Below, piece by piece: positions 1 to 58,766 of a stretch of DNA of 58,766 bases. Location: NCBI GenBank assembly GCA_902812415.1, contig CADDZJ010000016.1, positions 1 to 58,766 of the forward strand, in the 5' to 3' direction. The stretch's first letter is position 1. Every line of letters begins with the position of its first letter. The DNA is from Acidobacteriota bacterium (GTDB taxonomy: Bacteria > Acidobacteriota > Terriglobia > UBA7540). The translations under genes were made by a program, and so were the position numbers. The notes under the pieces are model-generated. The model had not been told where the DNA came from, made no database searches, and saw only the letters and a list, made by a program, of their open reading frames with translations.

Positions 1-3
1 GCT

Positions 4-417
4 ATGGTTGCCTTTGACTACGAAAAGCTGCGTGGTTTCGAGCGTCGAGTCGTACGATTAACCTCAACCGAAGGCGAGGTCATGCTAGCGAGGGTTCTTT
101 CGGTCTCGAAGGAATGCCAAGATGTGGTAGTCGATGTGCTTTCGACGAATCAGCCTGAGAGATACAAGAAGTTTGGAAGGAAACACACAGAGGCAGGCTG
201 GGTTATCCCGTTCGAGTTTATCGCGGATGTGGCCCCCCGAGCCGATGCCCTCGAACGAGCGGCAGGACACCGCATGAGTAGTAGCAAGTTCATGCCGAAT
301 TATTTTATGACTTTGTGGTTTTTGCTACCTTTATTCTCTGCATTTCGGACAAAGGCTATCAATCGCTGGGCGCCAATGTTCCAGGCTATCTTCACGTTTC
401 GCAGGATACTTCCGTGA
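4..417 (+). CDS. hypothetical protein, C-terminus uncertain
   Basis: I do not recognise the family. The first 80 or so residues read like a genuine small soluble protein: charged and well mixed, with a VVRLTSTEGEVMLARVLSV segment that could be a beta-rich SH3/Sm-like fold (inference). After about base 300 the composition changes to a phenylalanine-rich, low-complexity tail that looks like translation of non-coding DNA. The original gene may therefore end, or have been broken, near there. It lies only 3 bases from the window edge, so an upstream start cannot be excluded. It stands on the opposite strand to the cox genes and points toward them. Confidence 0.4.
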   Translation: MVAFDYEKLRGFERRVVRLTSTEGEVMLARVLSVSKECQDVVVDVLSTNQPERYKKFGRKHTEAGWVIPFEFIADVAPRADALERAAGHRMSSSKFMPNYFMTLWFLLPLFSAFRTKAINRWAPMFQAIFTFRRILP

Positions 418-539
418 CAGTCAGCGGAAGCGAGACCACGCCGGAGGATTATCAGGCAGCGCTGGTCGTCGGCATCCAACGAGCCGCTCCAGTAGCGCGA
501 ACCTTCGTTTTTAAGGTTCGCGGCTTGTTGCTTCCAGCG

Positions 540-777
540 GCGGCGATCATGGCAGCGCTCAGCTACGATCCCACGCATCGGCTGACCGGTTCGGTAGCCA
601 CGGGCAACGCCACGCATAATCTGACGTTCAGCTACGACCGCTACGGCAACATGACCTGTCAGACGAACGGCCAGACGCAAGGGCCGTGCCCGAATTATGC
701 CTTCAGCGCCAGCACGAATCAGGTTACAACTTACGGGTTTACTTATGACGCCGGCGGCACGGTGAAAAGCCGCGAGG
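540..777 (+). pseudogene. RHS/YD-repeat protein fragment
   Basis: One reading frame encodes YD-repeat motifs (LSYDPTHRLTGS, then FSYDRYGNMTCQTNG, then YGFTYDAGGTV) spaced as in RHS/YD-repeat surface or toxin-delivery proteins. Only about 75 residues remain. There is no start, signal peptide or core domain. The homology stops within a few bases of the end of the convergent cytochrome oxidase subunit IV gene at 779. It is best read as the debris of a large rhs gene left beside the oxidase operon. The preceding stretch (315-540) is open in the same frame but shows no recognisable domain. Confidence 0.55.
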
Positions 778-778
778 C

Positions 779-1150
779 CTATTCGGCCGTGGTGGTGCCG
801 GGGCTCATGTCCAGATGATGAACGGTCACGGGTTGGCTCTGAGGCCAGGAAGGTCTGGAGATGCGAAACCGGGTTGCGAAATCGGAGAGAGAAATCACAA
901 TCAGAATACAAAGCCAGAAAACCGCAACCCCCACCACCAAACGGATGAGCTTCTCGCTGTGGCGGAGGTGCATGAAGAAGAGAACCACGATCGAGGCCTT
1001 GCAAACCGCAATGGCGAGAGCCACGACCGTATTGAAGGCACCCAGATCGATGTAGGCCACACCGGTCGTCAGGGCCGTAAAGCAGAGGAGGACAACCCAA
1101 ACAAGGACGTAAACCTTTTTTCTCTCCACGTGCGAGACAAGCTCAGACAT
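779..1150 (-). CDS. ctaF: cytochrome c oxidase subunit IV
   Basis: This is the small accessory subunit of the caa3-type oxidase, about 123 residues long, with three hydrophobic segments (roughly residues 14-36, 42-62 and 72-92) typical of prokaryotic COX4/CtaF. A conserved-looking FFMHLRHSEKL stretch follows the second helix. I chose the ATG at 1150 because a purine-rich AAGGGGTG lies upstream; a TTG two codons earlier is also open. It is the last gene of the operon, 13 bases after ctaE. The C-terminal 20 residues are hydrophilic and lie next to the RHS remnant, so they could have been altered by that junction. Confidence 0.85.
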   Translation of the reverse strand: MSELVSHVERKKVYVLVWVVLLCFTALTTGVAYIDLGAFNTVVALAIAVCKASIVVLFFMHLRHSEKLIRLVVGVAVFWLCILIVISLSDFATRFRISRPSWPQSQPVTVHHLDMSPGTTTAE

Positions 1151-1163
1151 ACGCAATCACCCC

Positions 1164-1820
1164 TTAGTAACGGCCTCCGATGAGATACAGCAGGGGAAAC
1201 AGAAAAATCCAGACAATATCGACAAAGTGCCAGTAAAGCCCGGCGATTTCAACGGCATTGTAGTGGCCTTTGGAGAAGGCTCCTCGCAGCGCCAGAATGA
1301 TAAGCGTCGTCATGATGCCGCAGCCCACAATCATGTGCAAGGCGTGAAGTCCGGTGAGCACGAAATAGAAGATCATAAACATCTCCACCTGGTGCGCATG
1401 CGGACCAGCGTATGTGAAGTTTACGCCCGGAGCCAAGCCTTCCAGATACTCATGCCGCCACTCCATCGCAAACTTGATGAAAAGGAAGATCAGTCCGAAG
1501 ATCAGGGTCACCACCAGGAAACCGATCAGATCTTTGATCTTTCCAAGCTGCGCCGCGCGAACGGCCAGGGCCATCGTCAAGCTGCTGCAAATCAGAACGG
1601 CGGTGTTGGTGGCACCCCACAAAACTTCCAGGTGATGGCTTCCGATTTCAAAACCCGGATAATGCAGATAGCGATAAATGGTATAGCTGGCGAAGAGGCC
1701 ACCGAAGAAGAGGACTTCCGTGGTCAGGAACACCCACATTCCCAAGCTGGCTGCCTGATACTGCTGAACCTGATCATCGAATTGTTCCGCTACCAGCGTA
1801 GCATGCTGTTCTTCAGACAA
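1164..1820 (-). CDS. ctaE: cytochrome c oxidase subunit III
   Basis: This is subunit III of a heme-copper oxidase, a membrane protein of 218 residues with about five transmembrane helices ([18 protein letters not shown], then helices near 65, 95, 145 and 195). The family signatures LHMIVGCG and the terminal [18 protein letters not shown] are present. The start is a TTG (SEEQHATL) preceded by a strong GAGGAGG. It lies between ctaD and ctaF in the order B-A-C-D usual for caa3 operons. A spacer of about 150 bases separates it from ctaD, larger than the other gaps in this operon. Confidence 0.93.
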
Positions 1821-1969
1821 CTGCTTTCCTCCTCAATCAAATTACAGCCCCATAAAACTCCCCGAGGATGGGAGCCCATCGTCAGCCCCCAAAAAATCGA
1901 TTGACCGTGACCACTGACTCTGAACAGCGCCGGCTTCCACGCCAGCGTCAGCCAGCCGCCTTGCCTGCC

Positions 1970-3625
1970 TCAAGAGGCTGCCGTGGTGACGGGCGCCGGA
2001 TGGGCACCATAGGCATAAGCTTCCTCAGTCACCACCGGGGTTTTGTCGAAATTATGAACCGGCGGAGGTGACGCTGTCTCCCATTCCAGACCTTTTGCCC
2101 CCCAGGGATTCGGCCCGGCCTCCGGCCCGTATTTAAGCGACCAGACCAGGTAAAACAGGGGCATGATATAGCCCACGGCCAGAATGGATGCGCCCGCGCT
2201 CGACATGATATTCAGGAACTGAAAATTCGGCGGATACATCGCATAGCGGCGCGGCAGCCCTTCGAAGCCCAGAATAAACTGCGGGCCGAACGTCAGGACG
2301 AAGCCGATAAAAATAATGCAAGCGGCAAGCCGTGCCCAATAATCGGGATAAAGTTTGCCCGTCATTTTGGGCCACCAATAGTGCAGCCCCCCCATATAGC
2401 CCATCACTGCACCGCCCACCATGATGAAGTGGAAATGGGCGATCACAAAATAAGTGTCATGGAGAAAAACATCAAGACCCAGGGAAGCCAAGAAGACCCC
2501 CGTAAGGCCGCCAATGGTGAACAACCCGATAAAGCCCAGCGCATAGAGCATGGGAGCTTCATACGAAACAGAACCCTTGTAGAGTGTCGCCGTCCAGTTG
2601 AATACCTTCACCGCTGACGGGATTGCCACAGCCATGGACATGGCGGAGAAGAAAATCCCGGCATAAACCGACTGTCCCGAAACGAACATGTGGTGTCCCC
2701 AGACGAGAAAGCTAAGGACGGCAATGGCAAAACTCGAGAAACCAACGAAGCCATACCCAAAAACTCTGCGGCGGGAGAATGCAGCAATCAACTCACTGAT
2801 CACGCCCATGGCGGGCAACACCAGAATATAGACTTCCGGATGACCAAAGAACCAGAAAAGATGTTGGAACAAAATCGGGTCACCGCCCAAAGCCGGATCA
2901 AAGATACCCACATGGAACAGCCGCTCAAGCATCACCAGAACCATTGTAATTGCAATCACCGGCATCGCCAGGATGAAGATCAGGCTGGCAGCGTACATGG
3001 ACCAGATAAAGAGAGGCAAGCGAAACCACGTCAGCCCGGGGGCACGCATCTTGTGGATCGTCACCACAAAGTTCAGACCCGTCAGGATGGAGGAGAATCC
3101 GGAAATAAAAACCGCCATCGCCGCAGAGATGACATGCGTGTTGACGTAGCTCGTGCTGAGCGGGGTGTAAAACGTCCAACCTGTATCCACGCCCCCGGCA
3201 ATGACGGAATAAATAAAGATCATTCCGGCGGTAATAAAGATGTACCAGCTCAGAAGATTGAGGCGAGGAAAGGCCACATCCCTTGCCCCAATCATCATGG
3301 GAATCAGGAAATTACCCAGCACGGTCGGGACGGCGGGTGCCAGGAAGAAAAAAATCATAATCGTCCCATGAATGGTGAAGAGCTTGTTATAAGTCTCAGG
3401 CTGGACAATCGCTCCCTGGGGCGAAACCAGATTCAGCCTCATCATTGCGGCAGCCACACCGCCGATGACAAAAAAGAAGGTGGTTGACACGAGGTACAGC
3501 CACGCAATCCGCTTGTGATCGGTGGTGAGCAGCCAGGACTTGATGCCGTACTTCGCGTTGAGATAATGAACTCGATATTCCTCAGCCTGCGGTTGCTGAA
3601 GCGTCGTAGTGGTTACAGTACCCAT
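1970..3625 (-). CDS. ctaD: cytochrome c oxidase subunit I
   Basis: This is the catalytic subunit of the A-type heme-copper oxidase, reducing O2 to water and pumping protons. It has 551 residues and about 12 transmembrane helices. Visible ligands are H86 (low-spin heme), H262 with the cross-linked Y266 in GHPEVY (CuB), H311/H312 (CuB), H397 (high-spin heme) and H399 (low-spin heme) in VIAHFHF. The HPEVY motif marks an A-family enzyme with the K-channel tyrosine. The ATG shares one base with the ctaC stop (TAATG), implying translational coupling. No residue of the active site is missing. Confidence 0.97.
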
Positions 3626-4590
3626 TACTTCGTCTCCTTCGCTGACTCCGCCCCTTGCGCCCCGGGTGTGTTCGCAAGGGACTGGATATAGGCGATGATT
3701 TGAAGAATCTGATCCTCAGAAATCTGGCCCTGGAAAGTGGGCATGATCGGCTTATATCCCAGCACAACCTGCGAGGACGGGTCCAGAATCGATTGTCGGA
3801 TATAACGGTCATCCGCAATCACGGTCTGCCCCCCCTCCAGCCTGACCTTCGCACCATATAACCCGACAAAAGGAGGGGCCTTCCCAGTACCGTGGCAGGT
3901 GATGCAACCGTAGCTTTCATAGAGCTTTTCACCGGCTGCCGCCATCGTTTCCGTGTGATGCATCTCCCCACTCAGCCAAGTCTCATATTGTGGGAGAGTC
4001 ATGACAATGACATCCCCTCGCATCTCCGAATGGAAAGTCCCGCAGTATTGGTCGCAGTACAGGGGGAAGCGCCCGGTTCGGGTTGCAGTAAACCATTCGG
4101 TCGTATAACGGTCGGGCAGGACATCGGTCTTAATCCGAAACGCGGGGACCGCGAAGTCATGGATGACGTCCTGGGATGTTAAAGTCAGCTCCACGGGCAC
4201 CCCGACCGGAACATGCAAAGTATTAATCTCTCGCGGGCCTTCCGGATGCTGGAGTTTCCACATCCACTGCTTTCCAACTACATAGACATGAACCGCGTCC
4301 ATGGGAGCCCGACGCTCGCGGACAAAGAGATCCACGCCCCAGACGAAGATGACGATCACAATGATAATCGGGATGATTGTCCACGTGAGCTCCAGCGGGA
4401 TGTTGCCGTGAATCTGCTGCGGAACCTCGTCGGGAGCACGGCGCCGATACTTGATGGCAAAAACCAGCAGCAAAAGAAAGATCAGTGCCGTAAAAAAGAC
4501 TGAAATCCCAATCACAAACCATAGCAGGTGATCAACAGAAGGTGCCACCGTAGAGGCTTGTTTTGGTAAGAGTGGAAGCAAACAGAGCAT
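3625..4590 (-). CDS. ctaC: cytochrome c oxidase subunit II with fused cytochrome c
   Basis: This is the electron-entry subunit of a caa3 oxidase. Two N-terminal helices (about residues 22-46 and 70-90) anchor a periplasmic cupredoxin domain with all CuA ligands visible: H144, C179, C183, H187 and M190. It is followed by a fused cytochrome c domain with heme motif CITCH (C229-H233) and axial Met in PIMPTF (M283). The fused heme domain defines the caa3 type and lets the enzyme take electrons directly from the upstream complex III. It is first of the cox genes; 270 bases separate it from the SCO gene, and I see no gene in that gap. Confidence 0.96.
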
Positions 4591-4862
4591 TATGGTGTTT
4601 TCACCTCAAATCGGCGGAGAATCAAGAGGCCGCGCAAGAAACGCCTGCTCAAGCACCTGTCCAGCCCGCAAACTCAATAGGGCGATAGGATAGGCGGTGC
4701 GCCCGGCGAGGAATCCGCTTCAAGCTCAAGCTGAGGTTGACATCGATTCGCAGGCGCCCCAGCCCTCAGCGCCATTTTCCTCAAACCCAGACTTCGCCAT
4801 CTTGTGGCGCGATGTCCCGATTCATCACTGCCGTGGCCGAAAGTTTACCCCTCGCGACATCG

Positions 4863-5876
4863 CTACACAGAAGCCTGAGGATGACTTCGCCCGCCTCGAA
4901 CCATAACCAAGATGAGAATCCCAAGGCAAAGAATGGTTACCCCAGCCCCTAACATTAGGACACGGTGAACAATCCAGTCGTACTTTCCTGTCGCCGGATC
5001 ATATTGGCAGCAATAAAGGATCAACTGATCCACAGGCGAGCCGATTTTGTCATTCGAGGCCTGCACTAGCGCGAGCCTTAAGTCACCGGCGGGGTACTGC
5101 AAACCGTAAAAGTACCGGGAAATACGCCCCTGCGGAGTTAAAATAATGATTCCAACCGCATGGGCATAAAGTTGAGTGTTTGGATCATAGCGATAATGGA
5201 ATCCTACGGCGTCGGTCAGCGCCCGAATCGAAGCTTCATCACCGGTCAGAAAATGCCAACCGTTCTCTGCACCCTTCCGTCCATAAAGGCCCAGGTAAAT
5301 AGCCCGCTTGTTTGCCGCCATCTCCGGCGTATCATGAGGATTAAAGCTGAGGGTTACGACATCAAACTGCTTTCCGACATCAAACTTTAACAAGCGCAGA
5401 CTCTGCAACAGATCGTTTTCCTCCATCGTGCAGAGGTTCGGGCAATTGAAATAAATCAGCGAAAGGATCACCGGTTTGCTTCCAAAGTAATCGCCCAGTC
5501 GCACCGGCTTCCCGCTCGCGTCTCTGAAAACCAGATCCAATGGAACCTGCTGGTTCAGTCGCTGATCGATTCCCACACCACGAAGAAGGGCTGGAACCCG
5601 CTTCGAATTCAGGGTTCCTGTTCTCCCGGCAGCTGGTGAAAGTCCGCCTCCGGGCAGGGTTGACGATGAACTTGTATCCGCCAAGGCAGCCGGCACATCC
5701 CACGCCGCGCCACAGCAAAAAATCACCGCCAGCAGCAGGGAAATGACCCTGGGGCGGCTCTGCCCTCGCCGCTGTCGGAGAGCCAATGAAGGCCGGGCAA
5801 GCGATGGGTTGCTTTCTCTGGCACGATTGAAAATCCAGCCTCCGCGATCCGAGTCTGTCTGCATTCTTACTTTCAT
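4863..5876 (-). CDS. SCO1/SenC family copper chaperone
   Basis: This is a thioredoxin-fold protein that delivers copper to the CuA site of oxidase subunit II. The metal-binding CPNLC motif (C145, C149) and the distal His in LYAHAVGI (H239) are all present. An internal hydrophobic signal segment lies near residue 45, and a C-terminal transmembrane helix (LMLGAGVTILCLGILILVMV) is typical of this cox-linked subgroup. I chose the ATG at 5876, ten bases after the previous stop; an upstream start at 5966 would overlap the preceding gene by 80 bases and add an unlikely Arg-rich tail. The unusually long stretch before the hydrophobic segment (about 43 residues) suggests the start could even be later. 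Confidence 0.9.
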   Translation of the reverse strand: MKVRMQTDSDRGGWIFNRARESNPSLARPSLALRQRRGQSRPRVISLLLAVIFCCGAAWDVPAALADTSSSSTLPGGGLSPAAGRTGTLNSKRVPALLRGVGIDQRLNQQVPLDLVFRDASGKPVRLGDYFGSKPVILSLIYFNCPNLCTMEENDLLQSLRLLKFDVGKQFDVVTLSFNPHDTPEMAANKRAIYLGLYGRKGAENGWHFLTGDEASIRALTDAVGFHYRYDPNTQLYAHAVGIIILTPQGRISRYFYGLQYPAGDLRLALVQASNDKIGSPVDQLILYCCQYDPATGKYDWIVHRVLMLGAGVTILCLGILILVMVRGGRSHPQASV

Positions 5877-5886
5877 TCTTTCACTT

Positions 5887-6366
5887 TCATTGCGGTTGCG
5901 GTCCCTGAACGCCTGTCGCGGGCGGCCCAAAGTCTCCGCGCGGCAGCGTGTGAGGTGCGGAGACATTCTTGGTCGCCTGACCCGGCTGGCGGACAGGCAG
6001 TCCCTTCTGAAGCAATAAATCCATGGCCTGATCGATCGGAATCCGAACGATGCCCGCCTTTCGATCCACCCAATCGTAACTGTTCAGCATCTGGTTCTGC
6101 TGTTTGAGATAATCCTGCAGTTCCTCGCCGGAGTGCTCCTGGATGAGCGGGGGAGGGGGCGTCTGTTGCTGAACGAACAGGGCCGTCGGGTTCTTGATCG
6201 GCTGTCGTCCGACAAAGAAGTGAAGGGCGAGTTCGGCCACAATAAAGCCAAAAACGATCAGCGCCAAAATGCCAAACCCCAGGTACGTCAGACTGCGAAT
6301 ATCCGCGTCCCGGACCTCGTGACCGGGCGAGGCATTCGCCTCAACCGATGGTCTTGTCTCACTCAT
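5887..6366 (-). CDS. small membrane-anchored protein of the ACIII/caa3 operon
   Basis: The protein has about 159 residues with one transmembrane helix (SLTYLGFGILALIVFGFIVA, near 25-47) and a periplasmic tail. The tail contains YDWVDRKAGIVRIPIDQAMDLL, a motif I recall from small uncharacterised proteins encoded beside SCO and cox genes in several phyla. Its function is not established. The position between actF and the SCO gene suggests a role in assembly or in linking complex III to the oxidase (inference). The ATG at 6366 overlaps the actF stop by 8 bases; the longer reading from 6396 would overlap it by 38. Confidence 0.75.
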   Translation of the reverse strand: MSETRPSVEANASPGHEVRDADIRSLTYLGFGILALIVFGFIVAELALHFFVGRQPIKNPTALFVQQQTPPPPLIQEHSGEELQDYLKQQNQMLNSYDWVDRKAGIVRIPIDQAMDLLLQKGLPVRQPGQATKNVSAPHTLPRGDFGPPATGVQGPQPQ

Positions 6367-7534
6367 GTTGCAGCACTCCCGCAAAAGTTGGATCATGCAG
6401 CGGCACCAGAGGCTTGGTTTTTAACTGCGATACGAAGATGGCCACAAAAATTCCACCCAGCCCGACGAGCGCTACCCAGTCTGACCAATGAAATTGCGGC
6501 CCCTTCGGGTTATAGGCAGGAGCCATCAGCCAGAAGAGGTCGAAAATACTCATAATAAACAGCAGGCTGGCGACGCCCACCAAATACTGCTTTCTGAAGG
6601 TGATAAACCGCTGGAGGAGCAACAGAAAGGGCACGGCAAAATGGAAAATCACGAGGGCTAGCGCCACCCACGCCCACTGGCGATTCGTGCGAGAAACATA
6701 CCAAGGTATTTCATTTTGCAGGTTTCCCGACCAGATAATCAAGTATTGCGAGAAGGAAAGATAAGCCCAAAGCAGAGTGAACACCAGCAGCAGATTCCCA
6801 AAATCGTGAAATTGGGACGGCTGAATCACTTCCGACATCGGCTCCTGTTGGGAAAGCAGATAAGCCACGATGGTGATAAAAGCCATCCCTCCCACCGCTT
6901 CGGTCACTGTAAACATCATTCCATAAATCGTGGAAAAAAAGTGGGGCTCGAGCGACATCACCCAGTCAAAGCCCGCAAACGTCACAGTAAAGCCATAAAT
7001 CACAAGCCCGGGGCCGCTCAGATTTCGCAATCTCCGCTGAGATTCAGGATCGGAGCCACCATCCTGCCGCGTTGACCAGCGATTCAGAAAGTAGGCCAGC
7101 AGAATCCAAAGCACCCAATAAACGATCTGCCTCGCAATGAAAAAGGGCGTATTCAGGTAAAACGTCTTCTGCTGAATGACAGGATCTGCCGCCACATCCG
7201 CCGGTCGAGACCAGATGTAGAGGTGGTGCATGCCAACAATGATGGGGATGAAGAAAATGGCCATCCAGCAGAGGGTCTTGGCAGCCGCTTCCAGAGGCCG
7301 CCTCAGGACGAAACCCCACCGCCCGCTCACCAGGTGATGAAGCATGAGAATGCCCATGCAACTGAGCCCGATCCCGAGCCAAAAAACCTCGCCAAAAAGA
7401 TAGGAACGGAGAAACTGCGTGGGGTGAATCACCAGCTCGATCACACAAAGGGCCAGGCAGACGACGCCGACTCCCAACGCCTTGCGTTGGGCGTTGCCGG
7501 TTTGCTCGAGCATGAACGATTGGTCTGAATTCAT
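6359..7534 (-). CDS. actF: alternative complex III subunit ActF
   Basis: This is an integral membrane subunit of the quinol:cytochrome c/oxidase oxidoreductase (alternative complex III). It has 391 residues and about ten transmembrane helices, with the family features FVLRRPLEAA, MHHLYIWSRP and GFDWVMSLEPHFFSTIYGM. It is related in fold to ActC and likely forms one half of the quinone-binding membrane module. It begins within the actE coding end? No: in transcription order it precedes the small membrane protein and follows actE, and its ATG overlaps the neighbouring actE stop by ATGA at 7531-7534. Confidence 0.92.
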   Translation of the reverse strand: MNSDQSFMLEQTGNAQRKALGVGVVCLALCVIELVIHPTQFLRSYLFGEVFWLGIGLSCMGILMLHHLVSGRWGFVLRRPLEAAAKTLCWMAIFFIPIIVGMHHLYIWSRPADVAADPVIQQKTFYLNTPFFIARQIVYWVLWILLAYFLNRWSTRQDGGSDPESQRRLRNLSGPGLVIYGFTVTFAGFDWVMSLEPHFFSTIYGMMFTVTEAVGGMAFITIVAYLLSQQEPMSEVIQPSQFHDFGNLLLVFTLLWAYLSFSQYLIIWSGNLQNEIPWYVSRTNRQWAWVALALVIFHFAVPFLLLLQRFITFRKQYLVGVASLLFIMSIFDLFWLMAPAYNPKGPQFHWSDWVALVGLGGIFVAIFVSQLKTKPLVPLHDPTFAGVLQHE

Positions 7535-8250
7535 TTTCCTTTTTCCATCAGAAGCTTGAGCCGCTCATTCTGCGGAACCTCGCTCAAGGTCGCATTCTGG
7601 CTGAGTTGAAGAGCTCGAATGTAGGCCGCGATCCGCCACCGATCCTTAACCGAAACGCGATCCGCATAGCTGTACATCGTGCCGTAACCATTGGTCATCA
7701 CGTCAAAGAAATGGCCCACCGGCGCGTTGACCAGCCGCGCGATATGATAAGAAGGCGGTGCCGGAAACCCGCGTCGCACGATCATGCCGTCGCCCGTTCC
7801 GGCATAGTCATGGCAAGGAGTGCAATAGATGTCATAGCGCTGCCTGCCGCGCTCAAGGTCCGCCTTGGTAATCGGGAACGGAAATACATTCGCAAGCTGG
7901 CCGTTGATGCGACCGGTGTAAAGAAGCTCGTCAGTCCGCAAATGACCCCGCGCAACCGTTCCCGGCACCATCGGGCGTTCGGAACGGCCGTCTGGAAACA
8001 ACGTGCTGGCCGAGAGAGGGTCATATCGCGGCTCCACATGCATATCCAGGCGGCAGCCTTCCACGAAAAACAGGCAGAAGAGGGCAAGGCACAGCAAGGT
8101 CCATGAGAAAATCGGACGAATGCGGTTCAGCCGGCCTTGCTCACATTCCCGCCCCTGGCCCGGATATCTCAGAACTCTGCGGCCCGGAACCCCACGGGAC
8201 TTTCTTTCTCCGCTTTGCTTCGCTTTCATCGCCGAATCTCTTGTCTCCAT
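7531..8250 (-). CDS. actE: alternative complex III cytochrome c subunit ActE
   Basis: This is a monoheme membrane-attached cytochrome c of ACIII. The heme motif is CTPCH within YDIYCTPCHDYAGTGDG. A hydrophobic segment ending in FFVEGC looks like a lipobox, so the mature protein is probably a lipoprotein anchored at that Cys. The N-terminus before the hydrophobic segment is unusually long and Arg-rich (about 45 residues from the ATG at 8250); an internal ATG at 8229 is an alternative. It is tightly packed, 6 bases after actD and overlapping actF by 4 bases. Confidence 0.9.
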   Translation of the reverse strand: METRDSAMKAKQSGERKSRGVPGRRVLRYPGQGRECEQGRLNRIRPIFSWTLLCLALFCLFFVEGCRLDMHVEPRYDPLSASTLFPDGRSERPMVPGTVARGHLRTDELLYTGRINGQLANVFPFPITKADLERGRQRYDIYCTPCHDYAGTGDGMIVRRGFPAPPSYHIARLVNAPVGHFFDVMTNGYGTMYSYADRVSVKDRWRIAAYIRALQLSQNATLSEVPQNERLKLLMEKGK

Positions 8251-8256
8251 GAAGGG

Positions 8257-8793
8257 TTAAACCGGGACAATGCTGACCTCTCGGGCATTCAGGCCCTCGA
8301 GGAAGCGCTTCGTTTCATCCAAACTGAACTTGGGGTCTTTCGACTTGATGCACAAAAAGAACCGATCGTGGCTGGCCAGCTTGAAACGCGGCACGTTGAA
8401 GACGGGATGATAGGGCATCGGCAGCCCGCAAAGGAAAAACATCCCAAAGACACAGAAGAGAGCCGCACCCAGAATCGTCAGCTCGAAAGTAATCGGAATA
8501 AATGAAGGCCAGCTGTCATACGGCTTGCCGCCAATATCCAGGGGATAGCCAATCACGTTGGGCCAGTATTGCAGGATGAAACCTCCGATGCACCCCGTAA
8601 GGCCACCGATAAAGGTGATGATGGGAAGGAGCGGCAGCCGAAATCCGACCGTTTCTTCCAAGCCTTCCACCGGAAAGGGTGTATAGGCGTCAATCTGCCG
8701 ATAGCCTTCTTCCCGCACTCGATGCGCCGCTGCAACCAAGTCGTGCGTATTATCGAATTCGGCCATCAAACCGTAAATGGGATGCTTCGCCAT
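8257..8793 (-). CDS. actD: alternative complex III subunit ActD (DUF3341)
   Basis: The protein has about 178 residues. The N-terminus (MAKHPIYGLMAEFD) and the central pair of helices (LLPIITFIGGLTGCIGGFIL and TILGAALFCVFGMFFLCG) are the DUF3341/ActD pattern. It is a small ACIII membrane subunit without cofactors. I start it at the ATG 8793; a GTG at 8805 would add MIKP. It lies between actC and actE in the standard actABCDEF order. Confidence 0.92.
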   Translation of the reverse strand: MAKHPIYGLMAEFDNTHDLVAAAHRVREEGYRQIDAYTPFPVEGLEETVGFRLPLLPIITFIGGLTGCIGGFILQYWPNVIGYPLDIGGKPYDSWPSFIPITFELTILGAALFCVFGMFFLCGLPMPYHPVFNVPRFKLASHDRFFLCIKSKDPKFSLDETKRFLEGLNAREVSIVPV

Positions 8794-8853
8794 AGGCTTA
8801 ATCACACGTTAAAGTTCCACAGCCCCTCTCAGGAAGGGCTGAACCCCGCTCCA

Positions 8854-10266
8854 TTACTCCGCCGCGCCAGCAATAACGCCCGCCTCTTCGGCTGTCTTGT
8901 GAACGAGATCCCTCATTTCAAATATGGAAATCGAAGGCAGCAACCGTGCAAACAGGTAGAACAGGCAGAAGAACAAGCCGAGCGACCCGAAGAGCACTTC
9001 CCAATCCGTCGGGGTGGGATAGAACTGACCCCAGGATGAAGGCACGAAATCGCGGTGCAGGCTTGTCACGATAATCACAAAGCGCTCCAGCCACATTCCC
9101 ACTTGAGCGACACCGGCGATCAGAAAGAGAGCCACGGTGTTGGTACGGATTCGATAGGACCACAGGAAAGTCATCGGAATCGCAATGTTGCATGCGATCA
9201 ATGTCCAGAAAACAATCGCGTAGGGCCCGGTCATGCGATTTAACATCATGTAGCTTTCAAACTTGTCGGCGCTGTAAAACGCCATGAAAGCTTCCATCAC
9301 GTAGCTGTAGGTTACAATCATGCCTGTGGCCAGCAGCAATTTCCCCATATTGTTCAGGTGGCGGATAGTGATGAAATCCTCCAGATGGAACCATTTCCTG
9401 AGCGGAATCGCCAGCATGATCACCATTGCGAAGCCCGAATAAATGGCTCCGGCAACGAAGTAAGGCGGGAAGATGGTGCTGTGCCAGCCCGGAACAATGG
9501 CAATGGTAAAGTCGAAGCTCACCACCGTGTGAACTGAAACCACCAGAGGCGTTGCGATGCCTGCCAGAAGCAGCGAAGCCACTTCATGCCGCCGCCAGTG
9601 TTTGACAGAGCCACGCCAGCCCATGGAGAAGAATCCGTAAGCCACCTTGGCAAGCTTGTTTTTGGCCTTATCACGCAGCGTCGCCAAGTCTGGGACCAGG
9701 CCCACATACCAGAACAAAAGCGAGACGGTGAAATAAGTCGAGACGGCAAACACGTCCCAAACGAGAGGGCTTCGAAACTGCGGCCACACGCCCATCGTGT
9801 CCGGGTAAGGAAACAGCCAGTAGAAGAGCCACGGCCGCCCCATGTGGATCAAGGGAAACATTCCCGCGCAGGCCACGGCGAAGATCGTCATCGCTTCAGC
9901 GAAGCGATTGATGGATGTTCTCCATTTCTGCCGCATGAGCAGCAGGAAGGCCGAGATCAGCGTGCCGGCGTGGCCGATTCCGATCCACCACACGAAATTG
10001 GTAATGGCGAAAGCCCAGGCCACCGGAATGTTGATGCCGAACTTGCCGACGCCGACAAAGAACAGCATCGTGATCCCGTAATTGAGGACGAGAAACAGAA
10101 AGAAAGCGATAGCAAACCCAAAGATCCAGCCCTTTCGCGTTCGGCCCAGCACCACTCCGGCTATCCGGTCTGAGACCGAGCCATAGCTGTGACCGGGCGC
10201 AATCCATGGGCTGCCCGGCTCGACAAATGCCGGCTTTTCCTCTGTGACAGGATCGACGGGATCCAT
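8854..10266 (-). CDS. actC: alternative complex III NrfD-like subunit ActC
   Basis: This is a polytopic NrfD/PsrC-family membrane protein of 470 residues with about ten helices. It is the proposed quinol-oxidising, proton-translocating membrane subunit of ACIII. Typical pieces are WWIGIGHAGTLISAFLLLMRQKWR and GWHSTIFPPYFVAGAIYSGFAM. It starts 3 bases after the actB stop. The N-terminal 35 residues are hydrophilic and cytoplasmic by inference. Confidence 0.94.
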   Translation of the reverse strand: MDPVDPVTEEKPAFVEPGSPWIAPGHSYGSVSDRIAGVVLGRTRKGWIFGFAIAFFLFLVLNYGITMLFFVGVGKFGINIPVAWAFAITNFVWWIGIGHAGTLISAFLLLMRQKWRTSINRFAEAMTIFAVACAGMFPLIHMGRPWLFYWLFPYPDTMGVWPQFRSPLVWDVFAVSTYFTVSLLFWYVGLVPDLATLRDKAKNKLAKVAYGFFSMGWRGSVKHWRRHEVASLLLAGIATPLVVSVHTVVSFDFTIAIVPGWHSTIFPPYFVAGAIYSGFAMVIMLAIPLRKWFHLEDFITIRHLNNMGKLLLATGMIVTYSYVMEAFMAFYSADKFESYMMLNRMTGPYAIVFWTLIACNIAIPMTFLWSYRIRTNTVALFLIAGVAQVGMWLERFVIIVTSLHRDFVPSSWGQFYPTPTDWEVLFGSLGLFFCLFYLFARLLPSISIFEMRDLVHKTAEEAGVIAGAAE

Positions 10267-10269
10267 GAA

Positions 10270-13200
10270 CTATGACTCCTTAATCTCAGGGTTCGGATTC
10301 CACAATTTGGCCAGATAAGTCGTCCTCGGCCGGGTATTTAGCTCTTCCAGCAACCCGTACTTGCGGCTTTGTGCCTTCAATTTCGCAACCTGGCTGTTCT
10401 CATCGCGAATATTGCCGAAGACAATCGCCTGGGTCGGGCAAGTCTGCTGGCAGGCCGTCAGGACTTCGCCATCCTTCAGCTTGCGCCCTTCCTCTTCCGC
10501 ATAAATTTCGTGATAGCGAATCCGTTGAATGCAGTAAGTGCACTTTTCCATCACGCCGCGGCTTCGCACCGTGACGCGCGGGTTGCGCAGAGGAAACAGG
10601 CTGGGGGTGTTCCAATCCGAAAACAAATAGAAGTTAAAACGCCGCACCTTGTAGGGGCAATTGTTCGAGCAGTACCGGGTTCCCACGCAGCGGTTGTAAA
10701 TCATCTCGTTGATGCCTTCGGGGCTGTGGACGGTCGCCCCCACCGGACACACATACTCGCAGGGGGCGTTCTCGCACTGCATGCAGGGAACCGTTTCGTG
10801 ATAAATTTCCGGATTGTCGAGGTTGCCGCGAAAATACGTATCGACGCGAATCCAGTGCATGGGGCGCCCGCGGCCCACTTGATCCTTGCCGACCACCGCG
10901 ATGTTATTTTCCGCCTGGCAGGCGATGATGCAGGCATTGCACCCGATGCAGGCGTTGAGATCGATCGACATTCCCCACTGATACCCCTTGCTGTAGTCGT
11001 ACGGGGGGTACAAGGATTGCGCTTGCGTCGTCATGTCCGGCGAGTCTTTGGCAAAGTCAGGATTCTGCCGGTATTCCTCCAGGGTAGCCACCCGCACCAG
11101 ATCCCGATGAAATGCAGAAACCGTTTCGCCTTCCCTCGGGTTGGAAGGCTGACCGATCACGAAATGGTGCTGCGTCATTACCAACTCATAGCGTTGGTTT
11201 GTCCGGGCGACTTCAAGCCCAGACCCAAACCACGCATTTTCAGCCGTGCGAATCGAGTAGGCATTAAACCCTCGATCCGTCCCAATGCGACCTGCGCGCT
11301 GACGGCCATAACCGAGCGTGAGCACCACGCAGTCATCTGCCTGGCCCGGCACAACGAGAAGCGGCCCTAAGACCTTCCGGCCCTGAAAGCTCAGTTCGAC
11401 CACTTCGTATTTACTGGACTCAGTAGGTCCCGGGCTGTACCAAGGTCCGCCGGTTCCGGGACCCATGCCCGGCCCCTGGGTCTTCACGGTTTTCATCTCT
11501 CGATTCAACCGTTCGGCGGTTGCCGGACTGACCATCACGGCGTTGTCCCAAGTGAGCTTGGTGAGCGGCTTCGGCAGTTCCTGCAGCCAGCCATTGTTGG
11601 TGAAACTGCCATCCCAGATCGTCGGGTCAGGTATAAAGACAATCTCAAGGCCCGAACTTTGAGGTCCAGAACTCGCGGGAGTCACATCGAGGTCTTTTCG
11701 GAGCGCCACCTGCTTCGGTTGAAACGCCGTGCCGTCAATCACGCCTTTTTCAAGCCACGACTCCCACTGAACTTCAAACGCCTGGGGACTCAACTGCTTC
11801 TGCTGCGATTGCCAGTAATCATGCACAATCGTGTGCCCCGTCCGGCCCGGCTGCCCCTGGAAGAGCGTCAGCAATTCATAAGCCGACTTGCCATCATAGA
11901 GCGGCGCAATCAGCGGCTGAATGGTGCTCACCGTGCCATCGTAAGCGCGCGCATCGCCCCAACTTTCCAGATAGTGAGCGGCGGGCACGTGCCAGTTGCA
12001 AAGCACCGAAGTTTCATCCTCATAAAGCCCCAGATAAATCCTTTGCTGGACTTTCGTAAGGTTCTCGGCAAAAGGAATATCCGCGGGAGCAGTATAGACC
12101 GGATTATGCCCGAGGATGATGAGCGTCTGGACCTTGCCCGACCCCATATCCGAAACAAGTTGGCGGAAGGATTGGGTTTGATTCGTGGGGCTGATTTCAA
12201 TCGAGTCGATATAGACCACCGTCTTGCCGACGTTTCCCAACGCGGCATTCATGGCATGCGCCAAAGCGTGTACCGCCGGAGGCTGAGGCTCTCCGGCCAC
12301 AATGACGCTCGAACCGCGATGGTTCTGAAGGTCGCGGACAAGAGCAGGAAGCCAATCGGAAGGCAGATTCGGGAGAGAAGCCTCACCAAGACCCTGAACT
12401 TTAACACCCAACGCTCCGGCGAGCGAGCGCGCAAATATCTCCACCTGGCTTGGCCGCAATCGCAATCGATGATCCGCCTGCACTCCGGTAATGGTCGGCG
12501 TGGCTTCCACCGCGTAAAGGCGGTTCATTTTGGAGTCAGGCCCCGTTACCCGGCGCTTGTTTGCAAAATCATTGGCATAGCGGACTCCGGCCGGATGCGT
12601 AAAAAGAAAGTCTGCGTCCAGCGACACAATAACATCGGCCTGATCGAATTTGTAAATCGTCTCGACATATTCCCCAAAGGCCAGTCGAGCGCCTTCGCGC
12701 GTATTGTCCCGCGCCAACGGCTCATATTGATGCCACTGCGCCTGCGGGAACTGCTTCAATAAATCGCGCAGTTGATCTCCGAGCGTCGGCGAAGTGACGG
12801 TGCCGGTCAGGAAGCGCAAACCGGCGCCCTGATTCCTCAAGTGGGCGGCGCGCAGTTCATCCACCTGCACGAGAAAATCACTCCAACTCCCGACCCGCCC
12901 CTCATGAATTAGCACCTGGGAGCGGTCCGGATCATAAAGATCCAGGACGGAAGCCTGCATGAAGATATTGGCTCGGCCAAGGCTTCCGGGATGGTCATTA
13001 TTGCCCTCGATCTTCGTCGGCCGCCCCATGAAGCTCCACACCAGGACGCCTTGCCCCACCCCTTGCCACGGCATGGCGCTGGCATAGAACAGAGGCTTTC
13101 CGGGAACAAATTCTTCCGGCGCGTTCACGTAGGGAACAATTTTTTCCACAGGCATCTTCGTGCAGGCGGTCAGCCCCGCCAAAGCCGCCGAAGCCCCCAT

Positions 13201-13404
13201 CAGCTTTAATGCGTCGCGTCGGTTCATTCCGCTGCGAGACTTCTCCACGCCGTATGGAAACTCGCTGTTCAGAAACCTCTTGTACTCCTCGGTTTCCGCC
13301 ACCTCTTCCAGGCTGCGCCAGAACCTCTTGCCCGCATCCGTTTCCAGCTTGCTCCGTATGGAAACCAGATCGAGGCGCCCGTTGTCGTTGTCCTTACTGC
13401 TCAT
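10270..13404 (-). CDS. actB: alternative complex III iron-sulfur subunit ActB
   Basis: This is a large periplasmic subunit of about 1044 residues, fusing a molybdopterin-oxidoreductase-like domain (no evident Mo-binding function in this family) with a C-terminal ferredoxin domain. A twin-arginine signal (MNRRDALKLMGAS...GLTAC) sits about 60 residues in, after an N-terminal cytoplasmic stretch usual for ActB. Four Fe-S binding groups are visible in the last third: CIGCNACIIAC, CMQCENAPCEYVCP, CVGTRYCSNNCP, and CTYC with CQQTCP. I chose the ATG at 13404 because GGGAG lies just upstream; an in-frame TTG at 13416 is less likely. Confidence 0.95.
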   Translation of the reverse strand: MSSKDNDNGRLDLVSIRSKLETDAGKRFWRSLEEVAETEEYKRFLNSEFPYGVEKSRSGMNRRDALKLMGASAALAGLTACTKMPVEKIVPYVNAPEEFVPGKPLFYASAMPWQGVGQGVLVWSFMGRPTKIEGNNDHPGSLGRANIFMQASVLDLYDPDRSQVLIHEGRVGSWSDFLVQVDELRAAHLRNQGAGLRFLTGTVTSPTLGDQLRDLLKQFPQAQWHQYEPLARDNTREGARLAFGEYVETIYKFDQADVIVSLDADFLFTHPAGVRYANDFANKRRVTGPDSKMNRLYAVEATPTITGVQADHRLRLRPSQVEIFARSLAGALGVKVQGLGEASLPNLPSDWLPALVRDLQNHRGSSVIVAGEPQPPAVHALAHAMNAALGNVGKTVVYIDSIEISPTNQTQSFRQLVSDMGSGKVQTLIILGHNPVYTAPADIPFAENLTKVQQRIYLGLYEDETSVLCNWHVPAAHYLESWGDARAYDGTVSTIQPLIAPLYDGKSAYELLTLFQGQPGRTGHTIVHDYWQSQQKQLSPQAFEVQWESWLEKGVIDGTAFQPKQVALRKDLDVTPASSGPQSSGLEIVFIPDPTIWDGSFTNNGWLQELPKPLTKLTWDNAVMVSPATAERLNREMKTVKTQGPGMGPGTGGPWYSPGPTESSKYEVVELSFQGRKVLGPLLVVPGQADDCVVLTLGYGRQRAGRIGTDRGFNAYSIRTAENAWFGSGLEVARTNQRYELVMTQHHFVIGQPSNPREGETVSAFHRDLVRVATLEEYRQNPDFAKDSPDMTTQAQSLYPPYDYSKGYQWGMSIDLNACIGCNACIIACQAENNIAVVGKDQVGRGRPMHWIRVDTYFRGNLDNPEIYHETVPCMQCENAPCEYVCPVGATVHSPEGINEMIYNRCVGTRYCSNNCPYKVRRFNFYLFSDWNTPSLFPLRNPRVTVRSRGVMEKCTYCIQRIRYHEIYAEEEGRKLKDGEVLTACQQTCPTQAIVFGNIRDENSQVAKLKAQSRKYGLLEELNTRPRTTYLAKLWNPNPEIKES

Positions 13405-13434
13405 GAATTCTCCCAACTTCCAGGCTCGAATAAG

Positions 13435-14091
13435 TTACCGGTGACAGGTGTAGCAGTCTGTGATGATTCGCGGAGACTGAATGTGATACTCCTTCACCAG
13501 CTTGCGGCCCAAAGCATCCTGGTCCGGCGGAGGCTTGTAAGTGGCGCTGAAAACGTATTGTTTGGGTCGGACGTAGCGCCAGGGATGCTTGTGGCAGTTA
13601 ATGCACCAGCGCATGTAAAGCGTGTTCGCTCGATAGGTGATCGGCATATCGCCGATCGGCCCGTGGCACGTGGTGCAACCAATTCCTTTTGCAATATGAA
13701 TGCTGTGGTTGAAATAAACGAAATCGGGGAGCTCGTTCACCCGCACCCAAGTGATCGATTGATCCGTCAGGTAGCTCTCACGCACCGGTTCGAGCATGGG
13801 ACTGTTTACCCAGATCTTAGAATGACAGCTCATGCAAGTGTGCGTGGGCGGGATGCCTGCAAACGAAGAAGTTTCGACTGACGTGTGGCAGTAGCGGCAA
13901 TCGATTCCATCGTCCGTGACGTGGTGCTTGTGGCTGAAGGGAACCGGCTGAACCTGGTGCTCGCCCAGGTAGACGTTGTAACTGTTGTTGACCTCCCAGG
14001 CGATGATGCAGATCGCCGCAATCAGAAGTACGATGCCATAGAGAGTGGCCTTCGCAAGGGTATTTGCTGCGCGATGGAAGATCTGGGCCAT
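13435..14091 (-). CDS. actA: alternative complex III pentaheme cytochrome ActA
   Basis: This is the first gene of the operon. It encodes a multiheme cytochrome c with one N-terminal transmembrane anchor (ATLYGIVLLIAAICIIAW) and five CxxCH motifs: CRYCH, CMSCH, CTTCH, CINCH and CYTCH, the last at the very C-terminus. The 218-residue length and heme count match ActA. It would relay electrons from ActB toward ActE and the caa3 oxidase. The start ATG has an upstream GAAGG. The promoter at 14396-14424 probably serves this gene and everything down to 779. Confidence 0.95.
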   Translation of the reverse strand: MAQIFHRAANTLAKATLYGIVLLIAAICIIAWEVNNSYNVYLGEHQVQPVPFSHKHHVTDDGIDCRYCHTSVETSSFAGIPPTHTCMSCHSKIWVNSPMLEPVRESYLTDQSITWVRVNELPDFVYFNHSIHIAKGIGCTTCHGPIGDMPITYRANTLYMRWCINCHKHPWRYVRPKQYVFSATYKPPPDQDALGRKLVKEYHIQSPRIITDCYTCHR

Positions 14092-14395
14092 GAAAGTGCC
14101 TTCGTCGAAATTACAATCTCAAATTGCGCGCCAGTCTGGATGTTGCCTGATGCTCACCGAAGAAACGATTGGGGCAGAGCCCGTTTGGTGAAAAGTCTTG
14201 AAGCAGGTTTCGGTCGGCGTCGCGGAACGTAGATGCCGACGCTCTCCCGCATCAAAAAACTCGCTCCGCTGAATCACATCGAGGTCGAGCTTAAAGAACA
14301 GAAACGAAGTCTCTGACCAAATGTGGAATCTTAGGGCGCAAGAGTGGCCGCTGTCAAGAACGTTCAGGGGGTTGAGTTTCGCTGAATCACGAAAC
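14092..14395 (-). other. long 5' leader of the act-cta operon
   Basis: About 300 nt lie between the predicted -10 box and the actA start. No convincing coding sequence is seen here. I could not recognise a known riboswitch or T-box motif by eye. A leader this long ahead of a respiratory operon could carry post-transcriptional control, but that is inference only. Confidence 0.35.
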
Positions 14396-14424
14396 AGTAT
14401 ATCCATCGGACAATGGGCTGTCAA
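14396..14424 (-). promoter_or_regulatory. sigma70-type promoter for the act-cta operon
   Basis: On the minus strand the sequence reads TTGACA (14424-14419), a 17-base spacer, then TATACT (14401-14396). The -35 is a perfect consensus, and the -10 has five of six consensus bases at optimal spacing. It is preceded by an A/T-rich AAATTTTTACAAAAATT tract that could act as an UP element. Transcription would start near 14389. Confidence 0.75.
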
Positions 14425-14540
14425 ATTTTTGTAAAAATTTGGTAGAGCCTACTCACATCGTATCCTCTCAGGGGATTGAAGCGCCTCAGGGTTAAGAGGT
14501 GAGGGAAAATGGCTGCCTTTGGGAGGCCAAGAGATTGTGT

Positions 14541-15089
14541 TTAACGGCCAAAGAGGTTCTGAAATTCTTCCGAACGTTTGCGCAATTCCAGCCAGTCAAA
14601 GAAGAGATCCGGCGTTTGCAGCCAGACGCGAAACCAGGCGGCGATTTCCTGCTTTTCGCGGCGTTTCTCGGGTCGAATTTTGGGATTGGCAGCGAGGCTC
14701 TCGGCGCGTTGCTTCCCTTTGCGCAGAAGCGACCGGACTAGCGACATGCCCGCGCGGTCGTTCGTTTTCTGATATTCGCAGTGCGCTGCATGTAGCCTCA
14801 GCAGAGAAGCTTCTGTGCTGGCAAGATCGTGAAAATGCAGCGCATCCTTCAGACGGCTGGCGTAAGGCTCAGGCATTGAGGAGTCCACATACAGGTCTTC
14901 GTATTCAACAATGTGTCCCGCCTGTTGCAAGACTTGGGCAATGTAAGCAGCTGAAGTTGCTCCTCTGTCGCCCAATTGCCGGTGGAGTTCCTGTCGGATG
15001 GCTTGCATTTCAGCGCGCCTGATGACCTGGAACCCTTTTTCGGCGCAAACGCTGAGAATGATCTGCTTCTTGGAAGGAGATGCGCGAGC
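14541..15089 (-). CDS. conserved hypothetical protein downstream of mltG
   Basis: This is a soluble protein of about 182 residues whose N-terminal part (IILSVCAEKGFQVIRRAEMQAIRQELHRQLG, read in pieces) suggests a helical domain. It is followed by a VEYEDLYVD segment and a Lys/Arg-rich helical C-terminus. I recall similar unnamed proteins following mltG in acidobacteria but know no function. I take the ATG at 15089, 8 bases after the mltG stop; an ATG at 15131 overlapping mltG is possible. It is probably cotranscribed with ruvX and mltG. Confidence 0.65.
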   Translation of the reverse strand, partial: ARASPSKKQIILSVCAEKGFQVIRRAEMQAIRQELHRQLGDRGATSAAYIAQVLQQAGHIVEYEDLYVDSSMPEPYASRLKDALHFHDLASTEASLLRLHAAHCEYQKTNDRAGMSLVRSLLRKGKQRAESLAANPKIRPEKRREKQEIAAWFRVWLQTPDLFFDWLELRKRSEEFQNLFGR

Positions 15090-15096
15090 CATAAGC

Positions 15097-16161
15097 TCAT
15101 CGAGAAACAGCCTTGGCAGTCGGGCGGGCATCGCGTTCGGTTGATTGCGCCTCCCGGCGCGAACGAACCACATTCCGATTGTGTTCCGCCAGGGTGTCGG
15201 CAAAGTAGTGGCCGCCGTGATGGTTGCTGACAAAATAGAGCGCGCTTCCGGGTGCAGGATGAAGGGCGGCTTCGATGGAAGCCATGCCCGGGCTGCAAAT
15301 CGGGCCAGGCGGCAAACCTGCGTGTACGTACGTGTTGTAAGGCGAAGGGTTCAGAAGGTCGCTCTGCGTGATGGGGCCGTTGAAAGGATCCGACAGGCCC
15401 GCGGTCTGGTTCAGTCGCACAGCGTAAACCACGGTCGGATCACATTGCAAGAGCATGCCTTTCTGAAGCCGCCGCAGGAAGACGCCCGCAATCATCGGAC
15501 GTTCTTGAGGATCAGGCGTTTCCTTCTCAACCAGCGATGCCAGCGTGATGATTTGGTGCAAATTTCCCGAAGGTGAAGGCAGGTCCTGCCGAATATGAAC
15601 GTCAAATTTCTGCCGGAAACGAGCTAGCATGGTTTCGACCACCTGCGACGTAGGGACTCCCCGAGGAAAACGGTATGTATCGGGAAAAAGGTAGCCTTCG
15701 AGTGAGTTCGCTTCCGGATCAAGGTCCCGAATAAGGTCAGGATTTCCGGTCGCCGCCAGGAACCGCTTGGGGTTTAATCCGATCTCACGCTGAAAAATGC
15801 GAGCCATGTCAAAGCGGTCTGACCCCTCAGGAATGACGATGGCGTGCAGATAGACTTCGCCCCGAACGAGTTTCCAATAAACCTGTGAGGCGCTGAGCGG
15901 GCGGTCAAAAAGGTATTCGCCGAACTTGAGCGTTTCATGATGCCATCGGCCCGCCCAGTATCGGAAAAGGAAAGGGAAGCGGTGGGGCAGAACGCCGGAT
16001 TGGACAAGCAAGTCTGCCACCCGGGGCGCCCGAGCGCCGGGGGGAACGACCAGAACCAGGCGACCCTGATAGCCGCGATACGGAATATAAAGCTCTTTGG
16101 CGAGCCAAGCCCCGGCGCCGAACACGATGACAAGAGGAATGATGAGGAGCCATTTCCTCAT
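15097..16161 (-). CDS. mltG: endolytic transglycosylase MltG
   Basis: This YceG/MltG family enzyme cleaves nascent glycan strands in the periplasm and is thought to set chain length. It has 354 residues with one N-terminal transmembrane helix (WLLIIPLVIVFGAGAWLA), a LysM-like segment, then the catalytic domain with the ASLVEKET motif containing the catalytic Glu and the conserved SPYNTYVHAGLPPGPICSPG. The length matches the family. Its ATG overlaps the ruvX stop (ATGA at 16158-16161). Confidence 0.95.
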   Translation of the reverse strand: MRKWLLIIPLVIVFGAGAWLAKELYIPYRGYQGRLVLVVPPGARAPRVADLLVQSGVLPHRFPFLFRYWAGRWHHETLKFGEYLFDRPLSASQVYWKLVRGEVYLHAIVIPEGSDRFDMARIFQREIGLNPKRFLAATGNPDLIRDLDPEANSLEGYLFPDTYRFPRGVPTSQVVETMLARFRQKFDVHIRQDLPSPSGNLHQIITLASLVEKETPDPQERPMIAGVFLRRLQKGMLLQCDPTVVYAVRLNQTAGLSDPFNGPITQSDLLNPSPYNTYVHAGLPPGPICSPGMASIEAALHPAPGSALYFVSNHHGGHYFADTLAEHNRNVVRSRREAQSTERDARPTAKAVSR

Positions 16162-16613
16162 ATGTCGGCTCCCGATTTGGTCGCCTGGATGGCCTGACTG
16201 GCCCTTGCGTCGAGATAGCCTTGCAAAATCAGGGTTGCGGCCACTCGATCCACCGCTCGCTGGCGCTTCTCGCGGCCCATCCCTGCGGCGCGAAGCAGGC
16301 GGCCCGCCTCGACGCTGGTGAGCCGCTCATCCCACAGTTTCACTTCGCAATTCACGCGTCGCCGCAGTTTTTCCGCGAATTCGGCCACAAGTCTGGACAT
16401 TTGATTTTCTGTGCCATCTTTGCTGAGCGGATAGCCTAGAACGACTTCGACGGCTGAACAATCTTCCACCATCGCCGTCACCGCCGCCAAATCAGTCGCC
16501 AGATTCTTGCGTTCAATCGTCTCCAGCCCTTGTGCAATGATCCCCAAGGGGTCTGACACAGCAACTCCCAGACGCCTGAGGCCGAAATCGATGGCCAGCA
16601 CTCTTCCGCGCAC
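16158..16613 (-). CDS. ruvX: putative pre-16S rRNA nuclease / RuvX (YqgF)
   Basis: This is an RNase H-fold nuclease of the YqgF/RuvX family, 151 residues long, linked to 16S rRNA 5' maturation. The first catalytic Asp lies in LAIDFGLRRLGVAVSD. The GYPLSKDGTENQMS motif, the Glu in WDERLTSVEA, and the C-terminal RAVDRVAATLILQGYL with a further Asp are all present. The start is GTG. It is the first gene of a translationally coupled pair with mltG. Confidence 0.93.
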   Translation of the reverse strand: MRGRVLAIDFGLRRLGVAVSDPLGIIAQGLETIERKNLATDLAAVTAMVEDCSAVEVVLGYPLSKDGTENQMSRLVAEFAEKLRRRVNCEVKLWDERLTSVEAGRLLRAAGMGREKRQRAVDRVAATLILQGYLDARASQAIQATKSGADI

Positions 16614-16679
16614 TTATCTTTCCCATCCCGCAGTCCGCCATGCGAACTGCCTTATGAAATCGCTCCAGCGGAGCCATGC

Positions 16680-16925
16680 CTATGCGGAAGCTGGCTTTGG
16701 CGCCACGACCGGAGGCAGATCAAAGGCCTTGATTTCAGACTGGAATTGCACCCGCCGATGGCTGCCATCGCAGAAAGGCTTATTTTCCGAATGTCCGCAC
16801 CGGCACAAGCTCACCGATGTGCGCCCGGCCAAACCAAAAGCATTCCCCTCCTGATCCACGATCTCAAAATCGCCCTCAATGCGCACCGAGCCGTTATTCC
16901 GAACCGTTATTTTAGTTGTCGCCAA
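16680..16925 (-). CDS. CDGSH iron-sulfur domain protein
   Basis: This is a small protein (81 residues) with one complete CDGSH [2Fe-2S]-binding motif: CRCGHSENKPFCDGSH, with the three Cys and one His ligands intact. Such proteins are redox or Fe-S transfer factors whose bacterial role is not well defined. The C-terminus is a short Pro/Ala-rich tail. It lies 66 bases upstream of ruvX on the same strand and could be cotranscribed. Confidence 0.88.
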   Translation of the reverse strand: MATTKITVRNNGSVRIEGDFEIVDQEGNAFGLAGRTSVSLCRCGHSENKPFCDGSHRRVQFQSEIKAFDLPPVVAPKPASA

Positions 16926-16994
16926 AGTTCACCTCTTTGAATCATTAGAAAGTCGTGACAAGCTCCTACGACTCACGCTCTGTGGTTGCGCCGC

Positions 16995-17429
16995 TCATCT
17001 CCAATATAACCTGCCAGGAAGGACACAAATCAAGATTCCGAAGAAGACCAGTGAGATCGCGCCGTGCAAAATCATCCAGCTCTTGCGAGGCATGCGCCAT
17101 CGTCCGGACACCAGTCTTCGGGCGCGAATGTAAGCGATCCCGTGCAAAATCAGCAGGCAGAACACCAGAATCAACTTGGCCTGGAACCATGTGGCGTGCA
17201 GATAAAATGAAGCGCGCCCCGCAACCAGGAGAGCGCCGGTAATCAATGTGATCAGCGCGCCAGGGTTGGCCATACCGTTCAGCATTCTCATTTCCGCATG
17301 GCCCAGCGCCGCGCGGGCCTCAGGGAAGGCCTCCTCAGCATGCTGACCGAGAAGGCTCGTGGCTACCAGCAGTCCCCCAATCCAAAAAACCAAGCCAATA
17401 ATATGGAATAGCAATACCCACATGACCAT
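16995..17429 (-). CDS. HemJ/CopD-like four-helix membrane protein
   Basis: The protein has 144 residues and four predicted helices. The first helix carries a His in LFHIIGLVFWIGGL and ends with a second His. The third has WFQAKLILVFCLLILH, resembling the Lys/His pattern of HemJ (protoporphyrinogen oxidase) and of CopD/DUF2269 relatives. The match is by pattern only, so a heme-binding or metal-related role is inference. It starts with MVMW at 17429, with an in-frame ATG two codons later, and lies 77 bases from the divergent sugE remnant. Confidence 0.6.
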   Translation of the reverse strand: MVMWVLLFHIIGLVFWIGGLLVATSLLGQHAEEAFPEARAALGHAEMRMLNGMANPGALITLITGALLVAGRASFYLHATWFQAKLILVFCLLILHGIAYIRARRLVSGRWRMPRKSWMILHGAISLVFFGILICVLPGRLYWR

Positions 17430-17506
17430 GTCTTTGTCTCTCCTTCTTCTCCATCCAGGCGATCACACAGACTCGACTTTGCCGAAGCATGCTATATTCC
17501 CCATCG

Positions 17507-17740
17507 ATGGCTTGGACTATCCTCATTATCGCTGGTTTGTTTGAAATTATGTAGGCTTTGGGGCTGAAATACGCTCAAGGCTTCACGCGGCTGGTCCCTT
17601 CCATCATCACCATTCTGGGCATGGCAGCCAGCATGATCCTGCTGGCCCGCGCCACGCGCAGCCTTCCCATCGGCACCGCCTACGCCATCTGGACTGGCAT
17701 TGGGACGGTGGGCGCCGCGATAGGTGGAATGATATTGTTT
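17507..17740 (+). pseudogene. sugE: sugE/gdx small multidrug resistance exporter, 5' part
   Basis: Translation from the ATG at 17507 gives the start of a SugE/Gdx (guanidinium exporter, SMR family) protein: MAWTILIIAGLFEI, then a TAG stop at 17552-17554 where the family has Trp, then [15 protein letters not shown] and [18 protein letters not shown]. Homology ends at ILF (17738-17740), after 78 codons. The last 27 codons and stop are found at 26649-26732 beyond the 8.9-kb insert. Joined, the two parts make about 105 residues, the usual SMR length. The gene is therefore disrupted both by the insertion and by an amber mutation. Confidence 0.88.
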
Positions 17741-17770
17741 ACGCAAATTTTGTGCACAACATTTTCTGAG

Positions 17771-17800
17771 ATATGTTGGGATGTCCTTTATGTTGTCGTG
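17771..17800 (+). repeat. left terminal inverted repeat of the sugE element
   Basis: This 30-bp repeat begins ATATGTTGGGAT and ends TTATGTTGTCGTG. It is matched in inverted orientation at 26617-26646 with three differences, at positions 13, 16 and 17. Immediately outside it, at 17750-17759, is the perfect palindrome TTGTGCACAA. Confidence 0.85.
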
Positions 17801-18047
17801 CGTCATCTAACGCCTCTTTGGTTGGAATTCTTCGAGTCGGGGTCGGCCACATAAAACGGCGCATCGCACGCCCACTCGTTGACGGGGCATCAGTTTCGAT
17901 TTGCTCTAATAATGGAAGACGCGTGAAGAGCGCTGAGTTGCATGGAGCCACAGGATCAACACGTCTGGGAGGTTTCAACTTGGGGTGTCAGTCGTAGCCT
18001 TTCAATTTCCGGTCTCTCCGTCATCCAAGCGTTTCAGGCCTGGCGTT

Positions 18048-19449
18048 TTAGTCTCGTCGTAGCACAAGCCGGAATGCGGGAAGGCCCAGAAGAACAACTG
18101 CGGCACCAAAAAAAGCCTGAAAGGGACTGTTGAATGCCAATAAGAAGAGCAGCATGCCGACGAGAATGAGGAATGCCAAAGGTGTCAAGGGGTAGCCCGG
18201 AACGCGAATCGCCGGTCCCTCGCTGATTCGTCCCTTTAGCCGGATTATGCCGGCGACAGTTAAGCCGAGGAAGAACACGGCGACAAAGATGAAGTAGGCC
18301 ACAATCTGGTTGAATGTCCCGAGAATGACGAGCAGTGAAGCCAGTATTGCCTGAATCGCAATGGCGCGAGAGGGAGTTCCGTATCGTAGGTGGATTCGTG
18401 CCACTTGATGAAAGAACAGGCCGTCACGGGCCATAGCGTAATAGACGCGAGGAGAAAGAATCAGCAGTGCCGCCAGGCTTCCAAGTACGCAAAGGATCAC
18501 AAGCGCGACCATAATTTCACTGCCTGCCGCGCCAAACAGCAGCTGGCCAGCCTGGGCCATAAAGGTTTCGTCCGATGTGATGCTCGACATTGGGACCAGA
18601 TAGACGAACACGCCCGTGACCAGGATATAGACCAACGTCACGACGCCAACTCCGATGGTGAGCGCTCGCGGCATGACGCGCTCCGGGTTGCGAACCTCAC
18701 CTGCGATCTTGGCAGCTTCCCACCATCCTCCGAATGAGTAGAATGCCGCCATCAGGCTTGCAGCTAGCGCCGCAACAAGCGGGGTTGAGCCTGTTCGCTG
18801 AGGAATGAACGGGCTGAAGTGAGACCAATTGCCCAGCCGAAACGCAACGGCCCAAAATACGAGCAACATCAGGGCTCCAACCTTCAGCCAGGTGAGCGAT
18901 TGCAGGAAGGCTGCGCCGAGCCGGGCTCCGAAAATGTTTGCGGCGGCCAGCGTGAGGATGACAACGATTCCCAGAAACTTTTGCTCAACGGGAGTAATTC
19001 TCGCTACCGCGCCCGCATATGCGGCAAGGCCAACCGCCAGTGATGCAGTCACGCCGGGGTCGAGAACGAGAAGCTGCATCCAGCCGTAAAGGAAAGCCAC
19101 TCGGGGGCCGTAAGCTTCCCGGAGATAAACGTACGCTCCGCCGGCTTCGGGATAACGTGCCGCGAGGCCGCCGAAGCAAAGCGCGCCGGCCACGGCCATC
19201 AGGCCCATCAGGAGCCAGATCGCGAGCAGCCAGAACGGCGAACCCAGTTGGCGAGCCATGCCCGCCGGCGTGAGAAAAATTCCCACGCCGATGGCCTCTC
19301 CGGCCACAGCTGCTGCCGCCGAGCCAAGTCCCAGTTGCCGCTGAAGATTGTCCTGTCGAGTAGCTGCGTGGTTCGGTTGGGAGGAAGGCCGTTCTGGCTC
19401 AACGCGCAGACACGATCTCCTCAGGAGTGATACTTTGAGAACGCTTCAT
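18048..19449 (-). pseudogene. APC-family amino acid permease, probably frameshifted near the start
   Basis: This is a membrane transporter with about 12 helices of the amino acid-polyamine-organocation superfamily. The first-helix motif GEAIGVGIFLTPAGMARQLG and the RYPEAGGAYVYLREAYGP stretch are diagnostic; the substrate is unknown. The natural start appears to be the ATG at 19449, which follows GGGAGGGG and sits one base after the upstream selenoprotein stop. That frame gives MKRSQSITPEEIVSAR and then hits TGA at 19401. The permease frame begins at about the same place (VEPERPSSQPN...) but has no ATG, GTG or TTG until a GTG at 19307, which lies inside helix 1. A one-base shift near 19402-19420 explains this. 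Either the gene is broken, or a truncated form starts at 19307. Confidence 0.72.
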
Positions 19450-19450
19450 C

Positions 19451-20020
19451 TCACCCCTCCCGTCCAACGCCTAATGCATCGGCGACGCGGTTGATGTAAT
19501 TGAACCAGGCGGCGATCAAGGTGATTTGCAGAATGGCGGAGTCGTCAAAGCCGGTCTGACGCAGCCGTTCGTGATCGGCGCGGCTGATTCTTGTTGCATC
19601 TTTCGTTAGTTGCACCACGTAATCCACCATCACGCGCTCGGCTGCCGTGAGACCGGCTTTAGTGTAATCGGTTTCCAGAGCCCGAACCAATTCTTCATCC
19701 AGCGTGACTCGACGCAGAAACTCTGCGTGCGATTCGATTCAATAATGGCACCGATTGGTCACTGAAACCATCGTCGTGATGATTTCGTGCTGGCGGCGGC
19801 TCAGGGGTAGCTCCGGCGACATCAGAACGCCAAACGTCGAAAAGGCGTGGTGCAGCGCATCGGGAATCAAGCTGTGCGACTCGACGATCTGCGCGCCGCC
19901 GCCCTCGGTCGGATGAACCGGGGTAGCGTATTCAATGGGATAAAACGCTCTCTGCGATTCCATCGCTTTGCGGAGCTTTTCGTCCGCCTCCGCCAAAGGG
20001 ATGGTTTTGATCCAGGCCAT
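19451..20020 (-). CDS. AhpD-like alkylhydroperoxidase, predicted selenoprotein (CxxU)
   Basis: The protein has 189 residues if the in-frame TGA at 19741-19739 is read as selenocysteine. It belongs to the peroxidase-related branch of the carboxymuconolactone decarboxylase/AhpD family. The conserved redox motif CxxCxxxH appears as C91-H-Y-U94-I-E-S-H98, so the TGA falls exactly at the second redox-active Cys. Coding homology continues without shift after it ([16 protein letters not shown]... to [15 protein letters not shown]), giving the normal family length. A hairpin with SECIS geometry follows the TGA. The start ATG has AGGAG seven bases upstream. Without Sec insertion the product would be a 93-residue fragment. 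Likely role: reduction of peroxides or related thiol redox chemistry in the cytoplasm. The alternative is a plain nonsense mutation of a TGC/TGT codon. Confidence 0.83.
19706..19735 (-). promoter_or_regulatory. predicted bacterial SECIS hairpin (AhpD-like gene)
   Basis: In the mRNA, 17 nt separate UGA from a 3-nt apical loop GTT. The core stem is seven perfect pairs (ACGCAGA with TCTGCGT). Below it are one bulged C, three more pairs (TCG with CGA), an A-G mismatch and two further pairs. Loop-first G and UGA-to-loop distance fit the published bacterial SECIS model, where the loop carries a G in its first two positions and lies about 16-37 nt from UGA. Confidence 0.78.
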
Positions 20021-20098
20021 AATTTCTCCTCGCGAGTTGAGAATTTAAAGCTTGAAATGAACCGGACAGCGCCGCTCCTCAAAGTCCATTCACAAACA

Positions 20099-23000
20099 TC
20101 AGAACAAAAGCTTAAGGGCGAATTGAATCAGCCTAGGCGGGAGCGCTTGCTGTATTTGGCCGAACGTGGTCGAGCTGATGTCGCCGTTCGGCAGCCGAAA
20201 GTTGGCTCGGTTGAACAGGTTGAAAAACTCCGCCCGGAATTGCAGCATTCTCGATTCGGCGACTGGGATGTTCTTGAAGGCGGAAAAGTCCCAGTCGGCG
20301 AAACCTGGACCTTGGATTACATTTCTACCTTCGCTCCCGTAAACACCCGCGGGCGTCGTGGACAGGTCAATGCGTCGGAACGCCCCCGTGTTAAACCACT
20401 CCGCAACGGTCTTCGATCCATTGTTGGGGTTGCCGATCAGATTGGGGCGGAAGGCTGAGAAGCCTGTGACCTCGGGCGCATCATAATTGAAACTCTCGTC
20501 CACCACCGTAAACGGCGTTCCAGTCATATATGTCGTGATGCCATTGACCTGCCAGTTCCCCAGTACGCGCTCATACCATTTTTGCGGCTGCTTCCAAAAC
20601 GGCAGCTCCCATTCGTAGCTCAGCACAAAGCGGTGGCGCGCGTCAAAGAGAGACCTGCCCCACTCGGCCGAAAGATCGAAAGGATTCTGCGCCAGGTCGT
20701 TGGTTCCCGCAATGTCTTGCGAAGAGGACCCCGCGATGTTGAAGGATGAGACATCATCGAGGGCCTTTGAGAAAGTATAGGAGGCAAGCATGGAGAGCCC
20801 GCCCCCGAACCTCTTTCGCAAGCTCGTCTGTAAGGCGTTGTAGGACGAGTTTGCGCCGCCACTAATCAGGCCAACCGAACTGTAGGTGCAATTTCCTGAA
20901 GCATTCGGCATGCAATAAGGGCGCTGCTGGTCAATATTATTCTGCTGATCGGCCCACACCTGGCCGGGCAGCGGAATCGAGGGATTGTCTTCGATGATTC
21001 GCGGCAATTTGGTTCCACTGGTGCCTACGTAGCCGATCTCAAAGAGCCAGTCGGTACCGAATGACTGCTGGATATTGAAGTTCCAATCCTGAACGTAAGG
21101 CAGCCGCAGGTGCGGATCGAGCGTCAGGAGCGTCATGGTTGAAGCGAATGGGGTTGCGAAAGGGTTGCCGTTGGCAAACGGATTGGAAAGGCTGCCCGGG
21201 AACTGCAATTGAGGCGTTCTGACGTACGGCGGAGCGCTGACGGGCGCCTGCAAAGGCCCGCCGGGCCCGTTGTAGTACGGATCGTAGAAGATGCCGTAAG
21301 CGGCGCTGACCAGCCATCGGGTGCTTCCAGTTGGATCCCAGGCCAAACCGATCCGCGGTGCGAAGGCATCCTTCTGTGTGGGAATTAAGCCTGCAGGAAC
21401 GCCTGTGTCCCCTGGATACAGGAGCCCCGGCGGAGCGTCGGGCATCACCTTTGATTGCATACCGGGCTCAAATAAGGCCGCCCGGTTGCGAATTTCCGTG
21501 TACGGCATGGTCAGGTCGTACCGCAATCCCAGATTGAGCGTCAGACGGGAGCTTACTTTGTATGTATCCTGGCCGTAGAAATCAAAGTCACTGCCACGGA
21601 GCCCGCGCGAAAGATCTCCCTGGCCCGTCGGCGAATTGCCGCCGCCTTGCAAAAAGAGCAAAGGCTGCCCGACCAGAAAACTCGCAAACGCGTTGCTGAT
21701 CGGAAATGGGATAAAGACGAAGAACCCGTTGGAGGCAATCCCGAAGACACTGTTGATCTGATCGCGGCGGAAATCGCCACCAAACTTCAGCTCATGCCTG
21801 CCGTGAATCCAGGTGAGCGATTCTGAAGCGGCAAAGGCGTTCTCAATAGTGTCCCGCGGACCTGTGATCGGGTCTCCGATACTTGCATATCCCCCTCCGC
21901 CGAACTGGATGAATGGAGGGCCAGCGGCAATGTTCAGCGTGGGCTGATACTGGAACCCTAATGAAGCAGGAGAGGTGTGGTTCTCGTGCTCATCATAAAG
22001 GAACTTGTAACGGAGGAACGACAGCCTCGTAATACCGAGCAACGAAGGTGAGAATGTATGTGTCAACTGCGCGACCACGTCCTGCGGACGATGGGCCTCG
22101 CCAACCGGGAAGCCCGGCACACCTGCGCCGGAGGTTGAAATAGGATCGAAGAGTGTGCCGTTTCCAAACATGTAGCGGATCATGAGCGCGTTGCGTTGGT
22201 TGAAGTACTGGTCCACGCGCAGGCCGAACTGATCCTCGTTATCGCGCAGGATCTGCTCTGCATTGTACAGATCCAACACGCCGCTTCGGTCTTTGGCGTT
22301 CGGCATTGGATAAAGCTTCAAGACTTTGGCCGCCGTGGGATCAATGAACGGCAAAGTGTTGTTTGAGAATGGTACCGGGGGCTGGGTGCATTGAGGCGGG
22401 TTTGGGCAGAGGTTTAGCAGCGGCCCTGGATCCTGGGAAAAGTTGCCCTGACGTTCAAGAGCCGAAGGGACTCGAACCCCATTGAGTGTTTCACCCTGGC
22501 GGTTGCGGAAGCCTTCGTAGTACCCGAAGAAGAACGTCTTATCCTTGCGGATGGGGCCACCCAGCGTGGCGCCGAATTGGTTCTGCCGATATTCGGATTT
22601 CTTGAAGCCATCGGCGTTTTCGAAAAAGTTAGCCGCGTCCACCTTGTCGTTGCGGAGAAATTCCCAGAGCGCGCCATGGAAATTATTCGATCCGGAACGC
22701 GTGACAATGTTGGTGGTCGAAGCGGCCTCGCCTCCAAACTCTGCATTGGCCGTGCTCGTCAGAACTTTGAACTGCGCGATGGCATCAATGGGCGGCTCAA
22801 GCACAAACCCGCCGTCCACGGCATTGTCATTGGAAGCGCCGTCAATGAGAAAATTATTTGACTCCGGGCGTTGACCGTTCACCGCATAACCTTATCCCGC
22901 TCGCAGCGTGCCTCCAGCCTGAGAAAGCCCCGGGGTTACAGGCACAACGCCAGGTTGCAGCAGTCCAAGCTGAGAGAAATTTCGGCCGTTAAGTGGAAGA

Positions 23001-23449
23001 TCCAATATTTCGCGCTCGTTAACGGTCATGCCAAGTGACGTGGCAGAGGTCTGGATGAGAGATGCGTTCGCGCGCACGTGCACCAGTTGTGTGGAGGAAC
23101 CAATTTCGAGATGGATGGGGACTGTCGCGGCTTCATTCACACTGAGCGTAATGCCTTCCTGGACGAACCTGCGAAATCCTCCTGCGGACGCTTGCAGCCG
23201 ATACTGGCCGATTGGCAGCGACACCAGGATGTAGGCGCCGCGCGCATCCGTCATCGCCGTCCGTCTCAAACCTGTCTCGACTAGGACGGCCGTCACTTGC
23301 GCCTTCGGCACGCCCGCCCCGCTCGGGTCGAACACCGTTCCGCGCAGGCTTGCCGTGACCTCCTGCGCGCACAGCGGGACTGCGGATAGCGCGGCCAAAG
23401 CCAGCAGGAGCATTGCCGCACCGACTGTCTTGATAGAGATCTTTTTCAT
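20099..23449 (-). pseudogene. TonB-dependent receptor (Oar-like) with in-frame TAA
   Basis: This is an outer-membrane transporter of about 1116 codons. A signal peptide (MLLLALAALSAVPLCAQ) is followed by a carboxypeptidase-regulatory beta-sandwich (LRGTVFDPSGAGVPKAQV), a plug with LDLPLNGRNFSQL, then SNNFLIDGASN and a long beta-barrel ending in an aromatic C-terminus (FALKLLF). A TAA stop at 22894-22892 interrupts it where relatives typically continue RAGxGYAVNGQRPESN. The frame is unbroken on both sides, so a single CAA-to-TAA change is the simplest cause. The substrate is unknown. It sits between the two selenoprotein genes in what looks like one transcription unit. Confidence 0.85.
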
Positions 23450-23568
23450 CTGTTTTCAACCTCGCAAACATTTCAGCCGGTTTTCAGTTTGCAAAACTGC
23501 AGCGGGATACCGGCGCGTGGTACGCCAAACCGACTTCTAACCTGTGAGCGTTCGTTCTCTTTCGCAGT

Positions 23569-24276
23569 TCACCTGGCAGAAGGGGCCACGACTGACCGCA
23601 ACACCTTGGCCATGGCATCAGGTTTAAACCCGAACGGGCCGGCGCTGCTCTTGAAGGCCACGCGGCCTTCGCGGTCAATCACATAGAGCCGGTCCGGCCA
23701 ACCCGTGTAGGCGAGCTCGGTCGTGTCCTGCATGTCGTCCACGAGTGCCGGGACGTGAATGCCGAGTTTGACCACGCAGGTTTCAGCCGCGCTGTCGCGC
23801 TGGTGAAAAGTCTTGGCGCTTGCAATCAAAATGCCTTCCTTCAGATTGCTCGGCATCTCCCAACCGTCCGTGGGATGAGCTTCTTCGATATAGACCACGT
23901 AAAAGGCGGCCCGATCTTTGTACTGCGCGTAGAGTTTGTTGAGCGCGGGAACCTCCCGGCGAAAAGGCGGTCAAGTGTGGCTCCCAAAGATCAACACCAC
24001 GGGTTCCCGGCCACGGAATGAAGAGAGGCGCACAACTTCGGAACTGTTGGCTGTTTTAAGCGCGAAATCCGGCGCCGGATCGCCGATCTTCAAGTGCCCT
24101 CGGCGAGCAATCAGCCACATGGGTTCGAAGGGGAAGAGAACATAGGAAAATGTCGGCAGCATCGACATGATCCGCCCGAACACCGGAGGCGGCTGAAGCA
24201 TTGCGACAAAAAGCCCGCCGGCCAACAGGAAGTACACGGCGAGCACTGGAATAGCGTACCTCAGGAATTTTCGCAT
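23569..24276 (-). CDS. iodothyronine deiodinase family protein, predicted selenoprotein
   Basis: The protein has 235 residues if the TGA at 23973-23971 is read as selenocysteine (U102). An N-terminal transmembrane helix (about residues 8-27) is followed by a thioredoxin-like domain: IGDPAPDFAL, LSSFRGREPVVLIFGSHT, then U102-PPF. It continues with FYVVYIEEAHPTDGW and WPDRLYVIDREGRV, both hallmarks of the T4 deiodinase family, where the active site is U-P-P-F. Without the TGA the frame is continuous to a normal C-terminus, and a SECIS-like hairpin follows. Vertebrate relatives remove iodine from thyroid hormones; the bacterial substrate is not known, and peroxide or organohalide reduction are both open (inference). 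No clear ribosome site is seen at the ATG 24276. Confidence 0.86.
23943..23960 (-). promoter_or_regulatory. predicted bacterial SECIS hairpin (deiodinase-like gene)
   Basis: In the mRNA a hairpin GCCGGGA-GGT-TCCCGcGC follows UGA: seven base pairs with one bulged C on the 3' side. The apical loop GGT begins exactly 18 nt after UGA, the same distance as in the AhpD-like gene. The loop opens with two G residues, as in well-studied SelB-binding hairpins. The stem is all G-C except the closing A-T pair. Confidence 0.76.
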
Positions 24277-24682
24277 CGTCAGAAGGTTACACTGCGAGGT
24301 TCAACTTCTACCTACAAGCCGACGCCGCTGCGCAAAACCGCGCCGCACCGGTGACACCTCACCAGCGCTGCGAGGCAATCAGAATTGTGAACGTGACCCT
24401 GCTACCCTACACCCAACAAGAGTCACCCCAAGAACTCCGTCAGGTTAGCCGGAGCGGAATGGACCGTCAATAATGTTCGCAGGCTAATTCTCTAATTAAA
24501 ATGAACTAGGCGCTCGATTCAGCCTGAGACATCGCCGACTCGGATACGATCCGGGTTTCCACCTGGAGGTGCAGTCGGCAAAGCGGCAACTGGAACTCAG
24601 GTTGTAAACCCCGGATGGAGGGCGATGTTCTCCATCGCCCGTCCATCGACATGCCAAGGGAGGACTCATTGCCTACTTGCCT
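24277..24682. other. non-coding spacer within the element
   Basis: About 400 bases between the deiodinase-like gene and the recombinase end. I see no gene. It contains a palindrome at 24620-24640 (GGGCGATG, 5-base loop, CATCGCCC) that could be a terminator stem for the minus-strand recombinase or a REP-like repeat. An AT-rich patch near 24485-24505 could hold the promoter for the cargo genes, but I cannot define boxes with confidence. Confidence 0.4.
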
Positions 24683-25016
24683 TCAGAGCTTCCGCAAGAA
24701 TTCCATCAGGTTCAGATCGTCTCGCAACCTCCTTTTTCGGCGACTTCCGCCTCCCGGATCGCAGGCAGCCAGAGCCTTCGCTTTCATTGCCAGGTCTGTT
24801 TCCGCGTAGATATTCGTTGTATCCACCGAAACGTGGCCCAGCCAGGCTCTGATCGTGTTGAGATCAACGCCAGCACGAAGCAGGTGGGTGGCAGTCGTGT
24901 GGCGCAAGTTATGTTCTGAGTTGGAGTAAGTGGCCTGGATTCAGGTGGTTAGGAGGATGCGGCGACCTTTAGAGCAAGTCTGCTGGATTCAACGAGTTAG
25001 TCGATTGAGCACGAAA

Positions 25017-25030
25017 AACTCAGAACATAA
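25017..25030 (-). repeat. internal copy of the insertion's end repeat
   Basis: AACTCAGAACATAA here is the exact reverse complement of TTATGTTCTGAGTT at 24909-24922, enclosing 94 bases. Confidence 0.75.
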
Positions 25031-25400
25031 TTTTCGAGGCTGGAAAACACATGAGTGAAGGACTCCTTATCGGAAATCCGCGATGAGATTCAGATCGGCC
25101 ACAACCACCGCAAAACTGACGTCCGCAGACCAATCATGCGCTCTCGTGGCTTCGCGCATGCCGTCCAGGTTTTTCGTGCTAGGCGCAGCGCAGTGACCGG
25201 CGGCGCTCCAGCATTGAGGAGGAAGTTCATCCAGTCCCTGGCCGACGGCCTGTGGAAAGAACCCGCGGCGCCTGAGGATTCAACACACAAAGTTATCAGA
25301 GCTCCTCGAGAAGTAAAAGAGAGAAGTAAAAGGGAAAGGCTATATAGAAACGGGGCTGAACAAGAAGGGAACTAAATCGGAAGCCAGAAGATCAAGAAAG

Positions 25401-25413
25401 ACTCAGAACATAA
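25401..25413 (-). repeat. second right-end repeat of the insertion
   Basis: ACTCAGAACATAA lies in tandem with the terminal copy at 25418-25431, with only four bases between them. This gives the right end a doubled recognition motif. Confidence 0.7.
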
Positions 25414-26616
25414 TCAGAACTGAGAACATAACGCAAACTGTGCGGGCCATAGTGGGGTAAGCGGAAGCCAAGTGCCCGAACGTGGCCGGCAATGCAACCG
25501 GATGCACCACCCCTCGTGATCGGCCTATACGGTTTGCGTAGCGTCAAAAACAGTACGCGCGAAGAACGTCGGGGCCGTACGTTTTGGAGGTATTTCAGAA
25601 TGGCATTGCCCACCTCGGCGGTTAGCGGATATTCCTGAATTCGCCTGTTCTTGAGTCGTCGGATGCGGATCTTTTCATTGGCCCAGTCCAGGTCTTCTAA
25701 AGTCAGCTTGCAAACCTCGCCTATCCGCAGACCGTATACCGCCAAAAGCAGAATCATTGCACGGTCGCGAATATGGCTCGCACGCCCTGTATTGAGATTG
25801 GCAATCAAACGCTGGATTTGTTCCCAACTCGGGCCTTCCGGAAGCGTGGCCATTGAATAGATGCGCGGACTCCGGATGGTTTCCGCCAATCCGGTCCTGC
25901 ACCAATTCTGCCGACTTGCGTAACGAAAAAAGGCCCGTAGCGAGTTACTGTATGCTTTGACTGTTGATTTCTTCCAGCCGCGTGCCTTGTTCTGAACGAA
26001 ATACCCCGCAAGGATTTCCGGAGACACGTCCTTCAGCGCGACACCCTGTTTTCCAAGCCACTCGAAGAAAAGGTTCAGTGCTGACTGGTGGGAGGAAATG
26101 GTTTCGTCTGTATATCCTCTTTCGTCCCGCAGCTCTTTAAGGAAACTGTCGAGTTCCGGTTTGAACTGGGGATTGCGGTCCGGATCACGCCACTTGCCTA
26201 AGAAACGAAACCAGTTCTTGGCCACGAAGATGAACCTTTTCGTCGCGGTCTCGCGCGTTTCGGCTGAGGAACTCGGCGCGCAGGTCTTCGAGCCCCAGTC
26301 ATTGGCTGCTCGCACGATCTGCCGTTCCGTGATCGGCAAACGTTGCCGGACGTTCACCCGCTCAGCAATAACCAGCAGAAATTTGTTGATCTGTCGGATG
26401 GTGCGCAAACCATGTCCGCGTTCGTTCAGGTCACAAAGGAAAGCCCGCCGCTCTTCGACAAAGCGGCCCGTCGAGTAGATCCATACCTTGTCACTGCGTT
26501 CCATTAGTTGGTCAAACATGTGACTGACTCCTTGGAGTGAATTTGAAATCAGCCAAGTATGAAAGTTATGTAGCCATCAGCGCACCCAGGAATCTGAAGG
26601 TAGGGGACTTCATGAA

Positions 26617-26646
26617 CCACGACAACATAATCGATATCCCAACATA
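26617..26646 (-). repeat. right terminal inverted repeat of the sugE element
   Basis: Read on the minus strand it starts ATATGTTGGGAT and ends TTATGTTGTCGTG, the inverted partner of 17771-17800. Its outer edge coincides with the point where the sugE frame resumes. It lies about 100 bases upstream of the recombinase start, as expected for an end bound by the recombinase. Confidence 0.85.
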
Positions 26647-26648
26647 TT

Positions 26649-26732
26649 TGGCGAATCTCGCAGCGGGGTTCGGATCATTTGCATTGGGCTCATTTTAATT
26701 GGCATCATCGGTCTGAAGGCTATACATCATTA
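26649..26732 (+). pseudogene. sugE: sugE/gdx exporter, 3' part
   Basis: Read from 26649 the frame gives GESRSGVRIICIGLILIG followed by IIGLKAIHH and TAG at 26730-26732. This is the fourth transmembrane helix and C-terminus of an SMR/SugE protein. Upstream TTT (26646-26648) would supply the Phe of the ILF-GE junction seen in the family. It joins in register with the 5' part that ends at 17740. Confidence 0.85.
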
Positions 26733-26734
26733 GA

Positions 26735-26763
26735 GGCAGGAGCGCGAGATTTGCGCCCCTGCC
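26735..26763 (-). terminator. hairpin after mscL, possible terminator
   Basis: Stem arms GGCAGG-x-GCGC and GCGC-x-CCTGCC enclose a 7-base loop, starting about 9 bases after the mscL stop. There is no U-run after the stem on the minus strand, so factor-independent termination is doubtful. Confidence 0.35.
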
Positions 26764-26771
26764 CCGACGTT

Positions 26772-27209
26772 TTACGCTGGCGCCAACTGAGAGGTGCAGT
26801 GGGGGCAGCGAGAGGCCTTAATCGGGATGCTGCTGAAGCAGTAAGGGCAATCCTTGGTCGTTGCGACAGGAGGGGGCTCGGGCTTCTTCATACTGGCGAA
26901 CCACTTCACGACCAGAAACATCGCAAAGGCAATGATGATGAAGTTGATGATGGTGTTGATGAAGTGTCCGTATGCTAGCACGGCCGCGCCGGCCTTTTTT
27001 GCATCCGCCAGCGTAGTGTAATGCGTCCCGGTAAGATTGATGAAAAAGTTTGAGAAGTCAACGTGGCCTAAAGCTAACCCCAGAGGAGGCATGATGATGT
27101 CGCTCACCAGCGACTGAATGATTTGCCCGAAGGCGACGCCAATAATAATGCCAATCGCCATATCGAGCACCGAGCCCTTCATCGCAAAAGCCTTGAATTC
27201 TTTCCACAT
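26772..27209 (-). CDS. mscL: large-conductance mechanosensitive channel with C-terminal zinc ribbon
   Basis: MscL releases solutes on hypo-osmotic shock. The N-terminus MWKEFKAFAMKGSVLDMAIG and first helix IIIGVAFGQIIQSLVSDIIMPP are diagnostic. The second helix is FINTIINFIIIAFAMFLVVK. In place of the short charged tail, the last 30 residues form a zinc ribbon (CPYC...CPHC) seen in some MscL proteins. The ATG follows AGGAGG. Total length 145, slightly longer than the Escherichia coli protein because of the ribbon. Confidence 0.95.
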   Translation of the reverse strand: MWKEFKAFAMKGSVLDMAIGIIIGVAFGQIIQSLVSDIIMPPLGLALGHVDFSNFFINLTGTHYTTLADAKKAGAAVLAYGHFINTIINFIIIAFAMFLVVKWFASMKKPEPPPVATTKDCPYCFSSIPIKASRCPHCTSQLAPA

Positions 27210-27429
27210 AATATTTCTCCTCCTGAAAACCTGCGATTTCGATTCACCCGCTGGAAACAGACTTTGTTCCGAATGAACCGTGATGTCAATGGGAATTTTA
27301 GGCAGGATTTACCAACTTCTTGATAACTTCTGCAATACGATCTGACTACAGACCGTCTTGGCGGGCCGAAACACACCCTGCAATAGCTCTCGTTAAATGC
27401 AGGATGTCAGTGTGGAACGGGATGCGACG

Positions 27430-29805
27430 TCAGCGAGTTTCGAGCAATGCACAACTCAAGGGAGGAAGAGAGACGCTTACTTCGCCATTCATACGCCTCA
27501 CCTGGGATGTTACTGCCGACGCTGAAATAGACTCCGTAAATTCCCGGCCTAGTCTTGAGTCGGCGATTTGAACTTTCTGATTTTCCTTCGTCCAGTTGGC
27601 GAGGACAATCCCGAATCTGCCGCGCGGGTCACGCCATGCGGAGTGGAACACAGCCGGGATTTCATGGACGTCGCCGTCATTTTCCCATTTCATTGTCTTA
27701 ATGCCACTCACCTTGGCGGGCCGTTGCATTCTGCCAAACACCAGAAAGTCTTTGGCCTTGCCGCGCCTTAATGCGATCGTAGTCCGCAGAGCTTCCAGCG
27801 AGTCGTCATTGTTTCCAACCGGAGGCTGCCAGGGCGCCCAGTTGAAGGTATCTTTATTTAATAGCCGGCCGTCGCCGGTGATAACCCCGCCCGGGATTTC
27901 ACCGACCACCAGGTTATAAGCGCTTCGGATCGGCATGTGATACGGCTCAGGTGCCGAGCCAAAACCGCCCTGTATCAAGACAAACTCATGATAGAGGAAG
28001 TGATATAGAGGGATGAAATTCGTTTCCCATCCCTTATGCCCGGGAGGGATCACCCGCGCATCGCAAATCTGGAAGTCAGACATAAAGCACTCGTTGGGAG
28101 GCTGCTCTACGGAAAAAACAAGTTTGCGCGTCCCTCCACTTGCGTTTGTTGCTTCCACATTAATCCGCCGGAACTCCTGGGTGAGCGATTGCATGGCCGC
28201 TGTCATCCACTTGCCGGGATATGGTGGGTGGCCGTGATCCTTAGCAAAGCAAGGAAAAGTAGAGCATCCCACGTTCTGGTCAAGGAATTGCACCCAGTCA
28301 AGCCCGTCGTCTACGAGATGCCGGATGAAACCACGCGCAATCTCTGTGGTCTGGGGGACGCCCAAGCAGCAGGCGTAGCTTGGACGCCAGGTTTGGTCCC
28401 ACCACTCATGCCAAAGCTGTTGACGATGAGTTTTGCAGACGGTTTCCTCTCCATGGTGGTCCGAGAAATATCTTCTTCCGTCGTAATCCGTCCAAAAATG
28501 ATGGATCACCCAGCGGGTTCCGTTGCAGAACGATCCCACGTGCCAGCCGCGCTCCCTCATCAAAGCCGTGAATTCGCGCAGGGACTCGTCCCCGCCTGCA
28601 AGCGGAAAACAGTCAGGATAAATCCAGGGGCCAGGCCGCTCCCAAGACATGATGACGGCCACAATCGGAGCCTGGATTCTTTTTGAGATATTTTCCACAA
28701 GCGGCACAATCTTGGGGTAAGGAAGAAACTCCCGGTTTGGCTCGCCGGGCCCCATATCGAGCTGACCCTGGATTCTCACGATGATATGGGGCGGTGAATC
28801 GAGGAGCCAGTCGGGAACATCCGTTCGCTTATCGAGTGGTTTTTGAGCCCAATGTTGCTTCAAACTCCAATCACGGTAAAGCCCGGCTGCATCGTACCAG
28901 TCACCTGTAAAAGTCCGTAGCGCCACTTCATAGCCCAGACTTCGCTCGCCACTGGCTGGCCAATCCCCCACGTGCGCTATTCCAAGGCGAATGCCTGAAC
29001 TACTATGGACAGGCTTGATGAGTTTGATCGATCCTGAGGCATCGTGGCAAGCCAAATAAACGCCCGCGCGATTGTTGTAATAGGCCAGGAATTGGGCGAA
29101 CATGCTTCCCGGATAGTGGCTGGTGTCTCCATTCTCCGGACGAAATTGCCAGGCGTGAGGGCTGTCAGGTTCAAGGTCCTGTGGCTTGGGCGCCACGAAA
29201 AGGCGGCCATTGGAGTAAGGCTGGAGGAGCGCCTCGCTCTTGGGCTCACCCGCCAGGCGATACGCAACAACAATGAAAGGAAACTGCATGTCCGTGATGA
29301 GAAGATTTGCATGATTCTGGAGTGTAAGCGTCCAATAGGTGTTCGGATCACCCGCTGGGCTCCGAACTGTCACGGTCACGGCCAGGTCAAGCCCTGCGAG
29401 CCCATTGAAATCCGCTGTCAGAATCTTTTCCTGGCCGCCTTCAGCCAAAGCCTGCTGAGACGTTCGGATTCGTATCTCCCTGGCCTGGGTGGAAGCGATT
29501 TGGTGAAATTCGGCGTCCTGACCAAGGTACTGAATAACAAAGACAGGATGGTGGTCATCGGAAGGCACGAACTCCTGGTCAGCGGCGATCGCGGCGCGCA
29601 GCGAGATCAGTTGACCTGTCTCGGGATTAAATTCCAGACGGTGGTTGTCGTTGTTCAAAACTATCCGTTCAGACGAATCTGGGGCTTGCGCCTCCGGGTT
29701 TCCATCCGAGGCCAGAGAAAGCTTGGATGAGCCTGGTAGAAACCGCTGGAACCGCTTCGTAGCGAGCAATAAGGGCGAAAAGATCATGGTCCTTCGCGTC
29801 ATCAT
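27430..29805 (-). CDS. DUF6259-family putative glycoside hydrolase
   Basis: This is a large secreted-type protein (791 residues). An N-terminal beta-rich domain (LNNDNHRLEFNPETGQLISL) and a central TIM-barrel-like section (IVAVIMSWERPGPWIYPDCFPL, FIRHLVDDGLDWVQFLDQNVG) match proteins annotated DUF6259 and related to GH36-like glycosidases. The N-terminus TRRTMIFSPLLLA could be a weak Tat/Sec signal. Substrate and activity are not known. An ATG at 29802 has better spacing to the AGGAGG than the one at 29805. It lies just downstream of a TonB receptor on the same strand, suggesting uptake and breakdown of the same carbohydrate (inference). Confidence 0.72.
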   Translation of the reverse strand: MMTRRTMIFSPLLLATKRFQRFLPGSSKLSLASDGNPEAQAPDSSERIVLNNDNHRLEFNPETGQLISLRAAIAADQEFVPSDDHHPVFVIQYLGQDAEFHQIASTQAREIRIRTSQQALAEGGQEKILTADFNGLAGLDLAVTVTVRSPAGDPNTYWTLTLQNHANLLITDMQFPFIVVAYRLAGEPKSEALLQPYSNGRLFVAPKPQDLEPDSPHAWQFRPENGDTSHYPGSMFAQFLAYYNNRAGVYLACHDASGSIKLIKPVHSSSGIRLGIAHVGDWPASGERSLGYEVALRTFTGDWYDAAGLYRDWSLKQHWAQKPLDKRTDVPDWLLDSPPHIIVRIQGQLDMGPGEPNREFLPYPKIVPLVENISKRIQAPIVAVIMSWERPGPWIYPDCFPLAGGDESLREFTALMRERGWHVGSFCNGTRWVIHHFWTDYDGRRYFSDHHGEETVCKTHRQQLWHEWWDQTWRPSYACCLGVPQTTEIARGFIRHLVDDGLDWVQFLDQNVGCSTFPCFAKDHGHPPYPGKWMTAAMQSLTQEFRRINVEATNASGGTRKLVFSVEQPPNECFMSDFQICDARVIPPGHKGWETNFIPLYHFLYHEFVLIQGGFGSAPEPYHMPIRSAYNLVVGEIPGGVITGDGRLLNKDTFNWAPWQPPVGNNDDSLEALRTTIALRRGKAKDFLVFGRMQRPAKVSGIKTMKWENDGDVHEIPAVFHSAWRDPRGRFGIVLANWTKENQKVQIADSRLGREFTESISASAVTSQVRRMNGEVSVSLPPLSCALLETR

Positions 29806-29892
29806 GCCTCCTGAGTCGGCGCGGTCAGAAGCTTGAACACACTTTGGGTTGAAATGAAGCTGGCATCAACGCAGTAAAATCCGGCCCGCATC

Positions 29893-32800
29893 TTACCAGT
29901 AGAACTTCAGGGCGAACTGAATCTGTCGCGGATCATTGGGCGCGTCGCTCGTGCTCAAAATCTGGCCAAAGTTAGCCGTGTTGGTAAAATTACGGAACGA
30001 CGGCTGGCCAAATTGCGGTGTGTTGGTGATATTGAAAAACTCCGCTCGGAATTCCAGATGCGTGCTTTCAGTAGTCTGAAACTGCTTGAACAATGAAAAG
30101 TCCAGACGATGAAATCGCGGTCCTGCCACTTGGTCCCCCATGCCGCCCAATGAAGCGAAATCGCTCTGCCCGATGGTCGTCGCAGCCGGCGGATTGGCGA
30201 AGGCCAGGGGATTCATCCACTGGCTTACGTTATGTTTCCCCGCAATGGGATTTTGACCGGGCACAAGCAAGGCGTAGCAGCCGATCCATCCCAGGATGTT
30301 CTGTCTCGTTCCTTCGTTGGCGGTTTGAACCGAACAAGGAATAGAAAAGGGGAAGCCATCCTGCAACGTCAAAATCCAGTTCGTCTGCCAGCCGCCGGCA
30401 AGCTGATTCAGCAGGCTGCATGCATTGCGGAGAAAATGCCTGCTGCGCCCAAAAGGCAATTCGTAAGTCCCACTCAGATGCACTGAATTACGGATGTCAA
30501 AATTGGCAAGCGAATAGTCTCCCTGAATGCCAAAGCCAGGGACGAGCGGAGCGCGATAGATGAAAACGTCTCCCCCGGGATTCAGCAAATCGTGGGCGTC
30601 ATCCATCGCCTTGGCATAGGTGTAGTTCGCTAAAAAAGATAATCCCGCGCTGAATCTTCTCTCGAACGTAGCCTGCAAGGAGTGGTAATGACTGTTTCCC
30701 TGATCGGTGACGTAACTTGAGCCTACTGCGAAGTCTGGAAAGGGAACATACTGTTGGACGTTGGCATTAGGCGGAAGAATCTGGCTGGGCAGATCGGCGC
30801 CTGAAAAAATCTGCAAATGTCGCGCGAATGTTCCTACGTAACCAACCTGAAAGTATTGGTTCGAGGTCAATTGGTATTGAAGCGTAAAATTCGTGGACTG
30901 AGTATAAGGCGTTTGCGTGTTGTACTGACTTGCGCGCAGAAGTAGCCCCTCGGCGTTCACGTTTGCCGGATTCAACGGCATGTGCAACAAGCTGGTTTCA
31001 AAGGGACCGATCGAGAGATCGGGAGTAATAGGATGTGCATTGTCGGGAGCGAACTGGCTCAGGCCGAAATTAAAGGGATAGTTTTGCCCCAGATTCGGCA
31101 AAAATCCCAGGCTTTCAAAACCGTTGTAAAACATTCCGTATCCGCCACGGACGACCACCTTCGGGCTGATCTGAAATGCAAACCCCACGCGCGGACCGAA
31201 GTTGAACTTCTGCGCCAGAGCCATACCTTCGTTAGTCGTGTAGTCCAGGGCAATGCCATCCTGCTTCAACAGGCTAAGAAACGAAGGAGAAAGCGGAATA
31301 TCCCTCCGGTTGTTCGGAATCATGAATTCCGCCCCCCGCAAATGGTGTTCCGGGAATAAAATTCGCCTGCGCGTTGAAGTTCTCCCACATCGGGCTGAAA
31401 TATTCCCAGCGCACGCCAAGGTTCCAGGTGAGTTTGGGAGTCATCTTCCAATCATCCTGAAAGTAGGCCCCTTCGTAATTCGCCCCGTCATCCACCAAAG
31501 CCGAGTTTGAGATCTGGACTCCGTTCGCAGCCCCCACGTTGTCGATGCCGTTCGGCACGATGGAGGGCATCGGATTGATGACGAACTGAGCCCGCCCCGT
31601 GCTGGAATCGCCGACCGTGGGAATCGAAGTGTAGACGCCGCCATAGTAGAATTCGCCGCGAGGCGATAGCGGTTCTTCCGTTGCAACCTTGAGGTGTTGG
31701 AATTCAAAGCCGCCTTTGAACGTATGCGACTTGTAAACTTTCGTGAGGTTTTCAGTCAATTGGACGGTGGTGTTGTATTCAATCGCCGGAATGAAAACGC
31801 CTGCACCCAGTCCGCTCAGGCTGCCAATATTGAAATCGGGCAGCCCGCCATTGGATGAATATTGAGGAACGCCCTGAATGCCGAATTGCTGCGGAATCCC
31901 CATCACGTTGTAATTGCTCTGGACTCGCGTAATGTGAATGCCGCTGAAGCCCACTCGAAGTTCGTTGATGGTGGTTGGCGAGAAGGCGTGGGTCTCACTC
32001 CAAACCACGTTGCGCGCTGTATCGATCCCAAATCCGGGATTGTAGCCTCTTTGATCCGCGATAGGTCCCAGGGGCGGAGGCGTGGAGACCGGAGAATCCA
32101 AATAGCTGACTCTGACGAACATCGTGTCTCGGTCAGAAAAGTTTTGATCGACGCGAATGTCAAAAGTATTGGTATTATTCTGTTGCACCGGAGACGTGCT
32201 GAAATTCCCGAAGAGACTTGAATTTGTAGGCAATGGATATTGATTCAAGAGCCTGACGGCGTTTGAATCCAGGAGAGAAGCTGGAATGATGTTTCCAGGG
32301 AAAGGGTCGCGCACATAACCTGTCTGCTGGGCTACTAAGCCGGTGACGGGGTCAATCTGGCCTGCGCTAACCGGCCGGGTTGTTGCCGGATTAAAAATCG
32401 TGCCAAGAGGAAAGCTCCTGCCGAGGGCATCTGTCAGCGTGCCCTTTTGCCCCGTGATCAAATCCTGAAAGTCTGTGTATCCGCTGTTGCGTTCGAGGAG
32501 CGTCGGAACCGTAAGACCGCTGAACAACTGGCCCTGGCGAATGCGGGTGCCTTCGTAATCCGCAAAAAAGAATGTCTTGTCGTGCCCGTCATAAATCCTG
32601 GGAAGATAGACAGGCCCGCCTAATGAGAAACCGAATTGGTTTTGGCGATATTCTGACTTGGCGCGGCTGGCTGTATTCTCGAAGAAATCCGCAGCATCGA
32701 ATGCGTCGTTTCGCACAAATTCCCAGGCATCACCGTGAAACTCATTGGTGCCGGATCTGGTTGTGGCATTCAGAACCGCTCCTGCGGCGCGGCCAAACTG

Positions 32801-33511
32801 GGCGCTATAGTCAGAAGTCTCAAGCTTGAATTCCTGTATGGCGTCAACTGGCGGCTGAACGATATATTGAGCGCCGTTCAGAAAATCAACCACATCGCTG
32901 TTGTTGTCCATTCCGTCAAGGAGATAGTTGTTTTGCGCCTCAATCACGCCGTTGGCAACATAGGTGCCATGAGCGTTCATCCCCCGCCCCTCAGGCTGCC
33001 CTTTGGTTACTCCGGCGGAGAGTTGCGCGAGGAAGGTATAATTTCGTCCGTTCAAGGGTAAATCATTGATGGTGCGGCTGCCGACGACTTGGCCGACTGA
33101 ACCGCCTTCCGTTTGAAGTAAGGGAGCGGCAGCGGTTACTTCCACGGTCTGCGTGACTTGACCGGGCCGGAGAACAAAATCAACCACAACTTGCTGCTGG
33201 ACCTGCACGGTGATGTTTGTGCGCTTCACGGTTTGAAAACCTGTCGCTTCCGCCGCGACCGTATAAACGCCAATTTTTATGGGTGTGAAAACATAAGTGC
33301 CATCTGAACCGGTTGTCGTGGCAAGTCTGAAGCCAGTTCCGTTATTTGTAAGCGTCACCTTCGCATTGGGAACCACTGCGCCTGATTCGTCCTTGACGGT
33401 TCCCACTAAGGCTCCGGTATCCACTTGACTGTATGCGACTGCCGACAACGATAAAATCGCCAAGAATACGTATAGAAAACTCTCCGATGCTTTTCTTGCT
33501 GAATTCGACAT
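29893..33511 (-). pseudogene. TonB-dependent receptor (Oar-like) with frameshift
   Basis: This is an outer-membrane receptor of about 1206 codons. Signal peptide, carboxypeptidase-regulatory domain (GALVGTVKDESGAVVPNAKV), plug with INDLPLNGRNYTFLAQL and YLLDGMDNN, then a barrel ending IQFALKFYW. The frame shifts by one base at a run of six G (minus strand) near 31330-31335. The upstream frame goes off into HDSEQPEGYS and stops at 31274, while the correct continuation GAEFMIPNNRRDIPLSPSF is in the next frame. Removing one G restores it. This could be a real mutation, slippage-based phase variation or a sequencing error. GGAGG precedes the ATG. Confidence 0.87.
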
Positions 33512-34016
33512 GGGAGTCTTTCCTCCTTCTTCTTGGATTTCTTTCTAGAAATCTTTCCAGTCAGCCAATCAAACCAAGTCATCGAAGTGAACTGATCTCA
33601 GTCGCTGACCACCATGGAAGTCTATCGAAGTCGCGTCATCGATCAGAATCGCTAAATCTTGGGAAAAAGTGTTGCTATATGTGGCTATTTTATGATAGTT
33701 TGTAATCCTTTCTTACGTAATTTTTGAAAACATTTATATCAACTTTTAAGTCATGTCAAGCTCTCTTTATTAATCTTAAAATTCAAAATTCGTCAGGAGT
33801 TCCAAGCCAAGCGTTCTCAAGATCCTTCAATGATTTGTGGCCTATTGCTTTTGAATGTGCCTATTGCAAGACTACACTATGTTTTTCGGAAGCCAGAGTT
33901 GATGCAGCTAGGTTGGTTACAAGGCAACAGGAAGAATTCTGATAGGCAACTTGATTGTTTGCTATTGAACGTTTGTGGAACTTTGCAAATACGCGAAGTG
34001 GGGTAAGCTCTTCGTT
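33512..34016. other. divergent intergenic region between receptor and GntR gene
   Basis: This is a 505-base, AT-rich spacer separating the minus-strand receptor and the plus-strand regulator. It must hold both promoters and possibly the GntR operator, but I cannot point to boxes I trust. The AT-rich stretch 33660-33790 is the most likely promoter zone. No gene is seen. Confidence 0.5.
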
Positions 34017-34769
34017 ATGGTCGAAATAACTGATCTGGATGCCTTAAGCGCTGTTTTAGAGCCTGTCAAGAAAATGGATGTGACGCATCTGGTTGTGGAG
34101 CGATTGCGCATGCTCCTCGAAAGGGGAATTTTGAAGCCTGGCAGCAAACTGCCCCCTGAACCTGACATGTGCAAGCTCTTGGGGGTGAGTCGTCCCTCAT
34201 TGCGGCAAGCTTACAAGGCTCTCGATATTCTTGGGGTGATTCGCGCCGTGCCTGGAGACGGGACCTACATTAATGAATCCACATCCAAGATGCTTTCGGT
34301 CCCTTTGACGTTTCTGATGCTGATGAAGAAGATCAGCCTGGATGATGTCTTTGAGTTTCGGATTCTGTTGGAGGTGGATTTGGCGCGCCGTGCAGCCAGC
34401 CGCGCGTCTGAGACCGAGATGGCAACCATGAAGAGCCTGCTGGAAACTATGGCCGCTTCTCTTTCGGAAGAGCAGAAGGAAGCCTATCTCGAAGCCGAAT
34501 ATGAGTTCCACAACTGCATCGCCCGTGCCGCTCGCAATCCCTTGCTGCTCGAAGTCATCTCGATGGTGAGTGGATTGTTGTGGGAGACGCGCAAGGAGCT
34601 CGTCAATTTCGTTCCAAGCCGCAGCGAAGACTTCAAGGAACATCATCGCATTTACGAGGCCATTGTCGCCCGCAACCCTGAGGCTGCCGGAGATGCCATG
34701 CGGCAACATCTGCTGACCGCTCTGAACCTGACAAGAAGCGACGCGTTCTTGAAGAGAAACGAGGCCTAA
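34017..34769 (+). CDS. GntR-family transcriptional regulator, FCD/FadR subfamily
   Basis: The N-terminal winged helix (VVERLRMLLERGILKPGSKL, then LLGVSRPSLRQAYKALDILG) is followed by an all-helical FCD ligand domain (FEFRILLEVDLARRAA, EFHNCIARAARNPLL, EHHRIYEAIVARNPEAA). FCD metal-site His residues in FHNCI and KEHHRIYEAI are visible. It probably controls the sugar-acid cluster that follows on the same strand, and perhaps the divergent receptor. I take MVEITDL at 34017; an upstream ATG at 33975 would add 14 unconvincing residues. Confidence 0.88.
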   Translation: MVEITDLDALSAVLEPVKKMDVTHLVVERLRMLLERGILKPGSKLPPEPDMCKLLGVSRPSLRQAYKALDILGVIRAVPGDGTYINESTSKMLSVPLTFLMLMKKISLDDVFEFRILLEVDLARRAASRASETEMATMKSLLETMAASLSEEQKEAYLEAEYEFHNCIARAARNPLLLEVISMVSGLLWETRKELVNFVPSRSEDFKEHHRIYEAIVARNPEAAGDAMRQHLLTALNLTRSDAFLKRNEA

Positions 34770-34893
34770 CGGCCCCTCTTGATCTCGCGATGGTCAAGAG
34801 GCGGGATAAGGAGTGGAAAACTTCGCTTGTTTGGCTTAAGTCTCCAAAACCTGCGTATTTCGCCAAGCGGTAGTGAGCCAGTTTTGATGTAGA

Positions 34894-34910
34894 GGCGGCT
34901 TTACGCCGCC
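34894..34910. repeat. short perfect palindrome between regulator and dehydrogenase
   Basis: GGCGGC and GCCGCC flank a TTTAC loop. It could attenuate transcription from the regulator into the catabolic genes, or be one of the dispersed short palindromes common in such genomes. Confidence 0.45.
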
Positions 34911-34988
34911 ACAAATGGCGAGGCAAACCCGTCCCATACCTCGAACTGGCCCACTACCCGACCAGCAGCCCCTTGACGAAAGGCCATC

Positions 34989-36059
34989 ATGGAACCATTC
35001 CGAGTCGGACTCACGCGTGATTTTCTAACGCCCTCCGGCGAACTTGCCATGGGCGATATTGGACTTCATAAGCTTAAAAATACTCCGGGCGTCTCCGTGG
35101 AGTTTTTCACTAATCATCTACCGGAGGTTACGCCAGCGCAGATCGCCGGTTATGATGGTGTCATCTCCCTTGCTCCTCGGTATACCCATGAAACCTTTGC
35201 TGAGGCCGGCTCAAGATTAACTTGTTTGGCCCGCTTTGGCGTCGGCTACGATATGGTAGATGTTCGCGCGCTCACGGAAAATGACGTGATGCTGACGATC
35301 ACTCCGGATGGCGTTCGACGTCCCATGGCAACCGCCGTGATTACCCTCCTGCTCGCGCTGGCCCACGAGGTCTTTGCCAAGGATCGACTGGTTCGGGAAG
35401 GAAGATGGCCAGAGCGAACCAACATTAAGACCACCGGCCTGACCGGAAGGACTTTCGGATCCATTGGCTTGGGCAACATCGGCCGCGAAGTGTTCCGCAT
35501 GCTCGAACCCTTTGAGATGGTCCACCTGGCGACCGACCCGTTTGTGAAGCCCGAGGATATTGCCAACTTGCGAGTCAAGTTGGTGGATCTGGAAACCCTG
35601 ATGCGCCAGAGCGATTTTGTGAGCGTTCATTGTCCCCTGAATGCCCAAACCCGCGGACTGATTGGCGAGCGCGAGCTTTCCTGGATGAAGCCTGCCGCCT
35701 ATTTTATCAGTGCGTCACGCGGCCCGATCGTTGACCAGGCAGCGCTCTATCGGGCGCTCAAAGAGCGAAAGATCCGCGGCGCCGCGCTTGACGTGTTTGA
35801 GAAGGAGCCCGTGCCCAAAGACGAACCTCTACTCAAACTGGATAACGTGATTTTGACGCCTCATACCCTCTGCTGGACCGATGAATGCTTTCTCAGGATG
35901 GGTGAGTCGGCTGTTGAATCCGTTCTCACAGCGCTGCGCGGAGAAATTCCCCCTCACGTGGTCAATCGGGAAGTCCTTCAGAAACCCGGAATGCGCGCCA
36001 AGCTTGAAGCAAATCGGGCTCGATGGCAGGCGATTTCGCGAGGAGAGGATAGGAAATGA
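34989..36059 (+). CDS. D-isomer-specific 2-hydroxyacid dehydrogenase
   Basis: This is an NAD-dependent dehydrogenase of 356 residues. Rossmann motif GLGNIG (around 160-165) and catalytic residues R244 (SASRGPI), E273 (FEKEP) and H292 (TPHT) are all present. The length and sequence place it in the SerA/glycerate dehydrogenase superfamily; the substrate is unknown. The stop overlaps the aldolase start by ATGA, so the two are cotranslated. In this cluster it could oxidise or reduce a sugar-derived 2-hydroxy/2-keto acid. Confidence 0.9.
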   Translation: MEPFRVGLTRDFLTPSGELAMGDIGLHKLKNTPGVSVEFFTNHLPEVTPAQIAGYDGVISLAPRYTHETFAEAGSRLTCLARFGVGYDMVDVRALTENDVMLTITPDGVRRPMATAVITLLLALAHEVFAKDRLVREGRWPERTNIKTTGLTGRTFGSIGLGNIGREVFRMLEPFEMVHLATDPFVKPEDIANLRVKLVDLETLMRQSDFVSVHCPLNAQTRGLIGERELSWMKPAAYFISASRGPIVDQAALYRALKERKIRGAALDVFEKEPVPKDEPLLKLDNVILTPHTLCWTDECFLRMGESAVESVLTALRGEIPPHVVNREVLQKPGMRAKLEANRARWQAISRGEDRK

Positions 36060-36847
36060 ATAGTCGCGCCATGAAGCAGGCCCTGGAAAAGGGTGACGTT
36101 GTGGTGGGGACCTGGGTGTTTGAATTCGGCACACCGGGTATTGCGCGGTTACTGGCCAGCACGGGCATCGATTTTGTCGTTTATGACATGGAGCACAGCG
36201 GATTCGGTGTGGATACCATCCGCTGCCTGATTGCTCAGACTCGCCCACTCCATCTGGCTGCCCTGGTGCGCCCTCCCGCCAATGAATATCATCTGATTGC
36301 CCCGCTGCTCGATACCGGAGCCTCCGGCGTCATCATTCCCAAGGTCGAAACCGCAAGCGAGGCGGAGCGACTGGTGGACGCTTGCCGGTATTTTCCGGAA
36401 GGGAATCGCGGAGCCGCCTTTTCCATCGCTCATGATGATTTCCTTCCCGGCGACGTGCCGGAGAAGATGCGAACCGCAAATGAGGCCATGATTTGCGGCA
36501 TCTTGATCGAAACAGCGCAGGGGGTGGAGAATCTCGACCGGATTCTGAGCGTGAAAGGAATCGATCTCGTTTGGGTGGGGTTCCTCGATTTATCGCTTTC
36601 CATGGGTATCCCCGGCCAATTCGCCCATCCTCAATTTCAAGAAGCCGTGCGTCGCATCCTTCAGGTTTCCAAAACTCGTCGAAAACCCGTAGGCATTCTT
36701 TCCGCCAATCCTGAGCAGGCCGGGCGACACCTCCAGCAGGGATTTCAATGCATCGGCTATGGAGGCGACATCTGGCTGCTACAGCGGGCGCTTTCCGAAG
36801 GCGTTCAAGCCATCCGCCAGCAACTATCCCAGGGGAACGCATCGTGA
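36056..36847 (+). CDS. HpcH/HpaI-family aldolase
   Basis: This is a class II pyruvate aldolase of 263 residues. Motifs VVYDMEHSGFGVDTIR, LVRPP, ASGVIIPKVETASEA and ILIETAQGVENLD show the metal-binding Glu and the substrate Arg of the family (2-keto-3-deoxy-sugar acid aldolases such as GarL/RhmA). It would split a 2-keto-3-deoxy acid into pyruvate and an aldehyde. Together with AldA encoded downstream, lactaldehyde or glycolaldehyde is the plausible aldehyde (inference). It overlaps both neighbours by 4 bases. Confidence 0.9.
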   Translation: MNSRAMKQALEKGDVVVGTWVFEFGTPGIARLLASTGIDFVVYDMEHSGFGVDTIRCLIAQTRPLHLAALVRPPANEYHLIAPLLDTGASGVIIPKVETASEAERLVDACRYFPEGNRGAAFSIAHDDFLPGDVPEKMRTANEAMICGILIETAQGVENLDRILSVKGIDLVWVGFLDLSLSMGIPGQFAHPQFQEAVRRILQVSKTRRKPVGILSANPEQAGRHLQQGFQCIGYGGDIWLLQRALSEGVQAIRQQLSQGNAS

Positions 36848-37689
36848 CACTTAAACTCGCTTTATCGGATTACACATTTCCAAAACTGGAATGGGAGCAA
36901 ACGCTGAGGCTCGCGCGCGACCTCGGCGTGGAGGCTGTTGATATCGGGCTGTTTGCAGGCCGCTCGCACCTGCGACCTGAGGACGTTCTCGGTCATCCCG
37001 CCCAGGCCGCCGCGCGCGTCACGCAGGCTCTCCGGACACATGAACTGGAGATTGCTGATGTGTTCGGGCAGCCTGGAACTGTATTTGAGGAAAAAGCTTT
37101 GAATCATCCAGCCTCAGGCGAACGCAGGAAGGCGACTGAATTTTACTGGCGCCTTCTGGAGTTTGCTCTGCGATGCAATGCGAAGCATGTCAGCCTGCTC
37201 CCCGGAGTTCATTTTGAGCAGGAGAGCTATGAAGATTCCTTGAAGCGCTGCGTGGATGAACTGGCATGGCGGGTGGAAGCGGCAGCGCGTGTGGGCGTCG
37301 CGTTTGCCGTTGAGATGCACCTGGGTTCTATCGCCCCAACGCCGTCTCAAGCCCAACGCCTTCTTCAAATGACGCCGGGGCTGACGCTGACCCTCGATTA
37401 CACTCATTTCACCTGTCAAGGAATCCCGGACGATGAAATCGAGCCTCTTGTCAGGTCCACCTCTCATTTTCACGCCCGAGGCGCCTGCAAGGGGAAGCTT
37501 CAGGCTCCGTCCAAAGAAAATACGATTGATTACCCTCGGATTCTGCGCGCCATGAAAAAGGCGGGCTATTCCGGCTACGTCGCCCTGGAATACGTTTGGA
37601 CCGAGTGGATGCGCTGTAACGAAGTGGACAATCTCACCGAAACGGTCTGGCTACGGGATCTGTTAAGGTCCGTGAGGCTTGAATCTTAG
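36844..37689 (+). CDS. sugar phosphate isomerase/epimerase (xylose-isomerase-like TIM barrel)
   Basis: The protein has 281 residues from the GTG at 36844, which overlaps the aldolase stop (GTGA). AP-endonuclease-2/IolE-like barrel with VEAVDIGLFAGR, VAFAVEMHLG (metal Glu), LTLDYTHFTC (metal Asp/His), STSHFHARGA and a late ALEYVWTEW (metal Glu). The longer frame from 36748 only reads through the aldolase gene and is rejected. The exact substrate is unknown; an epimerase or dehydratase-like step on a keto-sugar is expected. Confidence 0.87.
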   Translation: MTLKLALSDYTFPKLEWEQTLRLARDLGVEAVDIGLFAGRSHLRPEDVLGHPAQAAARVTQALRTHELEIADVFGQPGTVFEEKALNHPASGERRKATEFYWRLLEFALRCNAKHVSLLPGVHFEQESYEDSLKRCVDELAWRVEAAARVGVAFAVEMHLGSIAPTPSQAQRLLQMTPGLTLTLDYTHFTCQGIPDDEIEPLVRSTSHFHARGACKGKLQAPSKENTIDYPRILRAMKKAGYSGYVALEYVWTEWMRCNEVDNLTETVWLRDLLRSVRLES

Positions 37690-37886
37690 TTGTAGCGCTG
37701 GTGTCCCCACCGGCGATTTTTCAGCACTGAGGGCCTGCCCTGAACGAAATGAAGTGACAGCGGCCACGGCGAGAAATATTGTCGTTGTAATTTACGGACC
37801 TCAGTAGCGCTGTAGTTCGCAAGTTCGTTCACGCATCCTGTTACTCGTCAAATGCGCCATCAGACGCGCCCAAGGAGAAAACGATC

Positions 37887-38942
37887 ATGACCGAAGTTAG
37901 GATCGGAGTCATTGGAGCGGGCTGGTGGGCTGTAAAGAACCACATCCCGGTGCTTCAATCCCGTAAAGACGTAAAAGTTATTGCAGTTTGCAGACCGGGG
38001 CGAGACGAGTTACGAAAAGTTCAGGAACAGTTTGGCATCGAGTTCGGAACAGAGGATTATCGGGAACTGCTCGCGCATGAGAATCTCGATGGCGTCGTCG
38101 TCAGTTCTCCGCACCCTTTCCACTATGAGCACGCATCGGCTGCGCTCGGACGCGGACTCCATATGCTGTGTGAGAAACCGATGGTGCTTTATGCTCGTGA
38201 AGCGCGAGAACTCGCTTCGCAGGCCGCCGCAAAGAAGCTGCATTTTCTGATTCCCTACGGCTGGAACTACACGCCGCTGGCCGCTGAAGCCAGAGCTTTG
38301 GTCCTGAAAGGAAAAATCGGTAGGATTGAACACGTGCAATGCCATATGGGCAGCGCCACCCGGGATTTGTTCAGCGGCGAAGAGTTCTGGTTCTCGAAGA
38401 AGGACGCTGTAAAGCCCGATCCGCGCACCTGGAGCGATCCAGCCGGGGGCGGCGGCTTTGCTCACGGGCAGTTAACGCATGCCCTGGCGCTGCTGTTTTA
38501 TGTCACCGGGCTTCAGCCGGAAGAGGTCTTTGCCTTCATGACGTCTTCCAAAACGGGCGCGGACCTTACCAATGCCATCAGTTGCAAATTTACGGGCGGC
38601 GCCACGGGAATGATCGGCGGGGCGGGCATCATGCCTGCGCGGTCCACCTATCAGGTGGATATTCGAGTCTTCGGCACGGAGGGGATGTTACTGCTGGATA
38701 TTGAGCGCCCTCGGCTGGAATTACATCGCCATGACGGAGAAAGGCGAACGATCCCTATTGATCATAAACCCGGAGAATACTCCTGCGTCGAGCCGCTTCA
38801 CGTTTTTGTTGATCTGATTCAAGGCAAGAATGCAGAAAACCGTTCTTCTGCTGAATTGGGAGCCTCGGTGGTGGAGGTTCTTGATGCGGCCTTCCGTTCA
38901 GCCCATTCAGGAAAAGCCCAGAAGGTAGTCGATCTCGCCTGA
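37887..38942 (+). CDS. Gfo/Idh/MocA family oxidoreductase
   Basis: This is an NAD(P)-dependent sugar dehydrogenase of 351 residues. N-terminal Rossmann motif GVIGAGWWAVKNH, then HPFHYEHASAALGRGLHMLCEKPM with the conserved EKP lysine, and a C-terminal alpha/beta substrate domain. It is separated from the previous gene by about 200 bases containing a possible palindromic repeat (around 37690-37740), so it may have its own promoter. Likely oxidises a sugar or polyol in the first step of the pathway. Confidence 0.9.
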   Translation: MTEVRIGVIGAGWWAVKNHIPVLQSRKDVKVIAVCRPGRDELRKVQEQFGIEFGTEDYRELLAHENLDGVVVSSPHPFHYEHASAALGRGLHMLCEKPMVLYAREARELASQAAAKKLHFLIPYGWNYTPLAAEARALVLKGKIGRIEHVQCHMGSATRDLFSGEEFWFSKKDAVKPDPRTWSDPAGGGGFAHGQLTHALALLFYVTGLQPEEVFAFMTSSKTGADLTNAISCKFTGGATGMIGGAGIMPARSTYQVDIRVFGTEGMLLLDIERPRLELHRHDGERRTIPIDHKPGEYSCVEPLHVFVDLIQGKNAENRSSAELGASVVEVLDAAFRSAHSGKAQKVVDLA

Positions 38943-38982
38943 AAATTCTGAAGAGACTTCAAACTCGTTTGGAGGCATTCTC

Positions 38983-40419
38983 GTGAAGCATTACGAAAAC
39001 TTTGTCAACGGCAAGTTCTCACCTTCCGGTTCGAAGGAGCGCATCGAGGTGATTAACCCCTCAACGGGCCAGCCCATCTGCACCGTTCCTGAAAGCAACG
39101 CTTCTGACGTGGACGCGGCGGTTTCAGCCGCCGCTTCGGCCCAACGCGATTGGGCAAAACAGCCCGCCATTGAACGAGCAAAATTCCTGCGGCGGATTGC
39201 GGATAAGATTCGCCAGAACGTCGAACCCCTTGCCCGCATCATCACCGAGGAACAGGGCAAAATTCTCGATCTGGCTCGCGTCGAAGTCGGTTTCACGGCC
39301 GATTACATGGATTACATGGCTGAATGGGCGCGCCGCATCGAGGGCGAAATTCTGGAAAGCGACCGGGCTGGGGAAACTATCCTCCTCTTCCGTCAGCCCA
39401 TCGGAGTGATCGGCGGCATTCTTCCCTGGAACTTCCCTTTCTTTCTTATCGTCCGGAAAGCCGCTCCTGCCCTTGTCACGGGCAACACCATCGTCATTAA
39501 GCCCAGCGAGGAAACGCCTCACAACGCCGTCAAGTTTTGCGAACTGGTTTCCGAGACTGACTTGCCGCCCGGCGTCATCAACATCGTCCATGGCCGTGGC
39601 CCGACGGTTGGAAAGGCGCTCGCCTCCTCGGCCCGCATCGGCATGATCAGCTTTACCGGCAGCGTTGAGACAGGTTCGGCGATTATGGCGGCAGCCGCTC
39701 CAAACATTACGAAAGTCAACCTCGAACTGGGCGGCAAGGCGCCCGCCATTGTGATGTCGGATGCTGACATGGATTTGGCCGTTAAGGCCATGAAAGCCTC
39801 TCGCGTCATCAACAGCGGCCAGGTTTGCAACTGCGCTGAACGGGTTTACGTGCAACGGAAGGTCGCTGATCAGTTTGCAGATAAGCTCACAACCGCAATG
39901 AAAGCCACTCGCTTCGGGAATCCGCTTGTCGATGAGTCGGTGGAATACGGTCCGCTCATTAATGAGGCGGGCTTCCGGAAAGTCGATTCCCTGGTCCATA
40001 GCGCCGTCAAAGCTGGCGCCACCGTGGTGACGGGCGGAAAACGCGCCTCGCGGGATGGAGGTTACTACTACGAGCCTACTGTCATCACCGATTGCCGCCA
40101 GGACATGGAGATTATCCGCCGCGAAGTGTTTGGCCCTGTCGTCCCGATCGTGACGTTCGACGATATCGATGAGGCCATTTCGTACGCCAACGATTCCGAC
40201 TACGGGCTGACTTCATCGATTTATACTCGCGATCTGAACGTCGCCCTGAGAGCGTGCCAGGAGATCCGCTTCGGAGAGACCTACATTAACCGCGAGAATT
40301 TTGAGGCCATGCAAGGGTTTCACGCCGGATGGCGTAAGAGCGGAATTGGAGGCGCCGATGGCAAGCACGGACTTTATGAATTCATGCAGACTCACGTTGT
40401 CTACCTGCAACGCTACTGA
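38983..40419 (+). CDS. aldA: lactaldehyde/glycolaldehyde dehydrogenase
   Basis: This is an aldehyde dehydrogenase of 478 residues, very like Escherichia coli AldA through its C-terminal stretch GETYINRENFEAMQGFHAG and WRKSGIGGADGKHGL. The active-site Cys is C282 (NSGQVC) and the general base E248 (LELGGK). Cofactor loop PWNFPFF and FTGSVETG are present. AldA oxidises L-lactaldehyde and glycolaldehyde. In this operon it follows a pyruvate aldolase, fitting a non-phosphorylating route for a deoxysugar or pentose acid. Confidence 0.92.
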   Translation: MKHYENFVNGKFSPSGSKERIEVINPSTGQPICTVPESNASDVDAAVSAAASAQRDWAKQPAIERAKFLRRIADKIRQNVEPLARIITEEQGKILDLARVEVGFTADYMDYMAEWARRIEGEILESDRAGETILLFRQPIGVIGGILPWNFPFFLIVRKAAPALVTGNTIVIKPSEETPHNAVKFCELVSETDLPPGVINIVHGRGPTVGKALASSARIGMISFTGSVETGSAIMAAAAPNITKVNLELGGKAPAIVMSDADMDLAVKAMKASRVINSGQVCNCAERVYVQRKVADQFADKLTTAMKATRFGNPLVDESVEYGPLINEAGFRKVDSLVHSAVKAGATVVTGGKRASRDGGYYYEPTVITDCRQDMEIIRREVFGPVVPIVTFDDIDEAISYANDSDYGLTSSIYTRDLNVALRACQEIRFGETYINRENFEAMQGFHAGWRKSGIGGADGKHGLYEFMQTHVVYLQRY

Positions 40420-40493
40420 ATTCTTCAGGCGCGCTGACGCTCCAGAGCTGAGGCTCTTCCACGAAACCTTTCAGGGAAGCATGAGAGGCCCCG

Positions 40494-41567
40494 ATGGATA
40501 ATGTTCGCATTGCGCTGCTCGGGTCCGGATTTGTAGCCGATTTCTATCTGCAAGGACTGGCGAACGTGCGCAGCGGCGAGGTGGTGGCGAACTATTCCCG
40601 GACGCCGGAGAGAGCCAACGCTTTCGCCCGCGCGTGGTCAATCCCGGAATCCACGACCGACCTTCAGGCCCTTATCGCTCGCAACGACATCGATCTTTAC
40701 GTGATCGCTCTTCCGAACGAGATGCACCTCCCTGTCTCGCTCATGTTGTCGAGCGCCGGAAGGAATCAGGTATGCACCAAGCCGTTGGGACGGACAGACC
40801 GAGAGGCGCGGTCGATGCTGGATGCCGCCAAAGCCTCCGGCGCGATGCACGGCTATGCGGAGACCGAGGTCTTTGCGCCCGCCGTGGTCAAGGCCCGGCA
40901 GATGATTGAGCACGGCGCTCTGGGACGCGTGCTCTGGGTGCGGTCCCGCGAGTCACATGGAGGGCCGCACAGCGCGCACTTTTGGGATGTGGAAAAGACC
41001 GGAGGTGGCGCCCTGAACGACCTTGGCTGCCATTGCATCGAAGCAGCTCGTTATTTCTTTGGCAAGGAAGACAAAATTGTTGAAGTCATGGCGTGGGGCG
41101 CTCGCCTGGTCCACCATGACAAGACCCAGGGCGAAGATAACGCTCTGCTGGCGCTGAAATTTGAAAGCGGCGGCTTCGCGCACTGCGAGCTTTCATGGAC
41201 TACGAAGGGCGGGCTCGATCTTCGCAATGAAATCCACGGTTCGGAGGGATCGATTTTTACCGATGTGACTCGCAGCACGCCGATCTGGGCGTTTACAACT
41301 CAATCGGCGGGTTACGTTCTGGAAAAAGCGGAAATCGATTCGGGTTGGACGCGGCCCCTTCCGGAAGAAGCTTTCACCTACGGATATCAGGGTGAGATGC
41401 GCCACTTTGTTAATTGTCTCCGCCAACATGCGACGCCCCGCGAAACTTACGAGGATGGCTACATCGTGAACTGCATCCTCGACGCCGGTTACGAATCCAT
41501 GCGATCCCATCAGTGGGTTGGCGTGAATTATGGAACTCCGCCTGCGCCGATTCGTATGAAGGAGTAA
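40494..41567 (+). CDS. Gfo/Idh/MocA family oxidoreductase
   Basis: This is the second Gfo/Idh/MocA enzyme of the cluster, 357 residues. N-terminal IALLGSGFVADFYLQGLA is the NAD-binding loop. The usual EKP is replaced by TKPLGR (catalytic Lys kept), and the substrate-domain motif GGGALNDLGCHCIEAARYF is present. It is only moderately similar to the oxidoreductase at 37887, so the two probably act on different intermediates or in opposite directions. Last enzyme of the plus-strand cluster. Confidence 0.9.
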   Translation: MDNVRIALLGSGFVADFYLQGLANVRSGEVVANYSRTPERANAFARAWSIPESTTDLQALIARNDIDLYVIALPNEMHLPVSLMLSSAGRNQVCTKPLGRTDREARSMLDAAKASGAMHGYAETEVFAPAVVKARQMIEHGALGRVLWVRSRESHGGPHSAHFWDVEKTGGGALNDLGCHCIEAARYFFGKEDKIVEVMAWGARLVHHDKTQGEDNALLALKFESGGFAHCELSWTTKGGLDLRNEIHGSEGSIFTDVTRSTPIWAFTTQSAGYVLEKAEIDSGWTRPLPEEAFTYGYQGEMRHFVNCLRQHATPRETYEDGYIVNCILDAGYESMRSHQWVGVNYGTPPAPIRMKE

Positions 41568-41588
41568 AGGCAGTCCGGAGGAATGATA

Positions 41589-41789
41589 ATGGTCAAGTTT
41601 CTGCTTTGGTGCATTCTCCTCGCGCTATGTTGGCCGCTGGCGCTTTTGGCCTTGGTCCTTTACCCCTTGGTCTGGCTTCTTCTATTGCCGTTACGGCTCG
41701 CGGGTGTTGTCGTAGAAGGAGTGTTTGCGCTTCTTGTCGGCCTCATCCTGCTGCCCAGCCGGCTGCTGCGCGGGCCCTGCCGGGTGTGA
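41589..41789 (+). CDS. small hydrophobic membrane protein
   Basis: A protein of 66 residues that is almost entirely hydrophobic with two helices (FLLWCILLALCWPLALLALV and GVFALLVGLILLP). The GGAGGA at 41577-41582 is spaced correctly for the ATG at 41589 rather than the one at 41583. No function is known to me. It lies directly after the sugar cluster and could be cotranscribed. Confidence 0.6.
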   Translation: MVKFLLWCILLALCWPLALLALVLYPLVWLLLLPLRLAGVVVEGVFALLVGLILLPSRLLRGPCRV

Positions 41790-41864
41790 TTCTCTGTTCG
41801 CGCACCGCCTCCTCAAGGACCTTACCCAGTACATTGGAAGAGGCTATCTCAGCCATAACGCAGC

Positions 41865-42272
41865 CTAACATTTTTTCGATGCGGTCGCCTTTGTCCTCTC
41901 GCGTTCGGCGACTTCCTGCGCGCGGAACTTCGCGATGCGTTCGATCAGCTTCGCAGGGACAGGCTTGAAAAGCGGGAAGCGGATCGTGCCCTTGCTGACC
42001 TTGTAGGGGGTAAGGTCAGCCTTGAATGCGGCGACGACGCGATCCGTGGCGGGGTAGAGCGAGTAGTGTTGTTTCCATCCCGCGAAAAAGAGGAGGCGGC
42101 TGCCGTGTAGTTTGTACGCGGGAATCTGGTAGGAGATCACTTCCTCGGCTCTAGGTAGCGCCTTGCGGATGGCGCTACGCACGCGCTTGAGCGCGTCCTG
42201 CGCGGCCTTGGGCTGCGAGGCGATATACTCATCCACGGACTTGAAATCGGTCTTGGCCACCGGATCGGGCAA
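41865..42272 (-). CDS. DUF1801 / YdhG-like protein
   Basis: A small soluble protein (135 residues) with VDEYIASQPKAAQDALKRVR, EVISYQIPAYKLHG, HYSLYPATD and IRFPLFKPVPAKLI, the conserved blocks of DUF1801 (frataxin-like fold, sometimes called iron chaperone). Its biochemical role is not established. Lys-rich C-terminus. Same strand as the aldo/keto reductase gene upstream but probably independent. Confidence 0.87.
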   Translation of the reverse strand: MPDPVAKTDFKSVDEYIASQPKAAQDALKRVRSAIRKALPRAEEVISYQIPAYKLHGSRLLFFAGWKQHYSLYPATDRVVAAFKADLTPYKVSKGTIRFPLFKPVPAKLIERIAKFRAQEVAERERTKATASKKC

Positions 42273-42353
42273 CGACTCGCCTGAAACAGTTCGCTTACAC
42301 CGATTCGCCTATACGGTTGCCTTATTTGTTCGGTTGCAGCTTCAGGCTGGCGG

Positions 42354-43238
42354 CTACGCGAACGCCAGGTTCACATTCTCAATGGCTTCGTCGATCTCTG
42401 CTGTATTCTTATAACCAACTGTGACGCTATCGACGCCCGCGTGCCTGAACGCGAATCTCATCGACTTCTGGCGATCGGCGCGGGTTGTGAACGCGCCTTC
42501 TCCCACCAGTTTCATGCTGATCACGCCCATATCCTCTTTGCGGGCCTGCTTCACATACCCGACCACCTCAGGGACATTCCCCAATCCGTCCGTGTTGTAA
42601 TCTTCCGCGTCCATCCTCACGCCTTTATGGTTCATCCGGATCATCGCCACCTGAAGCCACCTGGTCTCCGGAACCTGCCGCAACGCGGGGAGGCCGTGCA
42701 CCGAGGCGCCGTGGGCGATGACCATCTGCTTCGCCTGGGCTTCCATGATGCCTTCCTGCCACCGGATGCTGTCTTGCGGCCAGGTTGCCACGTGCTGCCA
42801 GTGCAGCAGCATCACATCGAAGTAGTCGGTATTGGCAAGCTTCCGCAACTCGTCGATTTTCTGAAGCGGATCGACGCCCTCCCGCGTGGTCACCTTCGAC
42901 ATCAGGCGATAGCTATCGCGCGGAATGCCCTTCAGCGCCACCCCGAGCATCCGGTGCATGTCCGTGTACGATTCAGCGGTCTCAAAGAAGCGAATACCCC
43001 GGTCGTAGGCGTAACGGACAAGCCTCGTGAACTGATCTTGTCCGAGGTCGCGCTGCACTCGCCCGCTGAAGGTGCCGGTGCCGAAGGCCAGACGCGTCAC
43101 CTTGACGTTGGATTTCCCGAGCGTCACCCACTCGGTCGCCGCTTCGCGGCTCGCTCTGAGCGGCAAAGTTCCGGCGCCCGCGAGAGCCACTGTGGCAAGG
43201 CCGGTCTTCAGGAAGTCACGTCGGGTGTAGCAGGTCAT
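42354..43238 (-). CDS. aldo/keto reductase with Tat signal
   Basis: An AKR-fold oxidoreductase of 294 residues. Twin-arginine export signal TRRDFLKTGLATVALAGAG, then TRLAFGTGTFSG, FFETAESYTD (catalytic Asp/Tyr region), VMLLHWQHV and GVDSVTVGYKN. The conserved Lys and His appear in LMSKVT and LLHW. I start at the ATG 43238, which follows GGAGGA; the longer frame to 43349 has no ribosome site. Export of an NADPH-type enzyme is unusual, but Tat-exported AKRs of this kind are known. Substrate unknown. Confidence 0.87.
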   Translation of the reverse strand: MTCYTRRDFLKTGLATVALAGAGTLPLRASREAATEWVTLGKSNVKVTRLAFGTGTFSGRVQRDLGQDQFTRLVRYAYDRGIRFFETAESYTDMHRMLGVALKGIPRDSYRLMSKVTTREGVDPLQKIDELRKLANTDYFDVMLLHWQHVATWPQDSIRWQEGIMEAQAKQMVIAHGASVHGLPALRQVPETRWLQVAMIRMNHKGVRMDAEDYNTDGLGNVPEVVGYVKQARKEDMGVISMKLVGEGAFTTRADRQKSMRFAFRHAGVDSVTVGYKNTAEIDEAIENVNLAFA

Positions 43239-43399
43239 GGGTGTTCCTCCAATGCCCCGTATCTTACCATAAGTGCGCCCCCAGATACTTCCCCAGTTGC
43301 GGGAAGATTTGACCCTCCCAAACCAGCCTCGAAGGCGCCGGCGCGTCAAGACGGAATTGAATGGAGGCGTCGCTAATCGGCCGCGCCTGCCCTGCCGAC

Positions 43400-44803
43400 T
43401 TATAAAAGAGGGGCAATTTTGGGATGGCGGCTGTAAGCCTCGTCAAGCAATTCGACAACGTGCATGACGCGCCGTTTCGGCTTGTTGCTGGCCGCCACGC
43501 CCGCGCGCAGTTGCAGCAGGCAGCCCGGGTTAGCGGTCAGAATGACGTCCGCGCCGGTCTCATCGATACGCTGCATCTTCGCCTCCAACAGGCTTTGCGC
43601 GATGTCACGATGAACCACGTTATAGATGCCCGCGCTGCCACAGCAGATTTCAGCTTCAGGAAGCTCGACGAATTCCACCCCGGGCAGGGCCTGGATCAAG
43701 CGCCGGGGCGCCGAGCGGATGCGCTGCGCATGCGCCAAATGGCAGGGGTCCTGGTAGGTCACTCGCAGGTTGGCGCGAGCGAAGTCGCGGTTCAAATCGA
43801 TTGCAGCGAGAAATTCGCTCACGTCTTGGACGCGCGCGCTGAACCGCCTGGCTTCTTCGTAGTGCTCCTGTCCGACCTGCTCAAAAAGTTCAGGATATTC
43901 CTTCAACACGGACCCACACCCGGCGGCGTTGGTGATGATCGCATCAAGGTTTCCGGCATTGAACGCGCGGATGTTCTTCAGAGCCATTTCGCGCGCCAGG
44001 TCGCGCCATCCGGCATGCACATGCAACGCTCCGCAGCAGCCCTGGCCCGGCGGAATCGCCACTTCGCAGCCGTTCCGAGCCAGCACTCGCAGCGTCGCCT
44101 CATTGAGGTTTGCAAAAGCGAGATTGGCAATGCACCCCGCCACAAAGGCCACGCGATATCGGCGCGGCCCGACTGCAGGCGCCACTGTTCCCAAACGTGA
44201 AAAGAAAAATGGCTTTTCCATCCGGGGCGAAAGCCTCGCCGCGTGTTCGAGGTTTCCCGGAATCATTCTGAGCAAGCCGGAGGCGAGAACCGCTCTTTCC
44301 AGGCCGGAACGCTGGTAGAAACGCAAGAGCCTGCCGAGAATCTCAAGCCGCCGCGGATGAGGCAGGAGCTCGCGGAAAAAGACTTTGCGCAAAAAAGTCG
44401 CAGCGGCTGGACGGCGATAATATTTCTGGATTTGCCCGCGGGCGGCTTCGATCAGCCGGCCATATTGGACGCCGGAAGGACAGGCCGTCTCGCATCCCCG
44501 GCAATCGAGGCAAAGGTCCATATGGCGCACGAAGGCTTCGCCCAGCGGTAATCGGCCACGCTCCACCTGAATCATCTGATAGATGCGGCCGCGAGGCGAA
44601 TCCATCTCCTGACCGAGCGCCCGATAGGTTGGACAGCTATTCAGACACAGGCCGCAGTGGACGCATTTGGAGTAATCCTCCCAACGAGGGGCTTCGCCGG
44701 GCCCATAACCGCCGGCGCCGCTCGATTTTTCCGCTTTCGAGGCCGGCGGAATCAAATCGTTTGACGGCTGGGATAAGGTCGTTTCTTTAACCGCTTGCGA
44801 CAC
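43400..44803 (-). CDS. glcF: glycolate oxidase iron-sulfur subunit
   Basis: A (Fe-S)-binding protein of 467 residues. Two [4Fe-4S] motifs (CVHCGLCLNSCP and CLDCRGCETACP) and two CCG domains (PGQGCCGALHVHAG, EICCGSAGIYNVV) define GlcF. The catalytic FAD subunits GlcD/GlcE are not in this window, so either they are elsewhere or this works with another dehydrogenase such as a D-lactate enzyme. It would feed electrons from glycolate or lactate to quinone. With AldA making glycolate or lactate nearby, a shared pathway is plausible. Confidence 0.87.
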   Translation of the reverse strand: MSQAVKETTLSQPSNDLIPPASKAEKSSGAGGYGPGEAPRWEDYSKCVHCGLCLNSCPTYRALGQEMDSPRGRIYQMIQVERGRLPLGEAFVRHMDLCLDCRGCETACPSGVQYGRLIEAARGQIQKYYRRPAAATFLRKVFFRELLPHPRRLEILGRLLRFYQRSGLERAVLASGLLRMIPGNLEHAARLSPRMEKPFFFSRLGTVAPAVGPRRYRVAFVAGCIANLAFANLNEATLRVLARNGCEVAIPPGQGCCGALHVHAGWRDLAREMALKNIRAFNAGNLDAIITNAAGCGSVLKEYPELFEQVGQEHYEEARRFSARVQDVSEFLAAIDLNRDFARANLRVTYQDPCHLAHAQRIRSAPRRLIQALPGVEFVELPEAEICCGSAGIYNVVHRDIAQSLLEAKMQRIDETGADVILTANPGCLLQLRAGVAASNKPKRRVMHVVELLDEAYSRHPKIAPLL

Positions 44804-44966
44804 AAGAGAAGCTCACTCATGCAGAGTTGCAGCAGCATCCTTGAAGCCCGCTAGAACCATGCAGCCCGTTGCAGCCCTGCGCCCGGCTGATCGCGTTTAT
44901 AAAAAGACCTGAGTTCGAGCAGCTCGGAATCGATTCAGCGAAAACTAAAGCAGCCGCGCCAGCTTG

Positions 44967-46046
44967 TTATTGAATCGGCAGCCGGACTCCTGCGATGTCA
45001 ATAGCCAGTTCGTAGAGGGACGTATTGGAAGCCAGAATCATCGTGCGGTGAGACGTGAACGCCAGCCCGACAATGCCCTGGCCGGAGACCAGCGGTTCAG
45101 GCTTGGCATCCGGGGTCAGGCGAATGATCCCTCGCTGCCCCCACAAAGAAGCCGCCACATAGAGATTCCCATTGACGTCAAACGCCAGGCCCTGCGGACG
45201 CCCCAATCCACGATAGAAAGAAGAAACCTCGCCCGAAGGCAGGATGCGATAAATATGATCAAAACTGGACGTGGTCGGGCCAGTGACGTAGAGGCATCGA
45301 TCAGGACCGAAGGCCAGATGGTAAGCAGCGACGCTGGGTTCAAGCGTGGCAAAAACAAAAATTTGCCGGTCACGGCTGATTTTGAAGATCGTTCCGCTGC
45401 GGTCGCCGACGTAAAGGTTCCCTTCCTGATCGAAAGCAAGACCCGTCGCAATTCCCATGCCTTCAGCATAGATCGAGCGGCGTCCTTCCGGAGTCACCTG
45501 ATAGATCGTCCCTTCCATCCGGCTGGAGACATAAAGCAAACCCTCGCGGTCAAAGGCGAGCCCGGTCGGATTCATCAGATCCGTCAGAAACGTCCGCACC
45601 GTATGATTCGGCTCGATCTTGTAGACCGAGACCGGCGTCTTTTGCCCGCGGCTTCCGCTGAAAGTGGTAAAAATATTTCCGGCGGCATCCACCGCCGGAT
45701 TGGCAACCGGATGAAGGTTTTCCGCGAAACTGATTCCGATTGAAACCGGCGTGGGAGCGCTCACCGCAGAGCCGGTATCGACCACCACATCTCCGCGCAC
45801 CACGCCCTCAGGCACTCTGACGATCAGGCGATTGGGAGAGCTCAGCAACACGCTGGCGGGCCTGTCTCCAAACCTCACCTGCGGCCGGACCAGGCCGTTT
45901 TCCGTGAAGCCGTTGCCTCGAATGCATATCTCTCCACCCGAGATCGCTGCGCGGGGAGCCACTTCCGTAATCGTCGGTCCTGTTTGAAGCGAACCGTGCT
46001 TTTCCATGGATGGGTCTGATTTACCCGCTTTCTTCCACAAGCTCAT
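44967..46046 (-). CDS. IPT/TIG and NHL/SMP-30-like beta-propeller protein
   Basis: About 359 residues. An N-terminal IPT/TIG domain (ITEVAPRAAISGGEICIRGN) is followed by a six-bladed propeller with repeats such as GLAFDREGLLYVSSRMEG, GLAFDQEGNLYVGDRSGT and GLAFDVNGNLYVAAS. There is no evident signal peptide from the start MSLWKK, whose ATG overlaps the pgpA stop (ATGA). Function is unknown; propellers of this kind bind ligands or act as lactonases. The longer frame to 46124 runs antisense-like into pgpA and is rejected. Confidence 0.75.
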   Translation of the reverse strand: MSLWKKAGKSDPSMEKHGSLQTGPTITEVAPRAAISGGEICIRGNGFTENGLVRPQVRFGDRPASVLLSSPNRLIVRVPEGVVRGDVVVDTGSAVSAPTPVSIGISFAENLHPVANPAVDAAGNIFTTFSGSRGQKTPVSVYKIEPNHTVRTFLTDLMNPTGLAFDREGLLYVSSRMEGTIYQVTPEGRRSIYAEGMGIATGLAFDQEGNLYVGDRSGTIFKISRDRQIFVFATLEPSVAAYHLAFGPDRCLYVTGPTTSSFDHIYRILPSGEVSSFYRGLGRPQGLAFDVNGNLYVAASLWGQRGIIRLTPDAKPEPLVSGQGIVGLAFTSHRTMILASNTSLYELAIDIAGVRLPIQ

Positions 46047-46579
46047 GAAATCGCAAGCCCTAACAAAAAGAGTGCCACCGCGCTGTAGGCCCCTGCAACC
46101 ACGTCGTCCGTCATAATGCCCCACCCGCCTGGCAGGCGCTCAGCGCGGCGCGCTGGAAATGGTTTGAGAACATCAAAAAGTCTAAAGAGCCCTAATCCTG
46201 CTAGCAACCATAACCAACCCGGCAAGGGGCGCAGAATGAACGTCAATATTTGCCCCGCGACTTCATCAATCACGACCGCGCCCGGATCGGTTGCTCCGAA
46301 GTATTTTTCGGCCCGGCTTGCAGCCCATACGCCCACGCCGTAAAGGATGATCCCAAGAACGGCTACCGCGATCGAGAAAGTCCGAGCATCCCCAACAAGG
46401 CGTTGCAGAACTGCAACGCATGCCATCCCGACCAAAGAACCCGCTGTCCCAGGCGCAATGGGAAAATGACCCACCGGCCCTACCGTGGCCACCTGAACCG
46501 CAACATCGGGGCGCGGCTCAGTCAAGGTTTTCCTCGGCGGACGCTTCGTTTTCCTTATCCTGCCTCTTCTCACCCTCAT
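46043..46579 (-). CDS. pgpA: phosphatidylglycerophosphatase A
   Basis: PgpA dephosphorylates phosphatidylglycerophosphate in the inner membrane. Motifs GHFPIAPGTAGS, DPGAVVIDEVAGQ, FRLFDVLKPFPA and GGWGIMTDDVVAGAYS cover all conserved acidic residues. About four helices. The reading from 46579 overlaps yacG by 62 bases; a TTG at 46525 (LTEPRPDV), overlapping the yacG stop by 8 bases, may be the true start, as it fits the tight overlaps of this operon. Confidence 0.92.
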   Translation of the reverse strand: MRVRRGRIRKTKRPPRKTLTEPRPDVAVQVATVGPVGHFPIAPGTAGSLVGMACVAVLQRLVGDARTFSIAVAVLGIILYGVGVWAASRAEKYFGATDPGAVVIDEVAGQILTFILRPLPGWLWLLAGLGLFRLFDVLKPFPARRAERLPGGWGIMTDDVVAGAYSAVALFLLGLAIS

Positions 46580-46721
46580 CGGTGAGAGGCGAAGAGATGC
46601 GGTAACGACCTGAGAGCCAGTTGTCGAGATCGATCATGCGGCAGCGCTCGCTACAGAACGGACGAAACGGATTCGGCCTGGTCTCGATTTCACGCTTGCA
46701 AATGGGGCAGCGTGTTGCCAT
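46518..46721 (-). CDS. yacG: DNA gyrase inhibitor / zinc-binding protein YacG
   Basis: A 67-residue protein with the complete zinc site CPIC...FCSERCRMIDLDNWL of YacG. Escherichia coli YacG inhibits gyrase. The tail is acidic (DEGEKRQDKENEASAEENLD). It overlaps rimO by 32 bases upstream and pgpA downstream, so translation is coupled. Confidence 0.9.
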   Translation of the reverse strand: MATRCPICKREIETRPNPFRPFCSERCRMIDLDNWLSGRYRISSPLTDEGEKRQDKENEASAEENLD

Positions 46722-48141
46722 AACTCTCGGCGGCCGCCGGCTGGATTTCGACCAGCTTCAAGCGCGCCTCCGTTTCCCTGCTCTCCGGCCAGCGGTCCGC
46801 AAAATAGTTTGCCTCCAGGCGCGCCACCAGGTCATAATCCGACGCTCCAGTAATAACCGCCCAACGGTATTCCCCGGCTTCGGGTTCCGGTCCCTCGAAA
46901 TCATGAATCAGGACCTCGCCATCCACTTCCGGGGCCTGAGATTCAAGCCGGCCACGTAGGAGGAGGTCCGTCTCCCTCGACCGGCCTTCGACCAGAACGG
47001 GCAGCCGCTTGCCGATGAAAGCCTTGAGCTTGCGCCGCGAGATTCTGCGCTGAAGCGCCAGCAGCTTGCGGCGCCTGTTGTAAGCAATCCGCGGCGGAAC
47101 CTGATGAGGCAAGCCAAACGAAGCGCTGGTCTCTTCATTCGAGTAGCGAAATACGCCGAGATGATCGAATTCTGCGGTGGAAACAAAATCCATCAATACT
47201 TTGAAATCTTCCTCGGTCTCACCTGGAAATCCCACGATGACTGAAGTGCGCAGCGTCACGCCGGGAATTGTCAAACGAATCTTTTCGATCAATTTCAAGA
47301 ATTGATCGCCATTCGATCCGCGCCGCATCGCCTTCAGAATCGAACCGCTTGCGTGCTGAAGGGGAATATCAAAGTATTTCACTACTTTGGGCGATTTCGC
47401 CACCGCCTCGATCAGAGCGTCGGTCACGCGATTGGGGTAACAGTAGAGGAAGCGGAGCCAGACGAGATCAGGAATCTTTGCCAATTCGCAGAGCAAAGTG
47501 GCTAGCCCATCGCGCAGCCCAAGGTCTTCGCCATAGCTGGTGTTATCCTGCCCAACCAGAATCAATTCGCGCGCCCCGCCCGCCACAAGATTCTCTGCCT
47601 CGCGGACTACCGATTCAAACCGGCGCGACCGGAACCGGCCTCGCATCTGAGGAATCACGCAAAACGAGCAGGTGTGATCGCAGCCTTCTGAGATCTTGAT
47701 GTAGGCGGAATAAGAGGGCGTGGTAAGGACGCGAGGCGTGAATTCATGATAAAGATAAGGCGCGGCGGAGCTGCCATTCTCACGGCGTGATTCTTCAATC
47801 TGGCAAGCTTCCACAACCCTTTCAATCTCATTCGTTCCCAGCACGGCATCAACCTCAGGCATCTCCGCCAGAATCTGACGTCGATAGCGCTCCACCAGGC
47901 AGCCCGTCACGACTAATCTCTTCGCCGTTCCAGCCTTCTTATGTTCCGCCATTTCGAGAATGGCGTCGATCGATTCCTGCTTGGCAGGTCCGATGAAGCT
48001 GCACGTATTGACCAGGATGATCTCTGCCTCAGAGGCCGCGGGCGTAAGTTCAAAGCCTGCGCGCAACAACATCCCCAGCATGACTTCGCTATCCACCAGG
48101 TTTTTAGGGCAGCCTAAGCTGACCAACCCGACTTTAGGCAT
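46690..48141 (-). CDS. rimO: ribosomal protein S12 methylthiotransferase RimO
   Basis: A radical SAM enzyme that methylthiolates an aspartate of S12, 483 residues. N-terminal cluster Cys in SLGCPKN, VNTCSFIG and VTGCLVERY; radical SAM motif CDHTCSFCVIPQMRG; GQDNTSYGEDL confirms the RimO subgroup. A C-terminal TRAM domain is present (LPVLVEGRSRETDLLLRGRL). Start at MPKVGLVS (48141); the longer frame has a non-homologous 20-residue extension. Confidence 0.95.
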   Translation of the reverse strand: MPKVGLVSLGCPKNLVDSEVMLGMLLRAGFELTPAASEAEIILVNTCSFIGPAKQESIDAILEMAEHKKAGTAKRLVVTGCLVERYRRQILAEMPEVDAVLGTNEIERVVEACQIEESRRENGSSAAPYLYHEFTPRVLTTPSYSAYIKISEGCDHTCSFCVIPQMRGRFRSRRFESVVREAENLVAGGARELILVGQDNTSYGEDLGLRDGLATLLCELAKIPDLVWLRFLYCYPNRVTDALIEAVAKSPKVVKYFDIPLQHASGSILKAMRRGSNGDQFLKLIEKIRLTIPGVTLRTSVIVGFPGETEEDFKVLMDFVSTAEFDHLGVFRYSNEETSASFGLPHQVPPRIAYNRRRKLLALQRRISRRKLKAFIGKRLPVLVEGRSRETDLLLRGRLESQAPEVDGEVLIHDFEGPEPEAGEYRWAVITGASDYDLVARLEANYFADRWPESRETEARLKLVEIQPAAAESYGNTLPHLQA

Positions 48142-48409
48142 AAATTTTGCGGGCCTTTCCGTGATTGGAGCGGAATTGAGCCTAGATAAAAATTCTAACA
48201 TAACTCACCCAGGCTCAATCCCTTCGCCTGTCATTCTGCCCTCAAAAACACTCCGATATTTCGGCACGCGATCCGAATGCCTGCCAGTCTCGGCGTAATT
48301 TTCATCCTTTCGGGATGTCGCAAAACGACATGGCAGACTGAGTGAAGCACTGCGCAGCGAAGAATCTGAAAGGCAGTGACGAGTCAGAAGGTGTGAAACT
48401 ATCGAATCT

Positions 48410-48490
48410 GTCATGCTGAACGCAGTGAAGCATCCCGGTATTGTACGGAAAACAAGATGCGGGAATCCTTCGCTATCGCGCAGGATGACA
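48410..48490. repeat. palindromic intergenic repeat
   Basis: Begins GTCATGCTGAACGCAGTGAAG and ends CCTTCGCTATCGCGCAGGATGACA (shown here in parts: left arm near 48410, right arm near 48466-48490). The arms are imperfect inverted copies. Further partial copies are at about 48330-48360 and 48597-48630. Confidence 0.6.
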
Positions 48491-48700
48491 ACCGCCCCCT
48501 AATTTTTTCACACCTTCTCATGAGTGATGCGCAAAGATCGCTTGCGGCGCTTGGAATGCTTTTTCACTCGTCACTTTTCACTCATCACTATCGTCGAGAT
48601 TCTTCGCTCACTGCGCTCGGCGTCAGAATGGCCGTGAAGGGCGATCTTCTATGTCCCCTTCCGGGCTGCTCAATTTGGCCTGATTCCATGTCACAAAATG

Positions 48701-48824
48701 ACGAACAATTTCCCTATTTTCAAGTTAAGTCTTTTGTTTTCTATATGATTGTGTGCAACGAACAAATTAAATTAATAAGTGGTTTATTTTCTTTAACATA
48801 CAATGAGTTTTAGAAATTGTTCGT
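48701..48824. repeat. 124-bp AT-rich unit with 12-bp perfect inverted repeats
   Basis: ACGAACAATTTC at 48701-48712 is matched by GAAATTGTTCGT at 48813-48824. The 100 bases between are far more AT-rich than their surroundings and include a third related motif (AACGAACAAATT near 48757). It resembles a miniature inverted-repeat element; no target duplication was found. Confidence 0.55.
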
Positions 48825-49036
48825 AAAGGCTGATCGAACAAGAAGCCAATAACATCCCTGCCTTCAATAGGATAGATTATTTTTTGCGCTCATCAACCCT
48901 AAACATTCTTTTTTTTCGGAGCAATCGGTGGATTTTGGCCGCCGCGATGGGCGACCCGCCGCCTGGCGCTGACTCGATGTTTTTCAGGAGATGCCATAGA
49001 ACCGTTCCTTTGGGTTTGAGGCGTTAAGTGGCCCCT

Positions 49037-49110
49037 TGTCATTCTGAGCGCCAGTGAAGAATCCCTGTATTAAACCAATGCCGGGACCCTTCGCTGCGCT
49101 CAGGGTGACA
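49037..49110. repeat. palindromic intergenic repeat
   Basis: Starts TGTCATTCTGAGCG and ends CGCTCAGGGTGACA, with imperfectly complementary arms of about 30 bases. Same family as the unit at 48410. Such repeats are common between genes in acidobacteria and some deltaproteobacteria. Confidence 0.65.
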
Positions 49111-49277
49111 GAGGCTGGCGCGCCTCCCCGGATGCAGCGTAACAGAATGGGATGAGACGAGGGAGACAGATGAGACAAATGAGACGGATTTTTCAGTAGC
49201 GGTCTTCAGGCTGGCATCGATGTGCTACCCTGCGCCTATAGGAGCAAACGGCGTCCGCCCCGGCGTTAGGAATGGCG

Positions 49278-49973
49278 TCACTCTTCAGTGGGCAGATGAA
49301 GATACATCGATTGAAGCCCAACGCGGCCGGGGCCAGTGAACCGGTTCCAAACCATCTGGCCGGCGCTGGCAAAAATGCCGGTTGAGAGCCGTTGGAACAT
49401 GGTCTCCATCCGGACGCTGGGATCCTTGTGAATCCATCCTCCGGGCTCAATATCAATCTGTTCTCCCGCTCCCAGCGTGATCTCAAAAACGTTGCCGTAG
49501 CCGTGCAGCCACAGAATGCCCTCATGCTCGCGGCAGGTGAAACTGTCAATGAAAAATCCCGTGCCGCCGAAGAGGATGTTGCTCACCCCCTTGAGACGCG
49601 AAAAGCCGTACTCCAGGCTCTCGGTGGCCGCCAGGAACTGATGCTCGCGCACATCAATCGATTGTCCCTGCGTCAGATGGATGGCGAACACGTGCCCAGC
49701 CCCATCACGGCTGAAGGCGATGCGGCCCGGCCCGCGCGCTTCGGTCAGAAACACCGGCATCCCGGCCACCATGCGCTTGAACGCGCCTCGGATGGCTTTA
49801 ATGCCAATCTGCACTTGAGGGTCTTTCCAGAGCAGCACATGATGCTCGAAGTAAATCGGCATGGCGGCAAGCTCGATGCTCAAGGCCGGCACAAGCTCGC
49901 CCTGAATGTGATAAGTAACGCCCGCAAAAGCTTCATCGCGAGCGGTGGTCGGCAACAAAACAGGGACAGCCAT
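49278..49973 (-). CDS. AIM24-family protein
   Basis: A soluble beta-helix-like protein of 231 residues. Blocks FEHHVLLWKDPQVQIG, MPVFLTEARGPGRIAFSRDG and GTGFFIDSFTCREHEGILWL match the AIM24/TIGR00266 family, whose bacterial role is unknown. Flanked by repeats on both sides; appears to be a single-gene unit. Confidence 0.82.
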   Translation of the reverse strand: MAVPVLLPTTARDEAFAGVTYHIQGELVPALSIELAAMPIYFEHHVLLWKDPQVQIGIKAIRGAFKRMVAGMPVFLTEARGPGRIAFSRDGAGHVFAIHLTQGQSIDVREHQFLAATESLEYGFSRLKGVSNILFGGTGFFIDSFTCREHEGILWLHGYGNVFEITLGAGEQIDIEPGGWIHKDPSVRMETMFQRLSTGIFASAGQMVWNRFTGPGRVGLQSMYLHLPTEE

Positions 49974-50090
49974 GGCGCTAATTTCTCCAGGTTAAGGTCG
50001 GGTGAGTACAACAAAGGCGTGGAAGATCATGATTTATCTTCTGTTTTCCAAAGATATTCCTGTTTAGCTTATCACAGGAAAGCGCCAAGC

Positions 50091-50163
50091 GCGGTAGCAC
50101 AGAATTTCGCATCCCAGAAACTCTGCGGTCTTCCTATTTGGAACAATTAAAAACCGCAGGGTT
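50091..50163. repeat. two-stem repeat, copy upstream of hicA
   Basis: Begins GCGGTAGCACAGAATTTCGC and contains a stem CTGCGGT / ACCGCAG with a 22-base loop. It is a diverged direct copy of 50651-50724. Confidence 0.6.
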
Positions 50164-50249
50164 AAGAAAACAACTCTGCGCTATCCCATTCAGAATGACA
50201 TCTTCGGCCGGGTTGACGACGGAGAGCATTATGCCTACTATTTCTACGA

Positions 50250-50438
50250 GTGAAGGTTCGCGATGCGGTTCGGATGCTTGAAAGGGATGGTTGGTATCTG
50301 GTGACGACGCGTGGAAGCCATCACCAGTACAAGCATCCAGTTAAAAAGGGCCTGGTCACGGTGCCGGGAAAAGGCAACGATGAACTCGCTCCCGGTACGT
50401 TGAACAGCATCCTCAAGCAGGCTGGGTTAAAGAAATGA
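50250..50438 (+). CDS. hicA: HicA-family toxin (mRNA interferase)
   Basis: A 62-residue double-stranded RNA-binding-fold toxin. MLERDGWYLVTTRGSHHQYK contains the catalytic His, and the C-terminus has ELAPGTLNSILKQAG. The start is a GTG at 50250. It cleaves mRNA when free of HicB. Its stop overlaps the hicB start (ATGA). Confidence 0.9.
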   Translation: MKVRDAVRMLERDGWYLVTTRGSHHQYKHPVKKGLVTVPGKGNDELAPGTLNSILKQAGLKK

Positions 50439-50650
50439 GAAAATATTTGATCGTTGTTGAGAAAACCTCTACTGGCTTTTCAGCGTATTCACCGGACCTG
50501 GAGGGATGCGTGTCGACCGGCCGCACGCTCGAAGAGACCGAACAGAACATGCGCGAAGCTATCGAGCTTCACCTGGAAGGCATGCGTCTCGAAGGGCTGC
50601 CTGTGCCCGAGCCCCATACTTACTCGTCCTACGTGGAAGTGTCGGCGTAG
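50435..50650 (+). CDS. hicB: HicB-family antitoxin
   Basis: A 71-residue partner with the partial RNase H fold of HicB: IVVEKTSTGFSAYSPDLEGC, TGRTLEETEQNMREAIELHL. It lacks a separate C-terminal ribbon-helix-helix or HTH DNA-binding domain, so DNA binding may be weak or by another part. It neutralises HicA by direct binding. Confidence 0.9.
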   Translation: MRKYLIVVEKTSTGFSAYSPDLEGCVSTGRTLEETEQNMREAIELHLEGMRLEGLPVPEPHTYSSYVEVSA

Positions 50651-50724
50651 GCGGTAGTGCAGACTTTGCGCTTTTCAAAGTCTGCGGCTCTTCGATCGGG
50701 AAAATTGCGAAAGGCCGCAGAGTT
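50651..50724. repeat. two-stem repeat, copy downstream of hicB
   Basis: Begins GCGGTAGTGCAGACTTTGCG immediately after the hicB stop. First stem GCAGACTTTG / CAAAGTCTGC (10 bp), second stem TCTGCGG / CCGCAGA. It is a diverged direct copy of 50091-50163, so the hicAB pair is bracketed by the same repeat. Confidence 0.65.
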
Positions 50725-50756
50725 TATCAGATGTGAAACGCTGCGCCCGCTTCTAT

Positions 50757-52172
50757 CTACTTCAGCCGCGTTGAGCCCATGAGGTAGAGATCAATTGCGC
50801 GGGCGGCTTTGCGGCCTTCGCTGATAGCCCAGACCACCAGCGACTGGCCACGGCGCGTATCGCCGGCCGCGAAAACGCCGGGGAGGGAACTCATATAATT
50901 TGGGTCGGTGGCGACGTTGCCACGGGCGTCAAGCTTCAAGCCCAGTTGCTCGATGCAGCCGCTTCGCACCGGGCCCAGGAAACCCATCGCCAGTAGAACG
51001 AGTTCGGCATCCATCGTGAACTCCGTGCCGGGTAGAGGTTCAAATTTGGGCGGGGGACCCACGCGGATTCCGTGCAGTTGCCTGACGTTGCCGCTTTCAT
51101 CGCCTGTAAACTTCGTGGTCGCCATCGACCAGTGGCGATCGCCGCCCTCTTCATGCGAGCTTTCCGTGCGCAATTGCAGCGGCCAAAGGGGCCAGGGGGT
51201 GCTCGGATGGCGCTCAACGGGCGGCTGCGGCATCAATTCAAACTGGCGGATGGATTTGGCTTTCTGCCGATGGCAGGTGCCGAGGCAGTCCGCGCCAGTA
51301 TCGCCGCCGCCGATAATGATTACGTTTTTTCCGGTGGCGCGAATCTGGTTCTCCACCTTGTCCCCGGCGTTCACTTTGTTCTGCTGTGGCAGAAACTCCA
51401 TGGCGAAGTGAACGCCCTTCAGCTCGCGGCCAGGCACTTTCAGGTCGCGCGGCTGTTCAGCGCCGCCGGCAAGCAGCAGCGCGTCATAATCCTTCCGCAA
51501 CTCATCCACCGGCACGTTCTGGCCCACGTGAGCGCGCGTCTCAAAGCGCACCCCTTCGGCGATCATCTGCTCCAGCCGCCGGTCCACAATCTGCTTTTCC
51601 AGCTTGAAATCGGGAATGCCGTAACGCAACAATCCGCCGATGCGGTCTGCCTTCTCAAACACCGTCACCCAATGCCCAACGCGGTTCAATTGCTGCGCCG
51701 CTGCAAGCCCAGCCGGTCCTGAGCCGACAATCGCCACGCGCTTACTCGTACGCGCGGCGGGCGGCTCCGGCGCGATCCAGCCTTCGCCGAAGGCCCGTTC
51801 TGCGATGGTTTTTTCAATGAGTTTGATTGCGACGGGCGGCTCATTGATGCCCAACACGCATGCCGCCTCGCACGGAGCGGGGCAGATGCGTCCTGTAATT
51901 TCCGGAAAGTTGTTGGTGGAATGCAGAACGCGGATGGCTTCTTTCCAGCGGTCCTTGTAAACCAGGTCATTCCAGTCTGGAATGATGTTATTCACCGGGC
52001 AGCCGGTGTGACAGAAAGGAATGCCGCAGTCCATGCAACGCGCAGCCTGCGTGCGCACCTTCTCCTGCGGGAACGGCTGATAGACTTCAAAGAAGTCGTT
52101 CACCCGCTCGGCTACGGAGCGGCGCTCCGGCGTCTCGCGCGTAAATTCTTTGAATCCGGTAACCTTGCCCAT
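50757..52172 (-). CDS. gltD: glutamate synthase small subunit
   Basis: This is the NADPH-oxidising beta subunit of glutamate synthase, 471 residues. N-terminal Fe-S region with [17 protein letters not shown] and [15 protein letters not shown] motif [21 protein letters not shown] motif [16 protein letters not shown]-terminal [19 protein letters not shown]. Follows gltB in transcription (84-base gap). Complete and of normal length. Confidence 0.95.
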
Positions 52173-52255
52173 AAGAAAGTTATAAGTGCTGAATTACGAG
52201 TTCTGAGTGTGTATATACGCGTTTAGCCCATGACTCATAACTTAGACCTCTGAAC

Positions 52256-55200
52256 TTAAACTCTCGCTTCGCTTAGAGTTGCGGGGGAGCGCGGAACACC
52301 GAGCACGCGTTTGAATTCGTGGGGGAACACTTTGATGAATTTCGGCAACATTCTTTCCCAGTTCTCAAGAATCCATTGCGCCTGCGGGCTGCCGGTGAAT
52401 TCGCTGTGCCGCGTGATGAGATCGAGCAGCATTTCGATATCTTTCGGGTCTTCCACTGGATCGAGATCGACTTCGCGGCGGTTGCACTTCACCCGCGCGA
52501 ATTCGCCCGTCTCGTCCATGACAAAGGCAATGCCGCCCGTCATGCCGGCAGCGAAGTTGCGGCCTGTCTTGCCGAGCACCACGACCACGCCTTTCGTCAT
52601 ATATTCGCAGCCATGGTCACCCACGCCTTCCACCACCGCCGTCGCGCCCGAATTGCGCACGGCAAAGCGCTCACCCGCCATGCCGTTGAAGAACACTTCG
52701 CCGCTCGTTGCCCCATAGAGGCAAACATTTCCGACCAGAATGTTCTCTTCCGCCACAAATTCCGACTCGCGCGGCGGATAGATGATGAGCCGTCCTCCGG
52801 AAAGCCCCTTGCCTACGTAATCGTTGGCCTCGCCTTCGAGTTCCAGCGTAATGCCTTTGGTCAGGAACGCGCCAAAGCTCTGACCGGCCGAGCCGTGAAA
52901 GCGAATATGAATGGCGTCGTCAGGCAGGCCCTCGGAACCGTAACGACGGGCAATTTCCCCGCTCAGCATGGCGCCCACCGAGCGATGCACGTTGCGAATC
53001 GGAAGGTTCAGCGAAACCGGCGCCCGATTCTCGATAGCGTCATGCGCATGCTCGATCAGGCTCACATCCAGCGACCGCTCGATGCCGTGATCCTGTCGGG
53101 TGATGCAGCGTCGCCCGATATGCGCCGGCATGGGCGGATTATAGAGAACGGATGAAAGATCAATGCCTTGGGCCTTCCAGTGATCCACGTCCTTGCGCTG
53201 AACAAGGCAATCCACGCGACCCACCATCTCATCCACTTTTCGGAAGCCCAGTTCGGCCATGATGCGGCGCAAGTCCTCAGCCACAAAGAAGAAATAGTTC
53301 ACCACGTACTCGGGCTGCCCCTGAAACTTTTTGCGCAATTCCGGGTCCTGCGTGGCCACACCGACCGGGCAGGTGTTCAGATGGCATTTGCGCATCATGA
53401 TGCAGCCCATGGCGATGAGCGGCGCGGTGGAAAAGCCGAATTCCTCCGCCCCAAGCAGCGCGGCAATCGCGACATCGCGCCCGGTCTGGAGCTTGCCGTC
53501 CACCTGCAAGCGCACGCGGCTGCGCAGATCGTTCATCACCAGAATCTGCTGCGTCTCTGCAAGGCCCAGTTCCCAGGGAATGCCCGCATGGCGAATCGAA
53601 CTGATGGGCGAAGCGCCGGTGCCGCCATCGTAGCCGCTGATCAAAATCACGTCCGAATGCGCCTTGGCCACGCCGGCCGCAACCGTGCCCACGCCGGCTT
53701 CGGCCACCAGCTTCACCGAAACGCGCCCCTGCGGATTCACCATCTTGAGGTCATAGATCAACTGCGCCAGGTCCTCGATGGAATAGATGTCGTGGTGCGG
53801 CGGCGGCGAAACCAGCGTGACGCCGGGAATCGAATGGCGGACGCGCGCGATGACTTCATCCACTTTATGGCCAGGCAACTGCCCGCCCTCGCCTGGTTTT
53901 GCGCCTTGGGCGATTTTGATTTGCAGATCGTCGGCGTTCACCAGGTAATTGGTCGTCACGCCGAAGCGGGCCGAGGCCACCTGCTTGATCCGGCTGCGGC
54001 GCAAGTCGCCGTTTGCGTCAGGCTTGTAGCGGGCTTCGTCTTCGCCCCCTTCGCCGGTGTTCGATCTTCCGCCGATCCGGTTCATGGCGATTGCCAGCGT
54101 CTCATGCGCCTCTTTGCTGATGGAGCCGAAAGACATGGCGCCTGTGGCGAACCGCTTCACAATCTCCGAAGCGGGTTCCACGTCATCGAGCGGGATCGGC
54201 GGTCCGGCAGGTTTCAGATCCAGCATGCCGCGCAGCATCATCAACTCGCGATTCTGCTGATCGATGGTATCCGCAAATTCCCGAAAGGTTTCAAACCGGT
54301 TCTGCCGCACCGCATGTTGCAGCTTGCTGACGGTGGTTGGATTCAGCAGATGGCGCTCGCCGCGGACGCGGAACTGATATTCGCCGCCCACCCGCAATTC
54401 TGTGTCAGACTCGCTGGGCGGATGCAGGGCAAACTCGTGCTTCATCAGCGCCTCTCGGGCGAGCACCTCCATGCCAACGCCTTCAATGCGCGAAGCTGTC
54501 CCGGTGAAATAGCGTTCCACGAGCGAACGGTTCAGGCCGATGGCCTCAAAAATCTGCGCGCCCTGGTAGCTCTGAAGCGTCGAAATCCCCATCTTGGAAA
54601 AGACCTTCAGCAGACCCTTGTCCACCGCCTTCATGTAGTTCTTCAGGACTTTGTCAAAATTGTATTCCGGCGGGAAATAGCCCTCCTGATAGAGATCCTC
54701 CAGCGTCTCGATGGCAAGATAGGGGTTCACCGCGCTGGCGCCGTAACCGAGCAGCAAGGCGAAGTGCATCACCTCGCGCGGCTCGCCGGATTCAACAATC
54801 AGCGCCACCTGGTTGCGTGTCTCTTCGCGCACCAAGTGATTGTGAACGGCAGAAAGCGCCAGCAGGCTCGGGATGGGTGCGTATTTCTCATCCACGCCGC
54901 GATCGGAGAGGATGAGCAGCGTATAACCGGATTTGATCGCGAGCGACGCCCGCTGGCAAAGCCGATCCACGGCTTTTTCCAGTTCTTCAACTCCGCCTTC
55001 CACCGGAAAGAGCATGGGAAGCGTCGTCGCCAGGAAATCGCCCCAACTGACGCGGCGCAGCTTCTCCAGTCGCCAGTTGGTGATGATGGGGTGGCGGAGC
55101 TTGAGCGTGTGGCAGTTGCGCGGAGCTTCTTCCAGGATGTTGCCTTCGCAGCCGATGTAGCTGTTGAGCGACATCACCAGGTCCTCGCGGATCGGATCAA

Positions 55201-56848
55201 TGGCAGGATTCGTGACCTGCGCGAACATCTGCTTGAAGTAGTTGAAGAGCAGTTGCGGCTTGTCTGAAAGGCAGGCGAGCGGTGTATCAATGCCCATCGA
55301 GCCGACCGGCTCTTCGCCCTTCTCGCCCATGGGGCCGAGAATGAACTTCAAGTCTTCATCCGTGTAGCCAAAGGCGCGCTGTCGCATCAGAATGGTTTCA
55401 TGATCCGTCGCCTTCACATTGGTGGGCGCCGGAAGGTGGTCCAGCGTGATGCGATTTTCCTTGAGCCATTGGGCGTAAGGTTGCCGCGCCGCCAGTTGTT
55501 TCTTGATTTCTTCATCAGAAATCAGGCGCTTCTGTTCCGTATCCACCAGCAGCATCCGCCCGGGCTCCAGACGCCCCTTCATGCGCACCGTTTCAGGCTT
55601 CACCGGCAATACGCCAGCCTCTGAAGCCATGATCACGAGTCCATCGCTCGTTACCAGATAACGTCCAGGCCGCAAGCCGTTACGATCAAGCTTGGCGCCA
55701 ATCACACGGCCATCGGTAAAGGCTACTGCTGCCGGTCCATCCCATGGCTCCATGAGCGAGGCGTGGAATTCGTAGAATGCCCGCACATCTTCCGGCATGG
55801 TGGGATCGTTATCCCACGCTTCGGGAATCAGCATGGAAAGCACGTGCGGCAGGCTGCGGCCGGCAAGCGCCAGGAGCTCCACGGCATTATCCAACATGGC
55901 TGAGTCGCTGCCCCCCGGCGTGATAATGGGCATCAGCTTCTTGATGTCCTCGCCAAAGAGCGGCGAAGCCAGCACCGATTGCCGGGCGTGCATCCAGTTG
56001 ATGTTGCCGCGCAGCGTATTGATTTCGCCATTGTGGCAAATGTAGCGGTAAGGGTGCGCCAGGTGCCACGTGGGGAACGTGTTGGTAGAAAAGCGCTGGT
56101 GGACAAGGCAAAGTGCGCTCATCACTTCCGGGTCAGACAACTCCTTGTAAAAATGAGCGATCTGCGGAGCTAATAACAGGCCCTTGTAAACGATGGTGCG
56201 CCCGGAAAGCGACGGGATATAGAAGAAACCCTTCTCCTTGAAATCACTCCTTGCAATTTCATTTTCCGCGCGCTTGCGGATGACGTAGAGCTTGCGCTCG
56301 AGTGCGTCCACGTCCATGCCGGGGGCGCACCGGATAAAAATCTGTTCAATATAGGGTTGGGTGCTGCGTGCCAGGCGACCGATCGAGCGAGCGTCAATGG
56401 GTGTATCTCGCCAGCCCAGGACGGAAAGCCCTTCCTCGCGCACGATCTTTTCAAGAATGCCTTCGCACAACGCTCGTTCTTGCGGAGCGACGGGTAGGAA
56501 TACCATCCCGACGCCGTATTCCCCCGGCGCGGGGAGCGTAAAGCCCAGGCGCAAGCATTCGCGCTCAAAGAAGACGTGAGGAATCTGAATCAGAATGCCG
56601 GCGCCATCGCCGGTTTCCGGGTCGCAACCGCAGGCTCCGCGATGGGTCAGATTAATGAGAATCTGGATGCCCTTGGTAATAATCTCGTGAGACTTCCGCC
56701 CCTCGATATTGGCTACAAACCCGATGCCGCAGGCATCGCGCTCATTTTGAGGGTCGTAAAGCCCTTGGGCTGGGGGTAAACCGTAAGTGAGGGTTCGAGG
56801 GTAGTGAGCCTCCGCAGTGCTACAGTTTGCGTCTGATACCTTAGCCAT
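52256..56848 (-). CDS. gltB: glutamate synthase large subunit
   Basis: The alpha subunit makes glutamate from glutamine and 2-oxoglutarate. 1530 residues. The mature N-terminal Cys of the class-II glutaminase lies in [15 protein letters not shown], after a propeptide of about 40 residues. The central FMN domain has [19 protein letters not shown], and the 3Fe-4S Cys are in [15 protein letters not shown]. The C-terminal beta-helix (GXGXG) domain follows. A long frame on the opposite strand (53168-55267) is a shadow. Expressed from the promoter at 56881-56909. Confidence 0.96.
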
Positions 56849-56880
56849 AGAAATGCACCTATCCCCTCGCTATCTTGATC

Positions 56881-56909
56881 ATTATGCAGGCTTTTGGCAG
56901 CATTTTCAA
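56881..56909 (-). promoter_or_regulatory. sigma70-type promoter of gltBD
   Basis: On the minus strand TTGAAA (56909-56904), 17-base spacer, CATAAT (56886-56881). Both boxes differ from consensus by one base. Transcription would start about 26 bases before the gltB ATG. Confidence 0.65.
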
Positions 56910-57110
56910 AATCAATGTTTTTTATTCCTGCTATAAATTCGAATAGGGGAATATAACCCTAGCCCAAGTTCGTCACAGGGCCTGGTAGAAAAGCGCCAAG
57001 TCCTTTGGAATCAATTTAGGCAGTTGCCGAGTCTACACCACATTCCCGATCAGAACTGAGGCGCTGGGGTACGGCCATGCCCAGCAGGTATTGCTGAAGG
57101 GCGCAAGACC

Positions 57111-58535
57111 TTACAGGTAGCGGCTGGCGAATTTCAGGAAGGTGGGCCAGTTAGGGCCGGGGGTATGGCCATCATGATGCTGGCGGAAGCCGATGTCGCC
57201 GCTGATCAATGGCGTTCCGATGGGAGGAAGCTGCGTAGCTCCGAGCCCGTGCTTCCCCAGAAGCTCGTAAACCGGGCCTGCGCCCACGGCAGCCATGAAC
57301 ATGCCTCTGGCATCCGCCCATCCATCCCCTTGAGTTGCGCCGCCCCCGATGAATACCGGGCGCGGAGCGCACAAGGCGATGAGTTCATGGGAGTCCACCG
57401 GCAAATCGTTTGCCGTGAGCGGACCGGCGTATTTGAGAAAGTTGCCCGCCATCCAGTGGTATTCGTTGATAGCTGCCACGTTTTCCAGACGCTCGCCAAA
57501 ATTGCGCCGGTAAAGAGCCGCGCCGCCCATGCCGGAGGAGCTGATGTAGGCAATGGCGAAGCGCGGGTCATACGCCATGGCCACCAGCGCCGCCTTGCCG
57601 TTGCGCGAGTGGCCTGCGATGCCAACATGCTTCGCGTCCACCGATTTATCGGTTTCAAAATAATCCAACGCGCGGCTGGCGCCCCAGGCCCAGGCGCGCA
57701 AAGCTCCCCAATCATCCGCCTTGCGGGGGTGGCCCTTATTGCACAGGCCGATGATGCCTTCCGTCAGACCCGCACCGTTATCGGCCTGAACGCTGGTGGG
57801 GATGTAGATGGCGTAGCCCCAGCCTTTGGCCAGAACCTGCTGCTGCCAGGTGGGTCCTGGGGTTGGCGGCGGAAGCTTGACTCCACGGGCGGCCATCCGC
57901 GCCAGAAACATGCGCAGAAATGCGGGGTCGAAACTCATTTCCATGATCACCGGAACGGGACTCGGCGCATTGGCGGGCGTCGTCAGCGTCAACTGAATAT
58001 TCACCGTAATGAGCGGGTATGAAGAGTTGTCCACGTGGCCGATGAGATGCTTGCTGATCACGGGAATGGGGCCGTTCGTCTCACGGGTCGTGCTGGTGAC
58101 TTCCCAGTTCACTCGGGGCGTGTTCCTGGGCGCGCGGCCATAAACATCTTCGTTGAAATACTGCACAATCTGCGGGCGGCGCTTGTGCCACCAGATTGCA
58201 GGCGTGGTGACCCGCTGGCCGTCGTTTAAAACCAGCGGATCGGGCAGGTGTGGGTAGGGATTGGCCTTCGACTCATCATAGTTCACGGCATTCGGCGCGT
58301 CAGGATGATTGGGATCGGCTCCCGGACGTAGCGACTTGATGTGCAGCAGATGCATCATCCGCTGATGATCCTGCTCGGCGGTGAGGTGCACTGGCGGAGG
58401 CAGCGTCGAAGAACTGGTCGGATGCGCAGCCTGGCCAAGGGTGACTACGCCACAGAGGGTCGCTAGCCCCAAAAGACGCAAGTTCCGTAACCATGGAATT
58501 CGCAACAGCGTAGGCACAGGTTCCTCCCCAGTCAT
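57111..58535 (-). CDS. CE15-like glucuronoyl esterase
   Basis: A secreted alpha/beta hydrolase of 474 residues. N-terminal signal region (LLGLATLCGVVTLGQAAHP). The nucleophile elbow GHSRNGKAALV is the CE15 signature (GxSRxGK), and the C-terminal His lies in GFRQHHDGHTPGPNW. CE15 enzymes cut ester bonds between lignin alcohols and glucuronoxylan. The upstream start at 58535 gives an Arg-rich n-region; a shorter one may be used. Fits a plant-polymer-degrading lifestyle together with the sugar-acid cluster (inference). Confidence 0.85.
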   Translation of the reverse strand: MTGEEPVPTLLRIPWLRNLRLLGLATLCGVVTLGQAAHPTSSSTLPPPVHLTAEQDHQRMMHLLHIKSLRPGADPNHPDAPNAVNYDESKANPYPHLPDPLVLNDGQRVTTPAIWWHKRRPQIVQYFNEDVYGRAPRNTPRVNWEVTSTTRETNGPIPVISKHLIGHVDNSSYPLITVNIQLTLTTPANAPSPVPVIMEMSFDPAFLRMFLARMAARGVKLPPPTPGPTWQQQVLAKGWGYAIYIPTSVQADNGAGLTEGIIGLCNKGHPRKADDWGALRAWAWGASRALDYFETDKSVDAKHVGIAGHSRNGKAALVAMAYDPRFAIAYISSSGMGGAALYRRNFGERLENVAAINEYHWMAGNFLKYAGPLTANDLPVDSHELIALCAPRPVFIGGGATQGDGWADARGMFMAAVGAGPVYELLGKHGLGATQLPPIGTPLISGDIGFRQHHDGHTPGPNWPTFLKFASRYL

Positions 58536-58550
58536 GTGTCACTAACGTGG

Positions 58551-58569
58551 CACGGGCGTCCCGCCCGTG
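58551..58569. repeat. GC-rich palindrome
   Basis: CACGGGCG and CGCCCGTG flank a TCC loop, upstream of the esterase gene. A typical dispersed short hairpin; the remaining 200 bases to the window end show no gene. Confidence 0.5.
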
Positions 58570-58766
58570 GGTTCAGTTCAGATATTTACTTAACACACGA
58601 GGAGATTGCTTTACATTGTTGGACCAGAATGGCGCCAAACGATGTCCCGCGGCGTCAGAACCACGGAGAGGGCAGCCACCTGCCGCGCCCTATGCAAAGC
58701 ATCCCTCCGATTCAGAAGAGTGAAAGTATCCTTATTGTTGTTGCCTGTCAATAATAGACGAAGAGC

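Follow-up and report, generated by a model that had tools for sequence, protein, structure and literature searches.

The Sargasso Sea yielded bacterial deiodinase-like proteins containing selenocysteine (Sec) and using a bacterial SECIS in 2005 (PMC1088965), an ocean survey of 2008 reported such proteins again (PMC2398784), and reviews list the deiodinase-like family with a UxxC motif (PMC9312934, PMC13188914). The gene analysed here lies in a stretch of 58,766 nucleotides of Acidobacteriota DNA, hereafter called the window. It resembles the known members in its match to PF00837, in the Sec at the catalytic position, in the bacterial SECIS, and in having Cys homologues. With bacterial deiodinase-like selenoproteins on record from 2005 onwards, the gene is not a discovery in kind. 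However, its branch differs from the UxxC family of the reviews in carrying UPPF (UxxF), an animal-type loop, and a GPF tail, and from the known bacterial family in its N-terminal anchor, its invariant Cys167, and its occurrence in Acidobacteriota. The best NCBIfam match was NF038285 (deiodinase_rel), with 213 bits over model positions 177-340, which was below the cut-off of 250. The first about 176 model positions have no counterpart in the window protein, and the cut-off was passed by none of the genomes in a 199-genome sample of the phylum. In our literature search, with subscription papers outside its scope, no paper was found that links the deiodinase-like family to Acidobacteriota or to AhpD neighbours.

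The animal enzymes DIO1-3 (PDB 9h48, 4tr3) share with the window protein the anchor and the thioredoxin fold, the FGSxTUPPF motif, the Tyr, the EAHPxDGW motif, and the equivalent of Arg225, with about 31-33% identity over the catalytic region. However, the window protein is devoid of the animal Cys168/Cys124, His219, Arg275, and the distal Cys239, and its gene has a bacterial SECIS instead of one in the 3' UTR. Another related system is AhpC/AhpD, a peroxidase pair, as in Mycobacterium tuberculosis. The likeness lies in a peroxiredoxin-fold protein being genetically linked to an AhpD/CMD-fold protein with CxxC or CxxU. Nevertheless, the peroxiredoxin-fold member is here a membrane-anchored PF00837 selenoprotein, and the partnership is a putative one.

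The features of the deiodinase-like gene are as follows.
23569-24276, minus strand: deiodinase-like selenoprotein gene, 235 aa with one Sec (U102), ATG at 24276
23971-23973, minus strand: in-frame TGA, catalytic residue 102, predicted Sec from its column and its conservation in relatives
23943-23960, minus strand: bacterial SECIS hairpin, +11 to +28 after the UGA, apical loop GGU, from folding and covariation
23572-24090, minus strand: thioredoxin/peroxiredoxin-fold catalytic domain, residues about 63-235, from the AlphaFold2 model and alignment
24199-24273, minus strand: predicted N-terminal membrane anchor, helix of residues 2-26, N-in/C-out by the positive-inside rule

Elsewhere in the window, a tyrosine recombinase in two pieces about 480 bases apart (24683-26519, minus strand) was seen upstream of the deiodinase-like gene, and a gene for a large DUF6259 protein (27430-29805, minus strand) adjoins an MscL channel gene.

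The first-pass annotation had proposed that two frames join through the TGA at 23973-23971 into a complete thioredoxin-fold protein which standard gene calling would split. The coordinates were right, and ORF calling indeed cut the gene into fragments of 101 aa (23971-24276) and 109 aa (23569-23898). The TGA at codon 102 is the only stop inside the 235-codon frame, and the terminal codon is also TGA (23571-23569, minus strand). The read-through product matched PF00837 (T4_deiodinase) with 106.1 bits (2.3e-30; cut-off 27), and the residues downstream of the TGA were by themselves enough for a match of 75.5 bits (5e-21). Since both the product and its downstream part match the same profile, the homology continues across the stop. 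The motifs named in the first-pass annotation, FGSHT before the TGA, PPF directly after it, and YIEEAHPTDGW and WPDRLYVI downstream, were all present. By sequence, the top solved relatives were Dio2 (9h48, 1.8e-21) and Dio3 (4tr3, 1.3e-20); PF00578 (AhpC/TSA) also matched the product (3e-12).

To follow the TGA across species, 396 genomes of the phylum Acidobacteriota were searched with the PF00837 profile. All 21 TGA-bearing homologues that were extracted, among them the window's copy, had the TGA in one and the same column. This column, the Sec/Cys column of the PF00837 alignment, comprised 21 Sec, 10 Cys, and one Thr, and two of the Cys rows are PDB Sec-to-Cys mutants. A second scan of contigs used only the downstream-half alignment as a query and patterns without the TGA codon. 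At least 579 encoding loci were matched, indicating that the branch is common in Acidobacteriota. The best 80 of these loci were examined further; all were Acidobacteriota records, and the named relatives among them were nearly all metagenome bins. In each of these 80 nearest loci, all of the Sec type, the TGA stood immediately before PPF.

These data bear on whether the TGA could have arisen by ordinary nonsense mutation or by a sequencing error, or could be a true termination, with the downstream part a relic. Such lesions or errors do occur in the contig, since the adjoining TonB receptor gene contains a single in-frame TAA (22894-22892) at a codon for which the relative L121 has Gln; that TAA is either a recent lesion or a sequence error. 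However, the deiodinase-like TGA is kept at the same column in all the relatives of both sets, and the homologous stretch has no further stops. Nonsense decay in homologues, which the first-pass annotation had named as evidence against its reading, was looked for and not seen. Between the window gene and its 71% identical relative L024, the post-TGA part gave a dN of 0.21, a dS of 1.24, and a dN/dS of about 0.17. In distant homologues, dN was mostly lower downstream of the TGA than upstream, which is the opposite of the nonsense-decay pattern; the downstream half is, if anything, the better conserved one. On this cross-species conservation, together with the Sec machinery described below, the nonsense reading was rejected as exceedingly improbable. 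As a separate observation, the deiodinase-like frames of L030 (G341) and L044 (G285) stop short after the conserved active site, which resembles frameshift or decay.

The source genome (4.84 Mb, 261 contigs, 96% complete) belongs to a soil-type Acidobacteriota bacterium. The first-pass annotation had made its claim depend on Sec machinery in the same genome, and selA (586 bits), selB (372 bits), selD (377 bits), and a tRNA-Sec with the anticodon TCA (72.6 bits) were all found there. Across the phylum, selA was present in 21 of the 23 genomes with an above-cut-off TGA-bearing PF00837 gene, compared with 252 of 396 overall (Fisher p 0.002, a value that ignores kinship); the two genomes without a selA match do have selB. 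Decoding of the UGA as a different amino acid (Trp or Gly, for example), or general read-through of the codon, would be compatible with the open frame, and nothing further speaks for it. The homologues have Cys at the position, not Trp or Gly, the full Sec set is present in the genome, and the deiodinase-like gene itself terminates with UGA; the chance of such a reading is next to nil. The gene therefore almost certainly encodes a selenoprotein of the PF00837 deiodinase-like family, with Sec as the first residue of the active site, as first proposed.

The evidence for the SECIS stands at the family level. Taken alone, the window hairpin was unremarkable, with a z of -0.1 against dinucleotide shuffles and about -1.3 against synonymous resampling, and is thus weak evidence as a single sequence. 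In contrast, when 21 Sec genes were resampled synonymously, the 27-nt segment that starts 3 codons past the TGA had a mean MFE z of -2.05, the strongest value of the Sec genes along the gene, compared with 0.00 in 8 Cys homologues. For 66 distinct sequences from the close set, the MFE z was -2.1 with genome codon usage and -1.5 with the stretch's own codon pool, and the apical GG was invariant. Among 22 diverse sequences, compensatory change was found in all five stem pairs; paired cells made up 80% at the true register versus 41-54% when slid, and the stem covariation was 0.527 versus 0.13-0.26. By computation, all the parts required for Sec insertion at residue 102 are present.

The AlphaFold2 model of the 235-aa product (pLDDT 93.2, pTM 0.88) opens with a long helix (residues 2-26), which short linker helices connect to the thioredoxin-fold domain. 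Among 350,542 chains, Foldseek ranked mouse Dio2 (TM 0.82) and mouse Dio3 (TM 0.77), by target length, first and second, followed by ResA, DsbE-like, and AhpE-type proteins. A viral fold library gave weak matches only, one of them a Terrestrivirus protein named iodothyronine deiodinase. When the two solved animal chains were included in a tree, they were placed beside the f41 group (FGSCT motif), with a branch length of 3.1 and long-branch warnings; because of this long branch, no claim is made on animal origin. In another locus (L033:1480-3216), a Cys-form deiodinase-like domain forms the end of a 579-aa protein, preceded by tetratricopeptide-like repeats.

To compare the active sites, residues were mapped by Dio3 numbering, with their roles taken from PMC7506546. 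Ser167, Thr169, Sec170, Tyr197, Glu200, His202, Trp207, and Arg225 of Dio3 correspond to S99, T101, U102, Y129, E132, H134, W139, and R160 of the window protein, all invariant in 80 of 80 relatives. P103, P104, and F105 complete the UPPF, equally kept in 80/80. The sole other conserved cysteine, C167 (80/80), sits in the helix after the loop. The first-pass annotation had seen here the exact layout of the deiodinase active site. This holds for the anchor residues, but not for three other positions. The proximal Cys (C124 of DIO1, Cys168 of DIO3) is absent, with His100 in the window and Tyr in 75 of 80 relatives; the His219 equivalent is A154 in the window, Pro in 66/80, and His in 1/80; and the Arg275 equivalent, at or next to which the deiodinases carry a basic residue, is A212. 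The DIO1 counterpart of Cys168 makes a selenenyl-sulfide (PMC9141512), and His219 is common to DIO1-3 and tied to substrate affinity (PMC7506546). The proximal Cys is not universal among deiodinases, since DIO2 itself has Ala there. The catalytic anchor is thus animal-like, and the features associated with thyroid-hormone binding and glutathione recycling have not been retained. Since the proximal Cys, His219, and Arg275 are missing and Cys167 is found instead, iodothyronine is unlikely as the substrate.

A deiodinase-type reductive dehalogenase, which would use Sec to take iodine or another halogen off natural or man-made soil haloaromatics, was weighed on the same residues. Animal Dio has the Sec, PPF, Ser/Thr, Tyr, Glu, His, Trp, and the EAHPxDGW loop in common with the window protein, and the animal activity requires the equivalents of His202, Glu200, and Thr169 (PMC7506546). 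However, His219 is replaced by Ala or Pro, Arg275 by Ala, and the proximal Cys by Tyr or His; no halogen-related neighbour recurred in the first neighbour survey (which took ORFs of 100 aa or more and treated TGA as a stop), and the genes that are associated are of the AhpD type. A dehalogenase is thus rather improbable.

By the positive-inside rule, 64 of the 80 sequences scored have the N-terminal helix N-in. With the helix N-in, the catalytic domain would sit outside the cytoplasm, in the periplasm. A ResA-like N-in/C-out anchor, together with ResA and DsbE-like proteins being the fold matches next after Dio2 and Dio3, would suit a periplasmic thiol-disulfide oxidoreductase of the ResA/TlpA type, with Sec serving disulfide reduction. 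Nevertheless, the protein has neither CxxC nor UxxC, with Phe at the second position of the motif in every one of the 80 relatives, and the deiodinases are closer by both sequence and fold; we consider this function unlikely.

A second selenoprotein gene, overlooked in the first-pass annotation along with its association with deiodinase-like genes, was found about 3.5 kb from the deiodinase-like gene on the same strand.
19451-20020, minus strand: AhpD/CMD-like selenoprotein gene, 189 aa, motif CHYU, two short ORFs joined via a TGA
19739-19741, minus strand: in-frame TGA of the AhpD-like gene, residue 94, predicted Sec
19712-19728, minus strand: SECIS hairpin of the AhpD-like gene, +11 to +27, loop GUU
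20099-23449, minus strand: TonB-type outer-membrane receptor gene between both selenoprotein genes, a neighbour and not part of the mechanism

The AhpD-like product matched PF02627 (4e-10) and TIGR01926 (113 bits, cut-off 82). Its hairpin has the register of the deiodinase-like one, +11-17 pairing with +21-27 and the loop starting with G. Matches to the AhpD-like protein were found in 39 of 199 phylum genomes, and nearly all of them carry one TGA; at the Sec column, TGA stood in 24 of 25 aligned loci (the window included) and Cys in one. The selD of the source genome (L050:1405-2457, G000:C37) was also observed to have its own in-frame TGA, in a GUAAK motif. Since selD itself is of the Sec type and 5 of the 11 CMD matches listed for this genome carry an in-frame TGA, the organism probably uses many selenoproteins.

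In the first neighbour survey, only the abundant TonB receptors recurred (13 of 63 loci), and the deiodinase-like gene was read as solitary. That survey was blind to TGA-split genes. The solitary reading was overturned when 109 deiodinase loci of relatives were searched with the read-through AhpD protein as the query. An AhpD-like gene was found at 9 of the 109 loci, and at seven of them (L060, L075, L089, L113, L115, L121, and L127) it was the immediate neighbour on the same strand, with a spacing of -4 to 159 nt; six of these seven adjacent genes are CxxU. The chance expectation is about 0.15 within 300 bp at 2.3 CMD genes per Mb. The loci do not count as independent, L113, L115, and L127 being alike; still, the adjacent pairs comprise no fewer than two AhpD subtypes and two gene orders. 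In the window, as in its close relative L055, the two genes are separated by a TonB receptor gene. The association was seen in a minority of the loci, and some of these are closely related. Outside the phylum, on a plasmid of Mycolicibacterium vanbaalenii (L160:2330-3717), a CMD gene overlaps a Cys-type deiodinase-like gene by 4 nt, and a glutaredoxin gene follows; both partners are Cys-form there, whereas both are usually Sec in the Acidobacteriota pairs.

Taken together, the window gene probably encodes a genuine Sec protein that is a Sec-dependent reductase or peroxidase with an AhpD-type partner. For the function itself, our tentative best guess, drawn from the PF00578 match, the neighbouring AhpD-type genes, and the conserved Cys167, is a membrane-anchored, peroxiredoxin-like reductase that depends on Sec and works with AhpD-type partners. 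SelB and the tRNA-Sec would decode the UGA codon 102 as Sec via the hairpin directly downstream, and the product would combine the N-terminal membrane anchor with a peroxiredoxin-like thioredoxin fold in which Sec102 is the nucleophile. Sec102, presumably held by the Ser/Thr/Tyr/Glu/His/Trp/Arg network as in animal deiodinases, would attack a peroxide or other electrophile, the invariant Cys167 may then resolve the oxidised Se, and electrons would come from the AhpD-type dithiol partner, itself often a CxxU selenoprotein. The AhpD-like proteins have no evident export signal, so an exported catalytic domain and a signal-less AhpD-like protein would be kept apart. Either the predicted topology is in error, or the two share a pathway without direct contact.

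It is conceivable, though doubtful, that the deiodinase-like and AhpD-like proteins form one two-component Se-dependent system reducing peroxides (or organohalides), with the pair kept from Acidobacteriota (Sec/Sec) to Actinomycetota (Cys/Cys) and the animal deiodinases being repurposed descendants of the first component. What is new here is the second, AhpD/CMD-like selenoprotein in the window and the AhpD-deiodinase gene association. Because they are split at the TGA, deiodinase-like genes are easily missed in annotation, and the window branch is a large one, with UPPF and near the animal enzymes in loop and motif. The native role of the bacterial deiodinase-like selenoproteins has been a standing question since 2005, and the recurring AhpD-type neighbour is the best clue to their function, offering a concrete and testable partner and reaction.
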